Positions 1 to 46,417 of a stretch of DNA of 46,417 nt are shown here, one piece after another. Source of the stretch: a virus. Positions within the stretch are counted from its first letter, which is position 1; the number at the start of each line of letters is the position of its first letter. The stretch lies in IMG/VR virus record IMGVR_UViG_3300036760_000304, positions 1 to 46,417 of that record. One strand, 5' to 3'. The position numbers were made by a program, and so were the translations under genes. The notes beneath the pieces are model-generated. The model did no database searches and had not been told where the DNA came from. It saw only the letters and a program-made list of their open reading frames with translations.

Positions 1-234
1 GAAGCGCCCTTCGTCCTCGGGAACATCTACCTACGACTCGGCGGCGGAGCCTACTGGCAGAACTTCGACGACTGGAAGGCCGAGCTCGTGTCGGGCGTCG
101 GTGTCGCCTGCAAGTTCGGCATCTTCGATGGCAAGGCTGGCTACAACCGCATCCAGGCCGGCGGCAAGGGTGACCCGACGAACGCCTTCTATGCCGGCGT
201 CTCTGTGCTCGGGCCGGCGGGAGAGCGAAAATGA
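1..234 (+). CDS. small exported beta-rich protein, C-terminal part (5' end cut by window edge)
   Basis: Open from the first base to the TGA at 232-234. The first 112 bases are identical to 45878-45989, inside the full-length exported-protein gene at 45647. After that this copy continues differently (GVACKFGIFDGKAGYN), which looks like the native C-terminus: alternating hydrophobic and polar residues with aromatic girdles (NIYLRLGGGAYW, FYAGVSVLG), as in small outer-membrane beta-barrels. Its missing N-terminus is probably the fragment at 46299-46417, so the gene spans the contig ends with about 112 bases lacking. Function unknown. By position among late genes and by type it recalls the lambda Lom class of phage-encoded outer-membrane proteins, but that is inference. 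Confidence 0.75.
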   Translation, partial: EAPFVLGNIYLRLGGGAYWQNFDDWKAELVSGVGVACKFGIFDGKAGYNRIQAGGKGDPTNAFYAGVSVLGPAGERK

Positions 235-422
235 CCGAGCCTCGGCGTTTCACCGAGCAGGAACTTCTCGCGATCAACCTGCCATACCGGATCGAGCGCG
301 CCGCTGCAATCGAGGCGGTCTGCGAGAGCTGGCCGGGCCTGGCGAAGCAGATCATGGAAAAAGAGGAGAACAACGCCCGCATCGCAGCCTGGTTCGCGGC
401 CAAGGCGAGGGCTGAGGAGTAG
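231..422 (+). CDS. hypothetical protein, 63 aa
   Basis: Starts at ATG 231, overlapping the stop of the preceding exported-protein gene (ATGA), so it is probably translationally coupled. The protein is highly charged and mostly helical by composition, rich in Glu, Ala and Arg, with no membrane segment or cysteine motif. I do not recognise a family. It sits between the exported protein and a zinc-ribbon protein in the stretch between the terminase and portal genes. Confidence 0.7.
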   Translation: MTEPRRFTEQELLAINLPYRIERAAAIEAVCESWPGLAKQIMEKEENNARIAAWFAAKARAEE

Positions 423-737
423 ATGGGCGAGCCCCGCCAGCTCCTGTCGCGGGTCGCCATCTCTGACCCGATGGCGCCCGCGACCTACGCCCCGCTCTGG
501 GGCACGGATGGCGAAGTCATGGGGGCCATCGTCTGCTGCGGTCGCTGCGGCAAGATGCAGAGCCTGACCGAGCACACGGTCGAGCCAGACGGCATCGTGA
601 ACCCGGCCATCTCGTGCTGCCTGGGCTGCGGCTGGGAAGTCTGGGCGAGGTTCGCGGGCTGGCGCGAGGGGCCAGTCAACGGAGGTGGGACGAATGGGGC
701 AGCGCATCCACCTGCGGACCGTACCGCTCCAAATTGA
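423..737 (+). CDS. small zinc-ribbon protein, 104 aa
   Basis: ATG 423 follows the stop of the previous gene directly, with GAGGAG at 414-419. Two cysteine knuckles, CCGRCGK near residue 39 and CCLGCGW near residue 67, make a zinc ribbon likely. The C-terminal 20 residues are Gly/Ala/Pro-rich and overlap the start of the next gene (694) by 44 bases, so the tail may be a by-product of that overlap. Role unknown; one of about a dozen zinc-binding mini-proteins in this genome. Confidence 0.65.
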   Translation: MGEPRQLLSRVAISDPMAPATYAPLWGTDGEVMGAIVCCGRCGKMQSLTEHTVEPDGIVNPAISCCLGCGWEVWARFAGWREGPVNGGGTNGAAHPPADRTAPN

Positions 738-2244
738 GGTCCGCCAGCCGCACAACATTTTCCTCGGTCGCGGTCAGGGCGAAGCACCGCCGGCCCCGAC
801 CACGAACCGGCTCCGCATCGGCATGCAGGTGTTTCACACCTGGGACTTCGCGAACCCGACGACCTACACGCCGGCCAAGATCCAGACCTCGACGTTCCTG
901 CGCGGCTACAACTACCAGACCTGGAAGGACGCGCTGACCGCTCGCATCGTGGCCCGTGGTGGCACGCCCTCGGACGAGATCGTCGAGGCCGGCAGCAACC
1001 CGGGCACCGTCCAGCTCAAGGGGCTCGCCTTCTTCGACGCGGCGTCAATGTGCGACTACGTCTGGGTGCGCATCGGGACGCCGCTCGCTCAGGTGCTCGA
1101 GATCCAGGCCCGAAGCCGTATCGGCACCAAGGTCGGCTTCTTCTTCTTCAACTTCGAGAGCCACAACATCGCGCCGCAGTACACGGCGGCCGAGGAGGCC
1201 CTGCGGCAGATCAGCAAGCAGAACTTCCTGGACTCGCTCACGAGCACAACTTCGCGCGGGACCTGGTCATCGGGGGCGACCTACGCCATCGGCGACTGGG
1301 TGAGTCATCTTGACGGCGACAGCGTGACCAGGAAATACATCTGCATCCAGGGCCACACGAACCACGTCCCGCCAAATACGAATTACTGGGGCGATGGTGG
1401 CTGCGATGGCGCTGGCCTCAACGGCTACAGCTCCCGCACCATCGACAAGTACGAGTCGAACGACCGTTCGGGCTCGCCCTGCGCGGCGACCTGGAATCCC
1501 TCGAACTATGTCATCGCCAACCCCAAGGTGAACGACGCGGCGACGGGCTCGAAGCATACCGCCGATTGCGACGTGCGCGATGGGGACTACGTCCAGGCAC
1601 TCGTGACCCAGTTCGACACCCACGATTCGCCCTACTACGTCGCGGGCTCGGTCATCTACCCGATGCGCTATCAGATGCAGCTCTGGGACAACCTGCTCGA
1701 CCAGCCGTACAAAGGCTTCGCGGTCAATGACTACCCGTCTGGCTACGACGTCACGGCCTATCGGGGTAGCTTCTCGGGGCAAACCTGGACCGGCTGGAAG
1801 GGGCTCACCGGCCAGCTCCTGGCCCGCTACTCGCACCAGGGATCCGACTTCTTCTGGTGCAACACTGGCGAGAAGACGCCGGACTCGACACCCGTTTCAG
1901 GCGAGAGCGTGGGCTTCTACACTGCGGCCGAGATCCCGAACCGATACGTCGAGTTCTTCTTCGCAAAGCCGGGGACGAACAACGTCCAGCGAACCCTGGC
2001 GTCCATCCAGCAGGGGATCGACGATGCGGCCGCCCACGGCCTTAGAATCGCTCTCGGCGCCCTGACCGGGATTGGGGCGCCCTGGGCCACGACAGCCGGC
2101 CCAGGCCCGATCTACGGCCTCTGGGCCGACATTCGCACCCGGGTTGAGTCCCAGAACGCCTTCGACAAGGTGATCCCGGTCGCGGCGAGATCAACGAGCA
2201 GTGGATACATCTTCTGGCAGCCAGAGTTCCGCGATCTGGCTTGA
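694..2244 (+). CDS. large virion-associated protein with carbohydrate-binding-like module
   Basis: 516 aa from ATG 694, chosen because GGAGG at 681-685 lies 8 bases upstream; an in-frame GTG at 685 is less well placed. Residues about 188-233 form a module with aromatic and His-Thr pattern (GTWSSGATYAIGDWV, then YICIQGHTNH and PPN with YW) like family 5/12 carbohydrate-binding modules. The same module occurs at the N-terminus of the fibre at 22005. The rest, rich in Trp, Tyr and Phe, looks like a soluble globular enzyme or binding domain, possibly glycosidase-like, but I see no catalytic motif I can name. It lies just before the portal, unusual for a fibre gene. A receptor-binding or glycan-active role is inferred from the module only. 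Confidence 0.75.
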   Translation: MGQRIHLRTVPLQIEVRQPHNIFLGRGQGEAPPAPTTNRLRIGMQVFHTWDFANPTTYTPAKIQTSTFLRGYNYQTWKDALTARIVARGGTPSDEIVEAGSNPGTVQLKGLAFFDAASMCDYVWVRIGTPLAQVLEIQARSRIGTKVGFFFFNFESHNIAPQYTAAEEALRQISKQNFLDSLTSTTSRGTWSSGATYAIGDWVSHLDGDSVTRKYICIQGHTNHVPPNTNYWGDGGCDGAGLNGYSSRTIDKYESNDRSGSPCAATWNPSNYVIANPKVNDAATGSKHTADCDVRDGDYVQALVTQFDTHDSPYYVAGSVIYPMRYQMQLWDNLLDQPYKGFAVNDYPSGYDVTAYRGSFSGQTWTGWKGLTGQLLARYSHQGSDFFWCNTGEKTPDSTPVSGESVGFYTAAEIPNRYVEFFFAKPGTNNVQRTLASIQQGIDDAAAHGLRIALGALTGIGAPWATTAGPGPIYGLWADIRTRVESQNAFDKVIPVAARSTSSGYIFWQPEFRDLA

Positions 2245-2269
2245 TTCGGCAGACGGCAAGGCATACGCT
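2241..2269 (+). promoter_or_regulatory. possible sigma70-like promoter before the portal gene
   Basis: TTGATT at 2241-2246 and TACGCT at 2264-2269 with a 17-base spacer. The -10 match is weak (3 of 6). It lies in the 89-base gap ahead of the portal gene, one of the few gaps in the head region. A similar arrangement, TTGATT with a 17-base spacer and TAGCGT, occurs at 29544-29572. Confidence 0.28.
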
Positions 2270-2280
2270 TCGAGCGAAGG

Positions 2281-2320
2281 CCCGGGTCGGGGCGGTTCGC
2301 CACTGACCGGGGCTCTTTTC
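2281..2320 (+). terminator. possible rho-independent terminator or attenuator before portal
   Basis: CCCGGGTC at 2281-2288 can pair with GACCGGG at 2305-2311 with one bulged G, and the hairpin is followed by CTCTTTTC at 2313-2320. It separates the 694-2244 gene from the portal. The stem is short and bulged, so partial termination or no function are both possible. Confidence 0.35.
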
Positions 2321-2333
2321 GTTTGGGGCTGAG

Positions 2334-4571
2334 ATGAGAAGCGGCGCGGGCGGTGAGGCGCGATCGGGAAGCTTGCTGGTGCGAACTCGCGCCGCTCTCT
2401 CAGCCTTCAGGAAGAACCCTCTCCAGGACGATGCCCGCGAGCAGGCCGTCACGGTCTGGTCGCCTGGCGTGCAGGCCCCACCCGATCAGTACGCACTCGA
2501 CCAGCAGGAGCAGATCCATCCGGTCGTCTATGCCTGCGTCCGCACGATCCAGCAGGACGCCAGCCAGACCCCGCTCAAGCTCTACGAGAAGACGACACAG
2601 GGCGACATGAACGAGGTCGAGGATCACCCGCTGCTCGACGTGCTGCGCCAGCCGAACGAGGCCGATACCTCGGGCGACTGGATGATGGGCCTCTACGGCG
2701 ACCTGCTGATGGCCGGGAACCACTTCTCCTGGGTGCACCTGGAGGGCGCCTTCCCAGGCATCCCCAAGAATCTCATCTGGATGCCACCGCGCGAGGTCGA
2801 GCCGATTCCCGACCCGCAGCTCGTGATCGGCGGATACAAGCGCATGACGCCGGGGGGGAAGACGCGCATCTATCCGCCCGAGCAGGTCTGGCACTTCAAG
2901 ATGCCGAACCGCAAGAACCGATACCGCGGCATGGCGGCAGCCGAGAGATTGCGCGACCCGATCGCCATCGACCAGCAGATGGTCAAGTGGCGCTACTCGC
3001 TCTTCTACAACGGGGTGCCGGTCGAGATCCTGCTCCGCACCTCGAACGCGATCGACTCGCAGTCCAAGCGCGACCGGCTCTATGCCGAGCTCGACAAGAC
3101 GTTCATGGGGCGACAGAACGGCGGCCGACGCTATGCCGTGGTCAACTCCGACACCTGGGAGGTACAGGTCCTCCCGCGAGCCAAGGACGACGAGACCGGC
3201 TACCACGAGGGCCGCAGGTTGGAGCGCGCCCTCATCGCGATGGTCTTCGGGGTGCCGCCTAATAAGCTCATGGACTTCGAGGATTCGTCGGGGCTATCGA
3301 CGAACGCTGAATCCCAGGAGCGCCTGTACTGGGAAGACACGATCGCAGGCCTGCATCGCATCGTGCTCGACCACTTCAACTCCAAGATCCTGCCGCGCTA
3401 CTTCCCGGCTGCCCGGAACCTCGTCTTCAAGTACGACTACTCGGGCATCCGCGCCATGAACACATCGGAGCAGGACTTGACGCTCATCCATAAGGACCGC
3501 TTCGACTTCGGCATGGAGACCCTGAACGAGGCGCGTAGAGCCATGGGCCTCGACAAGTCGGACAACGACCTGGCCGACGAGCACCTGTTCCACGGCCGCC
3601 CGCTGGGAAGTGACCCGGTGCCTCTTGCGCTACCGGCACCGCCACCGCAAGAGCCAGCGGCCCCACCGGCCAAGGCGGCCGTCGTTCCCATACCGCTGCG
3701 CAAGGACGTGCGGCCCGAGGACCTCTTCGACGACGACCAGGAGGTCCGCATCCTTCGCGGCCTGATCGACGCCGAGATCCGGCGCATGGTGCAGAACGCG
3801 GGCGAGCACCAGCTCGAGCTGGCCGGGCTCTCGGGCGCGTTCAACGTGACGGACCCGCACGTGCTGGCGTTTGTCAGGACGATGCTCGTTCGCATCTCTC
3901 AGGCGGTCGTTCCGGGCACGAACGAGATGGTGCGCCGGGCCATCGCCGAGGGGTTGCGCACGGGGCTCCCCGTCGGCTCGCTCGACATGAAGAACCTGAT
4001 CCAGGAGGCCTTCAAGGCGCGGCGTGCCCGCTGGCAGCTCGAGCGGATCGCCACGACCGAGACACATCAAGCCCAAGAGGGGGCCGGATTCCTGGCCGGC
4101 GCACAGGCGCACTTCGAGTACAAGCGCTGGATCACCTCTCGACTGCCGAACGTTCGCGGGCTGGATCCCAAGGACGCGGCGAATCATGCCGGCCTAGAAG
4201 GCGTAGTCGTGGCATGGGATAGCTCCTGGACCGATCCACGCTCGGGCGCCTCGCTGCGCTACCCCGGCGACCGCGAGGGCGGCGGCAAGGGCAATCAACC
4301 GATCGGCAGCGACACGATTAACTGTCATTGCAGCGCTGTTCCGAGCTTCGAGCACTTGTCGGAGGACGAGCGCATGGCCGCGGGCTTCAAGGCTCTCAGC
4401 GAACCGACCCTCGAAGAATTATGGGTCGCCAAGGCCGCCCAGCGCGACCGAATGGAAGCCGCGCTCCAGCGCCTCATCCGTCAACACCTCATCGGCATGC
4501 AAAAACGCTTCATCGCGCGGTACGACAGGCTAGCAAGCGAGAAGCCTGCGAACGTGCTGCTGGCATTGTAG
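2334..4571 (+). CDS. portal protein with C-terminal MuF-like head morphogenesis domain
   Basis: 745 aa. Residues about 45-430 match HK97-type portals: HPVVYACVRTIQQDASQTP near the N-terminus, DHPLLDVLRQPN, the wing and stem region, and FGVPPNKLMDF with QERLYWEDTIAGL before the C-terminal helices. A Pro/Ala linker (about 422-445) leads to a second part, about 450-710, with MuF-type features: ATTETHQAQ, FEYKRWITS and the terminal DTINCHCSAVP. The portal forms the dodecameric DNA gate at the unique capsid vertex; MuF-type proteins are minor head components on its inner side. Separate portal and MuF genes are more usual, so this is a fusion in one chain. ATG 2334 is chosen as the first start in frame, after TTTGGGGCTGAG. 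Confidence 0.92.
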   Translation: MRSGAGGEARSGSLLVRTRAALSAFRKNPLQDDAREQAVTVWSPGVQAPPDQYALDQQEQIHPVVYACVRTIQQDASQTPLKLYEKTTQGDMNEVEDHPLLDVLRQPNEADTSGDWMMGLYGDLLMAGNHFSWVHLEGAFPGIPKNLIWMPPREVEPIPDPQLVIGGYKRMTPGGKTRIYPPEQVWHFKMPNRKNRYRGMAAAERLRDPIAIDQQMVKWRYSLFYNGVPVEILLRTSNAIDSQSKRDRLYAELDKTFMGRQNGGRRYAVVNSDTWEVQVLPRAKDDETGYHEGRRLERALIAMVFGVPPNKLMDFEDSSGLSTNAESQERLYWEDTIAGLHRIVLDHFNSKILPRYFPAARNLVFKYDYSGIRAMNTSEQDLTLIHKDRFDFGMETLNEARRAMGLDKSDNDLADEHLFHGRPLGSDPVPLALPAPPPQEPAAPPAKAAVVPIPLRKDVRPEDLFDDDQEVRILRGLIDAEIRRMVQNAGEHQLELAGLSGAFNVTDPHVLAFVRTMLVRISQAVVPGTNEMVRRAIAEGLRTGLPVGSLDMKNLIQEAFKARRARWQLERIATTETHQAQEGAGFLAGAQAHFEYKRWITSRLPNVRGLDPKDAANHAGLEGVVVAWDSSWTDPRSGASLRYPGDREGGGKGNQPIGSDTINCHCSAVPSFEHLSEDERMAAGFKALSEPTLEELWVAKAAQRDRMEAALQRLIRQHLIGMQKRFIARYDRLASEKPANVLLAL

Positions 4572-4579
4572 GAGGAGAC

Positions 4580-4885
4580 ATGGCGAACCAAGTACTGAGT
4601 GACCTGGAGATTCGGAACTCGATCACCATCCTGAGCGATTCGGCCGAGGCGCTCGTGCTCAAGAGCGCAGATGGCGCGACGACGCATCTAGCGATCAGCC
4701 CAACTACCGGCATCTCGGCCGCTGGAGTGACCGCCGCAGACCCGGCCGTCGGGATCAAGGTCGGAGTGAGCAGTGGCAAGATCGGGTTCTACGGCACGAC
4801 ACCGCAGATCAAGCAGCCGGTGGCGGACTTGAGCCAGCTCATCGACGTCCTCTCGGCGATGGGGCTGATAGCGGATGGCCGGTAA
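4580..4885 (+). CDS. small virion structural protein, possible head decoration or fibre component
   Basis: 101 aa from ATG 4580, preceded by GGAGGAGA. The C-terminal part (KIGFYGTTPQIKQPV, then LIDVLSAMGLIADGR) is of a kind often found at the ends of phage structural proteins and head-fibre-like proteins. The N-terminal half is rich in Ser, Thr and small residues, suggesting beta structure. It lies between the portal and the protease, a common place for small head proteins. The exact role is not visible. Confidence 0.7.
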   Translation: MANQVLSDLEIRNSITILSDSAEALVLKSADGATTHLAISPTTGISAAGVTAADPAVGIKVGVSSGKIGFYGTTPQIKQPVADLSQLIDVLSAMGLIADGR

Positions 4886-4907
4886 GCACAGGAAGAAGGA
4901 GCACGAC

Positions 4908-5099
4908 ATGCCGACAGTTCCAAGCCCGTTCGCCCTCGTCGGGCGGGTCGTGATCCTGGCCGAGTCCGAATCTCAGGCCTGGGCCCGCCTCGCCGAACTC
5001 TGCGCCGCGCGAGCGGGCGCCCTCGAAGATCCCATCGACGGCGGGACGCTGACGTTCCAGATCCAAGCGCCGCCGCCCATCGAACCGCCCGGCGACTAG
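4908..5099 (+). CDS. hypothetical protein, 63 aa
   Basis: ATG 4908 is preferred because AAGGAG lies six bases upstream; an in-frame ATG at 4875 overlaps the previous gene but lacks a good ribosome site. The protein has one hydrophobic strand (FALVGRVVILAES), a helix and a proline-rich end (QAPPPIEPPGD). No family recognised. It sits in the head gene cluster directly before the prohead protease. Confidence 0.65.
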   Translation: MPTVPSPFALVGRVVILAESESQAWARLAELCAARAGALEDPIDGGTLTFQIQAPPPIEPPGD

Positions 5100-5106
5100 G
5101 AGTCTC

Positions 5107-5763
5107 ATGGAACCGACCGAACTGGAACAGCTCCTCGCCCAGCACGGGCTCGTGCTGCGAGACAAGGGCTTCGAGGTGAAGGGCACGAAGACGGCCGAGG
5201 GCCGCACGTATTTCACCGGCATCATGTCGACCGACACCGTCGACCGGGACGGCGAGGTCGTGGACCAGAAGTCGCTCCAGGACGCCATGCCGGCGTTCGT
5301 CCCCGGTGTCCTCTGCTTCAACCACAGGCCCGATGCCGGTGGGATCGGGCGCATCGAGGGCTGGAGCGCAGCCGAGCACGCGACCCTTGTTTCAGGCTGG
5401 GTCGGTGGCGGCCACGACATCGTCTACAACGGCGTGGTGTACCCCGTCGAGAACCTACGCAAGCAGGTCGAGGCCGGCATCCTGTCGAAGCTCTCGTTCG
5501 GGTTCCTCGCCGCTCGACAGGATCTCCAGAATGGAGTGTTTAAGCTCATCGTACGCGACGTGCTCGAGGACTCCCTCGTGACCGTGCCGTCGCAGCGCGA
5601 AGCCCACATCGAGCTCGCCAAGGCGCTCGACTTCTCGCGGCTGGCGTCAATGATCCGAGCGCCTGAAACATCCGGCGCTCTGTCGATGGCGCGAAACACC
5701 GAAGTATCTTCTGCGATCGCACGTTTGTACTTGCGAGAGCTGGTGCGACCCGCGTTACACTAA
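5107..5763 (+). CDS. HK97-type prohead (capsid maturation) serine protease
   Basis: 218 aa, the usual size. It shows the family pattern: FTGIMSTDTVDRDGEVV (residues about 36-52), the catalytic His73 in FNHRPDAGGIGR and the catalytic Ser130 in LSKLSFGF, followed by the strand EDSLVTVPSQREA. The enzyme is packaged in the procapsid and removes the capsid protein's N-terminal delta region. It lies directly upstream of the major capsid gene, as in HK97-like phages. Its C-terminal end runs into the hairpin at 5746-5773. Confidence 0.9.
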   Translation: MEPTELEQLLAQHGLVLRDKGFEVKGTKTAEGRTYFTGIMSTDTVDRDGEVVDQKSLQDAMPAFVPGVLCFNHRPDAGGIGRIEGWSAAEHATLVSGWVGGGHDIVYNGVVYPVENLRKQVEAGILSKLSFGFLAARQDLQNGVFKLIVRDVLEDSLVTVPSQREAHIELAKALDFSRLASMIRAPETSGALSMARNTEVSSAIARLYLRELVRPALH

Positions 5764-5773
5764 CTGTGGGTCG
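5746..5773 (+). promoter_or_regulatory. hairpin at the protease stop codon, before the capsid gene
   Basis: CGACCC at 5746-5751 pairs with GGGTCG at 5768-5773, extended inward by C-G and two G-U pairs, with the protease stop TAA in the loop. There is no T-run, so it is not a standard terminator. In this position an mRNA stability or processing element that raises capsid expression is plausible but unproven. Confidence 0.3.
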
Positions 5774-5844
5774 TGTTGATTCGATCATCATCTCGCCTCG
5801 GTTTCCGGGGAAGGGTCACGGGATGGGAAAAGGGAGAAACCGAG

Positions 5845-7566
5845 ATGCTCGAACCCGTGGTCGGCTCAACCACCGATCAGCAACTGCTCGACGCTGTGAA
5901 CAAGCTGCACACGCTCACCGAGGAACGGTGGGCCGCGGTCCAGGAGACCGTCAAGCACGTCAAGGATGACCAGGTCGCGCTGAACGCGGCCATCAACGCC
6001 GAGCTCCCCAAGATCAAGGCCGTGCACGACCAGGTGCAGGAGCTTCAGCGCTCGCGCCGGCACGCGCTGCCCGACGACTCGCCGCTCGCCGATGAAATCA
6101 CCGGCGACAAGATGTCGGCCAAGGGCGGCTGGAAGAGCTTCGACTATACGAAGGTCCTCTCGCTGCCGGCGAATCATGCGATTCTGCGCAGCTCCGACAA
6201 GGAAGAACTCGACCAGATTCAGAACTACCACGACGCCTGTCTCGTGAAGTTCTGGATGAAGATCGCTCGCCTCGGTCGCGCCGGTGGGCCGCAAGCCGTC
6301 TGGGCCGAGATGGTGCAGGACGAAGAGTTCAAGACCTACTGCCAGCTCCGCGAGCGCGCCGGGTTCGGTGGCGCAGAGGAACTCCAGGGCCAAATGGCCA
6401 AGGGCTTCATCAAGATTCAGCACGATGACCGCGAGGATCAGTACAAGAAGACCGGCGGCCCGACGCTCATGTCGCCGACGCTCATCCCGAATCTCGACTT
6501 CACGCTGCTCTCGGCACAACTCATCCAGAAGATGCGGCTCGATCTCGTGGTCGCAGCCTTCTTCGCGCAGAAGCGCCTCACCCGCCACTCGCAGAAGTTC
6601 CCGATCAAGGGCGCGGACGCGATGGGCGTCTGGGGCAACGGCGTGACTCAGAAGGTTCCCGGCGTCGACGATCCCGGCACGGGAACGACGCCCAGCGCAG
6701 TCTACCCGAACTTCCTTAGCCCCAACTTCTTCTCGGCTCTGACGTATCCGGCGGTCCAGTTCGACGTCGAGCCGCTCCTCACCTATCTCGCCTGGAACGA
6801 CGACATGGAAGAGGACTCGGTCATCAGTTGGCTGCCCGAGGTACGCGACGAAGCGAGCTACGGCAACGCCCGCGCCCTCGACCGCGCCATTTTGGATGGC
6901 GACAAGACCGCAACGCACCAGGACACGGACGTGGGGCTCAACACCGCGAACAACGGCGCGACGAGCAATGACTTCCGGCGCGCCTTCTACGGCATCCGAA
7001 AATACACCAGGGCCAATTACGCCAAAGACAACTCTGGCGGCATCTTCGACGTGGACGACGCGCACACGCTGCGCGCCAGCATGGGCCTACCGGGCATGCG
7101 CCGCGGCTTCGGGTACTTCATGAACCTGAAGACGTGGTTCCAGCAGGTGGGTGCCGCTGCCTACGTCGCCAACGCCTCGACGAATCCCTCGGGCAACCTG
7201 CTCCGCACACTCAACACGATCGGCGACGGCGCGACCCTCCGCACCGGCCAGATCGGCGAACTGTACGGCCAGCCGGTGATGATCTCCGAGTTCGTGCGCA
7301 TCGACACGACGAACGCCGGCATCAACGGCGCCTCGGGCAATACCCTCGGCCTCGTGATCGCTGCGAACGGCGAGCAGTCGGCCGTCGGCATGTTTAACGA
7401 CATGCGGATCGTGACCGAGTCGTTCCCGCTCGTCGGCTGGAACGTCATCATGGCCAAGGCCCGCGTCGACTTCAAACCGCTCATGGGGCTCGCGACCACG
7501 ACTCCGGGCGTCTTCGATGCCGGCGTTACGAACCTGCCATTCAACCAGACAATCAACAACGCCTAA
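5845..7566 (+). CDS. major capsid protein, HK97 fold
   Basis: 573 aa from ATG 5845, chosen for GGGAGA about eight bases upstream; the longer frame from 5773 has no ribosome site. Residues about 8-65 are a charged coiled-coil (LLDAVNKLHTLTEERW and on), the expected scaffold-like delta region removed by the protease just upstream. The body has the order of the HK97 family: GGPTLMSPTLIPNLDF, the spine and P-domain region with EVRDEASYGNARALDRAIL, and the late strand GQPVMISEFVR. About 570 residues is long for the family, partly from a helical segment at about 90-215. It builds the icosahedral shell. Confidence 0.88.
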   Translation: MLEPVVGSTTDQQLLDAVNKLHTLTEERWAAVQETVKHVKDDQVALNAAINAELPKIKAVHDQVQELQRSRRHALPDDSPLADEITGDKMSAKGGWKSFDYTKVLSLPANHAILRSSDKEELDQIQNYHDACLVKFWMKIARLGRAGGPQAVWAEMVQDEEFKTYCQLRERAGFGGAEELQGQMAKGFIKIQHDDREDQYKKTGGPTLMSPTLIPNLDFTLLSAQLIQKMRLDLVVAAFFAQKRLTRHSQKFPIKGADAMGVWGNGVTQKVPGVDDPGTGTTPSAVYPNFLSPNFFSALTYPAVQFDVEPLLTYLAWNDDMEEDSVISWLPEVRDEASYGNARALDRAILDGDKTATHQDTDVGLNTANNGATSNDFRRAFYGIRKYTRANYAKDNSGGIFDVDDAHTLRASMGLPGMRRGFGYFMNLKTWFQQVGAAAYVANASTNPSGNLLRTLNTIGDGATLRTGQIGELYGQPVMISEFVRIDTTNAGINGASGNTLGLVIAANGEQSAVGMFNDMRIVTESFPLVGWNVIMAKARVDFKPLMGLATTTPGVFDAGVTNLPFNQTINNA

Positions 7567-7595
7567 CCCTGGCCCACTGAAGAGAGGAGTCGGGA

Positions 7596-7952
7596 ATGGC
7601 GAAGAAGACTGAAGCGGGGCCGGAGCCGACCGAGGCTCTCGCCCCCGCGGCCTCGACGCTCACGAAGGAGCAAGAGGACGAGCTGGCGCACCGGCCCGCG
7701 AACTACGAGCCGCCGCGCGACATGATCGTGCCTAGGGTCAAGGTGCATCGGACGTTCCGCGTCTTCTGGGATGCGGACGCCCCGCTCAAGCTGAACGACG
7801 CCTGCGCGCTCAAGCCGGGCAAGCACAACGCGCTCTCCGAGGACGAGTTCAGGCGGCTCCGCAATCAGGTCAAACACGTGGTCGAGCTGCCAGAGGGTCT
7901 GATCCCGGGGCCGACCATATGGCTCGCCTCGAATCGGGTCCCGAGCGTCTGA
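7596..7952 (+). CDS. hypothetical protein downstream of capsid gene, 118 aa
   Basis: ATG 7596 has GAGAGGAG upstream. The N-terminus is Glu/Pro/Ala-rich and likely unstructured; the second half is a small mixed domain (MIVPRVKVHRTFRVFW, then a charged helix). Position after the major capsid protein fits a small head or connector accessory protein. I do not recognise the family. Confidence 0.65.
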   Translation: MAKKTEAGPEPTEALAPAASTLTKEQEDELAHRPANYEPPRDMIVPRVKVHRTFRVFWDADAPLKLNDACALKPGKHNALSEDEFRRLRNQVKHVVELPEGLIPGPTIWLASNRVPSV

Positions 7953-7962
7953 GGAGGTCTCG

Positions 7963-8610
7963 GTGCATCACGCCCCTCGCAACTGCACCCTGACCTGGGG
8001 ACCCGCGAGCGCGGCCCCACTGTACATCTTGCGGACGACTGCCGGGACCGACCGGCTCCCCAACGGAACGCCAGACGATCTCATCTCCCAGACCACGGCT
8101 CCCACGCTCATCACGCAGCTACCGCACAACAGCGTGGATCTCGCGGACTCGAAGCTCTTCGCCCTGCAGCTCGAGTTGTGGAAGACGACGAGCCCGAGCA
8201 CTTGGCCGACGGCATTCGCGGCCAGCAGCACGACCAAACTGCAAGCCTGGGGGGCCTCGACGCTCACCGCGCTGGATCGAATCCTCCTGAACAACAATCA
8301 GGGCGGTGGATTCTTTGGCCCCTATCTCGTTCTAAACAGCAGCGTGGGAACGCCGGCCGCCTATCGCGAGGTGAATCTCGGCGCCCTTGGCTCTTTCACG
8401 GTGGCGCCAGTTCCGAACGTGGTCAATGTCGCCAATGTGGGCGTGACGACCGTCCAGTTCTATCCGAACTCGACCCTCTCGAGAGACGGCCTGGCGCCAT
8501 TCGGCTTCTTCGCATACCTCCTGTCGTTCACCCCGGCGGAAGCAACGCCCGCCGGCGAGACCCACGTCTTCAGCCTTCGGGTCGTCGAGTGCTACGGGAG
8601 GGCGGCATGA
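7963..8610 (+). CDS. hypothetical structural protein, 215 aa
   Basis: GTG 7963 with GAGGAGG seven bases upstream. The sequence is Thr-, Ser-, Ala- and Val-rich with many short beta strands and few charges, like phage structural or decoration proteins (FGPYLVLNSSVGTP, VVNVANVGVTTVQFYPN). The stop overlaps the start of the connector gene at 8607. A capsid decoration or spike role is possible by position and composition only. Confidence 0.6.
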   Translation: MHHAPRNCTLTWGPASAAPLYILRTTAGTDRLPNGTPDDLISQTTAPTLITQLPHNSVDLADSKLFALQLELWKTTSPSTWPTAFAASSTTKLQAWGASTLTALDRILLNNNQGGGFFGPYLVLNSSVGTPAAYREVNLGALGSFTVAPVPNVVNVANVGVTTVQFYPNSTLSRDGLAPFGFFAYLLSFTPAEATPAGETHVFSLRVVECYGRAA

Positions 8611-9230
8611 TAACCCTCTCCGCTCCCGGCGGCACGACGGCCCACTACGCGCTCGTGACCGTCGCCGAGCTTAAGGTCTTCATGCGCGAGACGGGTTCCG
8701 CGAACGATACGCTGCTCGGCGCAATTCTGGACGGCGTGCACCGCGCGACCTTCGTCGAGACGGGCGGGAGATTCATCGTCGACCCGGGCGTCAGCTTCGA
8801 CCTGCTCCTGGATGGCAACGGCACGGACGTTCTCGACCTGCCGCACTGGCCGGTGGTCTCGATCTCGGCTCTCTCCTACGTCCAGATGCTGGGCAACTCG
8901 ACGTTTCAGGTGCTGCGGACATTCGCGAATACCGAGTACCAGCTCGACGCCGACGCAGGCCGCATCTGGCTCATCGGCGGCTGGTGGCCGGGGTGCGTGA
9001 ACGCGATCCACACGACGTTCAGAGCCGGATTCTCGGTGACGCCGGCGGACGTCAAGGAAGCGGTGTGCCAGTGGGCTGCGACCCGGGCGCGGCGAGCCTT
9101 CGATTCGAGGCACGATGCACTCTCCGCAGTCCACAACGCCGACAACATCTCGTACACGCGCGACGACATCCCGTCGAGCGCGCTCAAGACGCTGCAACGG
9201 TACCGCTACCTGGAGAAGACCTTTGCCTGA
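8607..9230 (+). CDS. head-tail connector (adaptor) protein
   Basis: 207 aa from ATG 8607, overlapping the previous stop. The pattern LVTVAELKVFMRETGSANDT followed by a helical pair, a beta insertion (DVLDLPHWPVVSISALSYV) and a C-terminal helix (VKEAVCQWAATRARRAF) is that of HK97 gp6-like connectors, which form the ring under the portal. The strand PHWPVVSI with the following YQLDADAGRIWL is common in this family. Gene order (capsid, connector, neck, terminator, tube) agrees. Confidence 0.7.
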   Translation: MITLSAPGGTTAHYALVTVAELKVFMRETGSANDTLLGAILDGVHRATFVETGGRFIVDPGVSFDLLLDGNGTDVLDLPHWPVVSISALSYVQMLGNSTFQVLRTFANTEYQLDADAGRIWLIGGWWPGCVNAIHTTFRAGFSVTPADVKEAVCQWAATRARRAFDSRHDALSAVHNADNISYTRDDIPSSALKTLQRYRYLEKTFA

Positions 9231-9801
9231 TGTGCTGACCATCACGGGAACGGCTGGGACCGCGGCGCGGCTTCGGGCGATGACCCGGGGGCTGGGTGTC
9301 GCCGCGCTGGATGGCGCCAAGGCCGGCTGCGGTCACATCCAGCAGTTCATGTACAGCAACTACCTGAGCGGCCAGCGGCTGAAGGTGCACTCCGACAAGC
9401 TGAGAGGTGGCTGGAGCATCCAGGCCGTTCCGACCTCTGGCGACGAGGTGGACGCGGCTCTCACCACGATGACGGTCCACGCCCCGGTCCAGGAGTACGG
9501 CTCGCACAAGACGGACGTGCCGGTGCGCGAGCACCAGCGGCGGCTGCTCCTCAGGAACACGACGCGGGCCGAGCGCAAGCAGTTCCCGCGACGCATCAAG
9601 CACGTCGATAAGATCGGGCGGGTGCACCGCCGCTGGAGGCCGGGTCCCGAGGGCGCCGAGATGACGGTGACGGTTCGAGCCCATACCCGGGACAACAACA
9701 TCCCGGCGCACTTCTTCCTGCGGGACGCGGTTCGGACCCAGGCGGCCGAAGCCCTGCGGATTGTGGCGGCGGTAATTCGCCGGCGCCTGGCGGCGCAATG
9801 A
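9223..9801 (+). CDS. neck / tail-completion protein, HK97 gp10-like
   Basis: 192 aa if translation starts at TTG 9223, with GGAG at 9212-9215; GTG 9232 is the alternative. The C-terminal PAHFFLRDAVRTQAAEALR is typical of HK97-gp10-like tail components that join the tail to the head. The middle is rich in Arg and beta strands (MTVHAPVQEYGSH). Coupled to the connector upstream and the tail terminator gene downstream by short overlaps. Confidence 0.55.
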   Translation: MPDVLTITGTAGTAARLRAMTRGLGVAALDGAKAGCGHIQQFMYSNYLSGQRLKVHSDKLRGGWSIQAVPTSGDEVDAALTTMTVHAPVQEYGSHKTDVPVREHQRRLLLRNTTRAERKQFPRRIKHVDKIGRVHRRWRPGPEGAEMTVTVRAHTRDNNIPAHFFLRDAVRTQAAEALRIVAAVIRRRLAAQ

Positions 9802-10265
9802 GCGCACGGCGCAGTGCTCTGAACGCCCTGGTCACGATTCTCAGGGGCGTGACCCCGGGCGCCGGCTACGTCAACGACCTGTCGGGCACCGTGACCGTGA
9901 CCATCGTGACCGACAGCATGATCAAGCGCCGCGAGTCTGGAGTCCTAGTCGCGGTCCGAGTCCGAGACGGCGCCGAGACGGCACAGCGGGTGAGCCTGAC
10001 CGGCGGCTCGATGGTGGGAGCCCTCTCGCTCGTGGTGGAGCTGCTCGTCCGCTCGCGAGGCGACACGATGCTCGTGGACACGACAAACGACTTGATCGGA
10101 GACGTGAGGCTCGCCGTGGACAAGAACACGAGGCTACAGAACACGGTGACCGATGCCTACGTGACGGTGGTCGGCGAGCCGGACTACGACTTCGATGGGC
10201 GAGTGGCGGCCGTGACGCTCGTCATCGCCGCGACCTACGACTACACGCAAGGCGCCAGCATCTAG
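9798..10265 (+). CDS. tail terminator-like protein
   Basis: 155 aa from ATG 9798, overlapping the previous stop. Helix at the N-terminus (ALNALVTILRGVTP) followed by alternating strands (TVTVTIVTDSM, VAVRVRDG, GALSLVVELLVRSRG) and an ending strand (AAVTLVIAATYDYT) is the layout of tail terminator or gpU-like proteins that cap the growing tube. Assignment rests on fold pattern and gene order, just ahead of the tube genes. Confidence 0.55.
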   Translation: MSARRSALNALVTILRGVTPGAGYVNDLSGTVTVTIVTDSMIKRRESGVLVAVRVRDGAETAQRVSLTGGSMVGALSLVVELLVRSRGDTMLVDTTNDLIGDVRLAVDKNTRLQNTVTDAYVTVVGEPDYDFDGRVAAVTLVIAATYDYTQGASI

Positions 10266-10289
10266 GGCGCTTGGGCAGAGGAGGAAGAG

Positions 10290-11375
10290 ATGCTCGTCCA
10301 CGTAAACGATCCCTTCTCCGGGGTGGCGATCGGCGAGGAGACGGCGTGGGGCGTGATTGCTCCCGGCACCTTCTACTCCCTGCCGCTCGTCGAGCCCGGC
10401 GAGTCGATGCAGAAGGAATCCGGGGTCATCAACGAGCCCACTGTGTTCACGAGCACGGGCGCCCGCGAGACGGCCGAGTATGGCCGCTCGACCGGCAAGG
10501 GCTCGATCACGGTCGAGGCCCGCTACGACTCGGTGGCGTTCAACCTGCTCTTGGCCTATGCGATGGGCGACGAGCAGGTCATCGCCAACAAGTGGGTGGA
10601 CGGAACGACGCTGACGGGCAGCGGCTATGCGCACGTGTACTCGCCCGCGGCGCTCGGCGCGGTCGGCCTCTCCATCAAGATCTGGAAGTCGGGGCTCACG
10701 AACGCGGGGACGCTGGAGACCTACCTCGGCTGCGTCATCACGTCGTTCAAGGTCCAGCAGGATTCCGACAAGCGGCAGTTGTGGACTTTCAACTTCATCT
10801 GTAAGCCGCCCACCTTCGCGACGGGCAGCCTGGCGGCCATCCCAGCAATCTCGGGCTCCCAGATCGCCAAGTTCCGGCACCTGTCGAACGCCGGAGGCTA
10901 CTTCAAGACGGGCGCGACTCTGACCGCTCTTGGCATCGATTCGTTCTCGATCAACTTCGACAAGAAGGTCGTGCCCGACAATCCGTTCGCGACAGCGCCC
11001 GACACCTTCGACCAGCCGGCGCCCAACGATCTCCGCGAGACGGTTCTCGACATTCAGTCGAGACTCGAACAGGACTACTACGCAACGAACCGCCCGTACA
11101 AGGAGGGCGACGCCAAGACGGCGTCCAAGGCCGACGCGGTCTTCGCCTCCGACGTGGCGCTCGGCGACAAGGTCTACGCCATGCGGATCGAGATGCCGAC
11201 CGTCTACTGGTCGAAGGTCGATGCGACGCTCAAGTCGACGGGCTCGCCGCCCACCAACTTCGTCGCTACCGCAATCTCGGGCACCTTTGCGAACGGCCCG
11301 ACGACAGTCATCACGGCCGGCGACATGCGGATCATCGTCTGCAACGCCACGTCGACATCGCACAGTCTGCTCTAG
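10290..11375 (+). CDS. major tail tube protein
   Basis: 361 aa from ATG 10290 with GAGGAGG upstream. Glycine-, threonine- and serine-rich beta protein beginning VAIGEETAWGV. It is paralogous to the next gene: shared segments include the N-terminus with ETAWG/ESAWG, IKIWKSGLTNAGTLETYL against IRVWKSGPDQTGTIDRWV, and LEQDYYATNRPYKE against VEQDYYGSTKPHFE. Position between tail terminator and assembly chaperone marks it as the tube subunit. The shorter of the two paralogues, it is the likelier main tube protein. Confidence 0.75.
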   Translation: MLVHVNDPFSGVAIGEETAWGVIAPGTFYSLPLVEPGESMQKESGVINEPTVFTSTGARETAEYGRSTGKGSITVEARYDSVAFNLLLAYAMGDEQVIANKWVDGTTLTGSGYAHVYSPAALGAVGLSIKIWKSGLTNAGTLETYLGCVITSFKVQQDSDKRQLWTFNFICKPPTFATGSLAAIPAISGSQIAKFRHLSNAGGYFKTGATLTALGIDSFSINFDKKVVPDNPFATAPDTFDQPAPNDLRETVLDIQSRLEQDYYATNRPYKEGDAKTASKADAVFASDVALGDKVYAMRIEMPTVYWSKVDATLKSTGSPPTNFVATAISGTFANGPTTVITAGDMRIIVCNATSTSHSLL

Positions 11376-11384
11376 GAGGCTCCG

Positions 11385-13373
11385 ATGGGCCGCGTACACA
11401 CCTCAGATCGCTTCGTAGCGATCGAGATCGCCTACGAGAGCGCCTGGGGCACGGTCGCAACGACCGGGTTCGAGCGCATCTCGCCGGTCACGGACCCGGG
11501 GGAGACGCTGTCCACGAATCGCGGCACGCTCTCGGTCCCGAACGAGTACTCGAGCCCCGCCGGCGCCCGCACGAGCTATGACTACGGTCGCGGCTTCGTG
11601 AAGGGCGAGATCACGCTTCTGCCGTCCTACAACTCGCGGGCCTTCGCCATCCTCTTGCGGGAGCTGAACGGCGGAAACGAGGGGCTGGGCGGCGGCTTCC
11701 GTGGCCCGTCCGGCAGCATTCCGACCGGCTCTCCATCTCGATATTCGACACACGTGTTTTTCCCCGCCTCGTTCCAGGCTACGACGCCTGTCGGCAACGA
11801 GGGCGGTGTCAGCCGCCCGCTCACGATCCGCGTGTGGAAGAGCGGGCCGGATCAGACCGGCACCATCGACCGCTGGGTGAGCAGCCTCGTGACCGGCATG
11901 AAATGGGAGCAGCCGACGGACTCGCGGCCCAAGGTGACATTCCGATTCATCGGCAAGCAGCTCTCTACCCTTGCCGCCACAGGCCTTGCGCCCTACGCCA
12001 TCCAGGGATTCCGAGTCGTGAATGGCGGCTCAGGAACGGACACGGCCGTCAACTTCGACGGCACGAGCGCCGGCAACCTGCTCAACTTCTCGACCCGGGC
12101 GGGAAACGTATACACGTTGACCCGCGACGTGCAGGCCACGACTCTCGCCATCCAGACGGGCAATCGTATCGTCCTGAACGGTTTCTATCTCAATTACTCC
12201 GTTAGTTACACGCCCAACCTCGGCGTGGTCGACGACAACGGCGCGCTCGTCCCGATTAGGCTGCAGGATCTCAAGAACAGGACCTCGCAGCCCGTGTGCC
12301 CGGGCATCTTCCAGACCGGCGCCTCACTCGCGAACAACGCCGAGATCAGGGCCTTCAACATCGACTTCGAGAGCCACGTCGACATCGACCCGGCGTTCAT
12401 CACGAGCCCCGACGCGCTCCTCAAGCCGGCGCATCTCGACCGCTGGGAGTGCACCGGCGATCTGACGCTGGCCGTGGAACAGGACTACTACGGTTCCACC
12501 AAGCCCCACTTCGAGTTCAACGCCAAGACCCTGAGTCAGCTCCGGCTGCGTTACGTCTCGGACACGAACGCCTTCACCGGCGGCTCCGATGGGGCCAGCA
12601 TGCCGTTCTGCTTCGACCTCTGGCTCAATTCGGTACGCTGGAAGTCGAGTCGGCCAAACCTGTCGGCAGTCGGCAACCCGCCGCATCCGGTCGAGTTCGA
12701 GGCGCTGAACGGTTCCTACGCCGCCGCATCGTATGCTTGGGGCGCCAGTCCGTCGGCGCAGACCGGCCAGTGGATGATCCAGACCGTGTCGGACATGCTG
12801 GACGCGGTCAATACCGGCGCCGTCGCCGCCACGCCGCCCACGGACATTCTCGTTCCCCCGCAGGTCCAAACCGCCTTTGTGCCACCGGCCGCCAAGGACA
12901 CCTCGAACTGGACCGGTGGCGCGAACGTCGAAACCGACGATGCCGACTTCGCCTATACGACGACGATCAACACGGTCGAGACCTATAGCGACTTCAGTTG
13001 GCTCCTGGACGATCCCGTGGCTGGCATTTTCAGCGACGGCGTCCTGGAGACGATCGAGGTGCGGCTCGATTCCAGGAAGGGCGCAAGCGCGGTCGGCTCG
13101 GGCACCTACACGATTTCAGCCGCCATTTCTCTTGATGCCGGTTCGACGTGGTCCGCGTACCAGGAATCGGCGGCCCTGACGGTGGATGAAACGCCGATCA
13201 GTCTGAGCGGCACGACCACGGGCTGGGACCTCTGGGGCCTGGGCGGTGCGCTCGGCGCCGACCTCTCCGACCTCAAGATCCGCATGAAGAGTACCGGCTC
13301 GGGCACGCTCACGAGTCCACGCTGGGAAGTGGAGTTCGCGGCAGTGCGAGTGACCTGGCACGCAGGACCGTAG
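11385..13373 (+). CDS. second tail tube paralogue with two added beta modules
   Basis: 662 aa from ATG 11385. Core homologous to the tube protein at 10290 (see shared motifs there). It differs by an insertion at residues about 212-276 (GGSGTDTAVNFDG to YTLTRDVQATTLAI and NYSVSY) and a C-terminal beta domain at about 505-660 (LETIEVRLDSRKGA, AISLDAGSTWSAYQ, PRWEVEFAAVRV). Both additions have counterparts in the tail-tip protein at 25200. Extended tube proteins elsewhere carry surface-exposed Ig-like domains; here the extra domains would decorate the tail surface or mark a specialised ring. Which of the two paralogues is the major subunit cannot be told from sequence. Confidence 0.72.
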   Translation: MGRVHTSDRFVAIEIAYESAWGTVATTGFERISPVTDPGETLSTNRGTLSVPNEYSSPAGARTSYDYGRGFVKGEITLLPSYNSRAFAILLRELNGGNEGLGGGFRGPSGSIPTGSPSRYSTHVFFPASFQATTPVGNEGGVSRPLTIRVWKSGPDQTGTIDRWVSSLVTGMKWEQPTDSRPKVTFRFIGKQLSTLAATGLAPYAIQGFRVVNGGSGTDTAVNFDGTSAGNLLNFSTRAGNVYTLTRDVQATTLAIQTGNRIVLNGFYLNYSVSYTPNLGVVDDNGALVPIRLQDLKNRTSQPVCPGIFQTGASLANNAEIRAFNIDFESHVDIDPAFITSPDALLKPAHLDRWECTGDLTLAVEQDYYGSTKPHFEFNAKTLSQLRLRYVSDTNAFTGGSDGASMPFCFDLWLNSVRWKSSRPNLSAVGNPPHPVEFEALNGSYAAASYAWGASPSAQTGQWMIQTVSDMLDAVNTGAVAATPPTDILVPPQVQTAFVPPAAKDTSNWTGGANVETDDADFAYTTTINTVETYSDFSWLLDDPVAGIFSDGVLETIEVRLDSRKGASAVGSGTYTISAAISLDAGSTWSAYQESAALTVDETPISLSGTTTGWDLWGLGGALGADLSDLKIRMKSTGSGTLTSPRWEVEFAAVRVTWHAGP

Positions 13374-13397
13374 CAGATCAAGAAAGGGGGCTCTGCC

Positions 13398-14006
13398 TTG
13401 GAGCCAACCGGGAACGCTTGGGTCGAAGTACCGCGCATCGAAGAGCCGCCGGCGCTCGCCAACGGCCACGGTCCCGACAACATCTTCCAGCTCTTCGCGC
13501 TGCTCAAGAAGCCGCTCGAGGTCGAGCTCCTGTCCGTTCTGGCCGACGGCCTCCCGGCGCGTATCCGCATGTGGCAGCCGCCGCCCGCCGTCTGGGCCCG
13601 CGAGGGTAGAAGTTTCCCGCTCATCGTCTCGAGAGCGCAGAACCCGATCCAGGACCCGGGCGGCGATGCCGACTTCCTCGTCGAGCACCACGACTGGAGC
13701 CGGCGCATGCTGGAGCTCGCCGTCAAGTCGGCCGAGGCGGTCGTGCGCGCGCCAGACGGAACGATGAGACGCGAGTGGATCCCGCTCCGACTCACCGCTC
13801 CGGGGATCGAGGCCGGGCCCGCAGACCTTCCCATGGACGAGTTCGACCAGTACCAGAACGTCAGCCGCTGCTTCACGATCCTGGTCACGGACTTCAACGA
13901 AGGAGGGGCCGTTCGCAGCGTCGCGAGCGGCAAGGGATTTCGAGAAGGGGCTTCAAGGCTGGAGGGATCTGGCAACGATCTCGGCGATGGCCGAGAAGTA
14001 CGGTAG
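13398..14006 (+). CDS. tail assembly chaperone, short (unshifted) form
   Basis: 202 aa from TTG 13398, with AAGGGGG seven bases upstream. It lies between the tube genes and the tape measure, the place of gpG-like chaperones. The helical core has LELAVKSAEAVVRAPDG and DEFDQYQNVSRCF. Its last 21 residues (after Phe181) read through Gly/Ser/Arg-rich sequence that overlaps another open frame, 13942-14148, of better composition. This is the layout of lambda G and GT, where frameshifting makes a longer chaperone. The short form would coat the tape measure protein before tube polymerisation. Confidence 0.65.
   Translation: MEPTGNAWVEVPRIEEPPALANGHGPDNIFQLFALLKKPLEVELLSVLADGLPARIRMWQPPPAVWAREGRSFPLIVSRAQNPIQDPGGDADFLVEHHDWSRRMLELAVKSAEAVVRAPDGTMRREWIPLRLTAPGIEAGPADLPMDEFDQYQNVSRCFTILVTDFNEGGAVRSVASGKGFREGASRLEGSGNDLGDGREVR
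13935..13943 (+). other. probable programmed +1 frameshift site (GGA UUU CGA)
   Basis: In the chaperone frame the codons read GGA TTT CGA. Slippage of the Phe tRNA from UUU to the overlapping UUC, while a slow CGA codon waits, moves ribosomes +1 into the frame that runs open to the TAG at 14146-14148. UUU-C with a hungry next codon is an established type of +1 site. The shift needed by the two frames is +1 (or -2), not lambda's -1. The exact slip codon is inferred. Confidence 0.5.
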
Positions 14007-14148
14007 GACGCCATTCGAGTACGGCTTCGACGTGAGGCTCCCCCAGGGAGTCGAGCTTGACACGAGCATCTTCACATTCGACCTCGCCTGTTTCCGTGCC
14101 CATCTGGATGTACTGGCGGAGGAGGCGAAGAGGGCTTCGCAGGGGTAG
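13942..14148 (+). CDS. tail assembly chaperone, frameshifted extension (gpT-like part)
   Basis: This frame is open across the overlap and gives EKGLQGWRDLATISAMAEKYG, then FDVRLPQGVELDTSIF and a helix to AEEAKRASQG. Joined to residue 181 of the upstream chaperone it makes a 249-residue fusion. Composition is normal for this genome, unlike the unshifted tail. An independent start at ATG 13987, with a GGAGGG 12 or so bases upstream, is the alternative. It ends eight bases before the tape measure start, as G-T fusions do. Confidence 0.6.
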   Translation, partial: EKGLQGWRDLATISAMAEKYGRTPFEYGFDVRLPQGVELDTSIFTFDLACFRAHLDVLAEEAKRASQG

Positions 14149-14155
14149 GTGACAC

Positions 14156-17100
14156 GTGGCAGACGAAACACTGTCTCTCGTTCTCCGCGTGTTGGGCGTG
14201 CAACAGGCGGCGCGGGATACGGAACAAGCCGCCGTCTCGATCGAGGGGCTGGGAGCCGCGGCTCTTGCGCAACAGGCCAGCATCGCGGGTCTGGATGCGA
14301 GCGTCCTCAAGCTCGGGACTGACCTCAAGCGGCTCGACGCCCCGGTCAAGGTTCCGTCCATCGTCATCCCGCCGGTCACGCTGCCGCCGATTGTCGTGCC
14401 GCCGGTTATCGTCGCGCCGACCGTGGATGCCGCAGGCTTCGAGGCTGCAAGGACAAGGATTCTCGGCGAACTCGGCCTTGATGTCTCCGTCCCGGTAACG
14501 CCGGCCGTTGATGTGGCCGGGCTGGAGGCCACCAAGGCAAGGATTCTCGGCGAACTCGGCCTTGATGTCTCCGTCCCGGTAACGCCGGCCGTTGATGTGG
14601 CCGGGCTGGAGGCCACCAAGGCAAGGATTCTCGGCGAACTCGGCCTTGGGCCGGTGGTCATCCCGGTCGCGCCGATCACGATCCCCCCCATCCCGGCGAT
14701 TCACGTCCCGCCCGTCGTCATCCCGCCGATCAAGGTGCCCCCGATTGTGGTGCCGCCACTGGCCGTCCAGCAGGCCGGTGCGCTCAAGTTGAGCGTGAGC
14801 CCGGTCGTCGACCAGGCGGCGCTCGACGCGGCACGGGCGAAGATCAAGTTCCTGGGTGCCGCCGTCCCACCGATCTTCATCCCGACCAAGCTCGACCCGA
14901 CCGCCGAGGCGCAGCTCAAGAGGCTCGGGGCGCAGGCCGCTGAGGTGAAGCTGCTGGCCGACGCCACGAGCGCCGCAGTCGCCAAGATCGGCAGCGGGCC
15001 GGTCGGGACTCAGAACGTCACGGCGCTACGGAACCAGATCGCAGCGCTCGAGGCGGCGGCCGAACCGACGCGCCTGCGGGGCCAGCTCAAGGCGTTGCAG
15101 GCCGAGCTCGGCGGTGTCGAGAGGGCTGCCGCTGGCATCTCCGGCGGGCAGCTCAAGGGGCTCTTCGGCGCGCTCGAGGGCGGCGCCGGGTCGCTCATCG
15201 GCAAGCTCGCGAGCCTGGGGTTCGTGGCCGGCGGTGTCGGGCTTGCCGTGGGCGCGCTGGTCCTGCCCTTCAAGCACATGGTGGACGAGGCCTCCGCCTC
15301 CGAGGATGCGATTCGCCGGTTCGACGTGGCGCTCGGGTCTCTCGGCCAGTTCTCGACCAAAGCCTCGGCCGATTTCCAGGCCTTCGCCTCGGCGCTGCAG
15401 GCGACGACGACGCAGTCGGACGAGGCGATTCTGGCGTCAGGCGCACTCCTCGCCCAGGTCGGTAGGCTGGGCGGCGCCGAGTTGAAGCGTGCCGTGCAGG
15501 GCGCCGTCGAATTGTCGGCCGTGCTGGGCGTGGACCTGCAGACCTCCACTCTTCAGCTCACCAAGGCCGCCGAGGGCAACGTCGAATCGCTACAACGGCT
15601 GGGCATCTCGATCGACGACAGCATCCCGAAGGGCGAGCGGCTGGCCGCAGTCCTGGCCAAGGTCGAGGCCAACCTCGGCGGATCGGCGGCGGCCCAGGCC
15701 GATACGCTGACCGGCGCCGTGGCGCGGCTCAAGAACCAGTGGTCTGACATGGCTGAGACGCTCGGCAAGCCGCTTATCGTGCCGCTCGCCGGCCTGTTTC
15801 AGGCGATCAACGCCTTCCTGCTGTTCAAGAACATCGCGGGCGGAGCGACTTCGGATGCGCGCCAGCAGGTCGATAAGCTCGCGGCCGACATGATCCGCCT
15901 CGGCGAATCGGGCCGCCCGCTTGCACGGCTCGGAGCGGATCTCAAGACCATTGAGCGGCTTCGCCTCCCGACGATCGAGCTGGCGTTCAAGAAGGGGAAT
16001 GCTGAGGAGATCCTGTCCGTCCTCGAAGCGATCCGCTCGAAGCGGCTGGAGGTTCAGGCCGAGCAGGTATTCCCAGCCATCGACACGGGCCCCCTCGATA
16101 GGCTGCTCGCCCAGGGCGAGAAGGCGCTCCGTGTCAGGGTCGAGTTCGAGAAGGGCACGATCGACGAGCAGATCAAGAGCCTGGAGACAGCGCTCCGACC
16201 CAGGGTCCTGCCGATCGCCTTCGAGTCCGACCTGAAGACGCTTGACGGCATTCTTCGGGGGATCGAGTCGCGCCGGGCCATCATTCCGGTCAGCGCCAAC
16301 GTTGAGGAGTTGCGCCGACAGGTCGATGCCGAGATCGCCCGCGGAGGGCTTGCGATTCATCTCCCCGTGCTGGCCGACCTGAAGGCCGACATCCCGCACG
16401 ATCTTGCCAAAACCCGGGAGCTGGCCTTTACGCTCCGCGCCACCGTCACGACCCAGGGACCACTGATCCCGACCGACCAGCTCGACAAGGAAGCCACCCA
16501 GGCCGCGGACATCTTCAAACAGCTCGCAAATGATACCTCGCAGGCAGGCGCGGTAGCTCGCGATGTCGTCGCCGGCATCTTGACCGAACTCACGAAGCTC
16601 CGTGGCAAGCGCTCCATCCTGGAGTTCGAGGCCCCCGCCCTCGGCCCGCTCCAGGATGCCATCGACAAGGTCGTGCTCCTACGCGCTGAGCTGGACCACA
16701 AGCCGCCGCCTCTTCTCCTCCACGCCGATGCCACGGACGTAACCCGCGCGGTCGCGCTCCTGGCCTCTGGATTCGGCACGCTCGTCTCGGGTGGCAAGGC
16801 TTCTGCAGAACAGTTGAGGGGTCAGTTCGACACGATCTCGGGCGCCATCGACGCGGCCGAGAAGGCGGTGCCGCAGCTCACGGGCCAGATGGAGGCGCTC
16901 CGGGCGAGTCTCGCCAAGCAGGCCGGCATCACGATGCCGGTGCGCTTAGACCTCGAAGCCGCCAAGCGCGACGGGCAGGCGCTCGCCCAGCTCGCGGTGA
17001 CGCTGTTTCAGGACATCGGCAAGAACCCCGTCGAGCTACTGACCTTCAAGGACCAGGCCGCGGCGGTCAAGGATGCGGCGGCCGGCGCCGCGCTCCTGCA

Positions 17101-18904
17101 GCAAGCCATGGAGGCGGCAGTCGCGAGCGGTGACGTCGAAAAGCAGGCCGCGGCTATCGGCCACATCGGAGACGCCTGGCGGGCCGCGCACGCGGACGCA
17201 TCGACCGCAGGATCCGCGCAGCGCGCCATCCTCGACGAAACGAAGCAGCGGGCCGACGCAGTGGCCTCCAGCCTCGGGGCGGTGTTTAAGGGCATCGAAG
17301 TCTCGAAGGCGCTGGACCTCCACATCCGCCTCCTCGATTTCGAGGCCGTCCGCGCCGACATCGAGGCCATCCACGAGCAGGTTCTCGGCTTCCAGCAACT
17401 CGGCGTCAAGGTCCCGGTCGAGCTGCAGCTCATCGACCAGGGAATCCCCGACAAGGTGCGCGACCTCTTCTCGAAGGCCACGGCCCCGATCCATGCGGAG
17501 CTCGAGGCGGGCGCCGTCACCAAGGCCGAAGCCGACTACGCCCGGCTGATAGACACGCTGCGGGCGCTCGGGATCCTCGAGCTTGTCCCCATGGTGGACC
17601 TGCGGAAGTTCGACAAGGACCTGAAAGAGGCCAGGGCGCGCGTGGCCACGGCCGGCGAGCAGGCGGCGGCGGCCTTCAACAAGAGCATGCAGGGCATCAC
17701 GCTCGACGCCGTGTCCGGTGGCTTCGCCGCTGCGCTCGGTGGGATCTTGGGCCAGGCCACGAGCTTCGGCGACGCCATGAAGAAGGTGTTTCAGACCTTC
17801 GTCGACGATGCGATCAAGCAGCTCGCGCGGTTGGCGGCTGCTCAGGCGCTATTCGCCATCGGCGGGCTTTTCAGTCCCGGGAGCTTTCTCAAGAAATTCT
17901 TCCAGGACGCGAGCGGCCTCCACTCGACGGCCGTCCTCCCGCCCGAGAACAAGCCGACCGCGACACCGCTGCCCGTCCCGCAGCTCAAGCCCATCGTCGC
18001 GCCGGTGCCTCTCAACGTCCCGATCCTGCCGAGCGTCACCGGCCCCATCGCCGTCAACCTCGCCTTCTCGACGCCCGACACGGTGACGCTGCCGGCGCCG
18101 CGCGCCAAGGTTCTGCCTTTCACGCCATTGAGCGTGCAGCCGTCGCTGAGACTCGCCGCCAGCATCGCGGCTCTCGTCGTGACGCCGCACCTTGCGCTTA
18201 AAGACGCCGCAGCCGTTCCCGTCGTCCCGAAGTTTCACGTGGAACAGGTTCGGCAGGCTCTCGTCGCCAAGAGCCCCGCCATCGAGCTATCGGGCGTGCC
18301 CGAGTCCATCGACATGGACGTGCCTCCGTTCGTGCTGCGTGGCGAGCCTGACGCGATGCGCCTGGCCGTCCCTGACTTCGTTCTCGACCGCAAGCCGCAA
18401 GTGCCGCGGCTCGTGGCTCCGCAGTTGGCTGCACCGGCCAAGGCCGGGCCGGAGTCCGCCTCGACCCGGGCGACGCTCCGTGTCCCGCCGGTGCAGCCTT
18501 CTATGTTCGAGACGGCGCCCTTGCAGGCGAGTCTTCAGCAAGCGTCTCGCGCCTTCGCCGCGACTCGTACGGGCCCGGCGCCGGGTAGCGGGAGACTTCC
18601 AGCCCTTCCGATCCTGCCCGGGCCGGGGCCGCTGCCGCTCCAACGCCGGGAAGAGGTGCCCGCGACTGCGGCCTTCCTTCGCGAGCAGATCGGCCGGGCG
18701 CGGGAAACGATCCGCAACCCAACCTTCGCATCGAACCTTCAGATCGAGCCGGGGTCGGATCTCATCAACCGCTTCTCGCCGCGCGGGCAGCTCTCCGGCG
18801 CCCAGCCGATCACGGTCATCACGCCCGACTCTCAGTCCATCGCTCAGAGCATCCGCCGCGGCGAACTCGGGCGACAGCTCCGCAAGCAGAGGGGGCGGTT
18901 CTGA
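14156..18904 (+). CDS. tape measure protein
   Basis: 1582 aa from GTG 14156; the longest gene, directly after the chaperone. N-terminal part has Pro/Val repeats (PPIVVPP type) and an exact tandem repeat at about residues 100-165. A hydrophobic segment at about 348-368 (ASLGFVAGGVGLAVGALVLP) precedes the conserved tape measure region (DEAILASGALLAQVG, LQRLGISIDDS, ADTLTGAVARLKNQWSDM). Long helical heptad-rich stretches follow, then a second hydrophobic Gly/Ala region at about 1180-1240 and a Pro/Val-rich C-terminus. The protein sets tail length and is expelled on DNA injection. By the known rule of about 1.5 angstroms per residue, the tail would be roughly 230-250 nm, an inference. Confidence 0.93.
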   Translation: MADETLSLVLRVLGVQQAARDTEQAAVSIEGLGAAALAQQASIAGLDASVLKLGTDLKRLDAPVKVPSIVIPPVTLPPIVVPPVIVAPTVDAAGFEAARTRILGELGLDVSVPVTPAVDVAGLEATKARILGELGLDVSVPVTPAVDVAGLEATKARILGELGLGPVVIPVAPITIPPIPAIHVPPVVIPPIKVPPIVVPPLAVQQAGALKLSVSPVVDQAALDAARAKIKFLGAAVPPIFIPTKLDPTAEAQLKRLGAQAAEVKLLADATSAAVAKIGSGPVGTQNVTALRNQIAALEAAAEPTRLRGQLKALQAELGGVERAAAGISGGQLKGLFGALEGGAGSLIGKLASLGFVAGGVGLAVGALVLPFKHMVDEASASEDAIRRFDVALGSLGQFSTKASADFQAFASALQATTTQSDEAILASGALLAQVGRLGGAELKRAVQGAVELSAVLGVDLQTSTLQLTKAAEGNVESLQRLGISIDDSIPKGERLAAVLAKVEANLGGSAAAQADTLTGAVARLKNQWSDMAETLGKPLIVPLAGLFQAINAFLLFKNIAGGATSDARQQVDKLAADMIRLGESGRPLARLGADLKTIERLRLPTIELAFKKGNAEEILSVLEAIRSKRLEVQAEQVFPAIDTGPLDRLLAQGEKALRVRVEFEKGTIDEQIKSLETALRPRVLPIAFESDLKTLDGILRGIESRRAIIPVSANVEELRRQVDAEIARGGLAIHLPVLADLKADIPHDLAKTRELAFTLRATVTTQGPLIPTDQLDKEATQAADIFKQLANDTSQAGAVARDVVAGILTELTKLRGKRSILEFEAPALGPLQDAIDKVVLLRAELDHKPPPLLLHADATDVTRAVALLASGFGTLVSGGKASAEQLRGQFDTISGAIDAAEKAVPQLTGQMEALRASLAKQAGITMPVRLDLEAAKRDGQALAQLAVTLFQDIGKNPVELLTFKDQAAAVKDAAAGAALLQQAMEAAVASGDVEKQAAAIGHIGDAWRAAHADASTAGSAQRAILDETKQRADAVASSLGAVFKGIEVSKALDLHIRLLDFEAVRADIEAIHEQVLGFQQLGVKVPVELQLIDQGIPDKVRDLFSKATAPIHAELEAGAVTKAEADYARLIDTLRALGILELVPMVDLRKFDKDLKEARARVATAGEQAAAAFNKSMQGITLDAVSGGFAAALGGILGQATSFGDAMKKVFQTFVDDAIKQLARLAAAQALFAIGGLFSPGSFLKKFFQDASGLHSTAVLPPENKPTATPLPVPQLKPIVAPVPLNVPILPSVTGPIAVNLAFSTPDTVTLPAPRAKVLPFTPLSVQPSLRLAASIAALVVTPHLALKDAAAVPVVPKFHVEQVRQALVAKSPAIELSGVPESIDMDVPPFVLRGEPDAMRLAVPDFVLDRKPQVPRLVAPQLAAPAKAGPESASTRATLRVPPVQPSMFETAPLQASLQQASRAFAATRTGPAPGSGRLPALPILPGPGPLPLQRREEVPATAAFLREQIGRARETIRNPTFASNLQIEPGSDLINRFSPRGQLSGAQPITVITPDSQSIAQSIRRGELGRQLRKQRGRF
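14455..14649 (+). repeat. 84-base exact tandem repeat, about 2.3 copies, in tape measure gene
   Basis: Units begin at 14455, 14539 and 14623 (AAGGATTCTCGGCGAACTCG). The two complete units are the same apart from bases at the first boundary, and the third is cut after about 27 bases. Each unit encodes 28 residues, ARILGELGLDVSVPV then TPAVDVAGLEATK, so the reading frame is kept. Near-perfect identity indicates a recent duplication. Confidence 0.9.
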
Positions 18905-19764
18905 TGGCCTACGTCACTCAGTCCAGGCTCGTCTTCTGCTACGACAACGCCATCACGCCCGACAACGTGACCGGCGTGACGCTCACGAACATCACGGCCG
19001 ACGGCAACTTCCCGGCCGAGAACCTGAAGTATGCCGACCCGAAGCTCAAGTTGATGACGAGGGGCACGAGTGGCAGCGACCGGGTCATCCAGTTCGATCT
19101 GGCCTCGCCGTCCGTCGCCTTCGCCTGCCTCGGCGTCTGCGCCCACAACCTCATCTCGCGGGGATACGAGACGGTCAAGGTCGAGTATTCAAGCGATGGC
19201 ACGAGCTGGACGAACGTCGGCACCGCCACGGTGTCACTCCTCGACTTCACGGGTGTCACGGGCCAAGATTGCAATTTCTTCGTGCGCTTCGGAGCGGTGG
19301 GCGGGCCGACGCACTGGCGGGTCACGTTCGGTATGGCCTCGGCCTCGGACACCCGCGCCGCCTTTGAGATCGGCATGATCTTCCTCGGCCCCATCTACGA
19401 GGTCGCCAAGAACGCCACGGACGGCGCGATCTTCACGACGATCGAAGTCCCGATGGAGTTCTCGGAGAGTTTGGGTGGGGACAAGTGGCTGGCGCCCGGT
19501 CCCGCCAAGTACCGCGAGGAACTGGAGGTCTCGTTCTCGCGCCTTACGCACATAGACTACAAGACCATCGCCTGGAAGATAGGCGAGCGGAACGCCCGAA
19601 AGATCGTCGGCGTGATTCCGCCCGAGCTCGTCCAGAACCAGATGCCGAGCGGCAATCAGCACTTCTTCGGCTACCTCGACAGGCCGGTGTCGAATGCCAG
19701 AAGCGGCTTCGCATCCACGAATCACCGCTACGACCTGACCCTGCACCTGACGGGAGCCACATGA
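18904..19764 (+). CDS. distal tail-like protein with discoidin-like beta domain
   Basis: 286 aa from ATG 18904, overlapping the tape measure stop. N-terminal half resembles a discoidin-type sandwich often seen in phage tail proteins (NFPAENLKYADPKLKLMTRG, DRVIQFDL, VKVEYSSDGTSWTNVG, HWRVTFG). C-terminal half has the strand LEVSFSRLTHIDYKTIAW. First gene after the tape measure, where distal tail proteins lie. It probably forms the ring connecting tube to tip. Confidence 0.65.
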   Translation: MAYVTQSRLVFCYDNAITPDNVTGVTLTNITADGNFPAENLKYADPKLKLMTRGTSGSDRVIQFDLASPSVAFACLGVCAHNLISRGYETVKVEYSSDGTSWTNVGTATVSLLDFTGVTGQDCNFFVRFGAVGGPTHWRVTFGMASASDTRAAFEIGMIFLGPIYEVAKNATDGAIFTTIEVPMEFSESLGGDKWLAPGPAKYREELEVSFSRLTHIDYKTIAWKIGERNARKIVGVIPPELVQNQMPSGNQHFFGYLDRPVSNARSGFASTNHRYDLTLHLTGAT

Positions 19765-20330
19765 AGCCGCGCCGCATGGGCTGGGTGCCCGCTCGTTGCG
19801 TACTGATCGGATTGATGCTGGCGCTCTGTGCTGGGGCGGCACGGGCGGCAGACGTGACCTTCCTGATGAAGACTGGCCTCGGCGATGAGCAGACCTCGCT
19901 CCAGGTGATCGCCCATGCACCCAATGTCATGGCGATACAGATCGCGGTCGAGAACCCGGCTGGTGACGATACGCTGCTCGCACTGACTGAGCAGAGCCTT
20001 CCAACCGGCTGGGCCGATCTCTTTCAGGATGCGGGGTGGCGTATCGGCGGATTCTTTTGTCCAGCCACCAGGCGCTGGCACAGCGACTCATTTCCGGCCA
20101 ACCTGGACGAGCTGCACTACTGGCCCGCCAGCTATATCGGAACAGCGATGCATTGGAATCGCCCGCGGCTGGGAGTGGGAATCGCAGCGTGTGTTCTCGG
20201 CGGCCTGATAACCGGCACCGTCGATGTCGAGTACGCGAACTACACGCCGACGTGCGCCAGCACCACGGATCTCGGTGTCGATCCGCCCATGCGCGCGAGC
20301 TGGTCGAACTTCAAGGAGATTTACCGATGA
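19761..20330 (+). CDS. exported protein with signal peptide in tail module, 189 aa
   Basis: Start at ATG 19761, overlapping the previous stop. The N-terminus is a clear Sec signal peptide: Arg-rich start, CVLIGLMLALCAGA core, and ARA before ADVTF. The mature part is beta-rich and has three cysteines, with no membrane segment at the end. The C-terminus WSNFKEIYR resembles WGAIKELYR of the next gene, so the two are probably diverged paralogues. Mature N-terminal strands recall cohesin-like sandwiches, a weak similarity. Purpose of an exported protein coded among tail genes is unknown; the stop overlaps the next start. Confidence 0.75.
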   Translation: MKPRRMGWVPARCVLIGLMLALCAGAARAADVTFLMKTGLGDEQTSLQVIAHAPNVMAIQIAVENPAGDDTLLALTEQSLPTGWADLFQDAGWRIGGFFCPATRRWHSDSFPANLDELHYWPASYIGTAMHWNRPRLGVGIAACVLGGLITGTVDVEYANYTPTCASTTDLGVDPPMRASWSNFKEIYR

Positions 20331-20830
20331 GGTTGCAGTCGCTTCTCGCGATCCTGCTGCTTGTCGCGCCCAGCGCGCGCGCCGCAGAAGTGACCATGAC
20401 CTTCGACCCGGTGACCTGGGGGCCGGGAGCAACCGACAAGGTCTTTTTCCATGTCGTGAATCACACGCAGGAGCACATGATCGGCGTCGATTTCATCGTC
20501 TACCACCCGGCCTCTCTCGAGTTTCAGGGCATGGGCGTCTCGATCCCCAACTGGACCATACAGCCCGTTTTGGCCGACACCATTACCGGTTTCATCGGCT
20601 ACACGATAGACCTCCAAGCGCCGCCGAGGTTGGATGGATCCATCGCATATACGAACTCCGGCAACTCAATCGCGTTCTGCAATCCGCACATCCGAGCCGT
20701 GCGCTTGCGGGCAGGCTATCCCCAGGGCGATTTCACGACAGAGATTACCTCGCTCTGCTCTCCGACCGATGTTCTCGACGACAGGGCGCCCTTTCGGGCC
20801 TGGGGAGCGATCAAGGAGCTGTACCGTTGA
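20327..20830 (+). CDS. exported protein with signal peptide in tail module, 167 aa
   Basis: ATG 20327 overlaps the previous stop. Signal peptide MRLQSLLAILLLVAPSARA, then AEVTMTFDP. The mature part has a pattern of cohesin-like beta sandwiches (VFFHVVNHTQEHMIGVDFIVY, then HPASLEFQGMGVSIP). Two cysteines near the C-terminus could bridge. Ends in KELYR like its upstream partner. The likely location is periplasm or cell surface, after export by the host. Coupled to the next gene by TTGA. Confidence 0.75.
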   Translation: MRLQSLLAILLLVAPSARAAEVTMTFDPVTWGPGATDKVFFHVVNHTQEHMIGVDFIVYHPASLEFQGMGVSIPNWTIQPVLADTITGFIGYTIDLQAPPRLDGSIAYTNSGNSIAFCNPHIRAVRLRAGYPQGDFTTEITSLCSPTDVLDDRAPFRAWGAIKELYR

Positions 20831-21300
20831 CGCTGCACGTCCCGATCCGCACCCTCTGGGTCGCAACGCTCTACGACGGCGACGGGCCAGACGCGCCCAT
20901 CATGGAACGGTGGACTTTCTCGAACTTCCTGACCGCGCTCGGCGAGGCGCATCTCGCGGCACGCCAATGCGCGAGCCCGCCGGCCGCCATGTCACATCTC
21001 GCGGTCGGCACGGGCACAGGGCAGACCGCGGCCTCGACCACGCTTGCCAATGAGATCGCGAGGGTGGCCCTCGACTCGGGATACCCGCAGCAGGGGACCG
21101 GGGCCGCCGACAACGAGGTTCTATACCTGGCGACCCTTCCGGTCGGTACGGGGACCGGCACGCTGACCGAGTTCGCGATATTCAATGCCTCATCCGGCGG
21201 CACCATGCTCAACTACGCCTCCGGCTTCGCTCCGAAGATCAAGGGCGCGGGACAGAGCCTCGGGATCGGGCCAGTCTACATGCGCCTGGGGGTCACATGA
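20827..21300 (+). CDS. tail protein of baseplate/fibre type, 157 aa
   Basis: TTG 20827 overlaps the previous stop TGA and has AAGGAG eight bases upstream; no ATG or GTG is available nearby. Two glycine-threonine clusters (LAVGTGTGQTAAS, LPVGTGTGTLTEFAIF) and the strand GGTMLNYASGF are typical of small phage fibre or baseplate proteins with beta-prism folds. It follows the two exported proteins and precedes small fibre-region genes. Confidence 0.7.
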   Translation: MTLHVPIRTLWVATLYDGDGPDAPIMERWTFSNFLTALGEAHLAARQCASPPAAMSHLAVGTGTGQTAASTTLANEIARVALDSGYPQQGTGAADNEVLYLATLPVGTGTGTLTEFAIFNASSGGTMLNYASGFAPKIKGAGQSLGIGPVYMRLGVT

Positions 21301-21452
21301 GCGAGACGCTGGGCTGGAAGGATGGGGATGCCGCTACCTCGGCGGACTGGACGTCGCCCGAGAACGCGCTGCATTCAGAGGAGGCACCGCCCGTGATAGT
21401 GCCGAGCGTCACCGCCGATTCGATCGACGACATCCTAATTCTGGGGTTCTGA
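21297..21452 (+). CDS. hypothetical protein, 51 aa
   Basis: ATG 21297 overlaps the previous stop and the gene's own stop overlaps the next ATG at 21452. The product is acidic and Ser/Asp/Ala-rich (WKDGDAATSADWTS, ending DSIDDILILGF). No family recognised. Tight coupling on both sides supports that it is real. Confidence 0.6.
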   Translation: MSETLGWKDGDAATSADWTSPENALHSEEAPPVIVPSVTADSIDDILILGF

Positions 21453-21703
21453 TGCTGAGAGCGACTGAGCCGACATACCTGGGAAGGGTGCACTCACTTC
21501 CCGTCGAGACGCGGTCAAGCGTCGCCTGGCGGGGCCACGACGCTCGCTGGCGCCCCTGGGTGCTGCCTGCGACTGCGGCCCCGTCTGCCAGCATTCCTGT
21601 GGATCTCATGCTCCTCGACTTCTGGGCCGAGGACTCGCTTTTCCCTGTCGGCGACTGGACCACGGACCCGCTAATGACTGGACTCTTCGCATGGCAACCG
21701 TAG
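21452..21703 (+). CDS. hypothetical protein, 83 aa
   Basis: ATG 21452 shares its first base with the preceding TGA. The protein is tryptophan-rich (six Trp in 83 residues) with beta-like segments (YLGRVHSLPVETRSSVAW) and ends FAWQP. Its 3' end overlaps the next gene by 13 bases. Probably a small tail component; no family recognised. Confidence 0.6.
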   Translation: MLRATEPTYLGRVHSLPVETRSSVAWRGHDARWRPWVLPATAAPSASIPVDLMLLDFWAEDSLFPVGDWTTDPLMTGLFAWQP

Positions 21704-22008
21704 AGATCAAAAGCCTTGCCGACGGGACTCTGCCCTCCACGAAGGGAACGCTCTACACAGCGACTGAAGAGACGGCGGTCAAGCTCGTGACCCTCTTCAA
21801 TCGGAACACGACGGCCGAGCTGGCGGTTATCTACATCAAGCGATCGGGGAGCACGAGCGTCGAATACATACGCACCTCTCTCGACACGAACGAGCGCGAG
21901 ATCAGCAGCGAGTCCTTGCCGCTCTCGGCGGGCGATCTCATCGAAGGCGTGACCACGACTGCGGCCAAGGTGGCCTACTTTATCGGCGGGGCGGTGAAGA
22001 CGGCATGA
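21691..22008 (+). CDS. small tail-region protein, 105 aa
   Basis: ATG 21691 lies inside the end of the preceding gene. The sequence is a compact beta protein: VKLVTLFNRNTTAELAVIYIK, then LSAGDLIEGVTTTAAKVAYFI. This type, with a tail-fibre neighbour downstream, is common among phage virion proteins, but I cannot name the family. Coupled to the fibre gene by ATGA at 22005. Confidence 0.65.
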   Translation: MATVEIKSLADGTLPSTKGTLYTATEETAVKLVTLFNRNTTAELAVIYIKRSGSTSVEYIRTSLDTNEREISSESLPLSAGDLIEGVTTTAAKVAYFIGGAVKTA

Positions 22009-24152
22009 GCAAGTACGATGCGAGCGGCAACGAGGTCGTGGTCGGCTTCCCCGGCCCTCCCGGCCTCAATTGGCTAGGCGCTTGGTCTGGAGCAACGGCC
22101 TACGTCGTCAATGACGGCACGTCGGTCGCTGGCGCGAGCTACATCTGCATCTTGCCCCACACGAACCACACGCCACCGAACGCGACCTACTGGGACGTCC
22201 TGGCCTCTGCTGGAACGGGCGGCACGCCGGCCACAACTGTCGCCGGCGAGACGACCTACGGCATCTCTGCCGCTGTCGGCGCCGGCACGGACTACGCTCG
22301 GAACGACCACACTCACGGGTCGCCCGCTCTGGGGACCAGCGGCTCGACGGCCTGCGCCGGCGACGACAGCCGGCTCTCCGATGCGAGGACACCGACCGCC
22401 CATTCAACAAGCCACAAGAATGGCGGTTCTGACGAGGTGGCGGCGGCCAGTCCGGCCGCGAATGCCATCCCGAAGGCTGGCGCCGGCAGCAAGCTCGACA
22501 AGGGCTGGGTGCCGGACTTCCTCGCTTCTGGCGCTTCTCATGCGAGCGGTGGCGTGCCCGATCCGGGCGCTTCCGCTGGAACCACGAAATACTTGCGCGA
22601 GGATTCGAGCTGGCAGGTGCCACCGAGCGGCGGCAGTGCGCCCACTGGGACCGGGTTCCGCCATGTCACGAGCGGCGCCGAGGACGGCACGGCTGTTGCG
22701 TTCGGTTCAACTTCGGGCACCGTCTGCGAGGGCAGCGATTCGCGGCTGTCCGATTCAAGAGTTCCAACCGGACACCACGCGAGCCATGAGCCTGCCGGTG
22801 GCGACGCGATGGCCGTTGACGCCGTCGCTGGCACCGGGAGCCTGCGGACCCTGGGCACGGCATCGACCGCAGCTTGTGCTGGGAACGATTCGAGGTTGAG
22901 CGATACGCGGACGCCGACCGACGGGTCGGTCTCGACCGCCAAGATCGCGGACGACCAAGTCACCTACGCCAAGATCCAGAACGTCTCGGCCACCGACAAG
23001 GTGCTCGGGCGCTCGACGACCGGGGCTGGGGATGTAGAGGAGATCGCTTGTACCGCAGCCGGGCGGGCGCTCCTGGACGATGCGGCGGCCTCGGATCAGC
23101 GGACGACCCTCGGCCTGGGCACGCTCGCGACCCAGAGCGGCACCTTCTCGGGAACTTCCTCGGGAACGAACACGGGCGACCAGACCAATATTACGGGGAA
23201 TGCAGCCACCGTCACGACGAATGCCAATCTCACCGGGCCAGTGACGAGCGCTGGGAACGCGACGACGATCACCGACGCGGCAGTCACGCTCGCCAAGATG
23301 GCGGATCTCGCCCAGGATCTCTTCATCGTGCGCACGACAGCCTCGACCGGCGTGCCTCAAACGGCAACGGTCACCGCCGCGGCGCGCACTGTCCTGGACG
23401 ATACGACCGTCGCCGCAATGGTCGATACGCTGGGCGGCGCCTCGGCTCAGGGGACCGGGGCCATCGTTCGCGCTTCGAGTCCCACGCTGACTACGCCGAC
23501 TATCGGCGCTGCGACGGCGACCAGCGTCAACAGCACGACGATTCCAACCAGCAAGACACTCGTCGTTACTACGGACAAGCTCTCGGTTCATGCTGCTACC
23601 AGCTCGTCAGAGCTTGCGGGCGTCATTTCGGACGAGACGGGCAGCGGGGCACTCGTCTTCGGCACGAGCCCGACACTCACAACCCCCACGCTCTCGGGTG
23701 CGGCGCTCATGGCCGAGAACGCCGAGATTCAGCTCGATACCGCTCTCTCGGCAGACGGGACTTACTGCGGCATCACCGAGGCGGGCACCGCTGGCGCCAC
23801 GCTGGCCTTCGGAGACCTCTGTCAGTTCTTCGTCACCGACAGCCAGTGGTATCTGACCGATGCCAATACCGCAGCCGGCTCCTCGGGGGATTCGCGCGGC
23901 AAGATCGGCATCTGCGTACTCGCGGGCAATGACAATGCGGCGACCAAGATGCTGCTCTGGGGCAAGGTCAACGCCCTCGCCAAGTTCCCGACCATGACCA
24001 TCGGCGCCCCGGTCTACATCAGCGAAACGCCAGGGCTCGTGACCTCGACGCAGCCGACGACAACCGACGTGGTCATTCGCATCGCGGGCTTCGCGAATAC
24101 GGGCGATGAGCTGTTCTTCTGCCCCGAGAACAGCTACATCACGCACACATGA
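22005..24152 (+). CDS. tail fibre protein with collagen-like start and carbohydrate-binding-like module
   Basis: 715 aa from ATG 22005. Near the N-terminus are a short collagen-like GFPGPPG and, at about 23-64, the same aromatic module as in the protein at 694 (LGAWSGATAYVVNDG, YICILPHTNH, PPN with YW). The body has three copies of a fibre repeat (ACAGDDSRLSDARTPT, VCEGSDSRLSDSRVPT, ACAGNDSRLSDTRTPT) and many Gly/Thr/Ser stretches typical of trimeric fibres. The end (about 570-715) is a compact domain with IGAPVYISETPGLVTS, perhaps the tip. It probably recognises the host surface. Confidence 0.85.
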   Translation: MSKYDASGNEVVVGFPGPPGLNWLGAWSGATAYVVNDGTSVAGASYICILPHTNHTPPNATYWDVLASAGTGGTPATTVAGETTYGISAAVGAGTDYARNDHTHGSPALGTSGSTACAGDDSRLSDARTPTAHSTSHKNGGSDEVAAASPAANAIPKAGAGSKLDKGWVPDFLASGASHASGGVPDPGASAGTTKYLREDSSWQVPPSGGSAPTGTGFRHVTSGAEDGTAVAFGSTSGTVCEGSDSRLSDSRVPTGHHASHEPAGGDAMAVDAVAGTGSLRTLGTASTAACAGNDSRLSDTRTPTDGSVSTAKIADDQVTYAKIQNVSATDKVLGRSTTGAGDVEEIACTAAGRALLDDAAASDQRTTLGLGTLATQSGTFSGTSSGTNTGDQTNITGNAATVTTNANLTGPVTSAGNATTITDAAVTLAKMADLAQDLFIVRTTASTGVPQTATVTAAARTVLDDTTVAAMVDTLGGASAQGTGAIVRASSPTLTTPTIGAATATSVNSTTIPTSKTLVVTTDKLSVHAATSSSELAGVISDETGSGALVFGTSPTLTTPTLSGAALMAENAEIQLDTALSADGTYCGITEAGTAGATLAFGDLCQFFVTDSQWYLTDANTAAGSSGDSRGKIGICVLAGNDNAATKMLLWGKVNALAKFPTMTIGAPVYISETPGLVTSTQPTTTDVVIRIAGFANTGDELFFCPENSYITHT

Positions 24153-24163
24153 TAGGAGGAGAC

Positions 24164-24406
24164 ATGGCCTTCACGGCAACGATCACCTCGATCGAGCGCA
24201 TCGAGCGGACGCTAAATGTGGTCGTCACCTATGCCGATGACCAGACCGGCTTCACCAAGGACCACACCTTCAACTTCGACCAGGGAGACGTGGTCTCGGA
24301 CTACGAGGTCAAGGCCGAGATCGTCAAGATGGGCAAGGTAGTGCTTGCCGGTCTCGCGAACGAACCGATCATCAAGCGGCTCCAGGGCGCCGTCATCGAG
24401 TTCTAG
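24164..24406 (+). CDS. hypothetical protein, 80 aa
   Basis: ATG 24164 with GGAGGAG upstream. Beta strands (FTATITSIERIERTLNVVV) and a short charged region (HTFNFDQGDVVSDYEV) suggest a small fibre-associated or chaperone protein. It follows the tail fibre, where assembly factors can lie, but nothing in the sequence proves this. Confidence 0.65.
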   Translation: MAFTATITSIERIERTLNVVVTYADDQTGFTKDHTFNFDQGDVVSDYEVKAEIVKMGKVVLAGLANEPIIKRLQGAVIEF

Positions 24407-24413
24407 GAGACTC

Positions 24414-25196
24414 ATGGCCAATCCGGCATGGATACAGGACGCGATCAGCGCTGATCCCAGTGCCCCAAACGCCACTACGATTGCGCTTGCCTACTCCACT
24501 GCGAACCTGACAGCCGGTAGCGTTCTTTGGTGCGTTGTGACCTGGGATAGGACCAATACCCAGACTGCGACCTGTGCCGATAACACAAACGGCGCTTGGA
24601 CTGCCGGGCCGATCATTGATGATACGACCGACGGTCAGATGTGGGCCGCGTTTTTCTTCAAGAACACGGCAGGGGGCGTCAAGCCGACTGTGACCGTGAC
24701 TTTTGGTGGCTCCCAGTACGTATCGTATCGTGGCCTCTACATCCAAGAGTGCGGCCCCTGCAACACGACGACCCAGCCCGATGTAACTGGAGTCGGGAAC
24801 AATCAGGCTAGCCCTGGCACTGCAACCGACGCAGTTACTTCAACTGCCGTTACGACCGTCACGAACAACGCCTATATCGTGGGGGCATCTATCATTCCAT
24901 CCAGCGCCACGCCGGTTATCACCGCTGGGACCAACTACAACTCGCGCCGCGGTGACTCGTGGACCACGATAACACCTACTACCTTCGAGGACAAGGTCCT
25001 TGCAACTGCCGGGTCTGTGGCTGCGACCTTCACAACCAACACTACAGGTGGCCGTTACCTGACGATCGTCATGGCCTTCAGGCCGGTCGCCGCTACTTCG
25101 GCCATCAAAACCTTCAACGGCCTCGCCGTCGCCAGCGTCAAGACCGTCAACGGGCTCGCGATCGCCAGCGTCAAGACGCGCAACGGACTGGCGTGA
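24414..25196 (+). CDS. virion protein, beta-sandwich with NGLA repeats, 260 aa
   Basis: ATG 24414 with AGGAG upstream. Residues 1-230 are a Thr/Ala/Ser-rich beta sandwich (TIALAYSTANLTAGSVLW, GGRYLTIVMAFRP) of a type found in phage tail and surface proteins. The C-terminus carries three copies of a short repeat: KTFNGLAVASV, KTVNGLAIASV, KTRNGLA. Such NGLA tails are frequent at the ends of phage structural proteins. Lies between the fibre and the tail-tip protein. Confidence 0.75.
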   Translation: MANPAWIQDAISADPSAPNATTIALAYSTANLTAGSVLWCVVTWDRTNTQTATCADNTNGAWTAGPIIDDTTDGQMWAAFFFKNTAGGVKPTVTVTFGGSQYVSYRGLYIQECGPCNTTTQPDVTGVGNNQASPGTATDAVTSTAVTTVTNNAYIVGASIIPSSATPVITAGTNYNSRRGDSWTTITPTTFEDKVLATAGSVAATFTTNTTGGRYLTIVMAFRPVAATSAIKTFNGLAVASVKTVNGLAIASVKTRNGLA

Positions 25197-25199
25197 CGC

Positions 25200-28100
25200 A
25201 TGGCCTACGCCTCGATTACATCCGCCGATCTCGCCGAGCAGCTCTACGGCTTCGATCACGCCGCCCTGCCCTCTTCCCTCGACGTGGACGGGATCGAGAT
25301 CAGGCTGGATGCCTACAAGGACGAGACGGGCGGCTCGGGCGTCCTCAAGCTCCGCGTGCGCCTGTCCTGGGACGGTGGCACGAGCTGGACCTCGGCCAAG
25401 ACGACGGGTCCGATCACGAGCGCGATAGCGACCTACACCCTCGGCGGCGCGACCGACACCTGGGGCCACGCTTGGACCCGCGCCCAACTCCAGTCGCCGG
25501 TCTTTAGGATCGAGGTGATGTCCAAGGGCACCTCCATCATCGACAACCCCGAATGGCGCGTCGATTATGTGGCGCCCAGGCTCTACTTCACGAACACGAC
25601 TTCGCTGACGCTTGACTGGTCCGAGAGGGTTCAGGTGGTCGAGACCGACAACTTCGAGTGGATGGAGCCGCTTCTCTGGTCCGAGCACGTCTCGGTCACG
25701 GACTCGGGCAGCGGGCTTGCCGATGGCCTGCCGCGCGTCCAGTTCTCGGGCGACGTGATCGACGAGATCCAGAGCACGCCCGCCAGCTTCCAGTCGGCAT
25801 CGTCTCAGTCGAACACGCCGCATGGGATCGGGGCCTTCTTCCTGTTCTCGGGCCTCGGCGTGGGCATTGGCGGCTCCGGCGTAGATGGGGTCGCTCTCTT
25901 CGACGGCCTCTCGGGTCACGATCCGGCAGGCGCTACTCGAAGCGGCGGGACGTACACGCTGACGCGCGACGTCTATTACACGACGGTCACCGTGACCGCT
26001 GCCGCGACGATCATTCTCGGCCCCTACCATCTCTACTATTCGATCTCGTTCTCAAACGCCGGCGGCAGCATTCCCGGTATCTCTAGAACGCTGGCTGTCG
26101 CCGAGTCGGCCCTCGTCGAGCCCGGCGCCATCTTCCAGCAGGGGCTCGTCGAGCTCGGCGACATCATCGTCGAGGGCGCGCCGGCGGTAGAGATTCAGTC
26201 CCACGAGGCGACGATCATCATCCGCAACACGGCGCTCGCGGCAGGCTCGACAGTCGATTCAATCACCCAGTACCTGCGCGACTGCTACGTCATCGGCCAA
26301 CAGGTCTACATCTACATCTACGCCAAGGAGGGGACGGGCTGGCTGTCGCGACTCGCCTTCGAGGGCGTTGTGGTCGGCTTCGAGACGACGCCGGAGACGG
26401 TCGAGTTCCGGTGCCAGGACATGAAGAAGGATCTGATCGAGCTGCCGGTGCTCGAGGTCGGGCCGGGGGCCATGAACTATGGGGTAGACGAGGGGAAGCT
26501 GCCCGATGCTTCGTTCGGGCTTGTCGTGCCCATCGCCATCGGGCGATTCGACGCGACCGCCGTCAAGGATTGGGGCTCGACCGGCATCTTCGATCCGAGC
26601 AATGGGCTCGCGAGCATCCTTCCGCACCTGCTCGGCGTCAAGGTTCCTTGCGCGCCACTCACGCTTGCGGCCGATAGATACCTCCGCAGGTCGGGCTCGG
26701 CACACGCTCAGACGATGCGTCAGGCGCTCCTCGTTGTTGGGGATAGAAATACCCCGACGATCCAGCTCTCACGCCCGTTGAATGGATTGCGCTACCCGAC
26801 GAGCGCAGGCCAGTTCCAGGACACGACCCCGGGTTCACAGTGGCGGATCTATTACGAGAGCCTCTTCTCCTGGAACTCGGAGCTCGACCGGGCGCAGGTC
26901 TTCGTCTCGGACCAGAGCGTAGGGTACGATGCGACTGAGAAGCTCTTCGCGGGTTGTGGCAGCTGGGTGGAGCAGGAGGGCGATCCGACCGGCCCGACCT
27001 ACCCTCTCGCCAAGGCCGACGCCTTCTATGTCAACCGGACCAATCCGAAGTTCGTGACCGAGACGGGTCTCTGGCCGGGGAGCCTTGCCGCCATTGCCCT
27101 GGCCCCAGAGCGCCAGGCCGAGATCCTGGGCAGCCTTTATTCTGGCCATGCGGTCGGCACGACTGCCGGGGTGCTGGACGTCGAGGAGTGCTACACCGGA
27201 GACCCGGAAACCTACGCCAGGATTCCGGTCGGCCAAACACTCTCCGTCGAGTTCTCGCGTGATGCGCCGCGGCTGGGCGATGTCTTCGCGATGCGCGCCT
27301 GCGTAGTGCTGCACGAATCCACATCTCCAGAACTTCATGCCGAGATGCGCTTCGCCAAGTACAGCTACCCGGTGGGGAACTCGGAGCCGGCGATGCCACT
27401 GGGTGTAGCGATCTGCAGGCCCGACATCAACTTCGTGGCCGGCACGACGGCCTTCGACCTCAAGCTCGTGGGCTCGAAGTTCGGCAGCATCAAGGTCATC
27501 GACCCGAGATTCCCATGGCCCGGCAATCACTGGCACGACTGGCGCTTCGTTCAGGACGCCTACGATCCCACAACCGGCACGGGCCAGGTCACGGAACAGC
27601 CCTGGACCTTGACGCTCTGGGCGCTCTCGGCCGAGGCGCGTGTGATCCATTGTTGGGTCGAGGTCATCTACAAGCCGAGACTGGCCGGAGCCGTGATCGG
27701 TAGCGCGCTCGGCCCGGCGAATGAAATCCCATGGCACAAGCGACAGCAGCTCCCGGGCGGTGGCCCAAGGAACCGCCGCATCGCGCCGCAGCCCGAGGAT
27801 CCACAGAACCTGGACAGGCTGGAGGTCTTCGCCTCATGCCATGCAACCGCGCTGGACGATGCGGTGGGGAAGTACACGGGCGTCGCCGGGGCGATCGTAG
27901 AGAGCCCTACCGACTCGATTCTGTTCCTTCTCGACAAGTATGTGGCCGACTATGTCGCGAGGGCCACCGGAACCAACTTCGGCAGCTTTGAGCGGGCCCG
28001 CGATCAGCTCAACCTCTACGTCGGCGGCGGCGCGGAGAAATGGCGCCTCTCGATCCTCCAGGACGAAAAGACGACCTGGGGCGCGCTGCGGGCACAGATC

Positions 28101-28772
28101 GCAACCCAGGGCCTCGGGTTCTGTGAGAAGCAGGTCTCGGCCACGGGCTACGAGTGGCGCTACTTCGTGGACTGTCCGCGCCCTGACCTGGAAGCCCCCG
28201 AGCGCTACTACCGGGCCGGAGCCAAGCTCTTCGAGGTGCTGGACCTCGCCCCGGACCAGGGCTCGTTCCGGGTCATCCCGCAGCCCCTCGACGAGCTGGC
28301 CTCACAGTTTCAGCTCAACTACGGCTGGCACCCGCCGACCCGGAAGTACGCCTACAAGAAGTTCGTCTCGGCGACGGCGGATAACCTCGAATCCCTTGGC
28401 GCGAACTATCGCGCGGCTTGCGCTCAGACCGAGACCCGCTACGGCATCCGCCGCAAGTTCTCGGTCGACGCCCCCTGGGTCTGGAGCCACAAGGTGGCGG
28501 ACCAGCTCTGCAAGTGGTACTGCAATCTAAGGCGGGACAGGCGGCTGACGGTCGAGTTCCTAACCTACTTGCCGTACTGCGACTTGCAGCCGGGGCACGT
28601 GATTCGGTTCGCGGATTCCATGGCGACTTTGGTAAAGTATCACGGGCTGGACGGGTCGTCGGCCTGGAGCGGGCACTACTTCAACGTGCTCTCGGCGACC
28701 ATCGTCAAGGGCCCCGATTCCCCGCTCATGGTCCGTGTGGTGGCGCAGGAGGTGTACTCCGTGCCTGCATGA
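25200..28772 (+). CDS. tail tip / baseplate hub protein, 1190 aa
   Basis: Starts at ATG 25200, four bases after the preceding stop and without an obvious ribosome site, so it is probably coupled. N-terminal residues 16-128 form a beta sandwich (IEIRLDAYKDETGG, LSWDGGTSWTSAK, PEWRVDYVAPRL) matching the C-terminal domain of the tube paralogue at 11385. Residues about 224-286 (GGSGVDGVALFDG to YTLTRDVYYTTVTV) match its inserted module. The rest is a large globular region and a C-terminal part (RKFSVDAPWVWSHKVADQL, LQPGHVIRFADS) like the hub domains of siphovirus tip proteins. Size and place before the lysis genes support a tip role. Confidence 0.7.
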   Translation: MAYASITSADLAEQLYGFDHAALPSSLDVDGIEIRLDAYKDETGGSGVLKLRVRLSWDGGTSWTSAKTTGPITSAIATYTLGGATDTWGHAWTRAQLQSPVFRIEVMSKGTSIIDNPEWRVDYVAPRLYFTNTTSLTLDWSERVQVVETDNFEWMEPLLWSEHVSVTDSGSGLADGLPRVQFSGDVIDEIQSTPASFQSASSQSNTPHGIGAFFLFSGLGVGIGGSGVDGVALFDGLSGHDPAGATRSGGTYTLTRDVYYTTVTVTAAATIILGPYHLYYSISFSNAGGSIPGISRTLAVAESALVEPGAIFQQGLVELGDIIVEGAPAVEIQSHEATIIIRNTALAAGSTVDSITQYLRDCYVIGQQVYIYIYAKEGTGWLSRLAFEGVVVGFETTPETVEFRCQDMKKDLIELPVLEVGPGAMNYGVDEGKLPDASFGLVVPIAIGRFDATAVKDWGSTGIFDPSNGLASILPHLLGVKVPCAPLTLAADRYLRRSGSAHAQTMRQALLVVGDRNTPTIQLSRPLNGLRYPTSAGQFQDTTPGSQWRIYYESLFSWNSELDRAQVFVSDQSVGYDATEKLFAGCGSWVEQEGDPTGPTYPLAKADAFYVNRTNPKFVTETGLWPGSLAAIALAPERQAEILGSLYSGHAVGTTAGVLDVEECYTGDPETYARIPVGQTLSVEFSRDAPRLGDVFAMRACVVLHESTSPELHAEMRFAKYSYPVGNSEPAMPLGVAICRPDINFVAGTTAFDLKLVGSKFGSIKVIDPRFPWPGNHWHDWRFVQDAYDPTTGTGQVTEQPWTLTLWALSAEARVIHCWVEVIYKPRLAGAVIGSALGPANEIPWHKRQQLPGGGPRNRRIAPQPEDPQNLDRLEVFASCHATALDDAVGKYTGVAGAIVESPTDSILFLLDKYVADYVARATGTNFGSFERARDQLNLYVGGGAEKWRLSILQDEKTTWGALRAQIATQGLGFCEKQVSATGYEWRYFVDCPRPDLEAPERYYRAGAKLFEVLDLAPDQGSFRVIPQPLDELASQFQLNYGWHPPTRKYAYKKFVSATADNLESLGANYRAACAQTETRYGIRRKFSVDAPWVWSHKVADQLCKWYCNLRRDRRLTVEFLTYLPYCDLQPGHVIRFADSMATLVKYHGLDGSSAWSGHYFNVLSATIVKGPDSPLMVRVVAQEVYSVPA

Positions 28773-28814
28773 TGCCGCGCTCCCTCGTGGCGGCATGCGG
28801 ACGAGGAGGAACGT

Positions 28815-29102
28815 GTGCCGGAGGAAACCAACGGCATCGACAAGCGGCTGAGAACGGTCGAGCAGGAGTTCGCGCGGCACGAAGGTGCAGACGAATCCAT
28901 GCACCAGAGCGTCCGCGATGGGTGGGCCAAGAACGAGGGGGCACATACCGAGATGTTCGAGCGGCTTTCGGGTCTGGAGCGCACGACGAGCAACCTGCAG
29001 GGGCGGATCGCGGCGAGTGCGGCCTTTGCCGCGATCATGGGCAGCGCCATCGGCTCCATCGTGGTGGGCATCCTGATCTATCACTTCACGAAGAAACCAT
29101 AG
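28815..29102 (+). CDS. XhlA-like membrane-anchored coiled-coil protein (lysis accessory)
   Basis: 95 aa from GTG 28815 with GAGGAGGA upstream. Residues about 8-65 are a charged coiled-coil (IDKRLRTVEQEFARHEG), and residues about 68-90 a single membrane helix (AAFAAIMGSAIGSIVVGILI) followed by HFTKKP. This is the layout of haemolysin XhlA-type proteins that occur beside holins. First gene after the virion genes and first of three membrane-protein genes. Confidence 0.7.
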   Translation: MPEETNGIDKRLRTVEQEFARHEGADESMHQSVRDGWAKNEGAHTEMFERLSGLERTTSNLQGRIAASAAFAAIMGSAIGSIVVGILIYHFTKKP

Positions 29103-29145
29103 TCAACCTGCGGCGAGGGTCGGCCGCTCCAAGAAGGAGTAGAAA

Positions 29146-29487
29146 ATGGATCTGGCACAGGCCCTTGCCCTCGCGACTTCAATCGGCGCCGTCGTCGGAG
29201 TCGTCATGCGCGTCATCCCCGGAATACAGAACCGGCTCGTCCCGCTCTTCGTGCTCGTGTCCACTTTTCTGGCCGACGCGCTGCTCGTGCTGAACCGCTT
29301 CCAAGACGCCGCCGGCATCCCGCACGCCGGGCTCGGGACCGGGCACCTGCTCGTCGCCGGGATCTTCGGGGTGTCTATCTTCAAGTACCTGACCGGCGCG
29401 GTGCTGGCCGGCGCCCAGCTCATCCTCCAGCGGGCCATCCACGAGCACGGCTGGAAGGCCGTAGCGGGGAAACAGGCCGCGATGTAG
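29146..29487 (+). CDS. putative holin, three membrane helices, 113 aa
   Basis: ATG 29146 with AAGGAG upstream. Hydrophobic segments at about 5-22 (ALALATSIGAVVGVVM), 32-50 (VPLFVLVSTFLADALLVL) and 64-92 (HLLVAGIFGVSIFKYLTGAV), with a charged C-terminus. This fits a class I-type holin that would open the inner membrane at lysis. No endolysin follows; the terminator at 29517 comes next. Confidence 0.65.
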   Translation: MDLAQALALATSIGAVVGVVMRVIPGIQNRLVPLFVLVSTFLADALLVLNRFQDAAGIPHAGLGTGHLLVAGIFGVSIFKYLTGAVLAGAQLILQRAIHEHGWKAVAGKQAAM

Positions 29488-29516
29488 GCGCGCCGAAACG
29501 CAGGTCGGAGCGCTCG

Positions 29517-29550
29517 AGGGGGCCTGGGTTCGCCCGGGCCCTCTTGATTT
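29517..29550 (+). terminator. strong rho-independent terminator with UUCG loop
   Basis: GGGCCTGGG at 29520-29528 pairs with CCCGGGCCC at 29533-29541 around the loop TTCG, with one G-U pair; three further pairs (AGG with TCT) lengthen the stem to 12. TTGATTT follows. The stable UUCG tetraloop and position after the holin mark the end of the late transcript, though the T-run is interrupted. Confidence 0.6.
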
Positions 29551-29572
29551 GTGGCGGGGGTAGGCGTAGCGT
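29544..29572 (+). promoter_or_regulatory. possible promoter just after the terminator
   Basis: TTGATT at 29544-29549 and TAGCGT at 29567-29572, 17 bases apart, would start a new transcript for the gene at 29604. The -10 box is poor. It overlaps the terminator's 3' side, an arrangement that would make the two exclusive or linked. Confidence 0.28.
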
Positions 29573-29603
29573 TCTGGCCCTCACCTTGGCTGGGGGTCGA
29601 GCC

Positions 29604-29858
29604 GTGATTCTCCTGAAGTTCCTGGCCGGTTCGGTCGCAGCGCTGTTTGCCGTTTGTCTGATCTCCAACGCGGCCGGTGCGACCAGGGGAGTCGGCGGTA
29701 CCGCCTCATTCCTCGCCTGGGGCCTTTTCGAGGTCGGCTGGGTCCTGCACCTGGCCGTCAACAGGACGAGGGACTACGCCTGGTTCATCTCGGCACTCAT
29801 CGCGATGGGCGGGTTCATCGTCGCTCTGCTGATTCTGTTACAGAAGGGGGCGCGCTGA
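29604..29858 (+). CDS. small membrane protein, three helices, possible second holin or antiholin
   Basis: 84 aa from GTG 29604; the frame is open from 29544 but the upstream part has no membrane-protein character. Segments ILLKFLAGSVAALFAVCLIS, GTASFLAWGLFEVGWVLHLAV and FISALIAMGGFIVALLILL span the membrane, with an RTRD loop. It follows the terminator, so it may be expressed apart from the 29146 holin. Paired holin-like genes are common in phages. Start uncertain. Confidence 0.6.
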   Translation: MILLKFLAGSVAALFAVCLISNAAGATRGVGGTASFLAWGLFEVGWVLHLAVNRTRDYAWFISALIAMGGFIVALLILLQKGAR

Positions 29859-30142
29859 TGGGCTTCTCAATACGCGCCGGGATAACGCCCTTCGAGTGGG
29901 CGGAGGAGCCGGGGGCGGGGGACGGCTGGTATTGGGCGAGGCGCAAGTACGGCGACGACCTTGGGCCGCCCGAGCCCGTCATGGTCCGCAGCCAGGGGTT
30001 CCCGGCTGACGGCTTCGACCCGCGGGAGGTCTCCTTCGTCCCTGACGGTCTGAGCCCCGATGGGCCGGCCAAGGTCCGCGCCTTCCTCTGGGGGCCACCG
30101 ATAGCCCCGCCGGTCGTGGCGAAGGAGCTGGGGGATGGGTGA
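29858..30142 (+). CDS. hypothetical protein, 94 aa
   Basis: ATG 29858 shares its A with the preceding TGA. The protein is Gly/Pro-rich, globular and soluble (WAEEPGAGDGWYWARRKYG, FDPREVSFVPDG). No family recognised. It overlaps the next gene by eight bases. Confidence 0.6.
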   Translation: MGFSIRAGITPFEWAEEPGAGDGWYWARRKYGDDLGPPEPVMVRSQGFPADGFDPREVSFVPDGLSPDGPAKVRAFLWGPPIAPPVVAKELGDG

Positions 30143-30422
30143 GCGGTTCACGCCGAAGCCCGGGCAGGAGGGCGAGATGGGCGGCGTCCCCGTCGCCTGG
30201 ATGGAGCGCGAGGAGGACGGCGGCCTGACCGTGGGGCTCGTCGATGGGACGGTCTACCGCGGGTGCCGGCCCACGGGCAAGGTGAGGCTGGAGGACGCTG
30301 AGACGGGCGAGCCGGTGCCGTATGCGGCCTACCCCGGCGCCGTCGTTCGGGGCGTCCTGGAGATCGTCGCCGGGAAGCCGATGGAGCCGGAGGACTGGCC
30401 GAAGCCCGAAGATTCCCCTTGA
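30135..30422 (+). CDS. hypothetical protein, 95 aa
   Basis: ATG 30135 with GGAG a few bases upstream. Composition is acidic and beta-rich (VAWMEREEDGGLTVGLVDG, VVRGVLEIVAG). No family recognised. Its stop codon TGA lies inside the -35 box of the promoter for the next gene. Confidence 0.6.
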   Translation: MGERFTPKPGQEGEMGGVPVAWMEREEDGGLTVGLVDGTVYRGCRPTGKVRLEDAETGEPVPYAAYPGAVVRGVLEIVAGKPMEPEDWPKPEDSP

Positions 30423-30447
30423 CGCCCGCCCACGAAAGCCCCATCTT
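30419..30447 (+). promoter_or_regulatory. sigma70-like promoter for a leaderless regulator mRNA
   Basis: TTGACG at 30419-30424 (5 of 6 to consensus) and CATCTT at 30442-30447 with a 17-base spacer. Transcription would begin about seven bases after the -10 box, at or next to the A of ATG 30454. No ribosome site precedes that start, which agrees with a leaderless mRNA. The lambda cI maintenance transcript is a known case of this. Confidence 0.55.
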
Positions 30448-30453
30448 TGGGAC

Positions 30454-30813
30454 ATGAAGAAGCGCCCACCCAAGATCCAGCTCGAGGCCTGGCGGAAGCT
30501 CGCCGGGCTGACGCAGGTGGAGCTTGCCCGGGCGGCGAAGACTTCCAGGAACACGGTAGGCCGCATCGAGACCGAGCCTGACTACAACCCGACCTTCGCG
30601 ACGATTCGCCGCCTTGCGGTTGCTGTCGGGGCGCTCGAGGCGCTGGACCTTTGGGAGATGCCGCCGGGGACGCTGGTAAAGCGGGCGGAGTACTACGGAC
30701 CGGCGCTGAGCATCGCGGAAGGCGCTGGCGTGGTTCTGGATCCATACGAAAAGACCCTGGTGGCCATGAGACGGGCTGCGAGGGCCGCGAACCTGGAGAA
30801 GGAGCCGAAGTGA
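30454..30813 (+). CDS. XRE/Cro-type helix-turn-helix regulator
   Basis: 119 aa from ATG 30454. Residues about 8-60 are a Cro/C1-type HTH: WRKLAGLTQVELARAAKTS, then RNTVGRIE and a third helix. The C-terminal half has no peptidase signature, so it is not a LexA-like cleavable repressor. It lies at the start of the early genes behind its own promoter and probably represses or times transcription. The 3' end shares a 22-base segment with the end of the next gene. Confidence 0.82.
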   Translation: MKKRPPKIQLEAWRKLAGLTQVELARAAKTSRNTVGRIETEPDYNPTFATIRRLAVAVGALEALDLWEMPPGTLVKRAEYYGPALSIAEGAGVVLDPYEKTLVAMRRAARAANLEKEPK

Positions 30814-30815
30814 AG
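30794..30815 (+). repeat. 22-base repeated gene junction (first copy)
   Basis: TGGAGAAGGAGCCGAAGTGA and the following AG recur exactly at 30991-31012. Each copy encodes the EKEPK C-terminus of one gene, an AAGGAG ribosome site and the GTG start of the next. Confidence 0.85.
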
Positions 30816-31010
30816 ACAGAGACCTTAGACGCAAGGGCCTTCATCGCGGCGATGGACATCTCCGTGGGGATCGGTGGTATCTCGCGGGAGGTCCACCTGC
30901 ACCTGGTGATCGAAGGCGAGGACTGGGTGGATCAGCTCCAGGCCATCAAGGTGGTGCACCTTAACGGCGAGCGGATTCGCCTTGTGCCGGTGGAGAAGGA
31001 GCCGAAGTGA
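30810..31010 (+). CDS. hypothetical protein, 66 aa
   Basis: GTG 30810 overlaps the stop of the HTH gene and has AAGGAG upstream. Mixed alpha/beta with strands VGIGGISREVHLHLVIEG and a basic end RIRLVPVEKEPK. No family recognised. Ends with the same 22-base junction as the preceding gene. Confidence 0.65.
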   Translation: MKTETLDARAFIAAMDISVGIGGISREVHLHLVIEGEDWVDQLQAIKVVHLNGERIRLVPVEKEPK

Positions 31011-31012
31011 AG
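30991..31012 (+). repeat. 22-base repeated gene junction (second copy)
   Basis: Exact second copy of 30794-30815, at the join of the genes at 30810 and 31007. Confidence 0.85.
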
Positions 31013-31240
31013 GTCGAGTTGAGAGACCCGAATGAGGAGCCGATCGTGGGTTATGGGGCGGCCGAAGCGTCGAGGCGCCTGGCGAAGGCCTTCGGAACGC
31101 CACTTCCGTTAGACCTAGAGCTGGAAGGTTCGTGGCGCTGCCCGCATTGCGGCAAGGTGTTCGTGGGCTACACCCGCCGCTGGGCCCCCACGGCCCAGAA
31201 GCGCGGCTTCCTCGAGCGCGAGGAGGCCGCCATGCCCTAG
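31007..31240 (+). CDS. small zinc-finger-like protein, 77 aa
   Basis: GTG 31007 overlaps the previous stop. One CPHC knuckle (GSWRCPHCGKVFVGY, residues about 42-56) with no second cysteine pair, so zinc binding would need other ligands or dimerisation. Lies just before the recombination genes. Confidence 0.65.
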   Translation: MKVELRDPNEEPIVGYGAAEASRRLAKAFGTPLPLDLELEGSWRCPHCGKVFVGYTRRWAPTAQKRGFLEREEAAMP

Positions 31241-31327
31241 CCCCCTCCCGCCTCTTGCCGCCGGCACACAGCCAGCGGCTCCGAACCACGCGGCTGGTGT
31301 AGCCGCACGAGAACTGGAGCCAGTCAC
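31241..31327 (+). promoter_or_regulatory. intergenic stretch with hairpin ahead of the recombination genes
   Basis: GCGGCT and AGCCGC, five bases apart at about 31291-31307, form a short hairpin. The stretch is C-rich and holds no promoter I would defend. It is one of few gaps in the early region and may hold control for the exonuclease/RecT pair. Confidence 0.25.
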
Positions 31328-32251
31328 ATGCGAACCGCTCTGCTCGAAACCTGCGAACCCGTCTGCTCCGCCGACGACCGTGAGGCCTGGCTCCGTGCCC
31401 GGCGCGGCGGCATCGGGGCGAGCGACGTCCCTGCGATCCTGGGCCTCGACCGCTACCGCGGCCCACTCCAGGTCTGGATGGAGAAGCTCGGCAAGGACTT
31501 CGAGGACGTGGCCGGCGAGGCCGCCGACTGGGGCCTGCGTCTCGAGCCCGTCGTCATCGCCGCCTACGCCGAGCGCAGCGGCCGGCAGGCCGAACGCTCG
31601 CGGATCCTCTACCGCTCCAAGGAGCACTGCTGGTCGCTCGCGACCCCCGACGGCTGGACCTGGGAAGACGGCTCTGCTCCCTGGCTCCTTCAAGCCAAGA
31701 CGACCTCCGCCTTCAGGGAGGCCGACTGGGCCGACGGCGTACCGCCCAAGACCTATGCGCAGGTCCAGGCCGAGATGCTGTGCCTCGGCTCCGAGCGCGA
31801 CACGGTCGCCTGTCTCATCGGTGGCCAGCGGCTCGTCTGGGCCGACGTGGAGCGCGACGAGCGGCTGATCTCCGAGATCATCGGCCGCTGTGGGGAGTTC
31901 TGGGGCTACGTCGAGACCGAGACGGTGCCGCCCGATGCATTGGGCGCGGGTGCGGCGAAGGCTCTCGGCTCGCTCTTCCCGAAGAGCAGCGACCGGCAGG
32001 TGAGGCTCGCGAACAGCTTCGAGGACAAGGCGTATCGGCTCCTGGACCTCAAGCGGCAGCGCGAGACCCTGGGCGGCGAGATCGAGGCCGTCGAGAACGA
32101 GGTCAAGGCCGCGATGGGCGATGCGGCCGAGGCGCTGCTCCCCGACGGCTCGCGGTTCACCTGGAAGAACAAGACGATCTCGGAGCACGTCCGCAAGGCG
32201 GTCACCTTCCGCGAGTTCCGGTTCTGGCCGGGTAAGGCGGTGTCGCGATGA
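31328..32251 (+). CDS. YqaJ-type (lambda exonuclease family) recombination nuclease
   Basis: 307 aa from ATG 31328, with CTGGAG upstream. Family marks: RARRGGIGASDVPAILG at 23-39, RLEP with Glu73, ATPDGW with Asp108, and YAQVQAEM at 143-150. In place of the usual acidic residue of the Asp, Glu-x-Lys triad it has LLQAKT (Gln122, Lys124). The enzyme degrades one strand of duplex ends to load the RecT-type protein encoded next. The C-terminal 60 residues are a coiled-coil (LLDLKRQRETLGGEIEAVEN). Stop overlaps the next ATG. Confidence 0.88.
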   Translation: MRTALLETCEPVCSADDREAWLRARRGGIGASDVPAILGLDRYRGPLQVWMEKLGKDFEDVAGEAADWGLRLEPVVIAAYAERSGRQAERSRILYRSKEHCWSLATPDGWTWEDGSAPWLLQAKTTSAFREADWADGVPPKTYAQVQAEMLCLGSERDTVACLIGGQRLVWADVERDERLISEIIGRCGEFWGYVETETVPPDALGAGAAKALGSLFPKSSDRQVRLANSFEDKAYRLLDLKRQRETLGGEIEAVENEVKAAMGDAAEALLPDGSRFTWKNKTISEHVRKAVTFREFRFWPGKAVSR

Positions 32252-33135
32252 CCCGCGTTAACACGGACGCCACGGGCCGCATCCAGCCCGCGAGCCAGAA
32301 GATCGAGACGCTGCCCGACGTGAACGGCGTCCTGGCCCGTCTCGGCCCTGCGATCGAGTCGTCCCTGCCCCGGCACCTGAATCCCGAGCGCATGGGGCGG
32401 CTCTTCCTGACGGCCGTCCGCCAGAACCCCAAGCTCTTGCAGTTGGAAGGGCTCTCGGATGAGGCGCGCCAGCACGTGACGCGGTCCTTCGCCGGCTGCG
32501 TCGTGTCGCTCTGCCAGATCGGGCTCGAGCCGAACACGCCGCTCGGCCACGCCTTCCTGATCCCGCGCAAGGACGGGAGGGCGAGCGCGAAGGAGAAGCG
32601 GGACGTCTACGTCGCGACGATGCTGATCGGCTATCCCGGCATGGTGGAGCTTGCGTGGCGGGCCGGCATCGACATCTCGGCCGAGGTGGTTCGACTGGGC
32701 GACGACTTCGACTACTGCTATGGGCTCGACCAGTTCTTGCGCCACAAGCCGTCGATGGAGCTGGGCCGCGAAGAGCAGCCGATGACGTTCGCGTATGCGA
32801 TCGCCCGGGCTCAGGACCGGCCTCCGAAGTTCAAGGTGATGAGCGCCGAGCAGATCGAGATGCGCAGAGCCGTGTCCGCCGCTCCGAACGGCATCGGCTG
32901 GGGCGACAACACGGAGGCGATGTACCGCAAGACGCCGGTGCGGGCGATCTGGCCGTTCATCGCGAAGAACCCCGAGATGGCGTTGGCGGCGAGGGTCGAG
33001 GAAATGGGGGAACGCGGGGAGTCGGCTGCACAGCTCCCCGAAGTGGGCGCCGCGTTGCGGAAGGTCGGGCTCGAGGGTCCACTGGAGAGCCACGAGCCCG
33101 GCCCCCGCATCGTCGACGCGGAGGAGGCGCCATGA
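32248..33135 (+). CDS. recT: RecT-family single-strand annealing protein
   Basis: 295 aa from ATG 32248. Family features: an N-terminal helical region, SFAGCVVSLCQIGLEPNTPLGHAF, MLIGYPGMVELAWRAG, and a YCYGLDQFLRHKP stretch. C-terminal part is acidic and variable. It binds single strands made by the exonuclease upstream and anneals them, supporting phage recombination and perhaps circularisation or concatemer formation. The pair is in one overlapping operon. Confidence 0.88.
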   Translation: MTRVNTDATGRIQPASQKIETLPDVNGVLARLGPAIESSLPRHLNPERMGRLFLTAVRQNPKLLQLEGLSDEARQHVTRSFAGCVVSLCQIGLEPNTPLGHAFLIPRKDGRASAKEKRDVYVATMLIGYPGMVELAWRAGIDISAEVVRLGDDFDYCYGLDQFLRHKPSMELGREEQPMTFAYAIARAQDRPPKFKVMSAEQIEMRRAVSAAPNGIGWGDNTEAMYRKTPVRAIWPFIAKNPEMALAARVEEMGERGESAAQLPEVGAALRKVGLEGPLESHEPGPRIVDAEEAP

Positions 33136-33407
33136 ACCTCGACACCGCCCCGAACCTCCTCGACGTGCCGCGCTGGACCCCCGAGGACAAGATCCACCCC
33201 GGCGGTCGCCAGTACGTCTCGACGCGGTTCTCGCTTCAGGAGGAGGAGGTCCTGGCGGTCGAGGCGCACGCGGCGTTCCTCGACGCGTGCCCGAACCTCG
33301 TCATCCGCATGGCGGTCCAGGACTACCTGCGGAAGAACCGCAACGTGTTCCCCGAGATCGACCGCGCGCTCGCCAAGAAGGAGTGCTACCCGGAGGTGAC
33401 CGAGTGA
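33132..33407 (+). CDS. hypothetical protein, 91 aa
   Basis: ATG 33132 overlaps the recT stop. Soluble, helical in the second half (LQEEEVLAVEAHAAFLDACP, then MAVQDYLRKNRN). No family recognised. Coupled on both sides in the recombination operon. Confidence 0.65.
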   Translation: MNLDTAPNLLDVPRWTPEDKIHPGGRQYVSTRFSLQEEEVLAVEAHAAFLDACPNLVIRMAVQDYLRKNRNVFPEIDRALAKKECYPEVTE

Positions 33408-33565
33408 TGCGAATCGGGCGCAGTGACTGCCGCCCGGTGGGGCAGAGGTGGGGCGGCCGAGCGCCCTACCTCTTGACCCTCCTCTCGACGCTGGGGCTCG
33501 CGTGCCTCATCGCCGCCGTGTTCGTGCTCTTTGCCGTGCTCTCGCTCGCGGGAGGGAAGCCGTGA
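33407..33565 (+). CDS. small single-pass membrane protein, 52 aa
   Basis: ATG 33407 shares its A with the previous TGA. Basic N-terminus (Arg-rich, about 18 residues) followed by one hydrophobic helix (YLLTLLSTLGLACLIAAVFV and on) and a short GGKP end. Probably inner-membrane with the N-terminus inside. Function unknown. Confidence 0.6.
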   Translation: MRIGRSDCRPVGQRWGGRAPYLLTLLSTLGLACLIAAVFVLFAVLSLAGGKP

Positions 33566-34095
33566 CTGCGACCTTTCCGATTCCATTCGAGATCGGCACC
33601 GAGTTGTGGGTGGTGTCGCCTGTGCCGCGCAAGGAGTGGAAGCCGTGCCCGGAGTGCGCCGGGACGCTAACGAACAGGCTGACAACGGCAAGCGGGGAGT
33701 GGACGCTTGACTGTAGCTGCTGCGGGCTGGGGTACGAAGGCCCGCAAGGGCGGGTGAGCTTCTGGTCGTGGGAGGTGCGCCCGGAGGTTTTCGTCTGCCG
33801 GCAAGTGCGCGTGCATGGCGACAGGGTGAGTTACGGAAACAGCACCCAAAACTTCACCGACGCAGCGGAGCTGTATGTCGCGCGGGAAGAATGCGAAAAG
33901 GCCTGCGTTCGCAAGCGCGAGGCGCTTGAAAAGGAGCAAGAACGCCAGGCGATGGCATGCCTGGAATCGATGCGGCGCAATCTGTCGTGGAGCGTCAACT
34001 ATTGGATCGGCCAACGCAAGAAGCTCCGCGAGGACCTGGAGCGCGTCGAGCGGCGACTGAATGCGATCAGGGCAACCGCCGGAGGCAAGCCGTGA
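33562..34095 (+). CDS. zinc-ribbon plus coiled-coil protein, 177 aa
   Basis: GTG 33562 with GGAGGG upstream, overlapping the previous stop. Residues about 27-54 hold CPECAG and CSCCG knuckles; the C-terminal half is a long charged helix (REECEKACVRKREALEKEQE). No family recognised. Confidence 0.65.
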   Translation: MTATFPIPFEIGTELWVVSPVPRKEWKPCPECAGTLTNRLTTASGEWTLDCSCCGLGYEGPQGRVSFWSWEVRPEVFVCRQVRVHGDRVSYGNSTQNFTDAAELYVAREECEKACVRKREALEKEQERQAMACLESMRRNLSWSVNYWIGQRKKLREDLERVERRLNAIRATAGGKP

Positions 34096-34149
34096 TCCTG
34101 TACCATGCCGGACTCCCGCAGCCGAGCCAAGTAGCACCTAGGAGTCTCA

Positions 34150-34857
34150 GTGGACGGGTTCTGTCTGTTGTGCGGGGCGAGGGAGCGTGCGACATCGGCC
34201 GCGGCCTGTTCTGGCTGCGGCTACTCAGGATCGTGGTGTTTGGACCGCGAGCAGGTCGTAATCCACGTCAATGTTCAGGAGCTGCGAGTCCTGGCGGTGT
34301 GGGCGCGGCGCTGGTGCGAGCAGGCGAAAATCTCCACGAGGCTTGTCTACTCCATCACGCGCCGCATCCACCGACAGCGGGACATCTCGCCGCCCTTGAC
34401 CTTCGCTGGCGAGGACGACCGGCTCAGGGACGACGCTGCCTGTCTCGATCTCATGCGGATGGGGTTCGAGTATGAGGCTCACCCTTCGCAGACAGCCGCC
34501 GATCGGGCAGGCGACGCCGGGCAGGCTGTACGTCGGCCTGGAATCCACGGCCGGCGAGATGTTCGAGTGCTTCACTCTCGAGGATCTCGTCAGGCCGATG
34601 AAGGTCCCGGGCATGACGGCGATGCCGGCGGGGACCTACGAGGTCATCGTGGACTGGAGCGAGAGGTTCGGGCGGATGATGCCGCGACTGCTCGAGGTGG
34701 AGAACTTTACGGGCGTGCGGATCCATCCGGGGAACGACGCCCACGATACCGAGGGCTGCATCCTCGTCGGAGCCTTGTGGGCGGGCGACTCCCTGCGGTC
34801 AAGTCGAAGCGCGTTCGCGAGACTCTTCCCGAAGATCAGAGCCGCGACGCGGGTTGA
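34150..34857 (+). CDS. zinc-finger protein whose frame runs on through the next gene
   Basis: GTG 34150 with TAGGAG upstream. The first ~108 residues look genuine: CLLCGARERATSAAACSGCG near the start, then a helical domain to RMGFEYEAH. From about 34475 the sequence turns Gly/Arg/Asp-rich and is antisense-free shadow of the better gene at 34472-34888. The overlap of 386 bases is far beyond the usual four. Either a stop was lost or a base error shifted the end, because an in-place TGA exists at 34473-34475 in a neighbouring frame. Confidence 0.45.
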   Translation: MDGFCLLCGARERATSAAACSGCGYSGSWCLDREQVVIHVNVQELRVLAVWARRWCEQAKISTRLVYSITRRIHRQRDISPPLTFAGEDDRLRDDAACLDLMRMGFEYEAHPSQTAADRAGDAGQAVRRPGIHGRRDVRVLHSRGSRQADEGPGHDGDAGGDLRGHRGLEREVRADDAATARGGELYGRADPSGERRPRYRGLHPRRSLVGGRLPAVKSKRVRETLPEDQSRDAG

Positions 34858-34888
34858 GAAGTGCTGGATCGAGGTGCTGGATGGCTGA
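34472..34888 (+). CDS. DUF5675-like protein, candidate cell-wall enzyme
   Basis: 138 aa from ATG 34472. Features: LYVGLESTAGEMFECFTLED, PAGTYEVIVDWSERF and the C-terminal GVRIHPGNDAHDTEGCILVG, with His and Cys in an arrangement that resembles L,D-transpeptidase-type active sites (His ... Gly-Cys-Ile). I match it to the DUF5675 type by memory of this motif. No other muralytic enzyme is visible in the window, so this could serve as endolysin, an inference. It shares bases with the longer frame from 34150. Confidence 0.7.
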   Translation: MRLTLRRQPPIGQATPGRLYVGLESTAGEMFECFTLEDLVRPMKVPGMTAMPAGTYEVIVDWSERFGRMMPRLLEVENFTGVRIHPGNDAHDTEGCILVGALWAGDSLRSSRSAFARLFPKIRAATRVEKCWIEVLDG

Positions 34889-35171
34889 CTTGGATGATGA
34901 GCTGAAGTACGACATTCGCAACAGCTTGCGAGAAATCGTACACGGCGTTGGGCGGATCGTGGACCTGCTGGAGAAGGCCTTCTTGCGCGCCGAGCAGAAT
35001 CCGCACGAGATCAGTGACGCCGCCCAGGGCAAAGCGGATGCCTTCTCTTTGGGCTATAGAGCCGCTCTATCGCAGATCATGGCGGAGATCTCGACCGGCC
35101 CTAGGCCGGGCGGGCCGCAGAGTTTCTATGATCTGGGTGAGCTGATAAAGAAAAAGGCGTTGATGGAGTGA
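34881..35171 (+). CDS. hypothetical helical protein, 96 aa
   Basis: ATG 34881 overlaps the previous stop by eight bases. Mainly helical (LDDELKYDIRNSLREIVHG, then VDLLEKAFLRAEQ). No family recognised. Stop overlaps the next start. Confidence 0.62.
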   Translation: MADLDDELKYDIRNSLREIVHGVGRIVDLLEKAFLRAEQNPHEISDAAQGKADAFSLGYRAALSQIMAEISTGPRPGGPQSFYDLGELIKKKALME

Positions 35172-35500
35172 TGGCCACGAAGGACGCGATGGATAGGGCG
35201 AAGGAGTTTGTAGACGTATTTGGCGCCCCCATTCCGATGCTGAGCGTGGCGGCTGCCGCGAAGGCCATCGACGCGGCGGTGGCGGAGGCGCTAGAGGGCT
35301 CGACCATCCCGCGTCTCGCTGAGACCTGCGACGCCTGCGAAAAGAAGGGGGCGAATCTGGCGCGCCTAGAACTCTTGGCGCTGGTGCAGGAGGTCGAGGT
35401 GGAGCTCGATGCTGACGGTGACACGGCCTACGCGAACTTCGCTCGTGGCCTGTTCTCGGCCATGCGGCTCCGCTGCGAGGACGCGGGGTGCAAGCCATGA
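35171..35500 (+). CDS. hypothetical protein, 109 aa, with IDAAVAEAL motif
   Basis: ATG 35171 (or the GTG three bases earlier). N-terminal region has AKAIDAAVAEALEGS, shared with the gene at 39800 (AEAIDAAVAEALREA), so they are probably paralogous in part. A CDAC pair and a later Cys pair may bind metal. Function unknown. Confidence 0.62.
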   Translation: MATKDAMDRAKEFVDVFGAPIPMLSVAAAAKAIDAAVAEALEGSTIPRLAETCDACEKKGANLARLELLALVQEVEVELDADGDTAYANFARGLFSAMRLRCEDAGCKP

Positions 35501-35568
35501 AGAACGACGACTCCCGCAGGCGGTGGTGCTGTGATGGTCGGGCCACCGTTCGAGCCGGTCCAGATTGA
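35497..35568 (+). CDS. possible tiny protein, 23 aa
   Basis: ATG 35497 overlaps the stop of the previous gene and gives a short basic peptide with a CC pair. It overlaps the next start at 35534, so it may mainly serve to carry ribosomes to it. Weak evidence. Confidence 0.25.
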   Translation: MKNDDSRRRWCCDGRATVRAGPD

Positions 35569-35809
35569 TGCGAGCTGGGGCGTGGATCTCCCGATCGACG
35601 ATCCCGTGCTGGCGTTTTACATCTACTGCCAACAGCGGCGCGCCGGGCTGGAGATGCAGTTGGAGATGGAGCGGCAGATCCTCAACATCCCGGCGCCCGA
35701 ACGAAGCGCGCCACCCAGGCTCGGCCTGATGCGCCGCCTGCTCAACGAGCTGAAGGCATGGCGGCGAGAGAGATGGCCCGAGGACGAGGACGAGGAGTGG
35801 GACCTGTGA
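35534..35809 (+). CDS. hypothetical protein, 91 aa
   Basis: ATG 35534 (GTG at 35531 in frame). Acidic C-terminus (EDEDEEWDL) and a helix with LEMQLEMERQIL. The C-terminal acidic run also supplies GAGGAG for the next gene. No family recognised. Confidence 0.6.
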   Translation: MVGPPFEPVQIDASWGVDLPIDDPVLAFYIYCQQRRAGLEMQLEMERQILNIPAPERSAPPRLGLMRRLLNELKAWRRERWPEDEDEEWDL

Positions 35810-36129
35810 AGAACAACCCCGCCCGCATCCGTCCCGGCGACGTCGCCGTGAGCCCTGAGATCCGCGAGCGGCTGCATCGGCTGGCCGAGATGATGGGCGA
35901 GCCGGACCTCCTCGGCGGCATGCCCGACTGGTACTGGGACCGCGGGCAGCTCGGGATGATCCTCGACGGCATGGGCGCCCGAGCGGGTCGGTGCCGGGAC
36001 GAGGAGTGCAGGGCGCCGATCTCGTGGCTCCGCATGAAGTCGGGCAAGTGGTCGCCGTTCTCGGCCGACCTCGACCCGCACTGGACGACCTGCCCCGGGG
36101 CGAAGGATTTCAGGAAGGCAAGGACGTGA
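35806..36129 (+). CDS. zinc-binding protein with C-x4-C ... H-x4-C site, 107 aa
   Basis: GTG 35806 with GAGGAG at 35792-35797. A cluster of CRDEEC followed by SGKWSPFSADLD and HWTTCP gives a zinc site seen in small phage proteins; the Gly-Lys between the two pairs is usual there. Function unknown. Confidence 0.65.
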   Translation: MKNNPARIRPGDVAVSPEIRERLHRLAEMMGEPDLLGGMPDWYWDRGQLGMILDGMGARAGRCRDEECRAPISWLRMKSGKWSPFSADLDPHWTTCPGAKDFRKART

Positions 36130-36308
36130 GCTTAATCGAGAGGCGGGGGCCGGTGACCGTGGAATCCCAAGAGTGCGCGATGGCACCCTCCTCCGGGCGT
36201 CGAGACACGCCCGGGATCGCTGCCCGAATGTCCGCTACGAGACGGTTCCACCCTACGCGGCATTCGGTCCCTCGCCTCTCGTACTTTGAGGCGCACTTAA
36301 GCTCGTAG
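36126..36308 (+). CDS. possible small basic protein, 60 aa
   Basis: GTG 36126 overlaps the previous stop. Basic, Ser/Arg-rich sequence without recognisable fold, crossing a strong hairpin. It may be real, but this 197-base stretch ahead of the replication gene could instead be regulatory. Confidence 0.35.
   Translation: MSLIERRGPVTVESQECAMAPSSGRRDTPGIAARMSATRRFHPTRHSVPRLSYFEAHLSS
36193..36214 (+). promoter_or_regulatory. strong hairpin upstream of replication gene
   Basis: CCGGGCGT at 36193-36200 pairs perfectly with ACGCCCGG at 36207-36214 around CGAGAC. There is no T-run. It lies 113 bases before the replication gene and may shape its mRNA or act as a protein site. Confidence 0.4.
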
Positions 36309-36326
36309 CTGGAGAGGGGCGGTGGA

Positions 36327-37616
36327 GTGGTGGGGAAGGCTGCGGGTGGCGACTACTTCCTCTCCCGCTGGATGGGGACCCTCGGAACCGAGGCCACGTG
36401 CCTCGTGCTGGCGCTACGTCAGCTTGCAGACGAGCAGGGGATCATCCATGCCTCGCAGGCCGAGATCGCGGCGCTGACCGGTCTCTCTGAGCGAACGGTG
36501 CGGCGCTGGCTCGGCACCGCTGGCGTTGCGCGTTTCAGTGTCGAGGACGCGAGACGCCACGAGCTGCTGCATCGCCACTTCATCGCCGCCAAGTCGAGGC
36601 GCTACGCACCGCAGGCGCGCGGCGGCGCAAGTCGCATCGCGGACGAGATCCGCGTCGCACTCGACAACCCGACGCACCCCGGAGACATCCATACCGGCGA
36701 GATTCGCCGCAATGGAAACCGCGAGTGCAGTCAACTGGTTACGCAAGATGAGGCCGATGATGAGGCGGTCGTAACTGCGAGAAACGCCATTTCAGCCCTC
36801 TATACCGGCGAGGCTCGCCGCAATGGGGCCGAGAGAATCCCGGACGGCGCTGCCACCGAGTTCTATACCGGCGAGATTCGCCGCAATGGACCGCCCGTTA
36901 AGAGTCAACGAGTTGCGCAGATCGTGGCGCTGGAGCAACCGGAAGAACAGCCGTCAGAGGTCCATACCGGCGAAGCTCTCCGCAATGGCCATACCGGCGA
37001 GCCTCGCCGCGCTCAGAGTCCGGATCCGGATCTTCTCCGTTCCGTCTCCGAATCCGACTCCGGAAGGCATTTCAAAACACCGTTGTCCGGATCCGATCCG
37101 AAGAGCAGGCCCCATGCCGGAACCGGATCAACGTTTTTGAAAAGAGCTGGAACGGGCACGGACCTGATCTACGACCCGCGCCCGAAGCCCCCGACGCCAG
37201 TCGCTGATTCTGCCTCGAAGCAGGGGATGCTCTGGCGCGATCCGCGAGTCACCCGCCTCTCACAGAGGCAGATCGACGCCGCCAAGCTCTACGCCGACGA
37301 GATCGGCTGCTGGCTCGACGAGAAGAGCGGCAAGGAGCCCGCGGGGCTGCACTCGTACCGCAGGCTGCATCTCGCCGCGATCTTCTTCCTGGGAGCCAAG
37401 TACACGCGGGAGGCGCAGATGGCCGTGGACGATGACCTCGCCAACGCAAGGGCGGGCCGGCGGGCACCGATCGGCAACCCGTCGAGGTACTTCTGGGGCG
37501 TCTGCCGAGGGAAGGCCAAGGAGTACGGGATTGATCTCAAGGCGGACGACGGGCAGGCCGGTGTACGGGGTGGCCGGCGCCCGTCGGACCGCGCGGCGCT
37601 CGAGGGGGCGGGATGA
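36327..37616 (+). CDS. O-like replication initiator with internal origin repeats
   Basis: 429 aa from GTG 36327 (GTGGTG). Residues about 10-75 form an N-terminal winged-helix (TCLVLALRQLADEQG, ASQAEIAALTGLSERTVRRW) as in lambda-O-type and DnaD-like initiators. The middle, about 120-240, is linker-like and holds five copies of [HY]TGE-x-RRNG, encoded by 25-base DNA repeats. The C-terminal part (about 300-420) is a helical domain (LSQRQIDAAKLYADEIGCW, LHLAAIFFLGAKYT) that could contact a helicase. No helicase or loader gene was recognised. Binding the repeats would start replication, inferred from the lambda plan. Confidence 0.72.
   Translation: MVGKAAGGDYFLSRWMGTLGTEATCLVLALRQLADEQGIIHASQAEIAALTGLSERTVRRWLGTAGVARFSVEDARRHELLHRHFIAAKSRRYAPQARGGASRIADEIRVALDNPTHPGDIHTGEIRRNGNRECSQLVTQDEADDEAVVTARNAISALYTGEARRNGAERIPDGAATEFYTGEIRRNGPPVKSQRVAQIVALEQPEEQPSEVHTGEALRNGHTGEPRRAQSPDPDLLRSVSESDSGRHFKTPLSGSDPKSRPHAGTGSTFLKRAGTGTDLIYDPRPKPPTPVADSASKQGMLWRDPRVTRLSQRQIDAAKLYADEIGCWLDEKSGKEPAGLHSYRRLHLAAIFFLGAKYTREAQMAVDDDLANARAGRRAPIGNPSRYFWGVCRGKAKEYGIDLKADDGQAGVRGGRRPSDRAALEGAG
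36691..37015 (+). repeat. five iterons of 25 bases, putative replication origin
   Basis: Copies of ATACCGGCGAGATTCGCCGC plus AATGG start at 36691, 36802, 36865, 36964 and 36991. The first and third are identical; the second differs in the centre, the fourth in the right half, the fifth at its end. Each has a short internal dyad, GGCGA and TCGCC. Spacings are 111, 63, 99 and 27 bases. The repeats lie in the coding sequence of the replication protein, as lambda's O gene does. A relatively A/T-rich run (acgtttttgaaaag, about 37130-37145) follows. Confidence 0.7.
37018..37150 (+). other. stretch after the iterons: TCCGGATCCG repeats and A/T-rich run
   Basis: TCCGGATCCG-type elements recur near 37018 and 37085 with related TCCG words between, followed by the A/T-rich run near 37130-37145. 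In lambda-like origins such a run next to iterons is the melting site. Assignment is by analogy. Confidence 0.35.
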
Positions 37617-37798
37617 AGGAATGCTCCAACTGCGAGGGTTCCGGACTCGTGCAGGGCGATGAGTCTGGGATGGAAGTTCCAGCCCAGCATCTCGACCGGA
37701 GGCGCTACCCCGGGGCGGACACGCCATCGACAGATCCCTACGACTGCCCGGTCTGCCACGGTGTAGGAATGCGCGAGTTCGACAGGAGCGCCCCATGA
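37613..37798 (+). CDS. small DnaJ-type zinc-knuckle protein, 61 aa
   Basis: ATG 37613 overlaps the end of the replication gene. Two CxxCxGxG knuckles, CSNCEGSG and CPVCHGVG, as in one zinc centre of DnaJ. No J domain. Function unknown, perhaps linked to replication by position. Confidence 0.7.
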   Translation: MKECSNCEGSGLVQGDESGMEVPAQHLDRRRYPGADTPSTDPYDCPVCHGVGMREFDRSAP

Positions 37799-37881
37799 CC
37801 GAAGACACCAGCCGAACCACCGCCACCCGCTGGCGTGACTTCCGAGCCGACCCGCCACCAGAGCTGCGTACCGAAAGGTGA
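37795..37881 (+). CDS. possible 28-aa protein
   Basis: ATG 37795 overlaps the previous stop and the frame ends at 37881, five bases before the next start. Polar, Thr/Arg/Pro-rich. Supported only by coupling on the left and right. Confidence 0.35.
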   Translation: MTEDTSRTTATRWRDFRADPPPELRTER

Positions 37882-37885
37882 AGCG

Positions 37886-38311
37886 ATGAAGCCACGGCTG
37901 CTCGAGAAGCGCGATCGAGCGCAGGCTGAGGCCGTCTTTAAGGTCCTTGCCGCTGACGACTTCATGCTGTTGTCGAGTCGCAACAATGGCGAGTTCGAGC
38001 GAGTGGTCTGCGTGACTCATGCCACGGGGCCGTTGGAGAATCTTCTGAAGAAGTACCGGGCCTCGATGGCTCTTGCGCTTGCGAGGATGAGGAAGGTGCC
38101 AGCACCTGAATGCACCGACCGATATTGGGCGAGCGCCCACCTGGACGACGCCATCGCATTCGCCCTCGTTGTCTATACCGTTGGGCCGGACGGTGGCCTC
38201 TGTCGCAGGACCTATTCCCTGTGTGAGGGCGAAGCGCAGCAGCGTGACTTTGCCAGGGCGTTGCGCGACGAGGCCGACCGACTGGAACGTGGAGCAGGGA
38301 GATCTGAATGA
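37886..38311 (+). CDS. hypothetical protein, 141 aa
   Basis: ATG 37886 with AAGGTGAAG upstream. N-terminal basic helix, then strands and a helix (FERVVCVTHATGPLENLL, DDAIAFALVVYTVG) and a charged end. No family recognised. Stop overlaps the small terminase start. Confidence 0.62.
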   Translation: MKPRLLEKRDRAQAEAVFKVLAADDFMLLSSRNNGEFERVVCVTHATGPLENLLKKYRASMALALARMRKVPAPECTDRYWASAHLDDAIAFALVVYTVGPDGGLCRRTYSLCEGEAQQRDFARALRDEADRLERGAGRSE

Positions 38312-38928
38312 CGCCCAAGCGCCCCAAGAAGCCCGCCCTGACGCCACTGGGAGCCGCGATCATGCGGTCGAATATCAAGGTGGCCGCGAAGATGCGCCGG
38401 GAAGCGGAGGAGTCGAAGCCCGCCAAGCCCCGGAGCGTTCCGGCCGGTTCTGGAGATTCCGCCCTGGACGGCCTGCGCACCGCCCTCGTCGCTACCGGCG
38501 ACCTGCCGACCCGCCAGCGCCTCGTCCTCGCGGCGTGGGCCTCGGCACCGCCCGGCGAGAAGGTAGCCGAGTTCGCGCGTCGGGCCGGCATCGCGGAGTC
38601 GACCTGGTACGCCTGGCGAACCGACCCCGACTTCAGCGCCGAGCTCGAAAAGATCATCCGCCACCGCTGCCGCCTCAACCTGGAGTTCTTCGCCGAGCGG
38701 ATTGCCGAGGTGGACGCCGCGGTCTATCGGGGCGCCTTGGATCCCGAGAACACTGCGGCGGCCACTCTCGTCTACAAGCGCCTCGGCATCCTCCGCGAGC
38801 AGGTGGATCTCACGACGGAGAGGAAGGCGGAGGTGGAGCCGACGATCGAGGAACTCGAAGCACGCTTGGCGCAGCTCGCGAACGTGCTCGAAGCGGGCAC
38901 CAAGACCGAGGAGGAAAAGGGTCAATGA
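38308..38928 (+). CDS. terminase small subunit
   Basis: 206 aa from ATG 38308. Basic N-terminal 50 residues, then a homeodomain-like HTH (VAEFARRAGIAESTWYAWRT with DPDFSAELEKI) of the type found in small terminases, then an oligomerisation helix pair (LEARLAQLANVLEAG). It would recognise the packaging site and load the large subunit. Unusually, the large subunit gene is 3.7 kb downstream, with about a dozen small genes between. Confidence 0.75.
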   Translation: MTPKRPKKPALTPLGAAIMRSNIKVAAKMRREAEESKPAKPRSVPAGSGDSALDGLRTALVATGDLPTRQRLVLAAWASAPPGEKVAEFARRAGIAESTWYAWRTDPDFSAELEKIIRHRCRLNLEFFAERIAEVDAAVYRGALDPENTAAATLVYKRLGILREQVDLTTERKAEVEPTIEELEARLAQLANVLEAGTKTEEEKGQ

Positions 38929-39800
38929 CCGAAACGAAGTTCTACAAGGTCCTGGTCGACGGCAAGAGCGCACACGGCGGCACGATGGAATGGCCGCTGC
39001 CGAACGGCAAGCCGGGTGCGTGGGTCGAGGTCGATGGCCCGCTCGCGATGTGCGAGCGTGGGATTCACCTCACCTCGTCGCCATTCTCCTGGTACAAGCG
39101 CGGCTGCGCGATCTACGAAACCGAGCACGAGGGCCAGCACGGCGAAGTGAACGAGAACAAGATCTGCGTGCGTCGCGCGCGGCTCATGCGGCAAGTCGAG
39201 TTCCCAAAGCCGTGGCAGCGAGTCGAGACATTCCTCGACACGATCCCAGGCATCCAGTGGTTAAAGCCGGACGGTGAGCCGGAGGAAGCGTGGAGTCTGC
39301 ATCTTGCGCCAGCTTTGGCTGCGGCTTGGGATGCGGCTCGGGCTGCGGCTTGGGATGCGGCTCGGGCTGCGGCTCGGGCTGCGGCTTGGGATGCGGCTTG
39401 GGCTGCGGCTTGGGATGTGGCTCGGGCTGCGGCTTGGGATGCGGCTCGGGCTGCGGCTGGGGCTGCGGCTCGGGATGTGGCTCGGGCTGCGGCTTGGGAT
39501 GCGGCTTGGGATGCGGCTTGGGGTGCGGCTCGGGCTGCGGCTCGGGCTGCGGCTGGGGATGCGGCTCGGGGTGCGGCTCGGGCTGCGGCTGGGGATGCGG
39601 CTCGGGCTGCGGCTGGGGATGCGGCTCGGGCTGCGGCTGGGGATGCGGAACTCATGGCCATCGTTGAGCTCTGCCGCGACACCGACCTCGATCCGAAGCA
39701 CATCGCACACGCCGAGGCGCGGTGGCGGGTGTGGACCAAAGGCTATGGGCTCTACTGCGACGCGAACGGGAAGCTGTTCGTCTGTGGGGTGCAGACGTGA
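38925..39800 (+). CDS. protein with N-terminal conserved domain and long Ala-Trp-Asp/Arg repeat
   Basis: 291 aa from ATG 38925. N-terminal 110 residues form a domain (FYKVLVDGKSAHGGTMEWPL, LAMCERGIHLTS) known to me from other phages ahead of alanine-rich repeats (DUF7666-like, from memory). Residues 132-242 are a run of four-residue units such as AAAW, DAAR, DAAW. The last ~45 residues (VELCRDTDLDPKHIAHAEAR) are ordinary. The repeat could form a long helix with a Trp/Asp/Arg stripe. Function unknown. Confidence 0.75.
   Translation: MTETKFYKVLVDGKSAHGGTMEWPLPNGKPGAWVEVDGPLAMCERGIHLTSSPFSWYKRGCAIYETEHEGQHGEVNENKICVRRARLMRQVEFPKPWQRVETFLDTIPGIQWLKPDGEPEEAWSLHLAPALAAAWDAARAAAWDAARAAARAAAWDAAWAAAWDVARAAAWDAARAAAGAAARDVARAAAWDAAWDAAWGAARAAARAAAGDAARGAARAAAGDAARAAAGDAARAAAGDAELMAIVELCRDTDLDPKHIAHAEARWRVWTKGYGLYCDANGKLFVCGVQT
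39318..39650 (+). repeat. short-period coding repeat (GCGGCT TGGGAT type)
   Basis: About 330 bases of interlaced GCGGCTTGGGATGCGGCTCG-like units, period 12 with variants, all in frame. The codons alternate between GCG GCT, TGG/CGG/GGG and GAT/GCT. Unit number probably varies by slippage. Confidence 0.9.
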
Positions 39801-40165
39801 TGCCGAGCGAGAAGGCGGTGGAGAGGGCGCAAGCACTCTGGGATTCGTGGTGGGGACCGAATGTCCAGGAGATCAAAGAAGGCGCCGCGCAGATCGCCGA
39901 AGCCATCGACGCCGCGGTGGCGGAGGCACTGCGTGAGGCTCCGGCATTGACTGACTACCAACGACTTGCCCGCGAGCAGCCTGGCCTACTCTTGCAAGAG
40001 ACCGAGAAGCTAGCGCATGAAATGGGCGCCGCCGAGGAGCGCATGGCGATCCTTGCCTGGATTGGGCAGCACTCGTTTTCCGCAGGACATGGCGATCCAC
40101 CCACCGCCACCGCCGCAACGATGCGAGCCTGGATCGAATCCCGCGGGTCAGTGGAGGAGGGGTGA
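39800..40165 (+). CDS. hypothetical protein, 121 aa, with IDAAVAEAL motif
   Basis: ATG 39800 shares its A with the previous TGA. Contains IAEAIDAAVAEALREA near residue 36, the same motif as the protein at 35171, so they share a segment. Otherwise helical (LLQETEKLAHEMGAAEERMA). Function unknown. Confidence 0.62.
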   Translation: MPSEKAVERAQALWDSWWGPNVQEIKEGAAQIAEAIDAAVAEALREAPALTDYQRLAREQPGLLLQETEKLAHEMGAAEERMAILAWIGQHSFSAGHGDPPTATAATMRAWIESRGSVEEG

Positions 40166-40410
40166 CCGTGACCGTCAAGCCGTCCGAACTGAAGTACCGC
40201 GAGGAGATGCGGGCGAGCGGGCTCTGCGTGTACTACGGGTGTAGAACGCCAAGCGCGCCGCATCGCTACTGCTCGACGCATCGCGACTACTTCAAGGCCA
40301 AGTCGCGCGAGAACTTCACGAAGCGGCGTAGCGCCGGCCTCTGCACGCAGTGCGGGCACCCCAGCCCGAAGGTGCGCTGCGACAAGTGCAGGCCGGGGAA
40401 GGGAGCATGA
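40162..40410 (+). CDS. zinc-finger protein of HNH-adjacent type, 82 aa
   Basis: GTG 40162 with GAGGAGG upstream. Two zinc sites: CVYYGC with HRYCSTH, and CTQCG with RCDKCR. Between them lies a basic helix. Similar double sites precede HNH nucleases and also stand alone as DNA-binding proteins; no HNH residues are seen here. Confidence 0.65.
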   Translation: MTVTVKPSELKYREEMRASGLCVYYGCRTPSAPHRYCSTHRDYFKAKSRENFTKRRSAGLCTQCGHPSPKVRCDKCRPGKGA

Positions 40411-40637
40411 TGGGAGCATACACGCAGCATCTGGTCGCTGAGGCCGCAAAGGCGAGGGCCGAGATCGAGAGGCGCAGGATCGAGCCGCTGGACCGTATTG
40501 CCCGCGCGCTCGAACGGATCGTAGACGTTCTTGACGGCACGGGCGGCGAGTCGTTCTGGGAGGGGTTCGGCAAGGGGGTACTTCGTGCCGGACGTTTCCC
40601 GGCGGTAGCGGGCACGAAGCCGGAGGACTTGGAGTGA
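40407..40637 (+). CDS. hypothetical helical protein, 76 aa
   Basis: ATG 40407 (ATGATG) overlaps the previous stop. Long helix (LVAEAAKARAEIERRRIEPL) with a second helix containing ALERIVDVL. No family recognised. Confidence 0.62.
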   Translation: MMGAYTQHLVAEAAKARAEIERRRIEPLDRIARALERIVDVLDGTGGESFWEGFGKGVLRAGRFPAVAGTKPEDLE

Positions 40638-40855
40638 AAACCGCCAGCGAGTCCGAAGTCGAGTTCCTGGCAACGGAGCGCCTGCTGAGGATCGGGCGCA
40701 CGTGGTACGGGATGGACTTCTTCCGGGTCTTCGAGGATCCCGACCCCGATTGTCTCTACCGCATCGAGCGGTCGGACGGCGATGCGATGCCGGCGGTGAG
40801 CATTCGGGCGGTGCACGTGCTCAAGACCAGGCTACGAGGCGAACGCAAACTCTAA
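40634..40855 (+). CDS. hypothetical protein, 73 aa
   Basis: GTG 40634 overlaps the previous stop. Mixed protein (FLATERLLRIGRTWYGMDFF) with a basic end (KTRLRGERKL). No family recognised. Confidence 0.6.
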   Translation: MKTASESEVEFLATERLLRIGRTWYGMDFFRVFEDPDPDCLYRIERSDGDAMPAVSIRAVHVLKTRLRGERKL

Positions 40856-40894
40856 CCGAGGAGGCAGCGGGTCTTGAGGATAGAGGATCCGGCC

Positions 40895-41383
40895 ATGGCT
40901 TCTCGCGGTGCGAGGCCGTGCGACTGTTGCTGTCACGACGAGGCCGGGTGTCTCGAATACGACCAGATCCTTGAGCAGCGCCGGCTGCGGGCCGTTGAGC
41001 TACTCCGAGGGCTGATAAATGCCCCAGTCCTTGAGAATCCGGGTGCATGGCGCGCGTGGCGGGAAGCCTTCGAGCGAGACGCGATCCGGCTGCTTAAGTC
41101 TGAGACGGGGAAGCTGCGCCGCGAACACCGAAGCATCGTCGAGAAGTGGATCATCGCGCGGAAGAAGGCGGATAAGGTCGCTGCTTGGAGGAGAGCACAA
41201 CTCAAGTCCGGCAACTGTGTGGCCTGTGGGAAGAGGCGAGAGCACTATTCCCGCGAGTGCGATGCCTGCGCAATTAAGCACCGGTTGAGGACGCGCGCTG
41301 CTCGCGGGTCCCAGCCGTGGACCGGTAGAGGGCGAATGCCACTCATTCCGGATCCGCCAGGGCCGAGTGGCGATACCGCATGA
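40895..41383 (+). CDS. zinc-finger protein, 162 aa
   Basis: ATG 40895 with GAGGA at about 40883; a TTG at 40874 in frame, with GAGGAGG upstream, is equally possible. Contains CDCCCHDEAGC near the N-terminus and CVACGKRREHYSRECDAC near residue 110. The middle is helical and basic. Function unknown. Confidence 0.6.
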   Translation: MASRGARPCDCCCHDEAGCLEYDQILEQRRLRAVELLRGLINAPVLENPGAWRAWREAFERDAIRLLKSETGKLRREHRSIVEKWIIARKKADKVAAWRRAQLKSGNCVACGKRREHYSRECDACAIKHRLRTRAARGSQPWTGRGRMPLIPDPPGPSGDTA

Positions 41384-41424
41384 ACGGAGGCACATCCGCC
41401 ATGCCATCGAGCAGTGGCTGAAGC

Positions 41425-41595
41425 ATGCCGACCCCTGACCCCGGCTTCGACCGCGCCCGGTACGCGCGCGATCCTGATTATCGCGCCAAGATCCTAGAGT
41501 TCACCGACCTGCGCGAGGAGATCCAGGCGCGCGAGGTCTACGACCTGAGTCGTGGATTCAAGGAGGCGAACGAAGTGCCGGCGGTGAAGCCATGA
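41425..41595 (+). CDS. free-standing duplicate of the terminase large subunit N-terminus, 56 aa
   Basis: ATG 41425 to TGA 41593-41595, overlapping the next start. Its first 37 residues match TerL residues 1-37 in 33 positions (DPGFDRARYA, then AKILEFTDLREEIQARE), then diverge into VYDLSRGFKEANEVPAVKP. No Walker motif. The DNA is also nearly the same. No strong ribosome site. It may be a remnant of duplication or a made peptide that competes with TerL for a partner. Confidence 0.65.
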   Translation: MPTPDPGFDRARYARDPDYRAKILEFTDLREEIQAREVYDLSRGFKEANEVPAVKP

Positions 41596-41879
41596 CTGAC
41601 TACCTCTCCCCCGAGGACGTTAGGGGGGCCATTGAGGCGGCCAAAGTGGCCTGCATGGAGATCGCGAAGCATCTGCCCGAGGTGGACAGCGTGGCATATG
41701 CAGATGTGCAGGCGAACTACCGGGACAGGCTGGGCGAGCGCCTGCTGGAGATCCAAACCGAGTTCGTACGCGCGATCTCAGAACAGCGAGGCAAGCTACT
41801 GGCCGACATGGCGAATGGCGATGAGCCGATTCTACTGGTGCTGGAAGTCGCAGCCCTGATCGCGGCGGAGACGGCATGA
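41592..41879 (+). CDS. hypothetical helical protein, 95 aa
   Basis: ATG 41592 overlaps the terminase-fragment stop. Helical (VRGAIEAAKVACMEIAKHL, VRAISEQRGKLLADMANG). No family recognised. Stop overlaps the next ATG. Confidence 0.62.
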   Translation: MTDYLSPEDVRGAIEAAKVACMEIAKHLPEVDSVAYADVQANYRDRLGERLLEIQTEFVRAISEQRGKLLADMANGDEPILLVLEVAALIAAETA

Positions 41880-41989
41880 GGCGGCCTAAAGGAGCACACA
41901 CGCTGGCGGACCCACATGTGTCGATCATTGGCACTAACGGCAAGCGTGGCTGGTCCAAGGCGCTGAAAGAGACGGAGGGGGCAAAGTGA
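41876..41989 (+). CDS. small basic protein, 37 aa
   Basis: ATG 41876 overlaps the previous stop; its TGA overlaps the GTG of the next gene. Basic sequence with PHVSIIGTNGKRGW. Coupling on both sides supports it. Confidence 0.5.
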   Translation: MRRPKGAHTLADPHVSIIGTNGKRGWSKALKETEGAK

Positions 41990-42267
41990 GCGTCAAACTG
42001 CCTTCCGATAACTGGCGCCAGCCGGATCTTGACATCGGCCTCGGCCACTTGGTTTGGATTGGGACTGATCCATACGGCGAGCACGACGGTGAGCAGTTGT
42101 GGGTGGGTCACGGATTTGACAAGCCAGCGCCTTGTCTTGGGCATATCACGTTAGGTGGAACAGGCTGGACGCTCGTCAGCAAGGAGCCGCTAACGGTTAC
42201 GCCGAGCTTGGCCTGCGGATGTGGAGACCACGGCTTCATCACGAACGGGAAGTGGGTGTCAGCATGA
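41986..42267 (+). CDS. DUF6527-like protein, 93 aa
   Basis: GTG 41986 overlaps the previous stop; GGAGGGGG lies upstream. The C-terminus SLACGCGDHGFITNGKW resembles the DUF6527-type end seen in small phage proteins, recalled without a search. Cys and His there may bind zinc. Function unknown. Confidence 0.6.
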   Translation: MSVKLPSDNWRQPDLDIGLGHLVWIGTDPYGEHDGEQLWVGHGFDKPAPCLGHITLGGTGWTLVSKEPLTVTPSLACGCGDHGFITNGKWVSA

Positions 42268-42482
42268 GCGGAGCATCAAGTCGAATGTCGCCACAAGAAG
42301 AGATGGAGCTGATAGACAGGATGCGCAAGGCCGAATCCCGCCTGGCCGTTGCGGTGGAGGCGCTGAAGGCCATTGCAGAAGGATTCACGCCATTTCATTC
42401 TGGTGCTGAGCCTGGCGGGGGCAAGCACTGGATGATCCGTCTGGCCGAGAAGGCGCTGCGCGAGATCGAGGAGAAGAGATGA
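42264..42482 (+). CDS. hypothetical protein, 72 aa
   Basis: ATG 42264 overlaps the previous stop. A charged helix (MELIDRMRKAESRLAVAVEA) leads to a Gly-rich turn (GAEPGGGKHW) and a second helix. No family recognised. Stop overlaps the next ATG. Confidence 0.62.
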   Translation: MSGASSRMSPQEEMELIDRMRKAESRLAVAVEALKAIAEGFTPFHSGAEPGGGKHWMIRLAEKALREIEEKR

Positions 42483-42655
42483 GCGAAACAGAGGTCCTGG
42501 AATGGCAGCGCGATATGCGCCGAATCCGGCAGGCGCTTGAGAAGATCGCCGAGCACCTGGAGGCGAAGGATGCGCCGAGCGCGGCAGGGTCATGCGAATG
42601 CAGTAATTGCGGGCGGCCCACGTCCTGCCCAGCGTGCAGCAATGCCGCTCTCTGA
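42479..42655 (+). CDS. small coiled-coil plus zinc-knuckle protein, 58 aa
   Basis: ATG 42479 overlaps the previous stop. Helix of about 33 residues followed by CECSNCGRPTSCPACSN. It overlaps the terminase start by 14 bases and so is coupled to it. Confidence 0.62.
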   Translation: MSETEVLEWQRDMRRIRQALEKIAEHLEAKDAPSAAGSCECSNCGRPTSCPACSNAAL

Positions 42656-44261
42656 CCCCGGCTTCGACCGCGCCCGGTACGCGAAGGACCCGGCCTATCG
42701 CGCCAAGATCCTAGAGTTCACGGATCTCAGGGAGGAGATCCAGGCGCGCGAGGCCAGGACCGACATAAACAAGGCGATCAGCTACATCTTCGGCGTCAAG
42801 CAGTGGCCGTTCCATCGCAGGCTGCAGGGGTTCTTCGACGCGAACCAGCTCGCCACGGTGGACGCCCCCTGGGGACACGGCAAGTCCTTCCAGGTCTCCA
42901 TCGCCCGCAAGCTCTTCCAGCTCGGCGTGAACTGCAACGAGAACATCGGCATGGTCTCCAACGCCCCTGAACTCGCCGAGCAGTACGTGGACGTGATCCG
43001 AACGAACATCGAGTCGAACGAGCGCTGCCATAAGGTTTTCCCCCACCTTCGCATCGACAAGTTCGGCCGCAGCCGCGGCAACCTCCGGCTGACCGTCGAG
43101 CGCCCGCCGTCGAACCTGAAGGACCCGTCGATCGTGGCCATCGGCATTGAGGGCTCGATCCCGGGCCGCCGCTGGTCGATCCTCGACACCGACGACTTCC
43201 TGGACATCGACTCGACCTGGACCGAGCAGGCGCGGCGCAAGACGACGACCCGCTTCGATCAGGCCGTCCTCTCGCGCCTCGACCCGAACGGCCGGCACGA
43301 GGACGTGGGGACGCCCTTCAACCTGACCGACACGCGGCACGTCATTCGCGCCAAGCCGGGATACGCCTACGCCCGGTTCGACGGCGAGACGGGGACGATG
43401 CACGACAAGGCCGGCAAGCTCGTCGCGCAGATCGCGGTCGGCGGCCTTTGGCCTGAACTACACATCGACCCGATCTCCAAGAAGCAATCGGGCTGGCCGG
43501 CGTGGCGGATCGAGTGGGCGCGGCAGAATTTCAACCCCGAGGAGTTCGCCCGCTCGATCCGGTGCATCGCCCGCTCGGGGGCCATCGCCGCCTTCAAGAT
43601 CGAGGACCTGGAGTACGCCAAGGCGCTCGGCGTGCAGATGGGCCTCGGGCGGATGCCGATACCGGCGCGGCCCGGCGAGGCCGTCGTTACCGGCATCGAC
43701 CTCGCCATCTCCAAGAAGGACGTGGCCGACAGTACGGCAATGCACACGGGGACAGTCCGCGAGGGGCCCTACGGCCGCACCAAGGTCACGCTCGACGCTC
43801 GGTCGGGCCGCTGGGAACTCAAGGAGCGGCTGCGAGAGGTCCTGGACATTCTCCGCACCTACCCGGACCACGCCGGATTCAGGGTCGAGAACAATGCCGC
43901 ACAGGACGACTTCCTATCGATCCTCAACGACCATGACATGATCCGCAGCGTCGGCTTCGAGGACTCGGACCTGGACCGCATCCGCGTCATGCCGCATACC
44001 ACAACTGCGAAATATAAGCGCGACCCGACGATCGGCGTCCGTGGCATGTCGATCGACTTCGCGCAGAAGCGCTGGGCGCTCCCGTGCGGCGACGGGATGC
44101 GCGTCGAGAAGGAGATCCAGCTACTGCTGGACGGGCTCCTGTCCTTTGATCCTACGAGCCACACGAGCGACCAGGTCATCGCGGCCTGGCTCTTCAACGA
44201 GGCGACGCGGCACACCGGGCTCGCTGCGAGGGGTCCCTGGGAGGAGTTCGGCATCGCCTGA
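42642..44261 (+). CDS. terL: terminase large subunit
   Basis: 539 aa from ATG 42642; the longer frame from 42537 reads through an unrelated gene. ATPase: Walker A APWGHGKS (75-82), Walker B WSILDTDD (178-185), and GTPFNLTDTRH as the likely coupling motif. Nuclease: first acidic motif GIDLAISKKD (351-360) and later RVENNAAQDDF and SHTSDQVIAAWL. It cuts concatemers and drives DNA into the capsid through the portal. N-terminal 37 residues are duplicated at 41425. The small subunit is at 38308. Confidence 0.92.
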   Translation: MPLSDPGFDRARYAKDPAYRAKILEFTDLREEIQAREARTDINKAISYIFGVKQWPFHRRLQGFFDANQLATVDAPWGHGKSFQVSIARKLFQLGVNCNENIGMVSNAPELAEQYVDVIRTNIESNERCHKVFPHLRIDKFGRSRGNLRLTVERPPSNLKDPSIVAIGIEGSIPGRRWSILDTDDFLDIDSTWTEQARRKTTTRFDQAVLSRLDPNGRHEDVGTPFNLTDTRHVIRAKPGYAYARFDGETGTMHDKAGKLVAQIAVGGLWPELHIDPISKKQSGWPAWRIEWARQNFNPEEFARSIRCIARSGAIAAFKIEDLEYAKALGVQMGLGRMPIPARPGEAVVTGIDLAISKKDVADSTAMHTGTVREGPYGRTKVTLDARSGRWELKERLREVLDILRTYPDHAGFRVENNAAQDDFLSILNDHDMIRSVGFEDSDLDRIRVMPHTTTAKYKRDPTIGVRGMSIDFAQKRWALPCGDGMRVEKEIQLLLDGLLSFDPTSHTSDQVIAAWLFNEATRHTGLAARGPWEEFGIA

Positions 44262-44262
44262 T

Positions 44263-44318
44263 GTTTCACGCCGCCTGATTCGGTGGAATCTCTTGCGCCG
44301 TGTTTGCTAGGGTGAAAC
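44263..44318 (+). promoter_or_regulatory. gap after terL with inverted repeat GTTTCAC/GTGAAAC
   Basis: GTTTCAC at 44263-44269 and GTGAAAC at 44312-44318, with GATTCGGTGGAATC, a smaller hairpin, between. This 71-base gap is the largest near the terminase. TGCTAGGGT at about 44305-44313 could be an extended -10, but no good -35 fits. An operator or cleavage site is possible. Confidence 0.35.
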
Positions 44319-44332
44319 GTGGGGAGGATGCG

Positions 44333-44548
44333 ATGGTGGATCATCTCACGACGCGCTGCACCAAGTGTGGATCTACGGACGTGGTGATCCAGTATCTGCT
44401 CGGACGGAAGGACCCGAAGGGCATCAATGTGAAGTGCGAGACCTGCGATCTGCCCGGCGAGCACTTCCGTGTCCGGTGCGACACCTGTGGCTACCGCGAG
44501 CACCGGCAAAACGTCGGCACCATCCGCGTCACGAAGGGCACCAAGTGA
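44333..44548 (+). CDS. zinc-ribbon protein, 71 aa
   Basis: ATG 44333 with GGGGAGG upstream. Three CxxC units: CTKCGS, CETCDL and CDTCGY, enough for a ribbon plus a free pair. Ends with KGTK. Stop overlaps the next start. Confidence 0.68.
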   Translation: MVDHLTTRCTKCGSTDVVIQYLLGRKDPKGINVKCETCDLPGEHFRVRCDTCGYREHRQNVGTIRVTKGTK

Positions 44549-44673
44549 TGCTGGCCTGGCTGGACACGCCGCTGGCCCAAGTTACGGTCGGGCAGGTGGG
44601 GCTCTTCGCGATCGGCTTCGCGGGTGGATGGTTCCTTGCCGAAGCGCTGAAGTCACTCTGGAGACGCCGATGA
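44548..44673 (+). CDS. single-pass membrane peptide, 41 aa
   Basis: ATG 44548 shares its A with the previous TGA. One membrane helix (VGQVGLFAIGFAGGWFLAEA) and a basic tail ending SLWRRR. Stop overlaps the nuclease start. Function unknown. Confidence 0.6.
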   Translation: MLAWLDTPLAQVTVGQVGLFAIGFAGGWFLAEALKSLWRRR

Positions 44674-45035
44674 TCCCGCCCGTCTGCAACGTCGCCCCAG
44701 TCCGCTCCTTCGAGGCGGAGTACATCCGCACCGTGGACGGCGACACCCACGAGCTGCGGGTGGACCTCGGCTTCCGCGTGGCGCTCACGGTGACGACTCG
44801 GCTGCGCGGCGTGAACTGCCCGGAACTCTCTACCACCGAAGGAGTCGAGGCTTTGCGCTGGGTGCAGGCGAGGGTCCTGCCGACGACGATGGTCACCTTC
44901 ACGGCCCACGGGCGAGACAAGTACGGCCGCTGGGTCGGCTACATCCTCTACGGCGGTGCTTCGCCGTCCACGGGCACCGACCTGGGGATGGCGCTGGTCA
45001 GTGCGGGGATGGCAGTGCCGGTCAATCCGAGTTAG
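44670..45035 (+). CDS. staphylococcal nuclease-fold (thermonuclease-like) protein
   Basis: 121 aa from ATG 44670. Family motifs: IRTVDGDTHELRVDLG (Asp23, Asp25), RLRGVNCPE (Arg46, Glu52) and RDKYGRWVGYI (Arg87), in line with catalytic Asp, Arg, Glu and Arg of the fold. Slightly short at the C-terminus. No signal peptide, so it would act in the cytoplasm, for example on host DNA or RNA. Confidence 0.8.
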   Translation: MIPPVCNVAPVRSFEAEYIRTVDGDTHELRVDLGFRVALTVTTRLRGVNCPELSTTEGVEALRWVQARVLPTTMVTFTAHGRDKYGRWVGYILYGGASPSTGTDLGMALVSAGMAVPVNPS

Positions 45036-45042
45036 GAGAACG

Positions 45043-45324
45043 ATGGCCGCGATCTACCTCCATGTGAGAGCCGGCGCCGTTCGCGGCTCGAAGAGCTACA
45101 CGGCCTGGGGCAGGCTGGAAGCGACCGCCCAGGACACCGCCGAGGCCTACTTCGCGGAGAAGCTCCAGCAGGTCGTGCCGCAGATGCCGCTTGGCCTCAC
45201 GGCGCGGGGCGAGTCGAAGTGGCTCTTGGAGACGCTGCGTAAGCTGAACACCGACTGCCGCGCCGTCGAGGTGCAAGCCTTCGGGAGCTGGTCGGCGGTC
45301 GCGGAGTACGAGGCAACCCCATGA
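45043..45324 (+). CDS. hypothetical protein, 93 aa
   Basis: ATG 45043 with TAGGAG upstream. Alpha/beta protein (AIYLHVRAGAVRGSKSYTAW, then AYFAEKLQQVVPQM). No family recognised. Stop overlaps the next start. Confidence 0.65.
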   Translation: MAAIYLHVRAGAVRGSKSYTAWGRLEATAQDTAEAYFAEKLQQVVPQMPLGLTARGESKWLLETLRKLNTDCRAVEVQAFGSWSAVAEYEATP

Positions 45325-45629
45325 GCGATTCGCGCGTGGACGTGCATCTGCACGATGACCGAGTGCACGACAAGCTGGACGAGATTCTATTTCTCGTCCG
45401 AGAGATCAATCGAAGGGAGAAGAAAATGGCACCCGAACTAGACCGGTTGGAAACTCAGGTAGCCGCGACCGATGGGGTCATCGACTCGGCCGTGGTGCTC
45501 TTGCAGGGCGTCAAGGCCAAGCTCGACGAGCTGGCGAGCGTGGACCCGCGGGTCGCGGCGCTGGCCGACGACCTGGGCATCAAGACGCAGGCGCTGGCTG
45601 AGGCCGTCGCCAACACTCCAACCCCGTAA
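45321..45629 (+). CDS. coiled-coil protein, 102 aa
   Basis: ATG 45321 overlaps the previous stop. Coiled-coil with LDEILFLVREINRREKK and TQVAATDGVIDSAVVLLQGV; ends QALAEAVANTPTP. That end, and its DNA, are closely echoed in the altered C-terminus of the next gene (QRLAAAVANTPPTP). Probably a small virion or adhesion-type helper; no family named. Confidence 0.68.
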   Translation: MSDSRVDVHLHDDRVHDKLDEILFLVREINRREKKMAPELDRLETQVAATDGVIDSAVVLLQGVKAKLDELASVDPRVAALADDLGIKTQALAEAVANTPTP

Positions 45630-45646
45630 CCCGGGAGGTTCCTTCC

Positions 45647-45765
45647 GTGAAACTCGCCAAGCTCATAATCGCGCTGGCGCTTCTCGTCTGCGCCTTTCCC
45701 GTCCACGCCTCCGACGTCTCGCTGGGCGCCGGTGCGGCGTACTTCACGCAGAGCAAGGGTACGGT
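45647..45765 (+). repeat. 119-base direct repeat, copy of 46299-46417
   Basis: Identical to the last 119 bases of the window. It covers the start codon, signal peptide and first 39 codons of the exported protein. Confidence 0.95.
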
Positions 45766-46036
45766 GCCCTACATCGAGGGCGCGTACTCGTTCACGGCCC
45801 GCAAGTCAGCGTCCGTGACCTGGGCCCGAGACGATCAGACGAACCACGCCTTCGGGGCTCTCGACCTGAGAGTCGGTGAAGCGCCCTTCGTCCTCGGGAA
45901 CATCTACCTACGACTCGGCGGCGGAGCCTACTGGCAGAACTTCGACGACTGGAAGGCCGAGCTCGTGTCGGGCGTCGGTGTCGCCTGCACGCAGAGGCTG
46001 GCCGCGGCCGTCGCCAACACGCCGCCGACGCCGTAG
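45647..46036 (+). CDS. exported beta-rich protein, full N-terminus but altered C-terminus
   Basis: 129 aa from GTG 45647 with GGGAGG upstream. Signal peptide LAKLIIALALLVCAFPVHA, then SDVSLGAGAAYF; strands typical of small outer-membrane barrels. From 45990 the sequence stops matching the native C-terminus (see 1-234) and instead resembles the 3' end of the gene at 45321. The junction looks like an unequal exchange. This copy lacks the last third of the barrel and may be non-functional. Confidence 0.72.
   Translation: MKLAKLIIALALLVCAFPVHASDVSLGAGAAYFTQSKGTVPYIEGAYSFTARKSASVTWARDDQTNHAFGALDLRVGEAPFVLGNIYLRLGGGAYWQNFDDWKAELVSGVGVACTQRLAAAVANTPPTP
45878..45989 (+). repeat. 112-base direct repeat, copy of 1-112
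   Basis: Identical to the first 112 bases of the window. Together with the 119-base repeat it brackets 112 bases (45766-45877) that are absent from the split copy at the window ends. Confidence 0.95.
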
Positions 46037-46045
46037 GGAGGCGCC

Positions 46046-46294
46046 ATGTCCGAGAAGTGCCCCGCATGCGGGTATTGCCCGACGTGCGGGCGCCGGGGCT
46101 ACGAGATGGCCTGGCCGCCATTCCAACCCTACTACCCGCCCTACACGCCGTTCATCTCGACGACGGGGACGGGCGTCGTTCCGCTGACGGTCGGCGCCGG
46201 TGTGTTTCCGCTCACCGTCGGCCAGGGCGTGGCGCCGTTGACATTCGACCAGTTCACGCCCGAGCCACTTCCGTCCGCTTCTGGGAGGTATTGA
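46046..46294 (+). CDS. zinc-knuckle protein with PLT repeats, 82 aa
   Basis: ATG 46046 with GGGAGG upstream. CPACGYCPTCGRRGYE at the start, a Tyr/Pro-rich stretch (FQPYYPPYTPF), and three short repeats, VVPLTVG, VFPLTVG and VAPLTFD. No family recognised. Lies between two copies of the exported-protein gene. Confidence 0.62.
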   Translation: MSEKCPACGYCPTCGRRGYEMAWPPFQPYYPPYTPFISTTGTGVVPLTVGAGVFPLTVGQGVAPLTFDQFTPEPLPSASGRY

Positions 46295-46298
46295 AACC

Positions 46299-46417
46299 GT
46301 GAAACTCGCCAAGCTCATAATCGCGCTGGCGCTTCTCGTCTGCGCCTTTCCCGTCCACGCCTCCGACGTCTCGCTGGGCGCCGGTGCGGCGTACTTCACG
46401 CAGAGCAAGGGTACGGT
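46299..46417 (+). CDS. exported beta-rich protein, N-terminal part (3' end cut by window edge)
   Basis: GTG 46299 with GGGAGG upstream; 39 codons with the same signal peptide as 45647, open to the window end. Probably continues, after about 112 missing bases, into 1-234. A direct join of end to start would shift the frame, so the ends do not simply close. Confidence 0.75.
   Translation, partial: MKLAKLIIALALLVCAFPVHASDVSLGAGAAYFTQSKGT

Follow-up and report, generated by a model that had tools for sequence, protein, structure and literature searches.

Two adjacent genes in the tail operon of a phage encode small proteins that combine a predicted Sec signal peptide with a ten-residue C-terminal tag, and the same tag ends signal-peptide-bearing proteins of several bacterial phyla. 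We estimate a probability of roughly 70% that the two proteins are exported by Sec and sorted by means of this host tag to the surface or the outside of the infected cell, probably in connection with type IX secretion (T9SS), and that the genes, called A and B hereafter, are cargo ("moron"-like) genes of the tail operon whose products are not tail parts. The whole stretch of DNA that was analysed, 46,417 nt in length, is referred to as the window.

Two signal-peptide genes among tail genes

The first-pass annotation had described two adjacent genes of the tail module with Sec signal peptides and a common KE[IL]YR ending, and both ORFs are present as described. The genes and their predicted signal peptides are:

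18904–19764, plus strand: gene between the tape measure gene and gene A, with a 4-base overlap with gene A; match to phrog_8610 (unknown function), E 3e-5
19761–20330, plus strand: gene A (P0001), predicted exported protein of 189 aa with C-terminal tag (sequence, rule-based test)
19761–19847, plus strand: predicted Sec signal peptide of gene A, residues 1–29, ARA-A cleavage (sequence, rule-based test)
20327–20830, plus strand: gene B (P0002), predicted exported protein of 167 aa with C-terminal tag (sequence, rule-based test)
20327–20383, plus strand: predicted Sec signal peptide of gene B, residues 1–19, ARA-A cleavage (sequence, rule-based test)
20827–21300, plus strand: tail-collar-fibre-like gene, coupled to gene B; PF12571 above the Pfam cut-off

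Genes A and B are joined by a four-base overlap (ATGA), and the 3' end of gene B is in turn overlapped by the tail-collar-fibre-like gene, which starts with TTG at 20827. The surroundings consist of tail genes, namely a tape-measure-like ORF (weak match), the collar-fibre gene and a minor tail protein (E 8e-19). In both genes the GC content by codon position is that of coding sequence, with a GC3 of 0.74 in gene A and 0.78 in gene B. The flanking genes show a higher GC3 (0.88 directly before and 0.84 directly after the pair), and the lower values of genes A and B might be compatible with a recent gain.

Both N-termini show a basic n-region, a hydrophobic core and an AxA site, with ARA-ADVT at the cleavage site of gene A and ARA-AEVT at that of gene B. 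The predicted signal peptides read MKPRRMGWVPARCVLIGLMLALCAGAARA/A in gene A and MRLQSLLAILLLVAPSARA/A in gene B, the slash marking the cleavage site. Both proteins thus passed the Sec-export test on n-, h- and c-region and AxA site, a simple rule that is crude and lenient. It is highly unlikely that they are virion (tail) proteins in which structural hydrophobic segments imitate signal peptides. Such a reading would fit the flanking tail genes and the translational coupling to them, and a tagged phage protein from another contig (L132) is lectin-like and weakly matches the virion structural family phrog_8510 (E 4e-4), but the signal peptides of A and B are regular in their n-h-c organisation and AxA sites, and the tag otherwise occurs on signal-peptide proteins of bacteria.

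Outside the signal peptide and the tag the kinship between genes A and B is weak (Z 1.8, about 5% of shuffles equally good). Neither P0001 nor P0002 was matched in Pfam (at E≤1), PHROGs, NCBIfam (even at E≤10), PADLOC or the PDB sequences. Relatives of both were also sought in viral contigs, together with those of two neighboring tail proteins, and in a phage collection, together with those of the gene at 18904, and none were found; P0002 was likewise unmatched in 20 genomes of one tagged phylum, in a search without positive control. The AlphaFold models of both proteins are unusable (pLDDT 36), and the mature part of gene B, which may or may not adopt the cohesin-like fold suggested for it, has neither a Pfam match at E≤1 nor a PDB sequence relative. 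Residues 138–156 of gene A (20172–20228) form a moderately hydrophobic stretch, GVGIAACVLGGLITGTVDV (mean 1.72), which may represent either a membrane helix or a pair of beta-strands.

The C-terminal tag on the two phage proteins

Regarding the C-termini, the following features overlap the ends of the two genes:

20298–20330, plus strand: C-terminal tag of gene A, SWSNFKEIYR-stop (divergent); rank 2 in the host-only profile, DNA pattern
20313–20318, plus strand: AAGGAG within the tag of gene A, Shine-Dalgarno-like, 8 nt 5' of the ATG of gene B
20798–20830, plus strand: C-terminal tag of gene B, AWGAIKELYR-stop (exact match to the strict motif); rank 1 in the host-only profile, DNA pattern
20813–20818, plus strand: AAGGAG within the tag of gene B, Shine-Dalgarno-like, 8 nt 5' of the TTG of the next gene

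The DNA pattern for KE[IL]YR-stop is found twice in the window as compared to no match in 100 shuffles, and a broader DNA pattern for the tag yielded exactly genes A and B, again with no match in 100 shuffles. The first-pass annotation did not remark on a Trp four residues further upstream of KE[IL]YR in both proteins, by which the ending can be assigned to a recurrent tag. Scored with a profile built from 96 host tails only, gene B reached 22.0 and gene A 5.6, while the third-best end reached -12.0, with genes B and A taking ranks 1 and 2 of the 957 ORF ends in the window. The score of gene A was reached by none of 83,109 ORF ends of shuffled windows, and it lies below every host tag, host tails scoring ≥30.5 owing to the way the set was built. 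Gene A has a divergent tag, with WS for WG, for which TWSLIKALYR at a bacterial locus (L047) gives a host precedent.

The shared ending is encoded by AAGGAG-ATT/CTG-TAC-CG, which raises the question whether it is a by-product at the DNA level, a ribosome-binding site read in frame as Lys-Glu. AAGGAG is indeed placed 8 nt before both downstream starts, and Glu before [IL]YR occurs in just one of the 96 host tags, so the Glu of the phage proteins, which in both genes derives from AAGGAG, was probably set by the ribosome-binding site; the phage tag seems to double as such a site. As an account of the ending as a whole we regard this as very improbable, since nothing in a ribosome-binding site dictates W, I/F, L/I, Y and R at set positions, the two ends rank highest in a profile derived exclusively from host proteins, and the codons used for the tag vary widely among host genes and other phage genes.

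The tag in bacterial and other phage genomes

The tag is defined by the motif [ST]WGxIKx[LF]YR-stop, ten residues at the exact C-terminus, and the tagged host genes give the consensus P-V-E-x-[ST]-[ST]-W-G-x-I-K-[AS]-L-Y-R. A scan of one genome per species (84,980 species) for the DNA pattern WGxIKx[LF]YR-stop identified at least 116 loci. Nearly all matches listed stem from Candidatus Eisenbacteria, Krumholzibacteriota, Latescibacterota and related metagenome-assembled genomes (MAGs), a taxonomic spread that represents a sample of mostly MAGs of uncertain completeness. Named groups among them are Eisenbacteria, Krumholzibacteriota, Latescibacterota, Zixiibacteriota, Cloacimonadota, Coatesbacteria, Aegiribacteria, Effluviviaceae and Gemmatimonadota, and the sole Bacillus locus among the matches listed is a frame of 16 residues.

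The tag is tightly linked to the stop codon. In 29 genomes the motif is followed 251 times by TRR and 25 times by a codon whose first base is A, C or G, although the latter codons are twelve times as many as TRR codons; the reversed pattern had no matches. Up to 39 exact copies were found in one genome (3.2 Mb). The codons of the tag differ at I, K, L, Y, R and stop, so that selection acts on the protein. The signal-peptide rule was passed by 60 of 62 tagged genes with complete 5' end as compared to 205 of 634 neighboring genes (Fisher p 6e-25). The mature parts are unrelated, with 96 tagged proteins falling into 51 clusters; a cleaved-adhesin/choice-of-anchor J domain and right-handed beta-helices are among them. 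In ten tagged proteins scanned, the tag region was covered by no NCBIfam or Pfam model, and we found no description of the tag in the open-access literature; one may exist elsewhere. Tagged host genes also occur in tandem arrays of homologues, four at L016 (96–3405) and three at L035 (4220–7584).

Other phages carry the tag as well. A scan of viral contigs for WGxIKx[LF]YR-stop yielded chance frames and three unrelated phage proteins, two with a signal peptide (L006, L007) and one with the tag and no clear signal peptide (L009). In a second viral scan we found a protein (L128/L132) in which the signal peptide MKRIVVVIALLCAVPALAQ and the tag TWGRIKTMYR accompany a Laminin_G_3 domain (E 4e-18), on a contig that encodes portal and head-tail-joining genes. 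Including the window, four phage contigs therefore encode signal-peptide proteins with the tag. The viral pattern with FR in place of YR gave chance frames only. Several further signal-peptide-like proteins are encoded near the tagged, lipoprotein-like gene of L006 (360–6293).

Regarding the host of the phage, within a set of 712 gene B showed its greatest similarity to a tagged protein from the MAG Gemmatimonadota DHS20C21 (E 3e-6), a match that depends on inclusion of the signal peptide and the tag. The same genome gave the sole terminase match found, with 30% identity over part of the protein. These resemblances may be taken as a hint to the host.

Relation to type IX secretion and possible role

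Within the set, tagged proteins have counterparts with homologous domains in which a T9SS/FlgD-like domain stands at the C-terminus instead of the tag. At L047 three neighboring genes share a common domain; the middle one carries the tag 12 residues past the shared part, and the outer two have a C-terminal domain that matches TIGR04183 (T9SS type A) above the cut-off. At L111 a tagged gene adjoins a homologue whose C-terminus is FlgD-like, with TIGR04183 below the cut-off, and the tagged proteins of Cloacimonadota at L042 and L099 have homologues at L028, L062 and L070 with TIGR04183 above the cut-off. The spacing of W, I, L and Y, which is that of a short amphipathic helix, would also suit a structural or stability element of exported proteins, for example one that closes the fold or binds the membrane, and the neighbors of tagged host genes, whose recurring families are mainly of T9SS type and beta-helices, yielded no new candidate for a machinery that reads the tag. 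We consider such a purely structural element improbable, as the tag is placed exactly at the C-terminus, recurs on proteins whose mature parts are unrelated, and substitutes for a known sorting domain on homologous domains.

TIGR04183 is present in all ten tagged genomes tested (36–148 matches each), and SprA_N in 25 of 30 tagged genomes as compared to none of 14 controls. In the five genomes where SprA_N was not matched, one of them a single-contig chromosome (G020), the PorU model was matched throughout and above the cut-off in two, many of the weaker PorU matches covering the C-terminal domain only. The reader of the tag is most likely T9SS or an adjacent pathway, though all these phyla may simply share T9SS. 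Exosortase was found above the cut-off in 20 of 30 tagged genomes; as reader of the tag it was set aside, with no match in the tag-rich genomes G013, G014 and G021, MAGs that may be incomplete.

Among known C-terminal signals, the T9SS type A domain resembles the tag in that it accompanies a Sec signal peptide on diverse exported proteins of the same genomes. However, that domain is beta-structured and about 70–80 residues long, whereas the tag, at about ten residues, is not matched by any T9SS model; on P0001 and P0002, TIGR04183 gave no match even at E≤10. The short T9SS signals of Prevotella intermedia likewise are shortened C-terminal signals on Sec-exported cargo, but they comprise 40–55 residues in three beta-strands and keep the motifs B, D and E (PMC11969387), strands and motifs that are absent from the tag. 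PEP-CTERM/exosortase, GlyGly-CTERM/rhombosortase and MYXO-CTERM/myxosortase also use a short C-terminal region on exported proteins with unrelated mature parts, in which a signature is combined with a membrane helix and a basic cluster (PMC1569441, PMC3237569, PMC11980579). The tag is not of this kind: a transmembrane-like segment (19-residue window >1.6, Kyte-Doolittle) was found in the last 45 residues of none of the 96 host proteins and of neither phage protein. We see about even odds that the tag is an undescribed minimal sorting signal of several T9SS-bearing phyla, which is equivalent to and exchangeable for the domain of 70–80 residues and by which the phages of these bacteria bring their own proteins to the host surface or beyond it.

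The first-pass annotation had proposed delivery of both proteins to the envelope or the outside of the infected cell, and this gains support from the match of their C-termini to the tag on exported proteins of candidate hosts. We infer that the host of the phage is among the tag-bearing bacteria, that the tag is a sorting signal and that T9SS reads it. Judged by the sequence features of well-known systems, Sec would export both proteins via the N-terminal signal peptide, with cleavage after ARA. From the comparison with the hosts, a pathway for C-terminal signals, most likely type IX secretion or a side branch of it, would then recognize the ten-residue tag, and the small mature domains would reach, or be fixed at, the cell surface or the outside. 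The surface of the infected cell may thereby be changed, for example with a receptor hidden from further phages. A final role of this type at the surface, such as superinfection exclusion, receptor masking or modification of the sugar coat, is proposed tentatively and with less confidence than the sorting itself.

Exported phage exclusion proteins, such as Llp of T5, Cor of phi80 and N15 and the lambda-type Lom, are small and bear signal peptides, and some are encoded beside tail genes; genes A and B are likewise small phage-encoded signal-peptide proteins. To our knowledge, none of these exclusion proteins carries a host C-terminal sorting tag. Searches of PADLOC and PHROGs with both proteins gave no match, in PHROGs no sequence relation to phage exclusion proteins was found, and we found no paper on phage proteins with T9SS signals in the open-access literature. 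If our reading is correct, a C-terminal sorting signal of about ten residues would be added for widespread, largely uncultured phyla, whose surface and secreted proteins could then be listed by a simple sequence rule, and phages would be seen to use a host tag for addressing their cargo. In addition, the tag may indicate likely hosts of otherwise unassignable phage contigs, and it raises the testable question whether a ten-residue tail can replace a whole T9SS domain.

Elsewhere in the window, a third signal-peptide protein of the phage, without tag and without Pfam match, is encoded at 45647–46036 (N-terminus MKLAKLIIALALLVCAFPVHA/SDVSLGAGAAYF...). Bases 1–112 are repeated at 45878–45989 and bases 46297–46417 at 45645–45765, and the gene at 45647 reads on sensibly once position 45877 is joined to base 1. 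Together this suggests that the genome measures about 45.9 kb and is circularly permuted or terminally redundant, the window carrying an additional piece at the end. A long stretch of low complexity at 39290–39700 is open in several frames on both strands, with AARAAAWDAA-type repeats on the plus strand.

Follow-up and report, generated by a model that had tools for sequence, protein, structure and literature searches.

The O-Like Gene and Its Neighborhood

The stretch of DNA analyzed here, referred to as the window, covers an IMG/VR virus record in full; it is 46,417 bases long and has a G+C content of 65.5%. It carries an O-like gene whose product is probably a replication initiator. The features of this gene are as follows, with the basis of each assignment in parentheses.

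36327–37616, + strand: O-like gene, 429 amino acids, GTG start; probable replication initiator (open reading frame, HTH_36 match, weak PHROG match, and gene position)
36381–36512, + strand: N-terminal helix-turn-helix domain, residues 19–62 (Pfam HTH_36 match)
37218–37541, + strand: C-terminal domain, helical, about 105 residues (low-confidence helices in the full-length model)

The N-terminal domain matches HTH_36 (PF13730) at 28.0 bits, above the curated cut-off of 25, and its structure model, which is of low confidence (pLDDT 60–77, about 60 overall), displays a winged-helix-like order of elements. The full-length model has a mean pLDDT of 38 and is useless as a structure; in this low-confidence model, the middle third of the protein, the linker, is without predicted regular structure. 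The best PHROG match is to a replication initiation protein and is weak (E = 0.021). A Foldseek search with the weak N-terminal model returned nothing at E ≤ 0.001, and no relatives of the protein were found in 50,697 phages, in 72,556 plasmids, or in the IMG/VR viral contigs. Searched separately, the C-terminal domain had no relatives in viral contigs and gave only matches with E ≥ 4 in phages. The terminase, RecE, and RecT of the record likewise found no relatives in IMG/VR.

The 14 families listed for the protein at E ≤ 1 do not include the lambda O family, Phage_rep_O (PF04492); lambda O itself matches PF04492 at 5.7e-36. The protein can therefore not be filed as a member of the lambda O family, a result that does not weaken the proposal that it functions in the manner of lambda O.

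The gene is preceded by recE (31328–32251) and recT (32248–33135) and followed by the gene for the terminase small subunit (38308–38928). Phage initiator genes are commonly found between recE/recT and the terminase genes. Among the open reading frames scanned, none matched a helicase or loader family, and neither DnaB_C nor IstB_IS21 gave a match in six-frame searches; the record may possibly contain a loader gene that was not recognized. An O–P gene pair is accordingly not supported.

Several other features of the record were noted. A repressor-like HTH_3 gene lies at 30481–30624 on the + strand; a tyrosine integrase was sought in the record and none was found. Just upstream of the O-like gene, the intergenic segment 36136–36281 can fold as one hairpin of ~145 nt, closed by CGAGAGGCGGGGG and CCCTCGCCTCTCG; the segment 36130–36310 folds at −78 kcal/mol (z = −2.0), and neither Rfam (above the gathering score) nor blastn against phages gives a match for the hairpin. 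A 12-base tandem repeat, GGCTGCGGCTCG, is present in about 28 copies at 39317–39648, where it overlaps an open reading frame with a Yae1_N-like match, and an 84-base tandem repeat (2.4 copies, 99% identity) is located at 14448–14648 within a 1582-residue open reading frame, probably the tape measure gene. A staphylococcal-nuclease-like (SNase) gene follows the terminase large subunit at 44469–45035.

Five Dyad Repeats within the Gene

Within the O-like gene, an imperfect dyad of 27 bp, CCATACCGGCGA-NNN-TCGCCGCAATGG, is repeated five times in direct orientation, always on the + strand. Each unit is laid out as 12+3+12, that is, two 12-base arms around a 3-nt center. The copies, designated here as putative iterons, are as follows.

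36689–36715, + strand: iteron 1, 27-bp dyad; arm match 10/12
36800–36826, + strand: iteron 2; arm match 9/12
36863–36889, + strand: iteron 3; arm match 9/12
36962–36988, + strand: iteron 4; arm match 9/12, with one position of the right inner arm altered
36989–37015, + strand: iteron 5, adjoining iteron 4; arm match 7/12, with the inner six pairs intact and most of the outer right arm lost

The start-to-start distances between successive copies are 111, 63, 99, and 27 bp, corresponding to 10.6, 6.0, 9.4, and 2.6 helical turns. With a weight matrix built from the five copies, no sixth copy was found in the whole 46.4-kb record: the five score 33–44 bits, the best other site in the window scores 14 bits, and five random Markov sequences reach at most 18 bits. 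Single dyads of the 12+3+12 form with an arm match of 10/12 occur at five sites in the window and are thus not rare; it is the fivefold repetition that carries the claim. Searches of sequence collections with DNA patterns led to a tail-region gene in IMG/VR and an arginase-like gene in GTDB, both judged to be chance matches after the loci were read, and a distant blastn search with the array gave short chance matches only.

The preliminary description had placed five copies of a 25-base element inside the O-like gene, and the repeat is indeed present in five copies, all on one strand and confined to this one gene of the record. The internal dyad is also confirmed, and the unit is better described by 27 bp (12+3+12) than by 25. 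All five copies are read in the same frame, for which the chance is about 1 in 81; this is a point that the preliminary description had not stressed and one in which the array differs from that of lambda. The encoded peptides of copies 1–5 are HTGEIRRNG, YTGEARRNG, YTGEIRRNG, HTGEALRNG, and HTGEPRRAQ, such that the earlier consensus [HY]TGE-x-RRNG fits copies 1–3 and is departed from in copies 4 and 5.

Constraint on the Repeats as DNA

Comparison of the copies with one another shows that the repeats are constrained as DNA more than as peptide. Of the third-codon-base comparisons, 76 of 80 are identical, against 37 ± 6 expected from the peptides; in a simulation from the peptides, with codon usage as in this phage, none of 50,000 runs reached this count. 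Synonymous differences between copies are rarer than nonsynonymous ones (pS = 0.067, pN = 0.178), and both these values and the third-base figures are small numbers from one gene of one genome. The earlier observation that conservation of the DNA exceeds what a linker would lead one to expect is borne out by these comparisons.

In copies 1–5, the fifth codon is ATT, GCT, ATT, GCT, and CCT, so that the residue varies among I, A, and P and the third base remains T, although each of these T-ending codons is a minority choice in this phage (13% for Ile, 10% for Ala, and 8% for Pro). The right arm begins with this constant T. The codons CAT, TAT, and AAT, which are uncommon in the phage (21–29%), encode H, Y, and N wherever these residues stand at the corresponding positions of a copy.

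The stretches between copies are dissimilar, with a weak likeness only after copies 1 and 3 (p = 0.007, in one of ten comparisons). In this possibly homologous flank, there are 4.0 synonymous changes over 6.5 sites and 5.0 nonsynonymous changes over 20.5 sites. Because the intercopy stretches are dissimilar and synonymous change in the flank of copies 1 and 3 is high, recent duplication is unlikely to be the whole cause of the repetition.

The Mildly A/T-Richer Flank and GC Skew

A candidate unwinding region follows the last copy.

37017–37160, + strand: mildly A/T-richer flank, candidate unwinding region; 43% A+T, weak

These 144 bases have an A+T content of 43%, compared to a mean of 34.5% for the window, which places them in the top 1.9% of segments of equal size. 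The least stable 40–50-nt piece of the flank is, however, matched by 10–20% of segments. The A/T-rich run after the repeats that was described earlier is therefore borne out only in part, by mean composition and not by local stability, and as an element of an origin it is suggestive only.

Cumulative GC skew has its minimum at 28475 (about 28.5 kb), at about the point where the structural genes give way to the recombination/replication region. No turn is observed at 36.9 kb. GC skew is uninformative here because the cumulative skew of lambda itself, in both its minimum and its maximum, misses the lambda origin.

A Probable Origin within the Presumed Initiator Gene and Its Alternatives

The analysis establishes the repeats with their dyad symmetry and restriction to one gene, the constraint at the DNA level, the helix-turn-helix domain, and the gene position. 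The best reading, which we consider probable, is that the dyads are iterons to which the initiator binds and that they make up an origin located in the gene of that initiator, according to the plan of lambda. In this mechanism, gene 36327–37616 would encode the phage replication initiator, and its N-terminal helix-turn-helix domain would bind the five 27-bp dyads as a dimer. The dyads would lie in the part of the initiator's own gene that encodes the linker between its two domains, and we infer that the protein-bound cluster is the replication origin. The initiator would open nearby DNA, probably the A/T-richer flank to the right, and the C-terminal domain would recruit the replicative helicase, which would have to be that of the host because none was found in the record.

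A lambda plan was proposed earlier, and its agreement with the present data is partial. Repeated dyad sites are found within the coding sequence of the presumed initiator, a helix-turn-helix protein at an initiator position, and within this one gene the sites are constrained as DNA rather than peptide (third-base test, pS < pN). The compact array with a spacing of about two helical turns is not found (111, 63, 99, and 27 bp), nor is a PF04492 match, a strong A/T element, or, among the open reading frames scanned and in the six-frame DnaB_C and IstB_IS21 searches, a downstream helicase or loader gene. The main reason for caution is the spacing, which is wide, out of helical phase, and ill suited to a compact O-some. 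The single common frame, which a pure DNA site does not need, also weighs against an origin, as do the weak A/T element, the missing helicase and loader, the weak likeness of the protein to known initiators, and the absence of a GC-skew turn at 36.9 kb, although the skew extremes of lambda miss its origin as well.

Some of these points are accommodated if the O-like protein or another regulator binds the dyads for control of its own expression or for self-titration, with the origin located elsewhere. Dyads bound by helix-turn-helix proteins are the usual form of operators, control by roadblock or looping tolerates wide and unphased spacing, and the weakness of the A/T-rich element is in keeping with such a role. 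Operators normally overlap promoters, however, and these sites lie 360–690 bp inside the gene, whereas neither the intergenic segment that precedes it nor the surroundings of the HTH_3 gene (30.5 kb) contain one; we regard regulation in place of an origin function as rather unlikely. The common frame and the unstructured linker (low-confidence model) could also be explained if TGE-x-RRNG were a short linear motif of a disordered linker, for example one contacting the helicase or DNA, and the DNA repeat had arisen by recent duplication, of which the flanks perhaps common to copies 1 and 3 would be a remnant. This explanation is quite improbable, since the amino acids are less conserved than the third bases, codon 5 exchanges I, A, and P yet holds a rare third base, and the dissimilarity of the remaining linker stretches indicates that duplication was not recent. 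The strict common frame raises the question of whether the encoded peptide is used alongside the DNA site. In such a dual code, widely spaced 27-bp initiator sites would be kept in register with the reading frame as the origin of a new lineage without a dedicated loader, and the encoded TGE-x-RRNG peptides would also work in the initiator linker, for example by contacting the helicase or neighboring DNA; we consider it distinctly unlikely.

The dyads could in principle act as mRNA hairpins in translation, decay, or antitermination, and copies 1 and 3 do fold well as RNA relative to shuffled sequences (z = −4.0 and −2.4). Copy 2 (z = −1.2) and the stretch of copies 4 and 5 (z = −0.5) fold no better than shuffles, and an Rfam search gave no match. 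If a dimer reads the site as duplex, a variable center without compensation is expected; an RNA hairpin predicts the opposite. The 3-nt centers of copies 1–5 are GAT, GGC, GAT, AGC, and GCC, the arms are constant, no compensatory pair changes are seen in the stems among the five copies, and copy 4 breaks one inner pair. This pattern is the one expected of protein recognition of a dyad in duplex DNA and not of an RNA stem, which disfavors the RNA reading and makes it very improbable. A short palindromic unit read in frame within a linker is also reminiscent of selfish elements that insert in frame, such as the Rickettsia palindromic elements. The repeats are restricted to one gene of the record, though, and among 2.9 million viral contigs the core pattern occurs as a single copy only, in an unrelated tail-region gene; among 84,980 genomes, the fuller pattern occurs only in one arginase-like gene. 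Derivation from such a selfish element is highly doubtful.

If the dyads do form an origin within the initiator gene, a phage without a close relative in the collections searched would have a defined origin, and the lambda arrangement would be seen to include an unrelated initiator of the HTH_36 type, whose array is much looser.

Comparison with Known Systems

A close parallel in overall plan is the lambda origin with its O protein, in which dyad iterons are situated in the initiator gene between the helix-turn-helix and C-terminal domains and are followed by an A/T-richer flank (PMC7466680). In lambdoid phages, the single iteron is an inverted repeat and O functions in dimeric form; six iterons are present in Stx phages (PMC7466680). 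With the iteron figures of lambda computed in the same analysis as those of this phage, lambda has four 18-bp iterons spaced at 20, 24, and 23 bp, whereas this phage has five 27-bp dyads spaced at 111, 63, 99, and 27 bp, and this wide, unphased spacing is the main difference between the two. In addition, the lambda iterons are in frames 0, 2, 2, and 1, compared to the single frame of all copies here, and the lambda flank is 80% A+T over 40 bp, compared to 43% in this phage. Similar to the present array, the origins of the Stx phages P27 and 933W contain more than four iterons, and the extra iterons lengthen the O linker; those iterons are, however, of the lambda type, and the extra two are described as adding only 13 residues (PMC7466680).

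Initiators of other families share parts of the arrangement. The RepA_N initiators of pSK41, pTZ2162, and PLE (RepA) bind semipalindromic direct repeats through a dimer of the N-terminal domain (PMC7145576), but the PLE iterons are noncoding and have a poly-A center, and the protein of this phage has no RepA_N match. A study of mycobacterial prophages proposed, with no repeats located, that the origin may lie within repA itself (PMC7157519). The rep genes of TP901-1 and of the Thermus phage Tsatsa were examined and contain no comparable repeat array.

In one respect, Staphylococcus phage 80alpha comes closer to this phage. Its initiator gp20 has a weak HTH_36-like N terminus, and the gp20 gene contains, in an annotated internal origin, 30-base dyad repeats that are in frame and read as a repeated peptide. 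A common frame is thus not unique to the present phage. The 80alpha repeats differ in that there are two copies, 30 bp apart and of another sequence, accompanied by A/T-rich 15-bp repeats, and 80alpha has a C-terminal Phg_2220_C domain and an adjacent DnaC-like loader gene, neither of which was found in this phage. The general plan of the locus is known, and the sequence, spacing, and in-frame layout of its repeats together make it a novel version.

Follow-up and report, generated by a model that had tools for sequence, protein, structure and literature searches.

The small open reading frame (ORF) at 41425-41595 of the analysed window, a 46,417-nucleotide stretch of viral DNA (positions 1 to 46,417 of IMG/VR record IMGVR_UViG_3300036760_000304), joins the 5' end of the gene for the terminase large subunit (TerL) to an unrelated tail. 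It is best explained as a chimera that arose when two related phage genomes recombined unequally, in an illegitimate or short-homology event, a reading to which a probability of roughly 0.6 can be assigned. The observed features behind this explanation are a direct repeat, the borders and frames of its two copies, a tail with coding character, a terL frame that is restored in silico, and a second case in the same genome. The features around the repeat are as follows.

41425-41595, plus strand: small chimeric ORF, TerL N-terminus (codons 1-37) and an unrelated 19-codon tail (ORF reading, copy comparison, coding score)
41425-41536, plus strand: direct repeat, upstream copy of the terL 5' end (87% to 42642-42753)
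42642-42753, plus strand: direct repeat, copy inside the real terL (self-comparison)
42642-44261, plus strand: terminase large subunit, 539 aa (PHROG, NCBIfam, structure profile, fold)
38308-38928, plus strand: terminase small subunit (TerS)-like ORF with HTH (phrog_2538, E=5e-6)

A sequence-only reading of this DNA had described a small intact gene upstream of terL that repeats 33 of the first 37 TerL residues, continues into a different tail, lacks an ATPase or nuclease part and is coupled to the next gene, and this description was borne out. The ORF encodes 56 amino acids, opens with ATG, closes with TGA and lies 1217 bp from terL, start to start. Over codons 1-37, 33 of 37 residues agree (the differing ones being 3, 4, 15 and 18), and 15 of 111 nucleotides differ. 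In the self-comparison of the window, the 112-bp repeat reaches 87% DNA identity with E=6e-32, so the likeness between terL and the small ORF is not a matter of chance. The terL-like DNA begins about 6 nt 5' of the small-ORF ATG and ends at codon 37, with none beyond that point. The stop codon shares the sequence ATGA with the start of the next gene. ATPase and nuclease domains are absent from the 56-residue product, in which the match to terL ends before the Walker A motif. The openness of the frame is uninformative at this divergence, since 8-15 random substitutions would leave a frame of such length open with a probability of about 0.56-0.73. A six-frame self-comparison by tblastx was noisy and was left out of the analysis.

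By its sequence, the product of 42642-44261 is a genuine TerL. It matches phrog_38 (E=4e-27) and, below threshold, a T7-type NCBIfam family, while a profile search of solved structures returns T7 gp19 and the PhiV-1 terminase, and its fold matches terminases too. Its best structural match, 8dgc, shows the PhiV-1 terminase in complex with the Avs3 defence protein, although the overall fit is loose (TM about 0.36). The AlphaFold model of TerL places helices at residues 10-15 and 17-38. In the alignment with distant relatives, the N-terminal 30-40 residues vary, and conservation starts at a motif matching ARTDIN, which in the window TerL directly follows the duplicated part. Judged by this model, what the small ORF copies is the helical unit at the TerL N-terminus, which is followed by the conserved ATPase core. 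Two relatives have a TerS-like gene directly 5' of terL; in the window, small genes spanning about 3.7 kb lie between the two. Directly downstream of terS, at 39228-39731, an array of 12-bp repeats encodes an Ala/Arg/Trp/Asp-rich stretch of the AAARDAAWDAA type.

The junctions on both sides of the copied segment, together with the DNA that separates the two repeats, contain the following elements.

41385-41438, plus strand: probable remnant gene end, RRHIRHAIEQWLKHADP and a stop codon, with no start codon seen in the open stretch (moderate, off-frame P 0.012)
41537-41595, plus strand: tail VYDLSRGFKEANEVPAVKP and a stop codon, probably from the 3' end of a different gene (codon score)
41537-42641, plus strand: DNA separating the two repeats, a 1105-bp cassette with small ORFs in series (41592, 41876, 41986, 42264, 42479)

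Nucleotide similarity to the intact gene ends abruptly, and the continuation has the coding character of a different gene, as in partial duplications. The sequence of the tail is YDLSRGFKEANEVPAVKP. In its own frame, its codon score falls at the 53rd percentile when ranked among real coding segments, a value reached by only 0.3% of open off-frame segments. Such a score resembles that of genuine coding sequence, and the 19 codons are therefore probably the 3' end of a different gene and not random read-through. Neither the rest of the window nor the phage collection contained a convincing match to the tail, and its parent gene was found neither with DNA patterns for the tail nor in the phage collection. 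Two other origins were considered for this segment. A frameshifted remainder of TerL was set aside on the lack of DNA similarity to terL, and the idea that the tail gene originally began in a 13-codon ORF at 41380 was abandoned when that frame scored as non-coding.

On the upstream side, the remnant, which is coding-like in character, overlaps the small ORF by 14 nt, and the ORF at 42479-42655 likewise overlaps terL by 14 nt. This is the anatomy expected if the left side consists of another phage's upstream gene and the start of its terL. The small ORFs of the cassette are mostly coupled by 4-nt overlaps, and the ORF under study forms one link of this chain. Crossovers made in silico between the repeats at three test points gave an open terL of 539 codons each time, with the 1.1-kb cassette removed. 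In other words, the repeats share a reading frame, so that excision of the cassette leaves terL intact.

A similar arrangement occurs at the ends of the contig, where another gene is involved.

45647-46036, plus strand: second truncated N-terminal copy, matching the gene starting at 46299 over 114 codons, with a tail resembling the end of 45321-45629
46299-46417, plus strand: first part of the complete gene to which the second truncated copy corresponds; the contig end interrupts it, and it resumes at 1-234
1-234, plus strand: continuation and end of that full-length gene (1-112 identical to 45878-45989)

As far as the sequence can tell, 45647-46036 has the same truncated-copy architecture as the small ORF. 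Similarity to the full gene begins 2 nt before its GTG start codon, the tail is a diverged copy (86%, DNA) of the end of the preceding gene at 45321-45629, and an extra gene at 46046-46294 stands between the truncated and the full-length copies. The second case shows 100% identity over its readable parts and sits at the contig ends, where an assembly effect is possible. The contig ends inside this second repeat, and about 112 bp would be missing between the ends if the molecule is circular, which makes the genome nearly complete. Additionally, a short stretch with 86-91% identity (AIDAAVAEAL), located at 35257-35292 and 39895-39930, is common to two accessory genes and is another sign of partial internal exchange.

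Repeats of other kinds are also present in the window. The linker of the HTH-containing protein encoded at 36327-37616 repeats, at 36688-36988, a TGEIRRNG-type motif (HTGEIRRNGN, YTGEIRRNGP, HTGEALRNGH), and tandem 84-bp in-frame repeats occur at 14415-14666, near the start of the 1582-aa ORF at 14156-18904.

The differences between the small ORF and terL are unevenly distributed. Changed codons fall into three patches (3-4, 15-18 and 27-30); run tests, chosen after the pattern had been seen, gave P=4e-4 for the grouping of 10 changed codons into no more than 3 runs and P=0.002 for the synonymous changes alone. This patchiness appears to fit mosaic exchange better than clock-like decay. The comparison of synonymous with nonsynonymous changes proposed in the sequence-only reading was carried out and gave a dN of 0.09 and a dS of 0.36 (NG86), values that cannot separate a decoy from a remnant, since a fragment derived from another functional terL also predicts a low dN/dS. 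Treated as independent substitutions, the differences include fewer amino-acid changes than a neutral copy would be expected to carry (P about 0.005). Three patches imply few independent events, which undermines this test against neutrality. The result, taken at face value, disfavours a neutral copy and speaks against a recombination relic, yet descent from a functional donor terL explains it too.

According to the proposed mechanism, the left parent would have contributed a gene ending in HADP and a stop codon, followed by the first 37 codons of its own terL, and the right parent a complete terL preceded by five small genes and, at the left edge, the final 19 codons of a different gene. The outcome would be one working terL and a 5' fragment of another terL allele, arranged head-to-tail as direct repeats flanking the 1.1-kb cassette. 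The phage encodes recombination functions of its own.

31328-32251, plus strand: YqaJ-type recombination exonuclease (E 7e-23)
32248-33135, plus strand: RecT-family single-strand annealing recombinase (E 3e-22)

During phage growth, recombinases of the RecT/Red-beta type recombine sequences with as little as 78% identity (PMC3945230), and the RecT/YqaJ system of this phage may likewise tolerate the 13% divergence seen here. A crossover between the repeats would then remove the cassette and leave an intact terL of 539 codons. The small ORF is probably translated through coupling with the adjacent genes, and its product may have no function or be of only slight use. We infer the parents, the event, the translation of the small ORF and its lack of an essential function. 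Comparable structures are the partial gene duplications and chimeric ORFs of mosaic phages with Rad52-like recombinases (PMC3945230), which share with this locus a mosaic junction beside an intact gene, a foreign tail, a border at the gene start, a phage RecT-type recombinase and a tolerated divergence of about 10-20%. The present case differs in that the fragment belongs to terL and flanks a removable cassette of small genes. Illegitimate recombination is considered much rarer in phages than homology-driven exchange (PMC3945230), which counts against this explanation.

A search of related phages for the same small gene, also proposed in the sequence-only reading, could be run but reached only distant loci. 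Peptide-pattern scans found no close relatives of TerL, the small ORF, the TerL fragment or the portal in viral contigs, and none of TerL in genome contigs. Searching with DNA patterns of the N-terminal motif and of the tail yielded no matches, and close relatives were also not found among phages or plasmids. A DNA pattern for Walker A recovered about 20 distant TerLs in viral contigs, to which profile searches added few, and 432 genomes from two phyla (Planctomycetota and Sumerlaeota) matched with TerLs only about 24-33% identical. The best identity of any TerL relative to the window TerL was about 25-36%. In about 30 distant TerL loci with usable flanks, no small ORF was seen near terL, at a TerL identity of only about 25-36%, which is too distant to be decisive. 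The parental arrangement, an intact donor gene with the tail, was not found for either parent genome in the viral or genome collections.

The sequence-only reading had offered two interpretations, a decoy or regulator of the interaction between the terminase subunits and a remnant of a tandem exchange; the latter is supported by the junction anatomy and the second truncated copy, whereas the former lacks specific support. A functional free-standing TerL N-terminal peptide, binding TerS through the TerL helix and thereby limiting or timing terminase assembly or hindering a competing phage or satellite, seems unlikely. Still less probable is the more particular proposal that the TerS-binding N-terminus was split off as a 56-residue peptide that competes with TerL for TerS, timing the start of packaging or blocking the packaging of competitors. 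The idea has a biochemical basis. In P22, as reviewed in PMC9611059, TerL needs no more than its residues 1-58 to bind the C-terminus of TerS, with the site in the first 23; by analogy, TerS binding by the N-terminus of the window TerL is plausible, as is a short N-terminal segment acting as a stand-alone binding element. In P22, however, the segment is part of TerL, and the passages cited describe no natural free copy. The small protein Rpp of PICI satellites, which binds TerS and controls packaging (PMC6739421), illustrates how a decoy would work by redirecting or blocking terminase, although Rpp is encoded by satellites and is not described as a TerL fragment. The copied stretch runs from the start codon to the point where the N-terminal helix finishes (residues 17-38 in AlphaFold), immediately ahead of the conserved core motif; in the model this boundary suggests a functional unit, a point that counts against a relic. 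The ORF is also intact, coupled and coding in character throughout, and the low dN relative to dS agrees with a maintained peptide. Against this stand the absence of the ORF near terL in the distant loci, the limits of which are given above, a tail that differs from TerL, and the low confidence of the predicted model of the isolated 56-residue protein (pLDDT 60). A decoy for the Avs defence, which binds terminases (8dgc), is unlikely by inference for a copy devoid of the ATPase and nuclease parts. The occurrence of the same truncated-copy pattern in a second, non-terminase gene means that no terminase-specific reason for the small ORF is needed, and it makes a recombination by-product more likely than a regulator.

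The DNA itself could be the relevant element, with the 112-bp direct repeats serving recombination or the initiation of packaging, for example by deleting or amplifying the cassette. Blocks of 32, 26 and about 21 nt are identical at synonymous sites, and the shared frame permits excision to an intact terL, yet these blocks all lie within codons that also encode identical residues, the fold of the repeats is not unusual (z -1.8 and -1.1), and no excised or amplified variant was seen. This role has only a slim chance. An RNA element was set aside because of the ordinary fold and the lack of an Rfam match. A parallel is provided by the T4 Hp17 mutants, in which, as far as the citing text in PMC9958956 relates (Wu, Wu and Black 1991), short homologies near the terminase genes are associated with gene 17 amplification. 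In both systems, DNA near terminase genes is flanked by direct homologies through which it can be rearranged, but in T4 the homologies are short and the link to recombination was shown genetically, while here the repeat is the terL 5' end and no rearranged variant was seen. The least probable reading is that two strain variants of one phage were joined during assembly. The record is an IMG/VR virus contig, taken as metagenomic, and its ends lie in the second, 100% identical repeat, where the assembler did meet repeats. The terL copies, by contrast, differ by 13%, the join leads into real coding sequence that continues in an ATGA-coupled operon, and self-comparison reveals no second place matching across 41536/41537 that could have misled an assembler.

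Should the peptide bind TerS, the phage would possess a naturally occurring dominant regulator of its packaging motor. If the small ORF is instead a recombination relic, as is preferred here, the locus would be a clear snapshot of how phages insert gene cassettes beside essential genes. The essential gene would stay whole, and a copy of its 5' end would persist as a direct repeat, through which the cassette could also be removed. The same genome seems to show this truncated-copy pattern twice.
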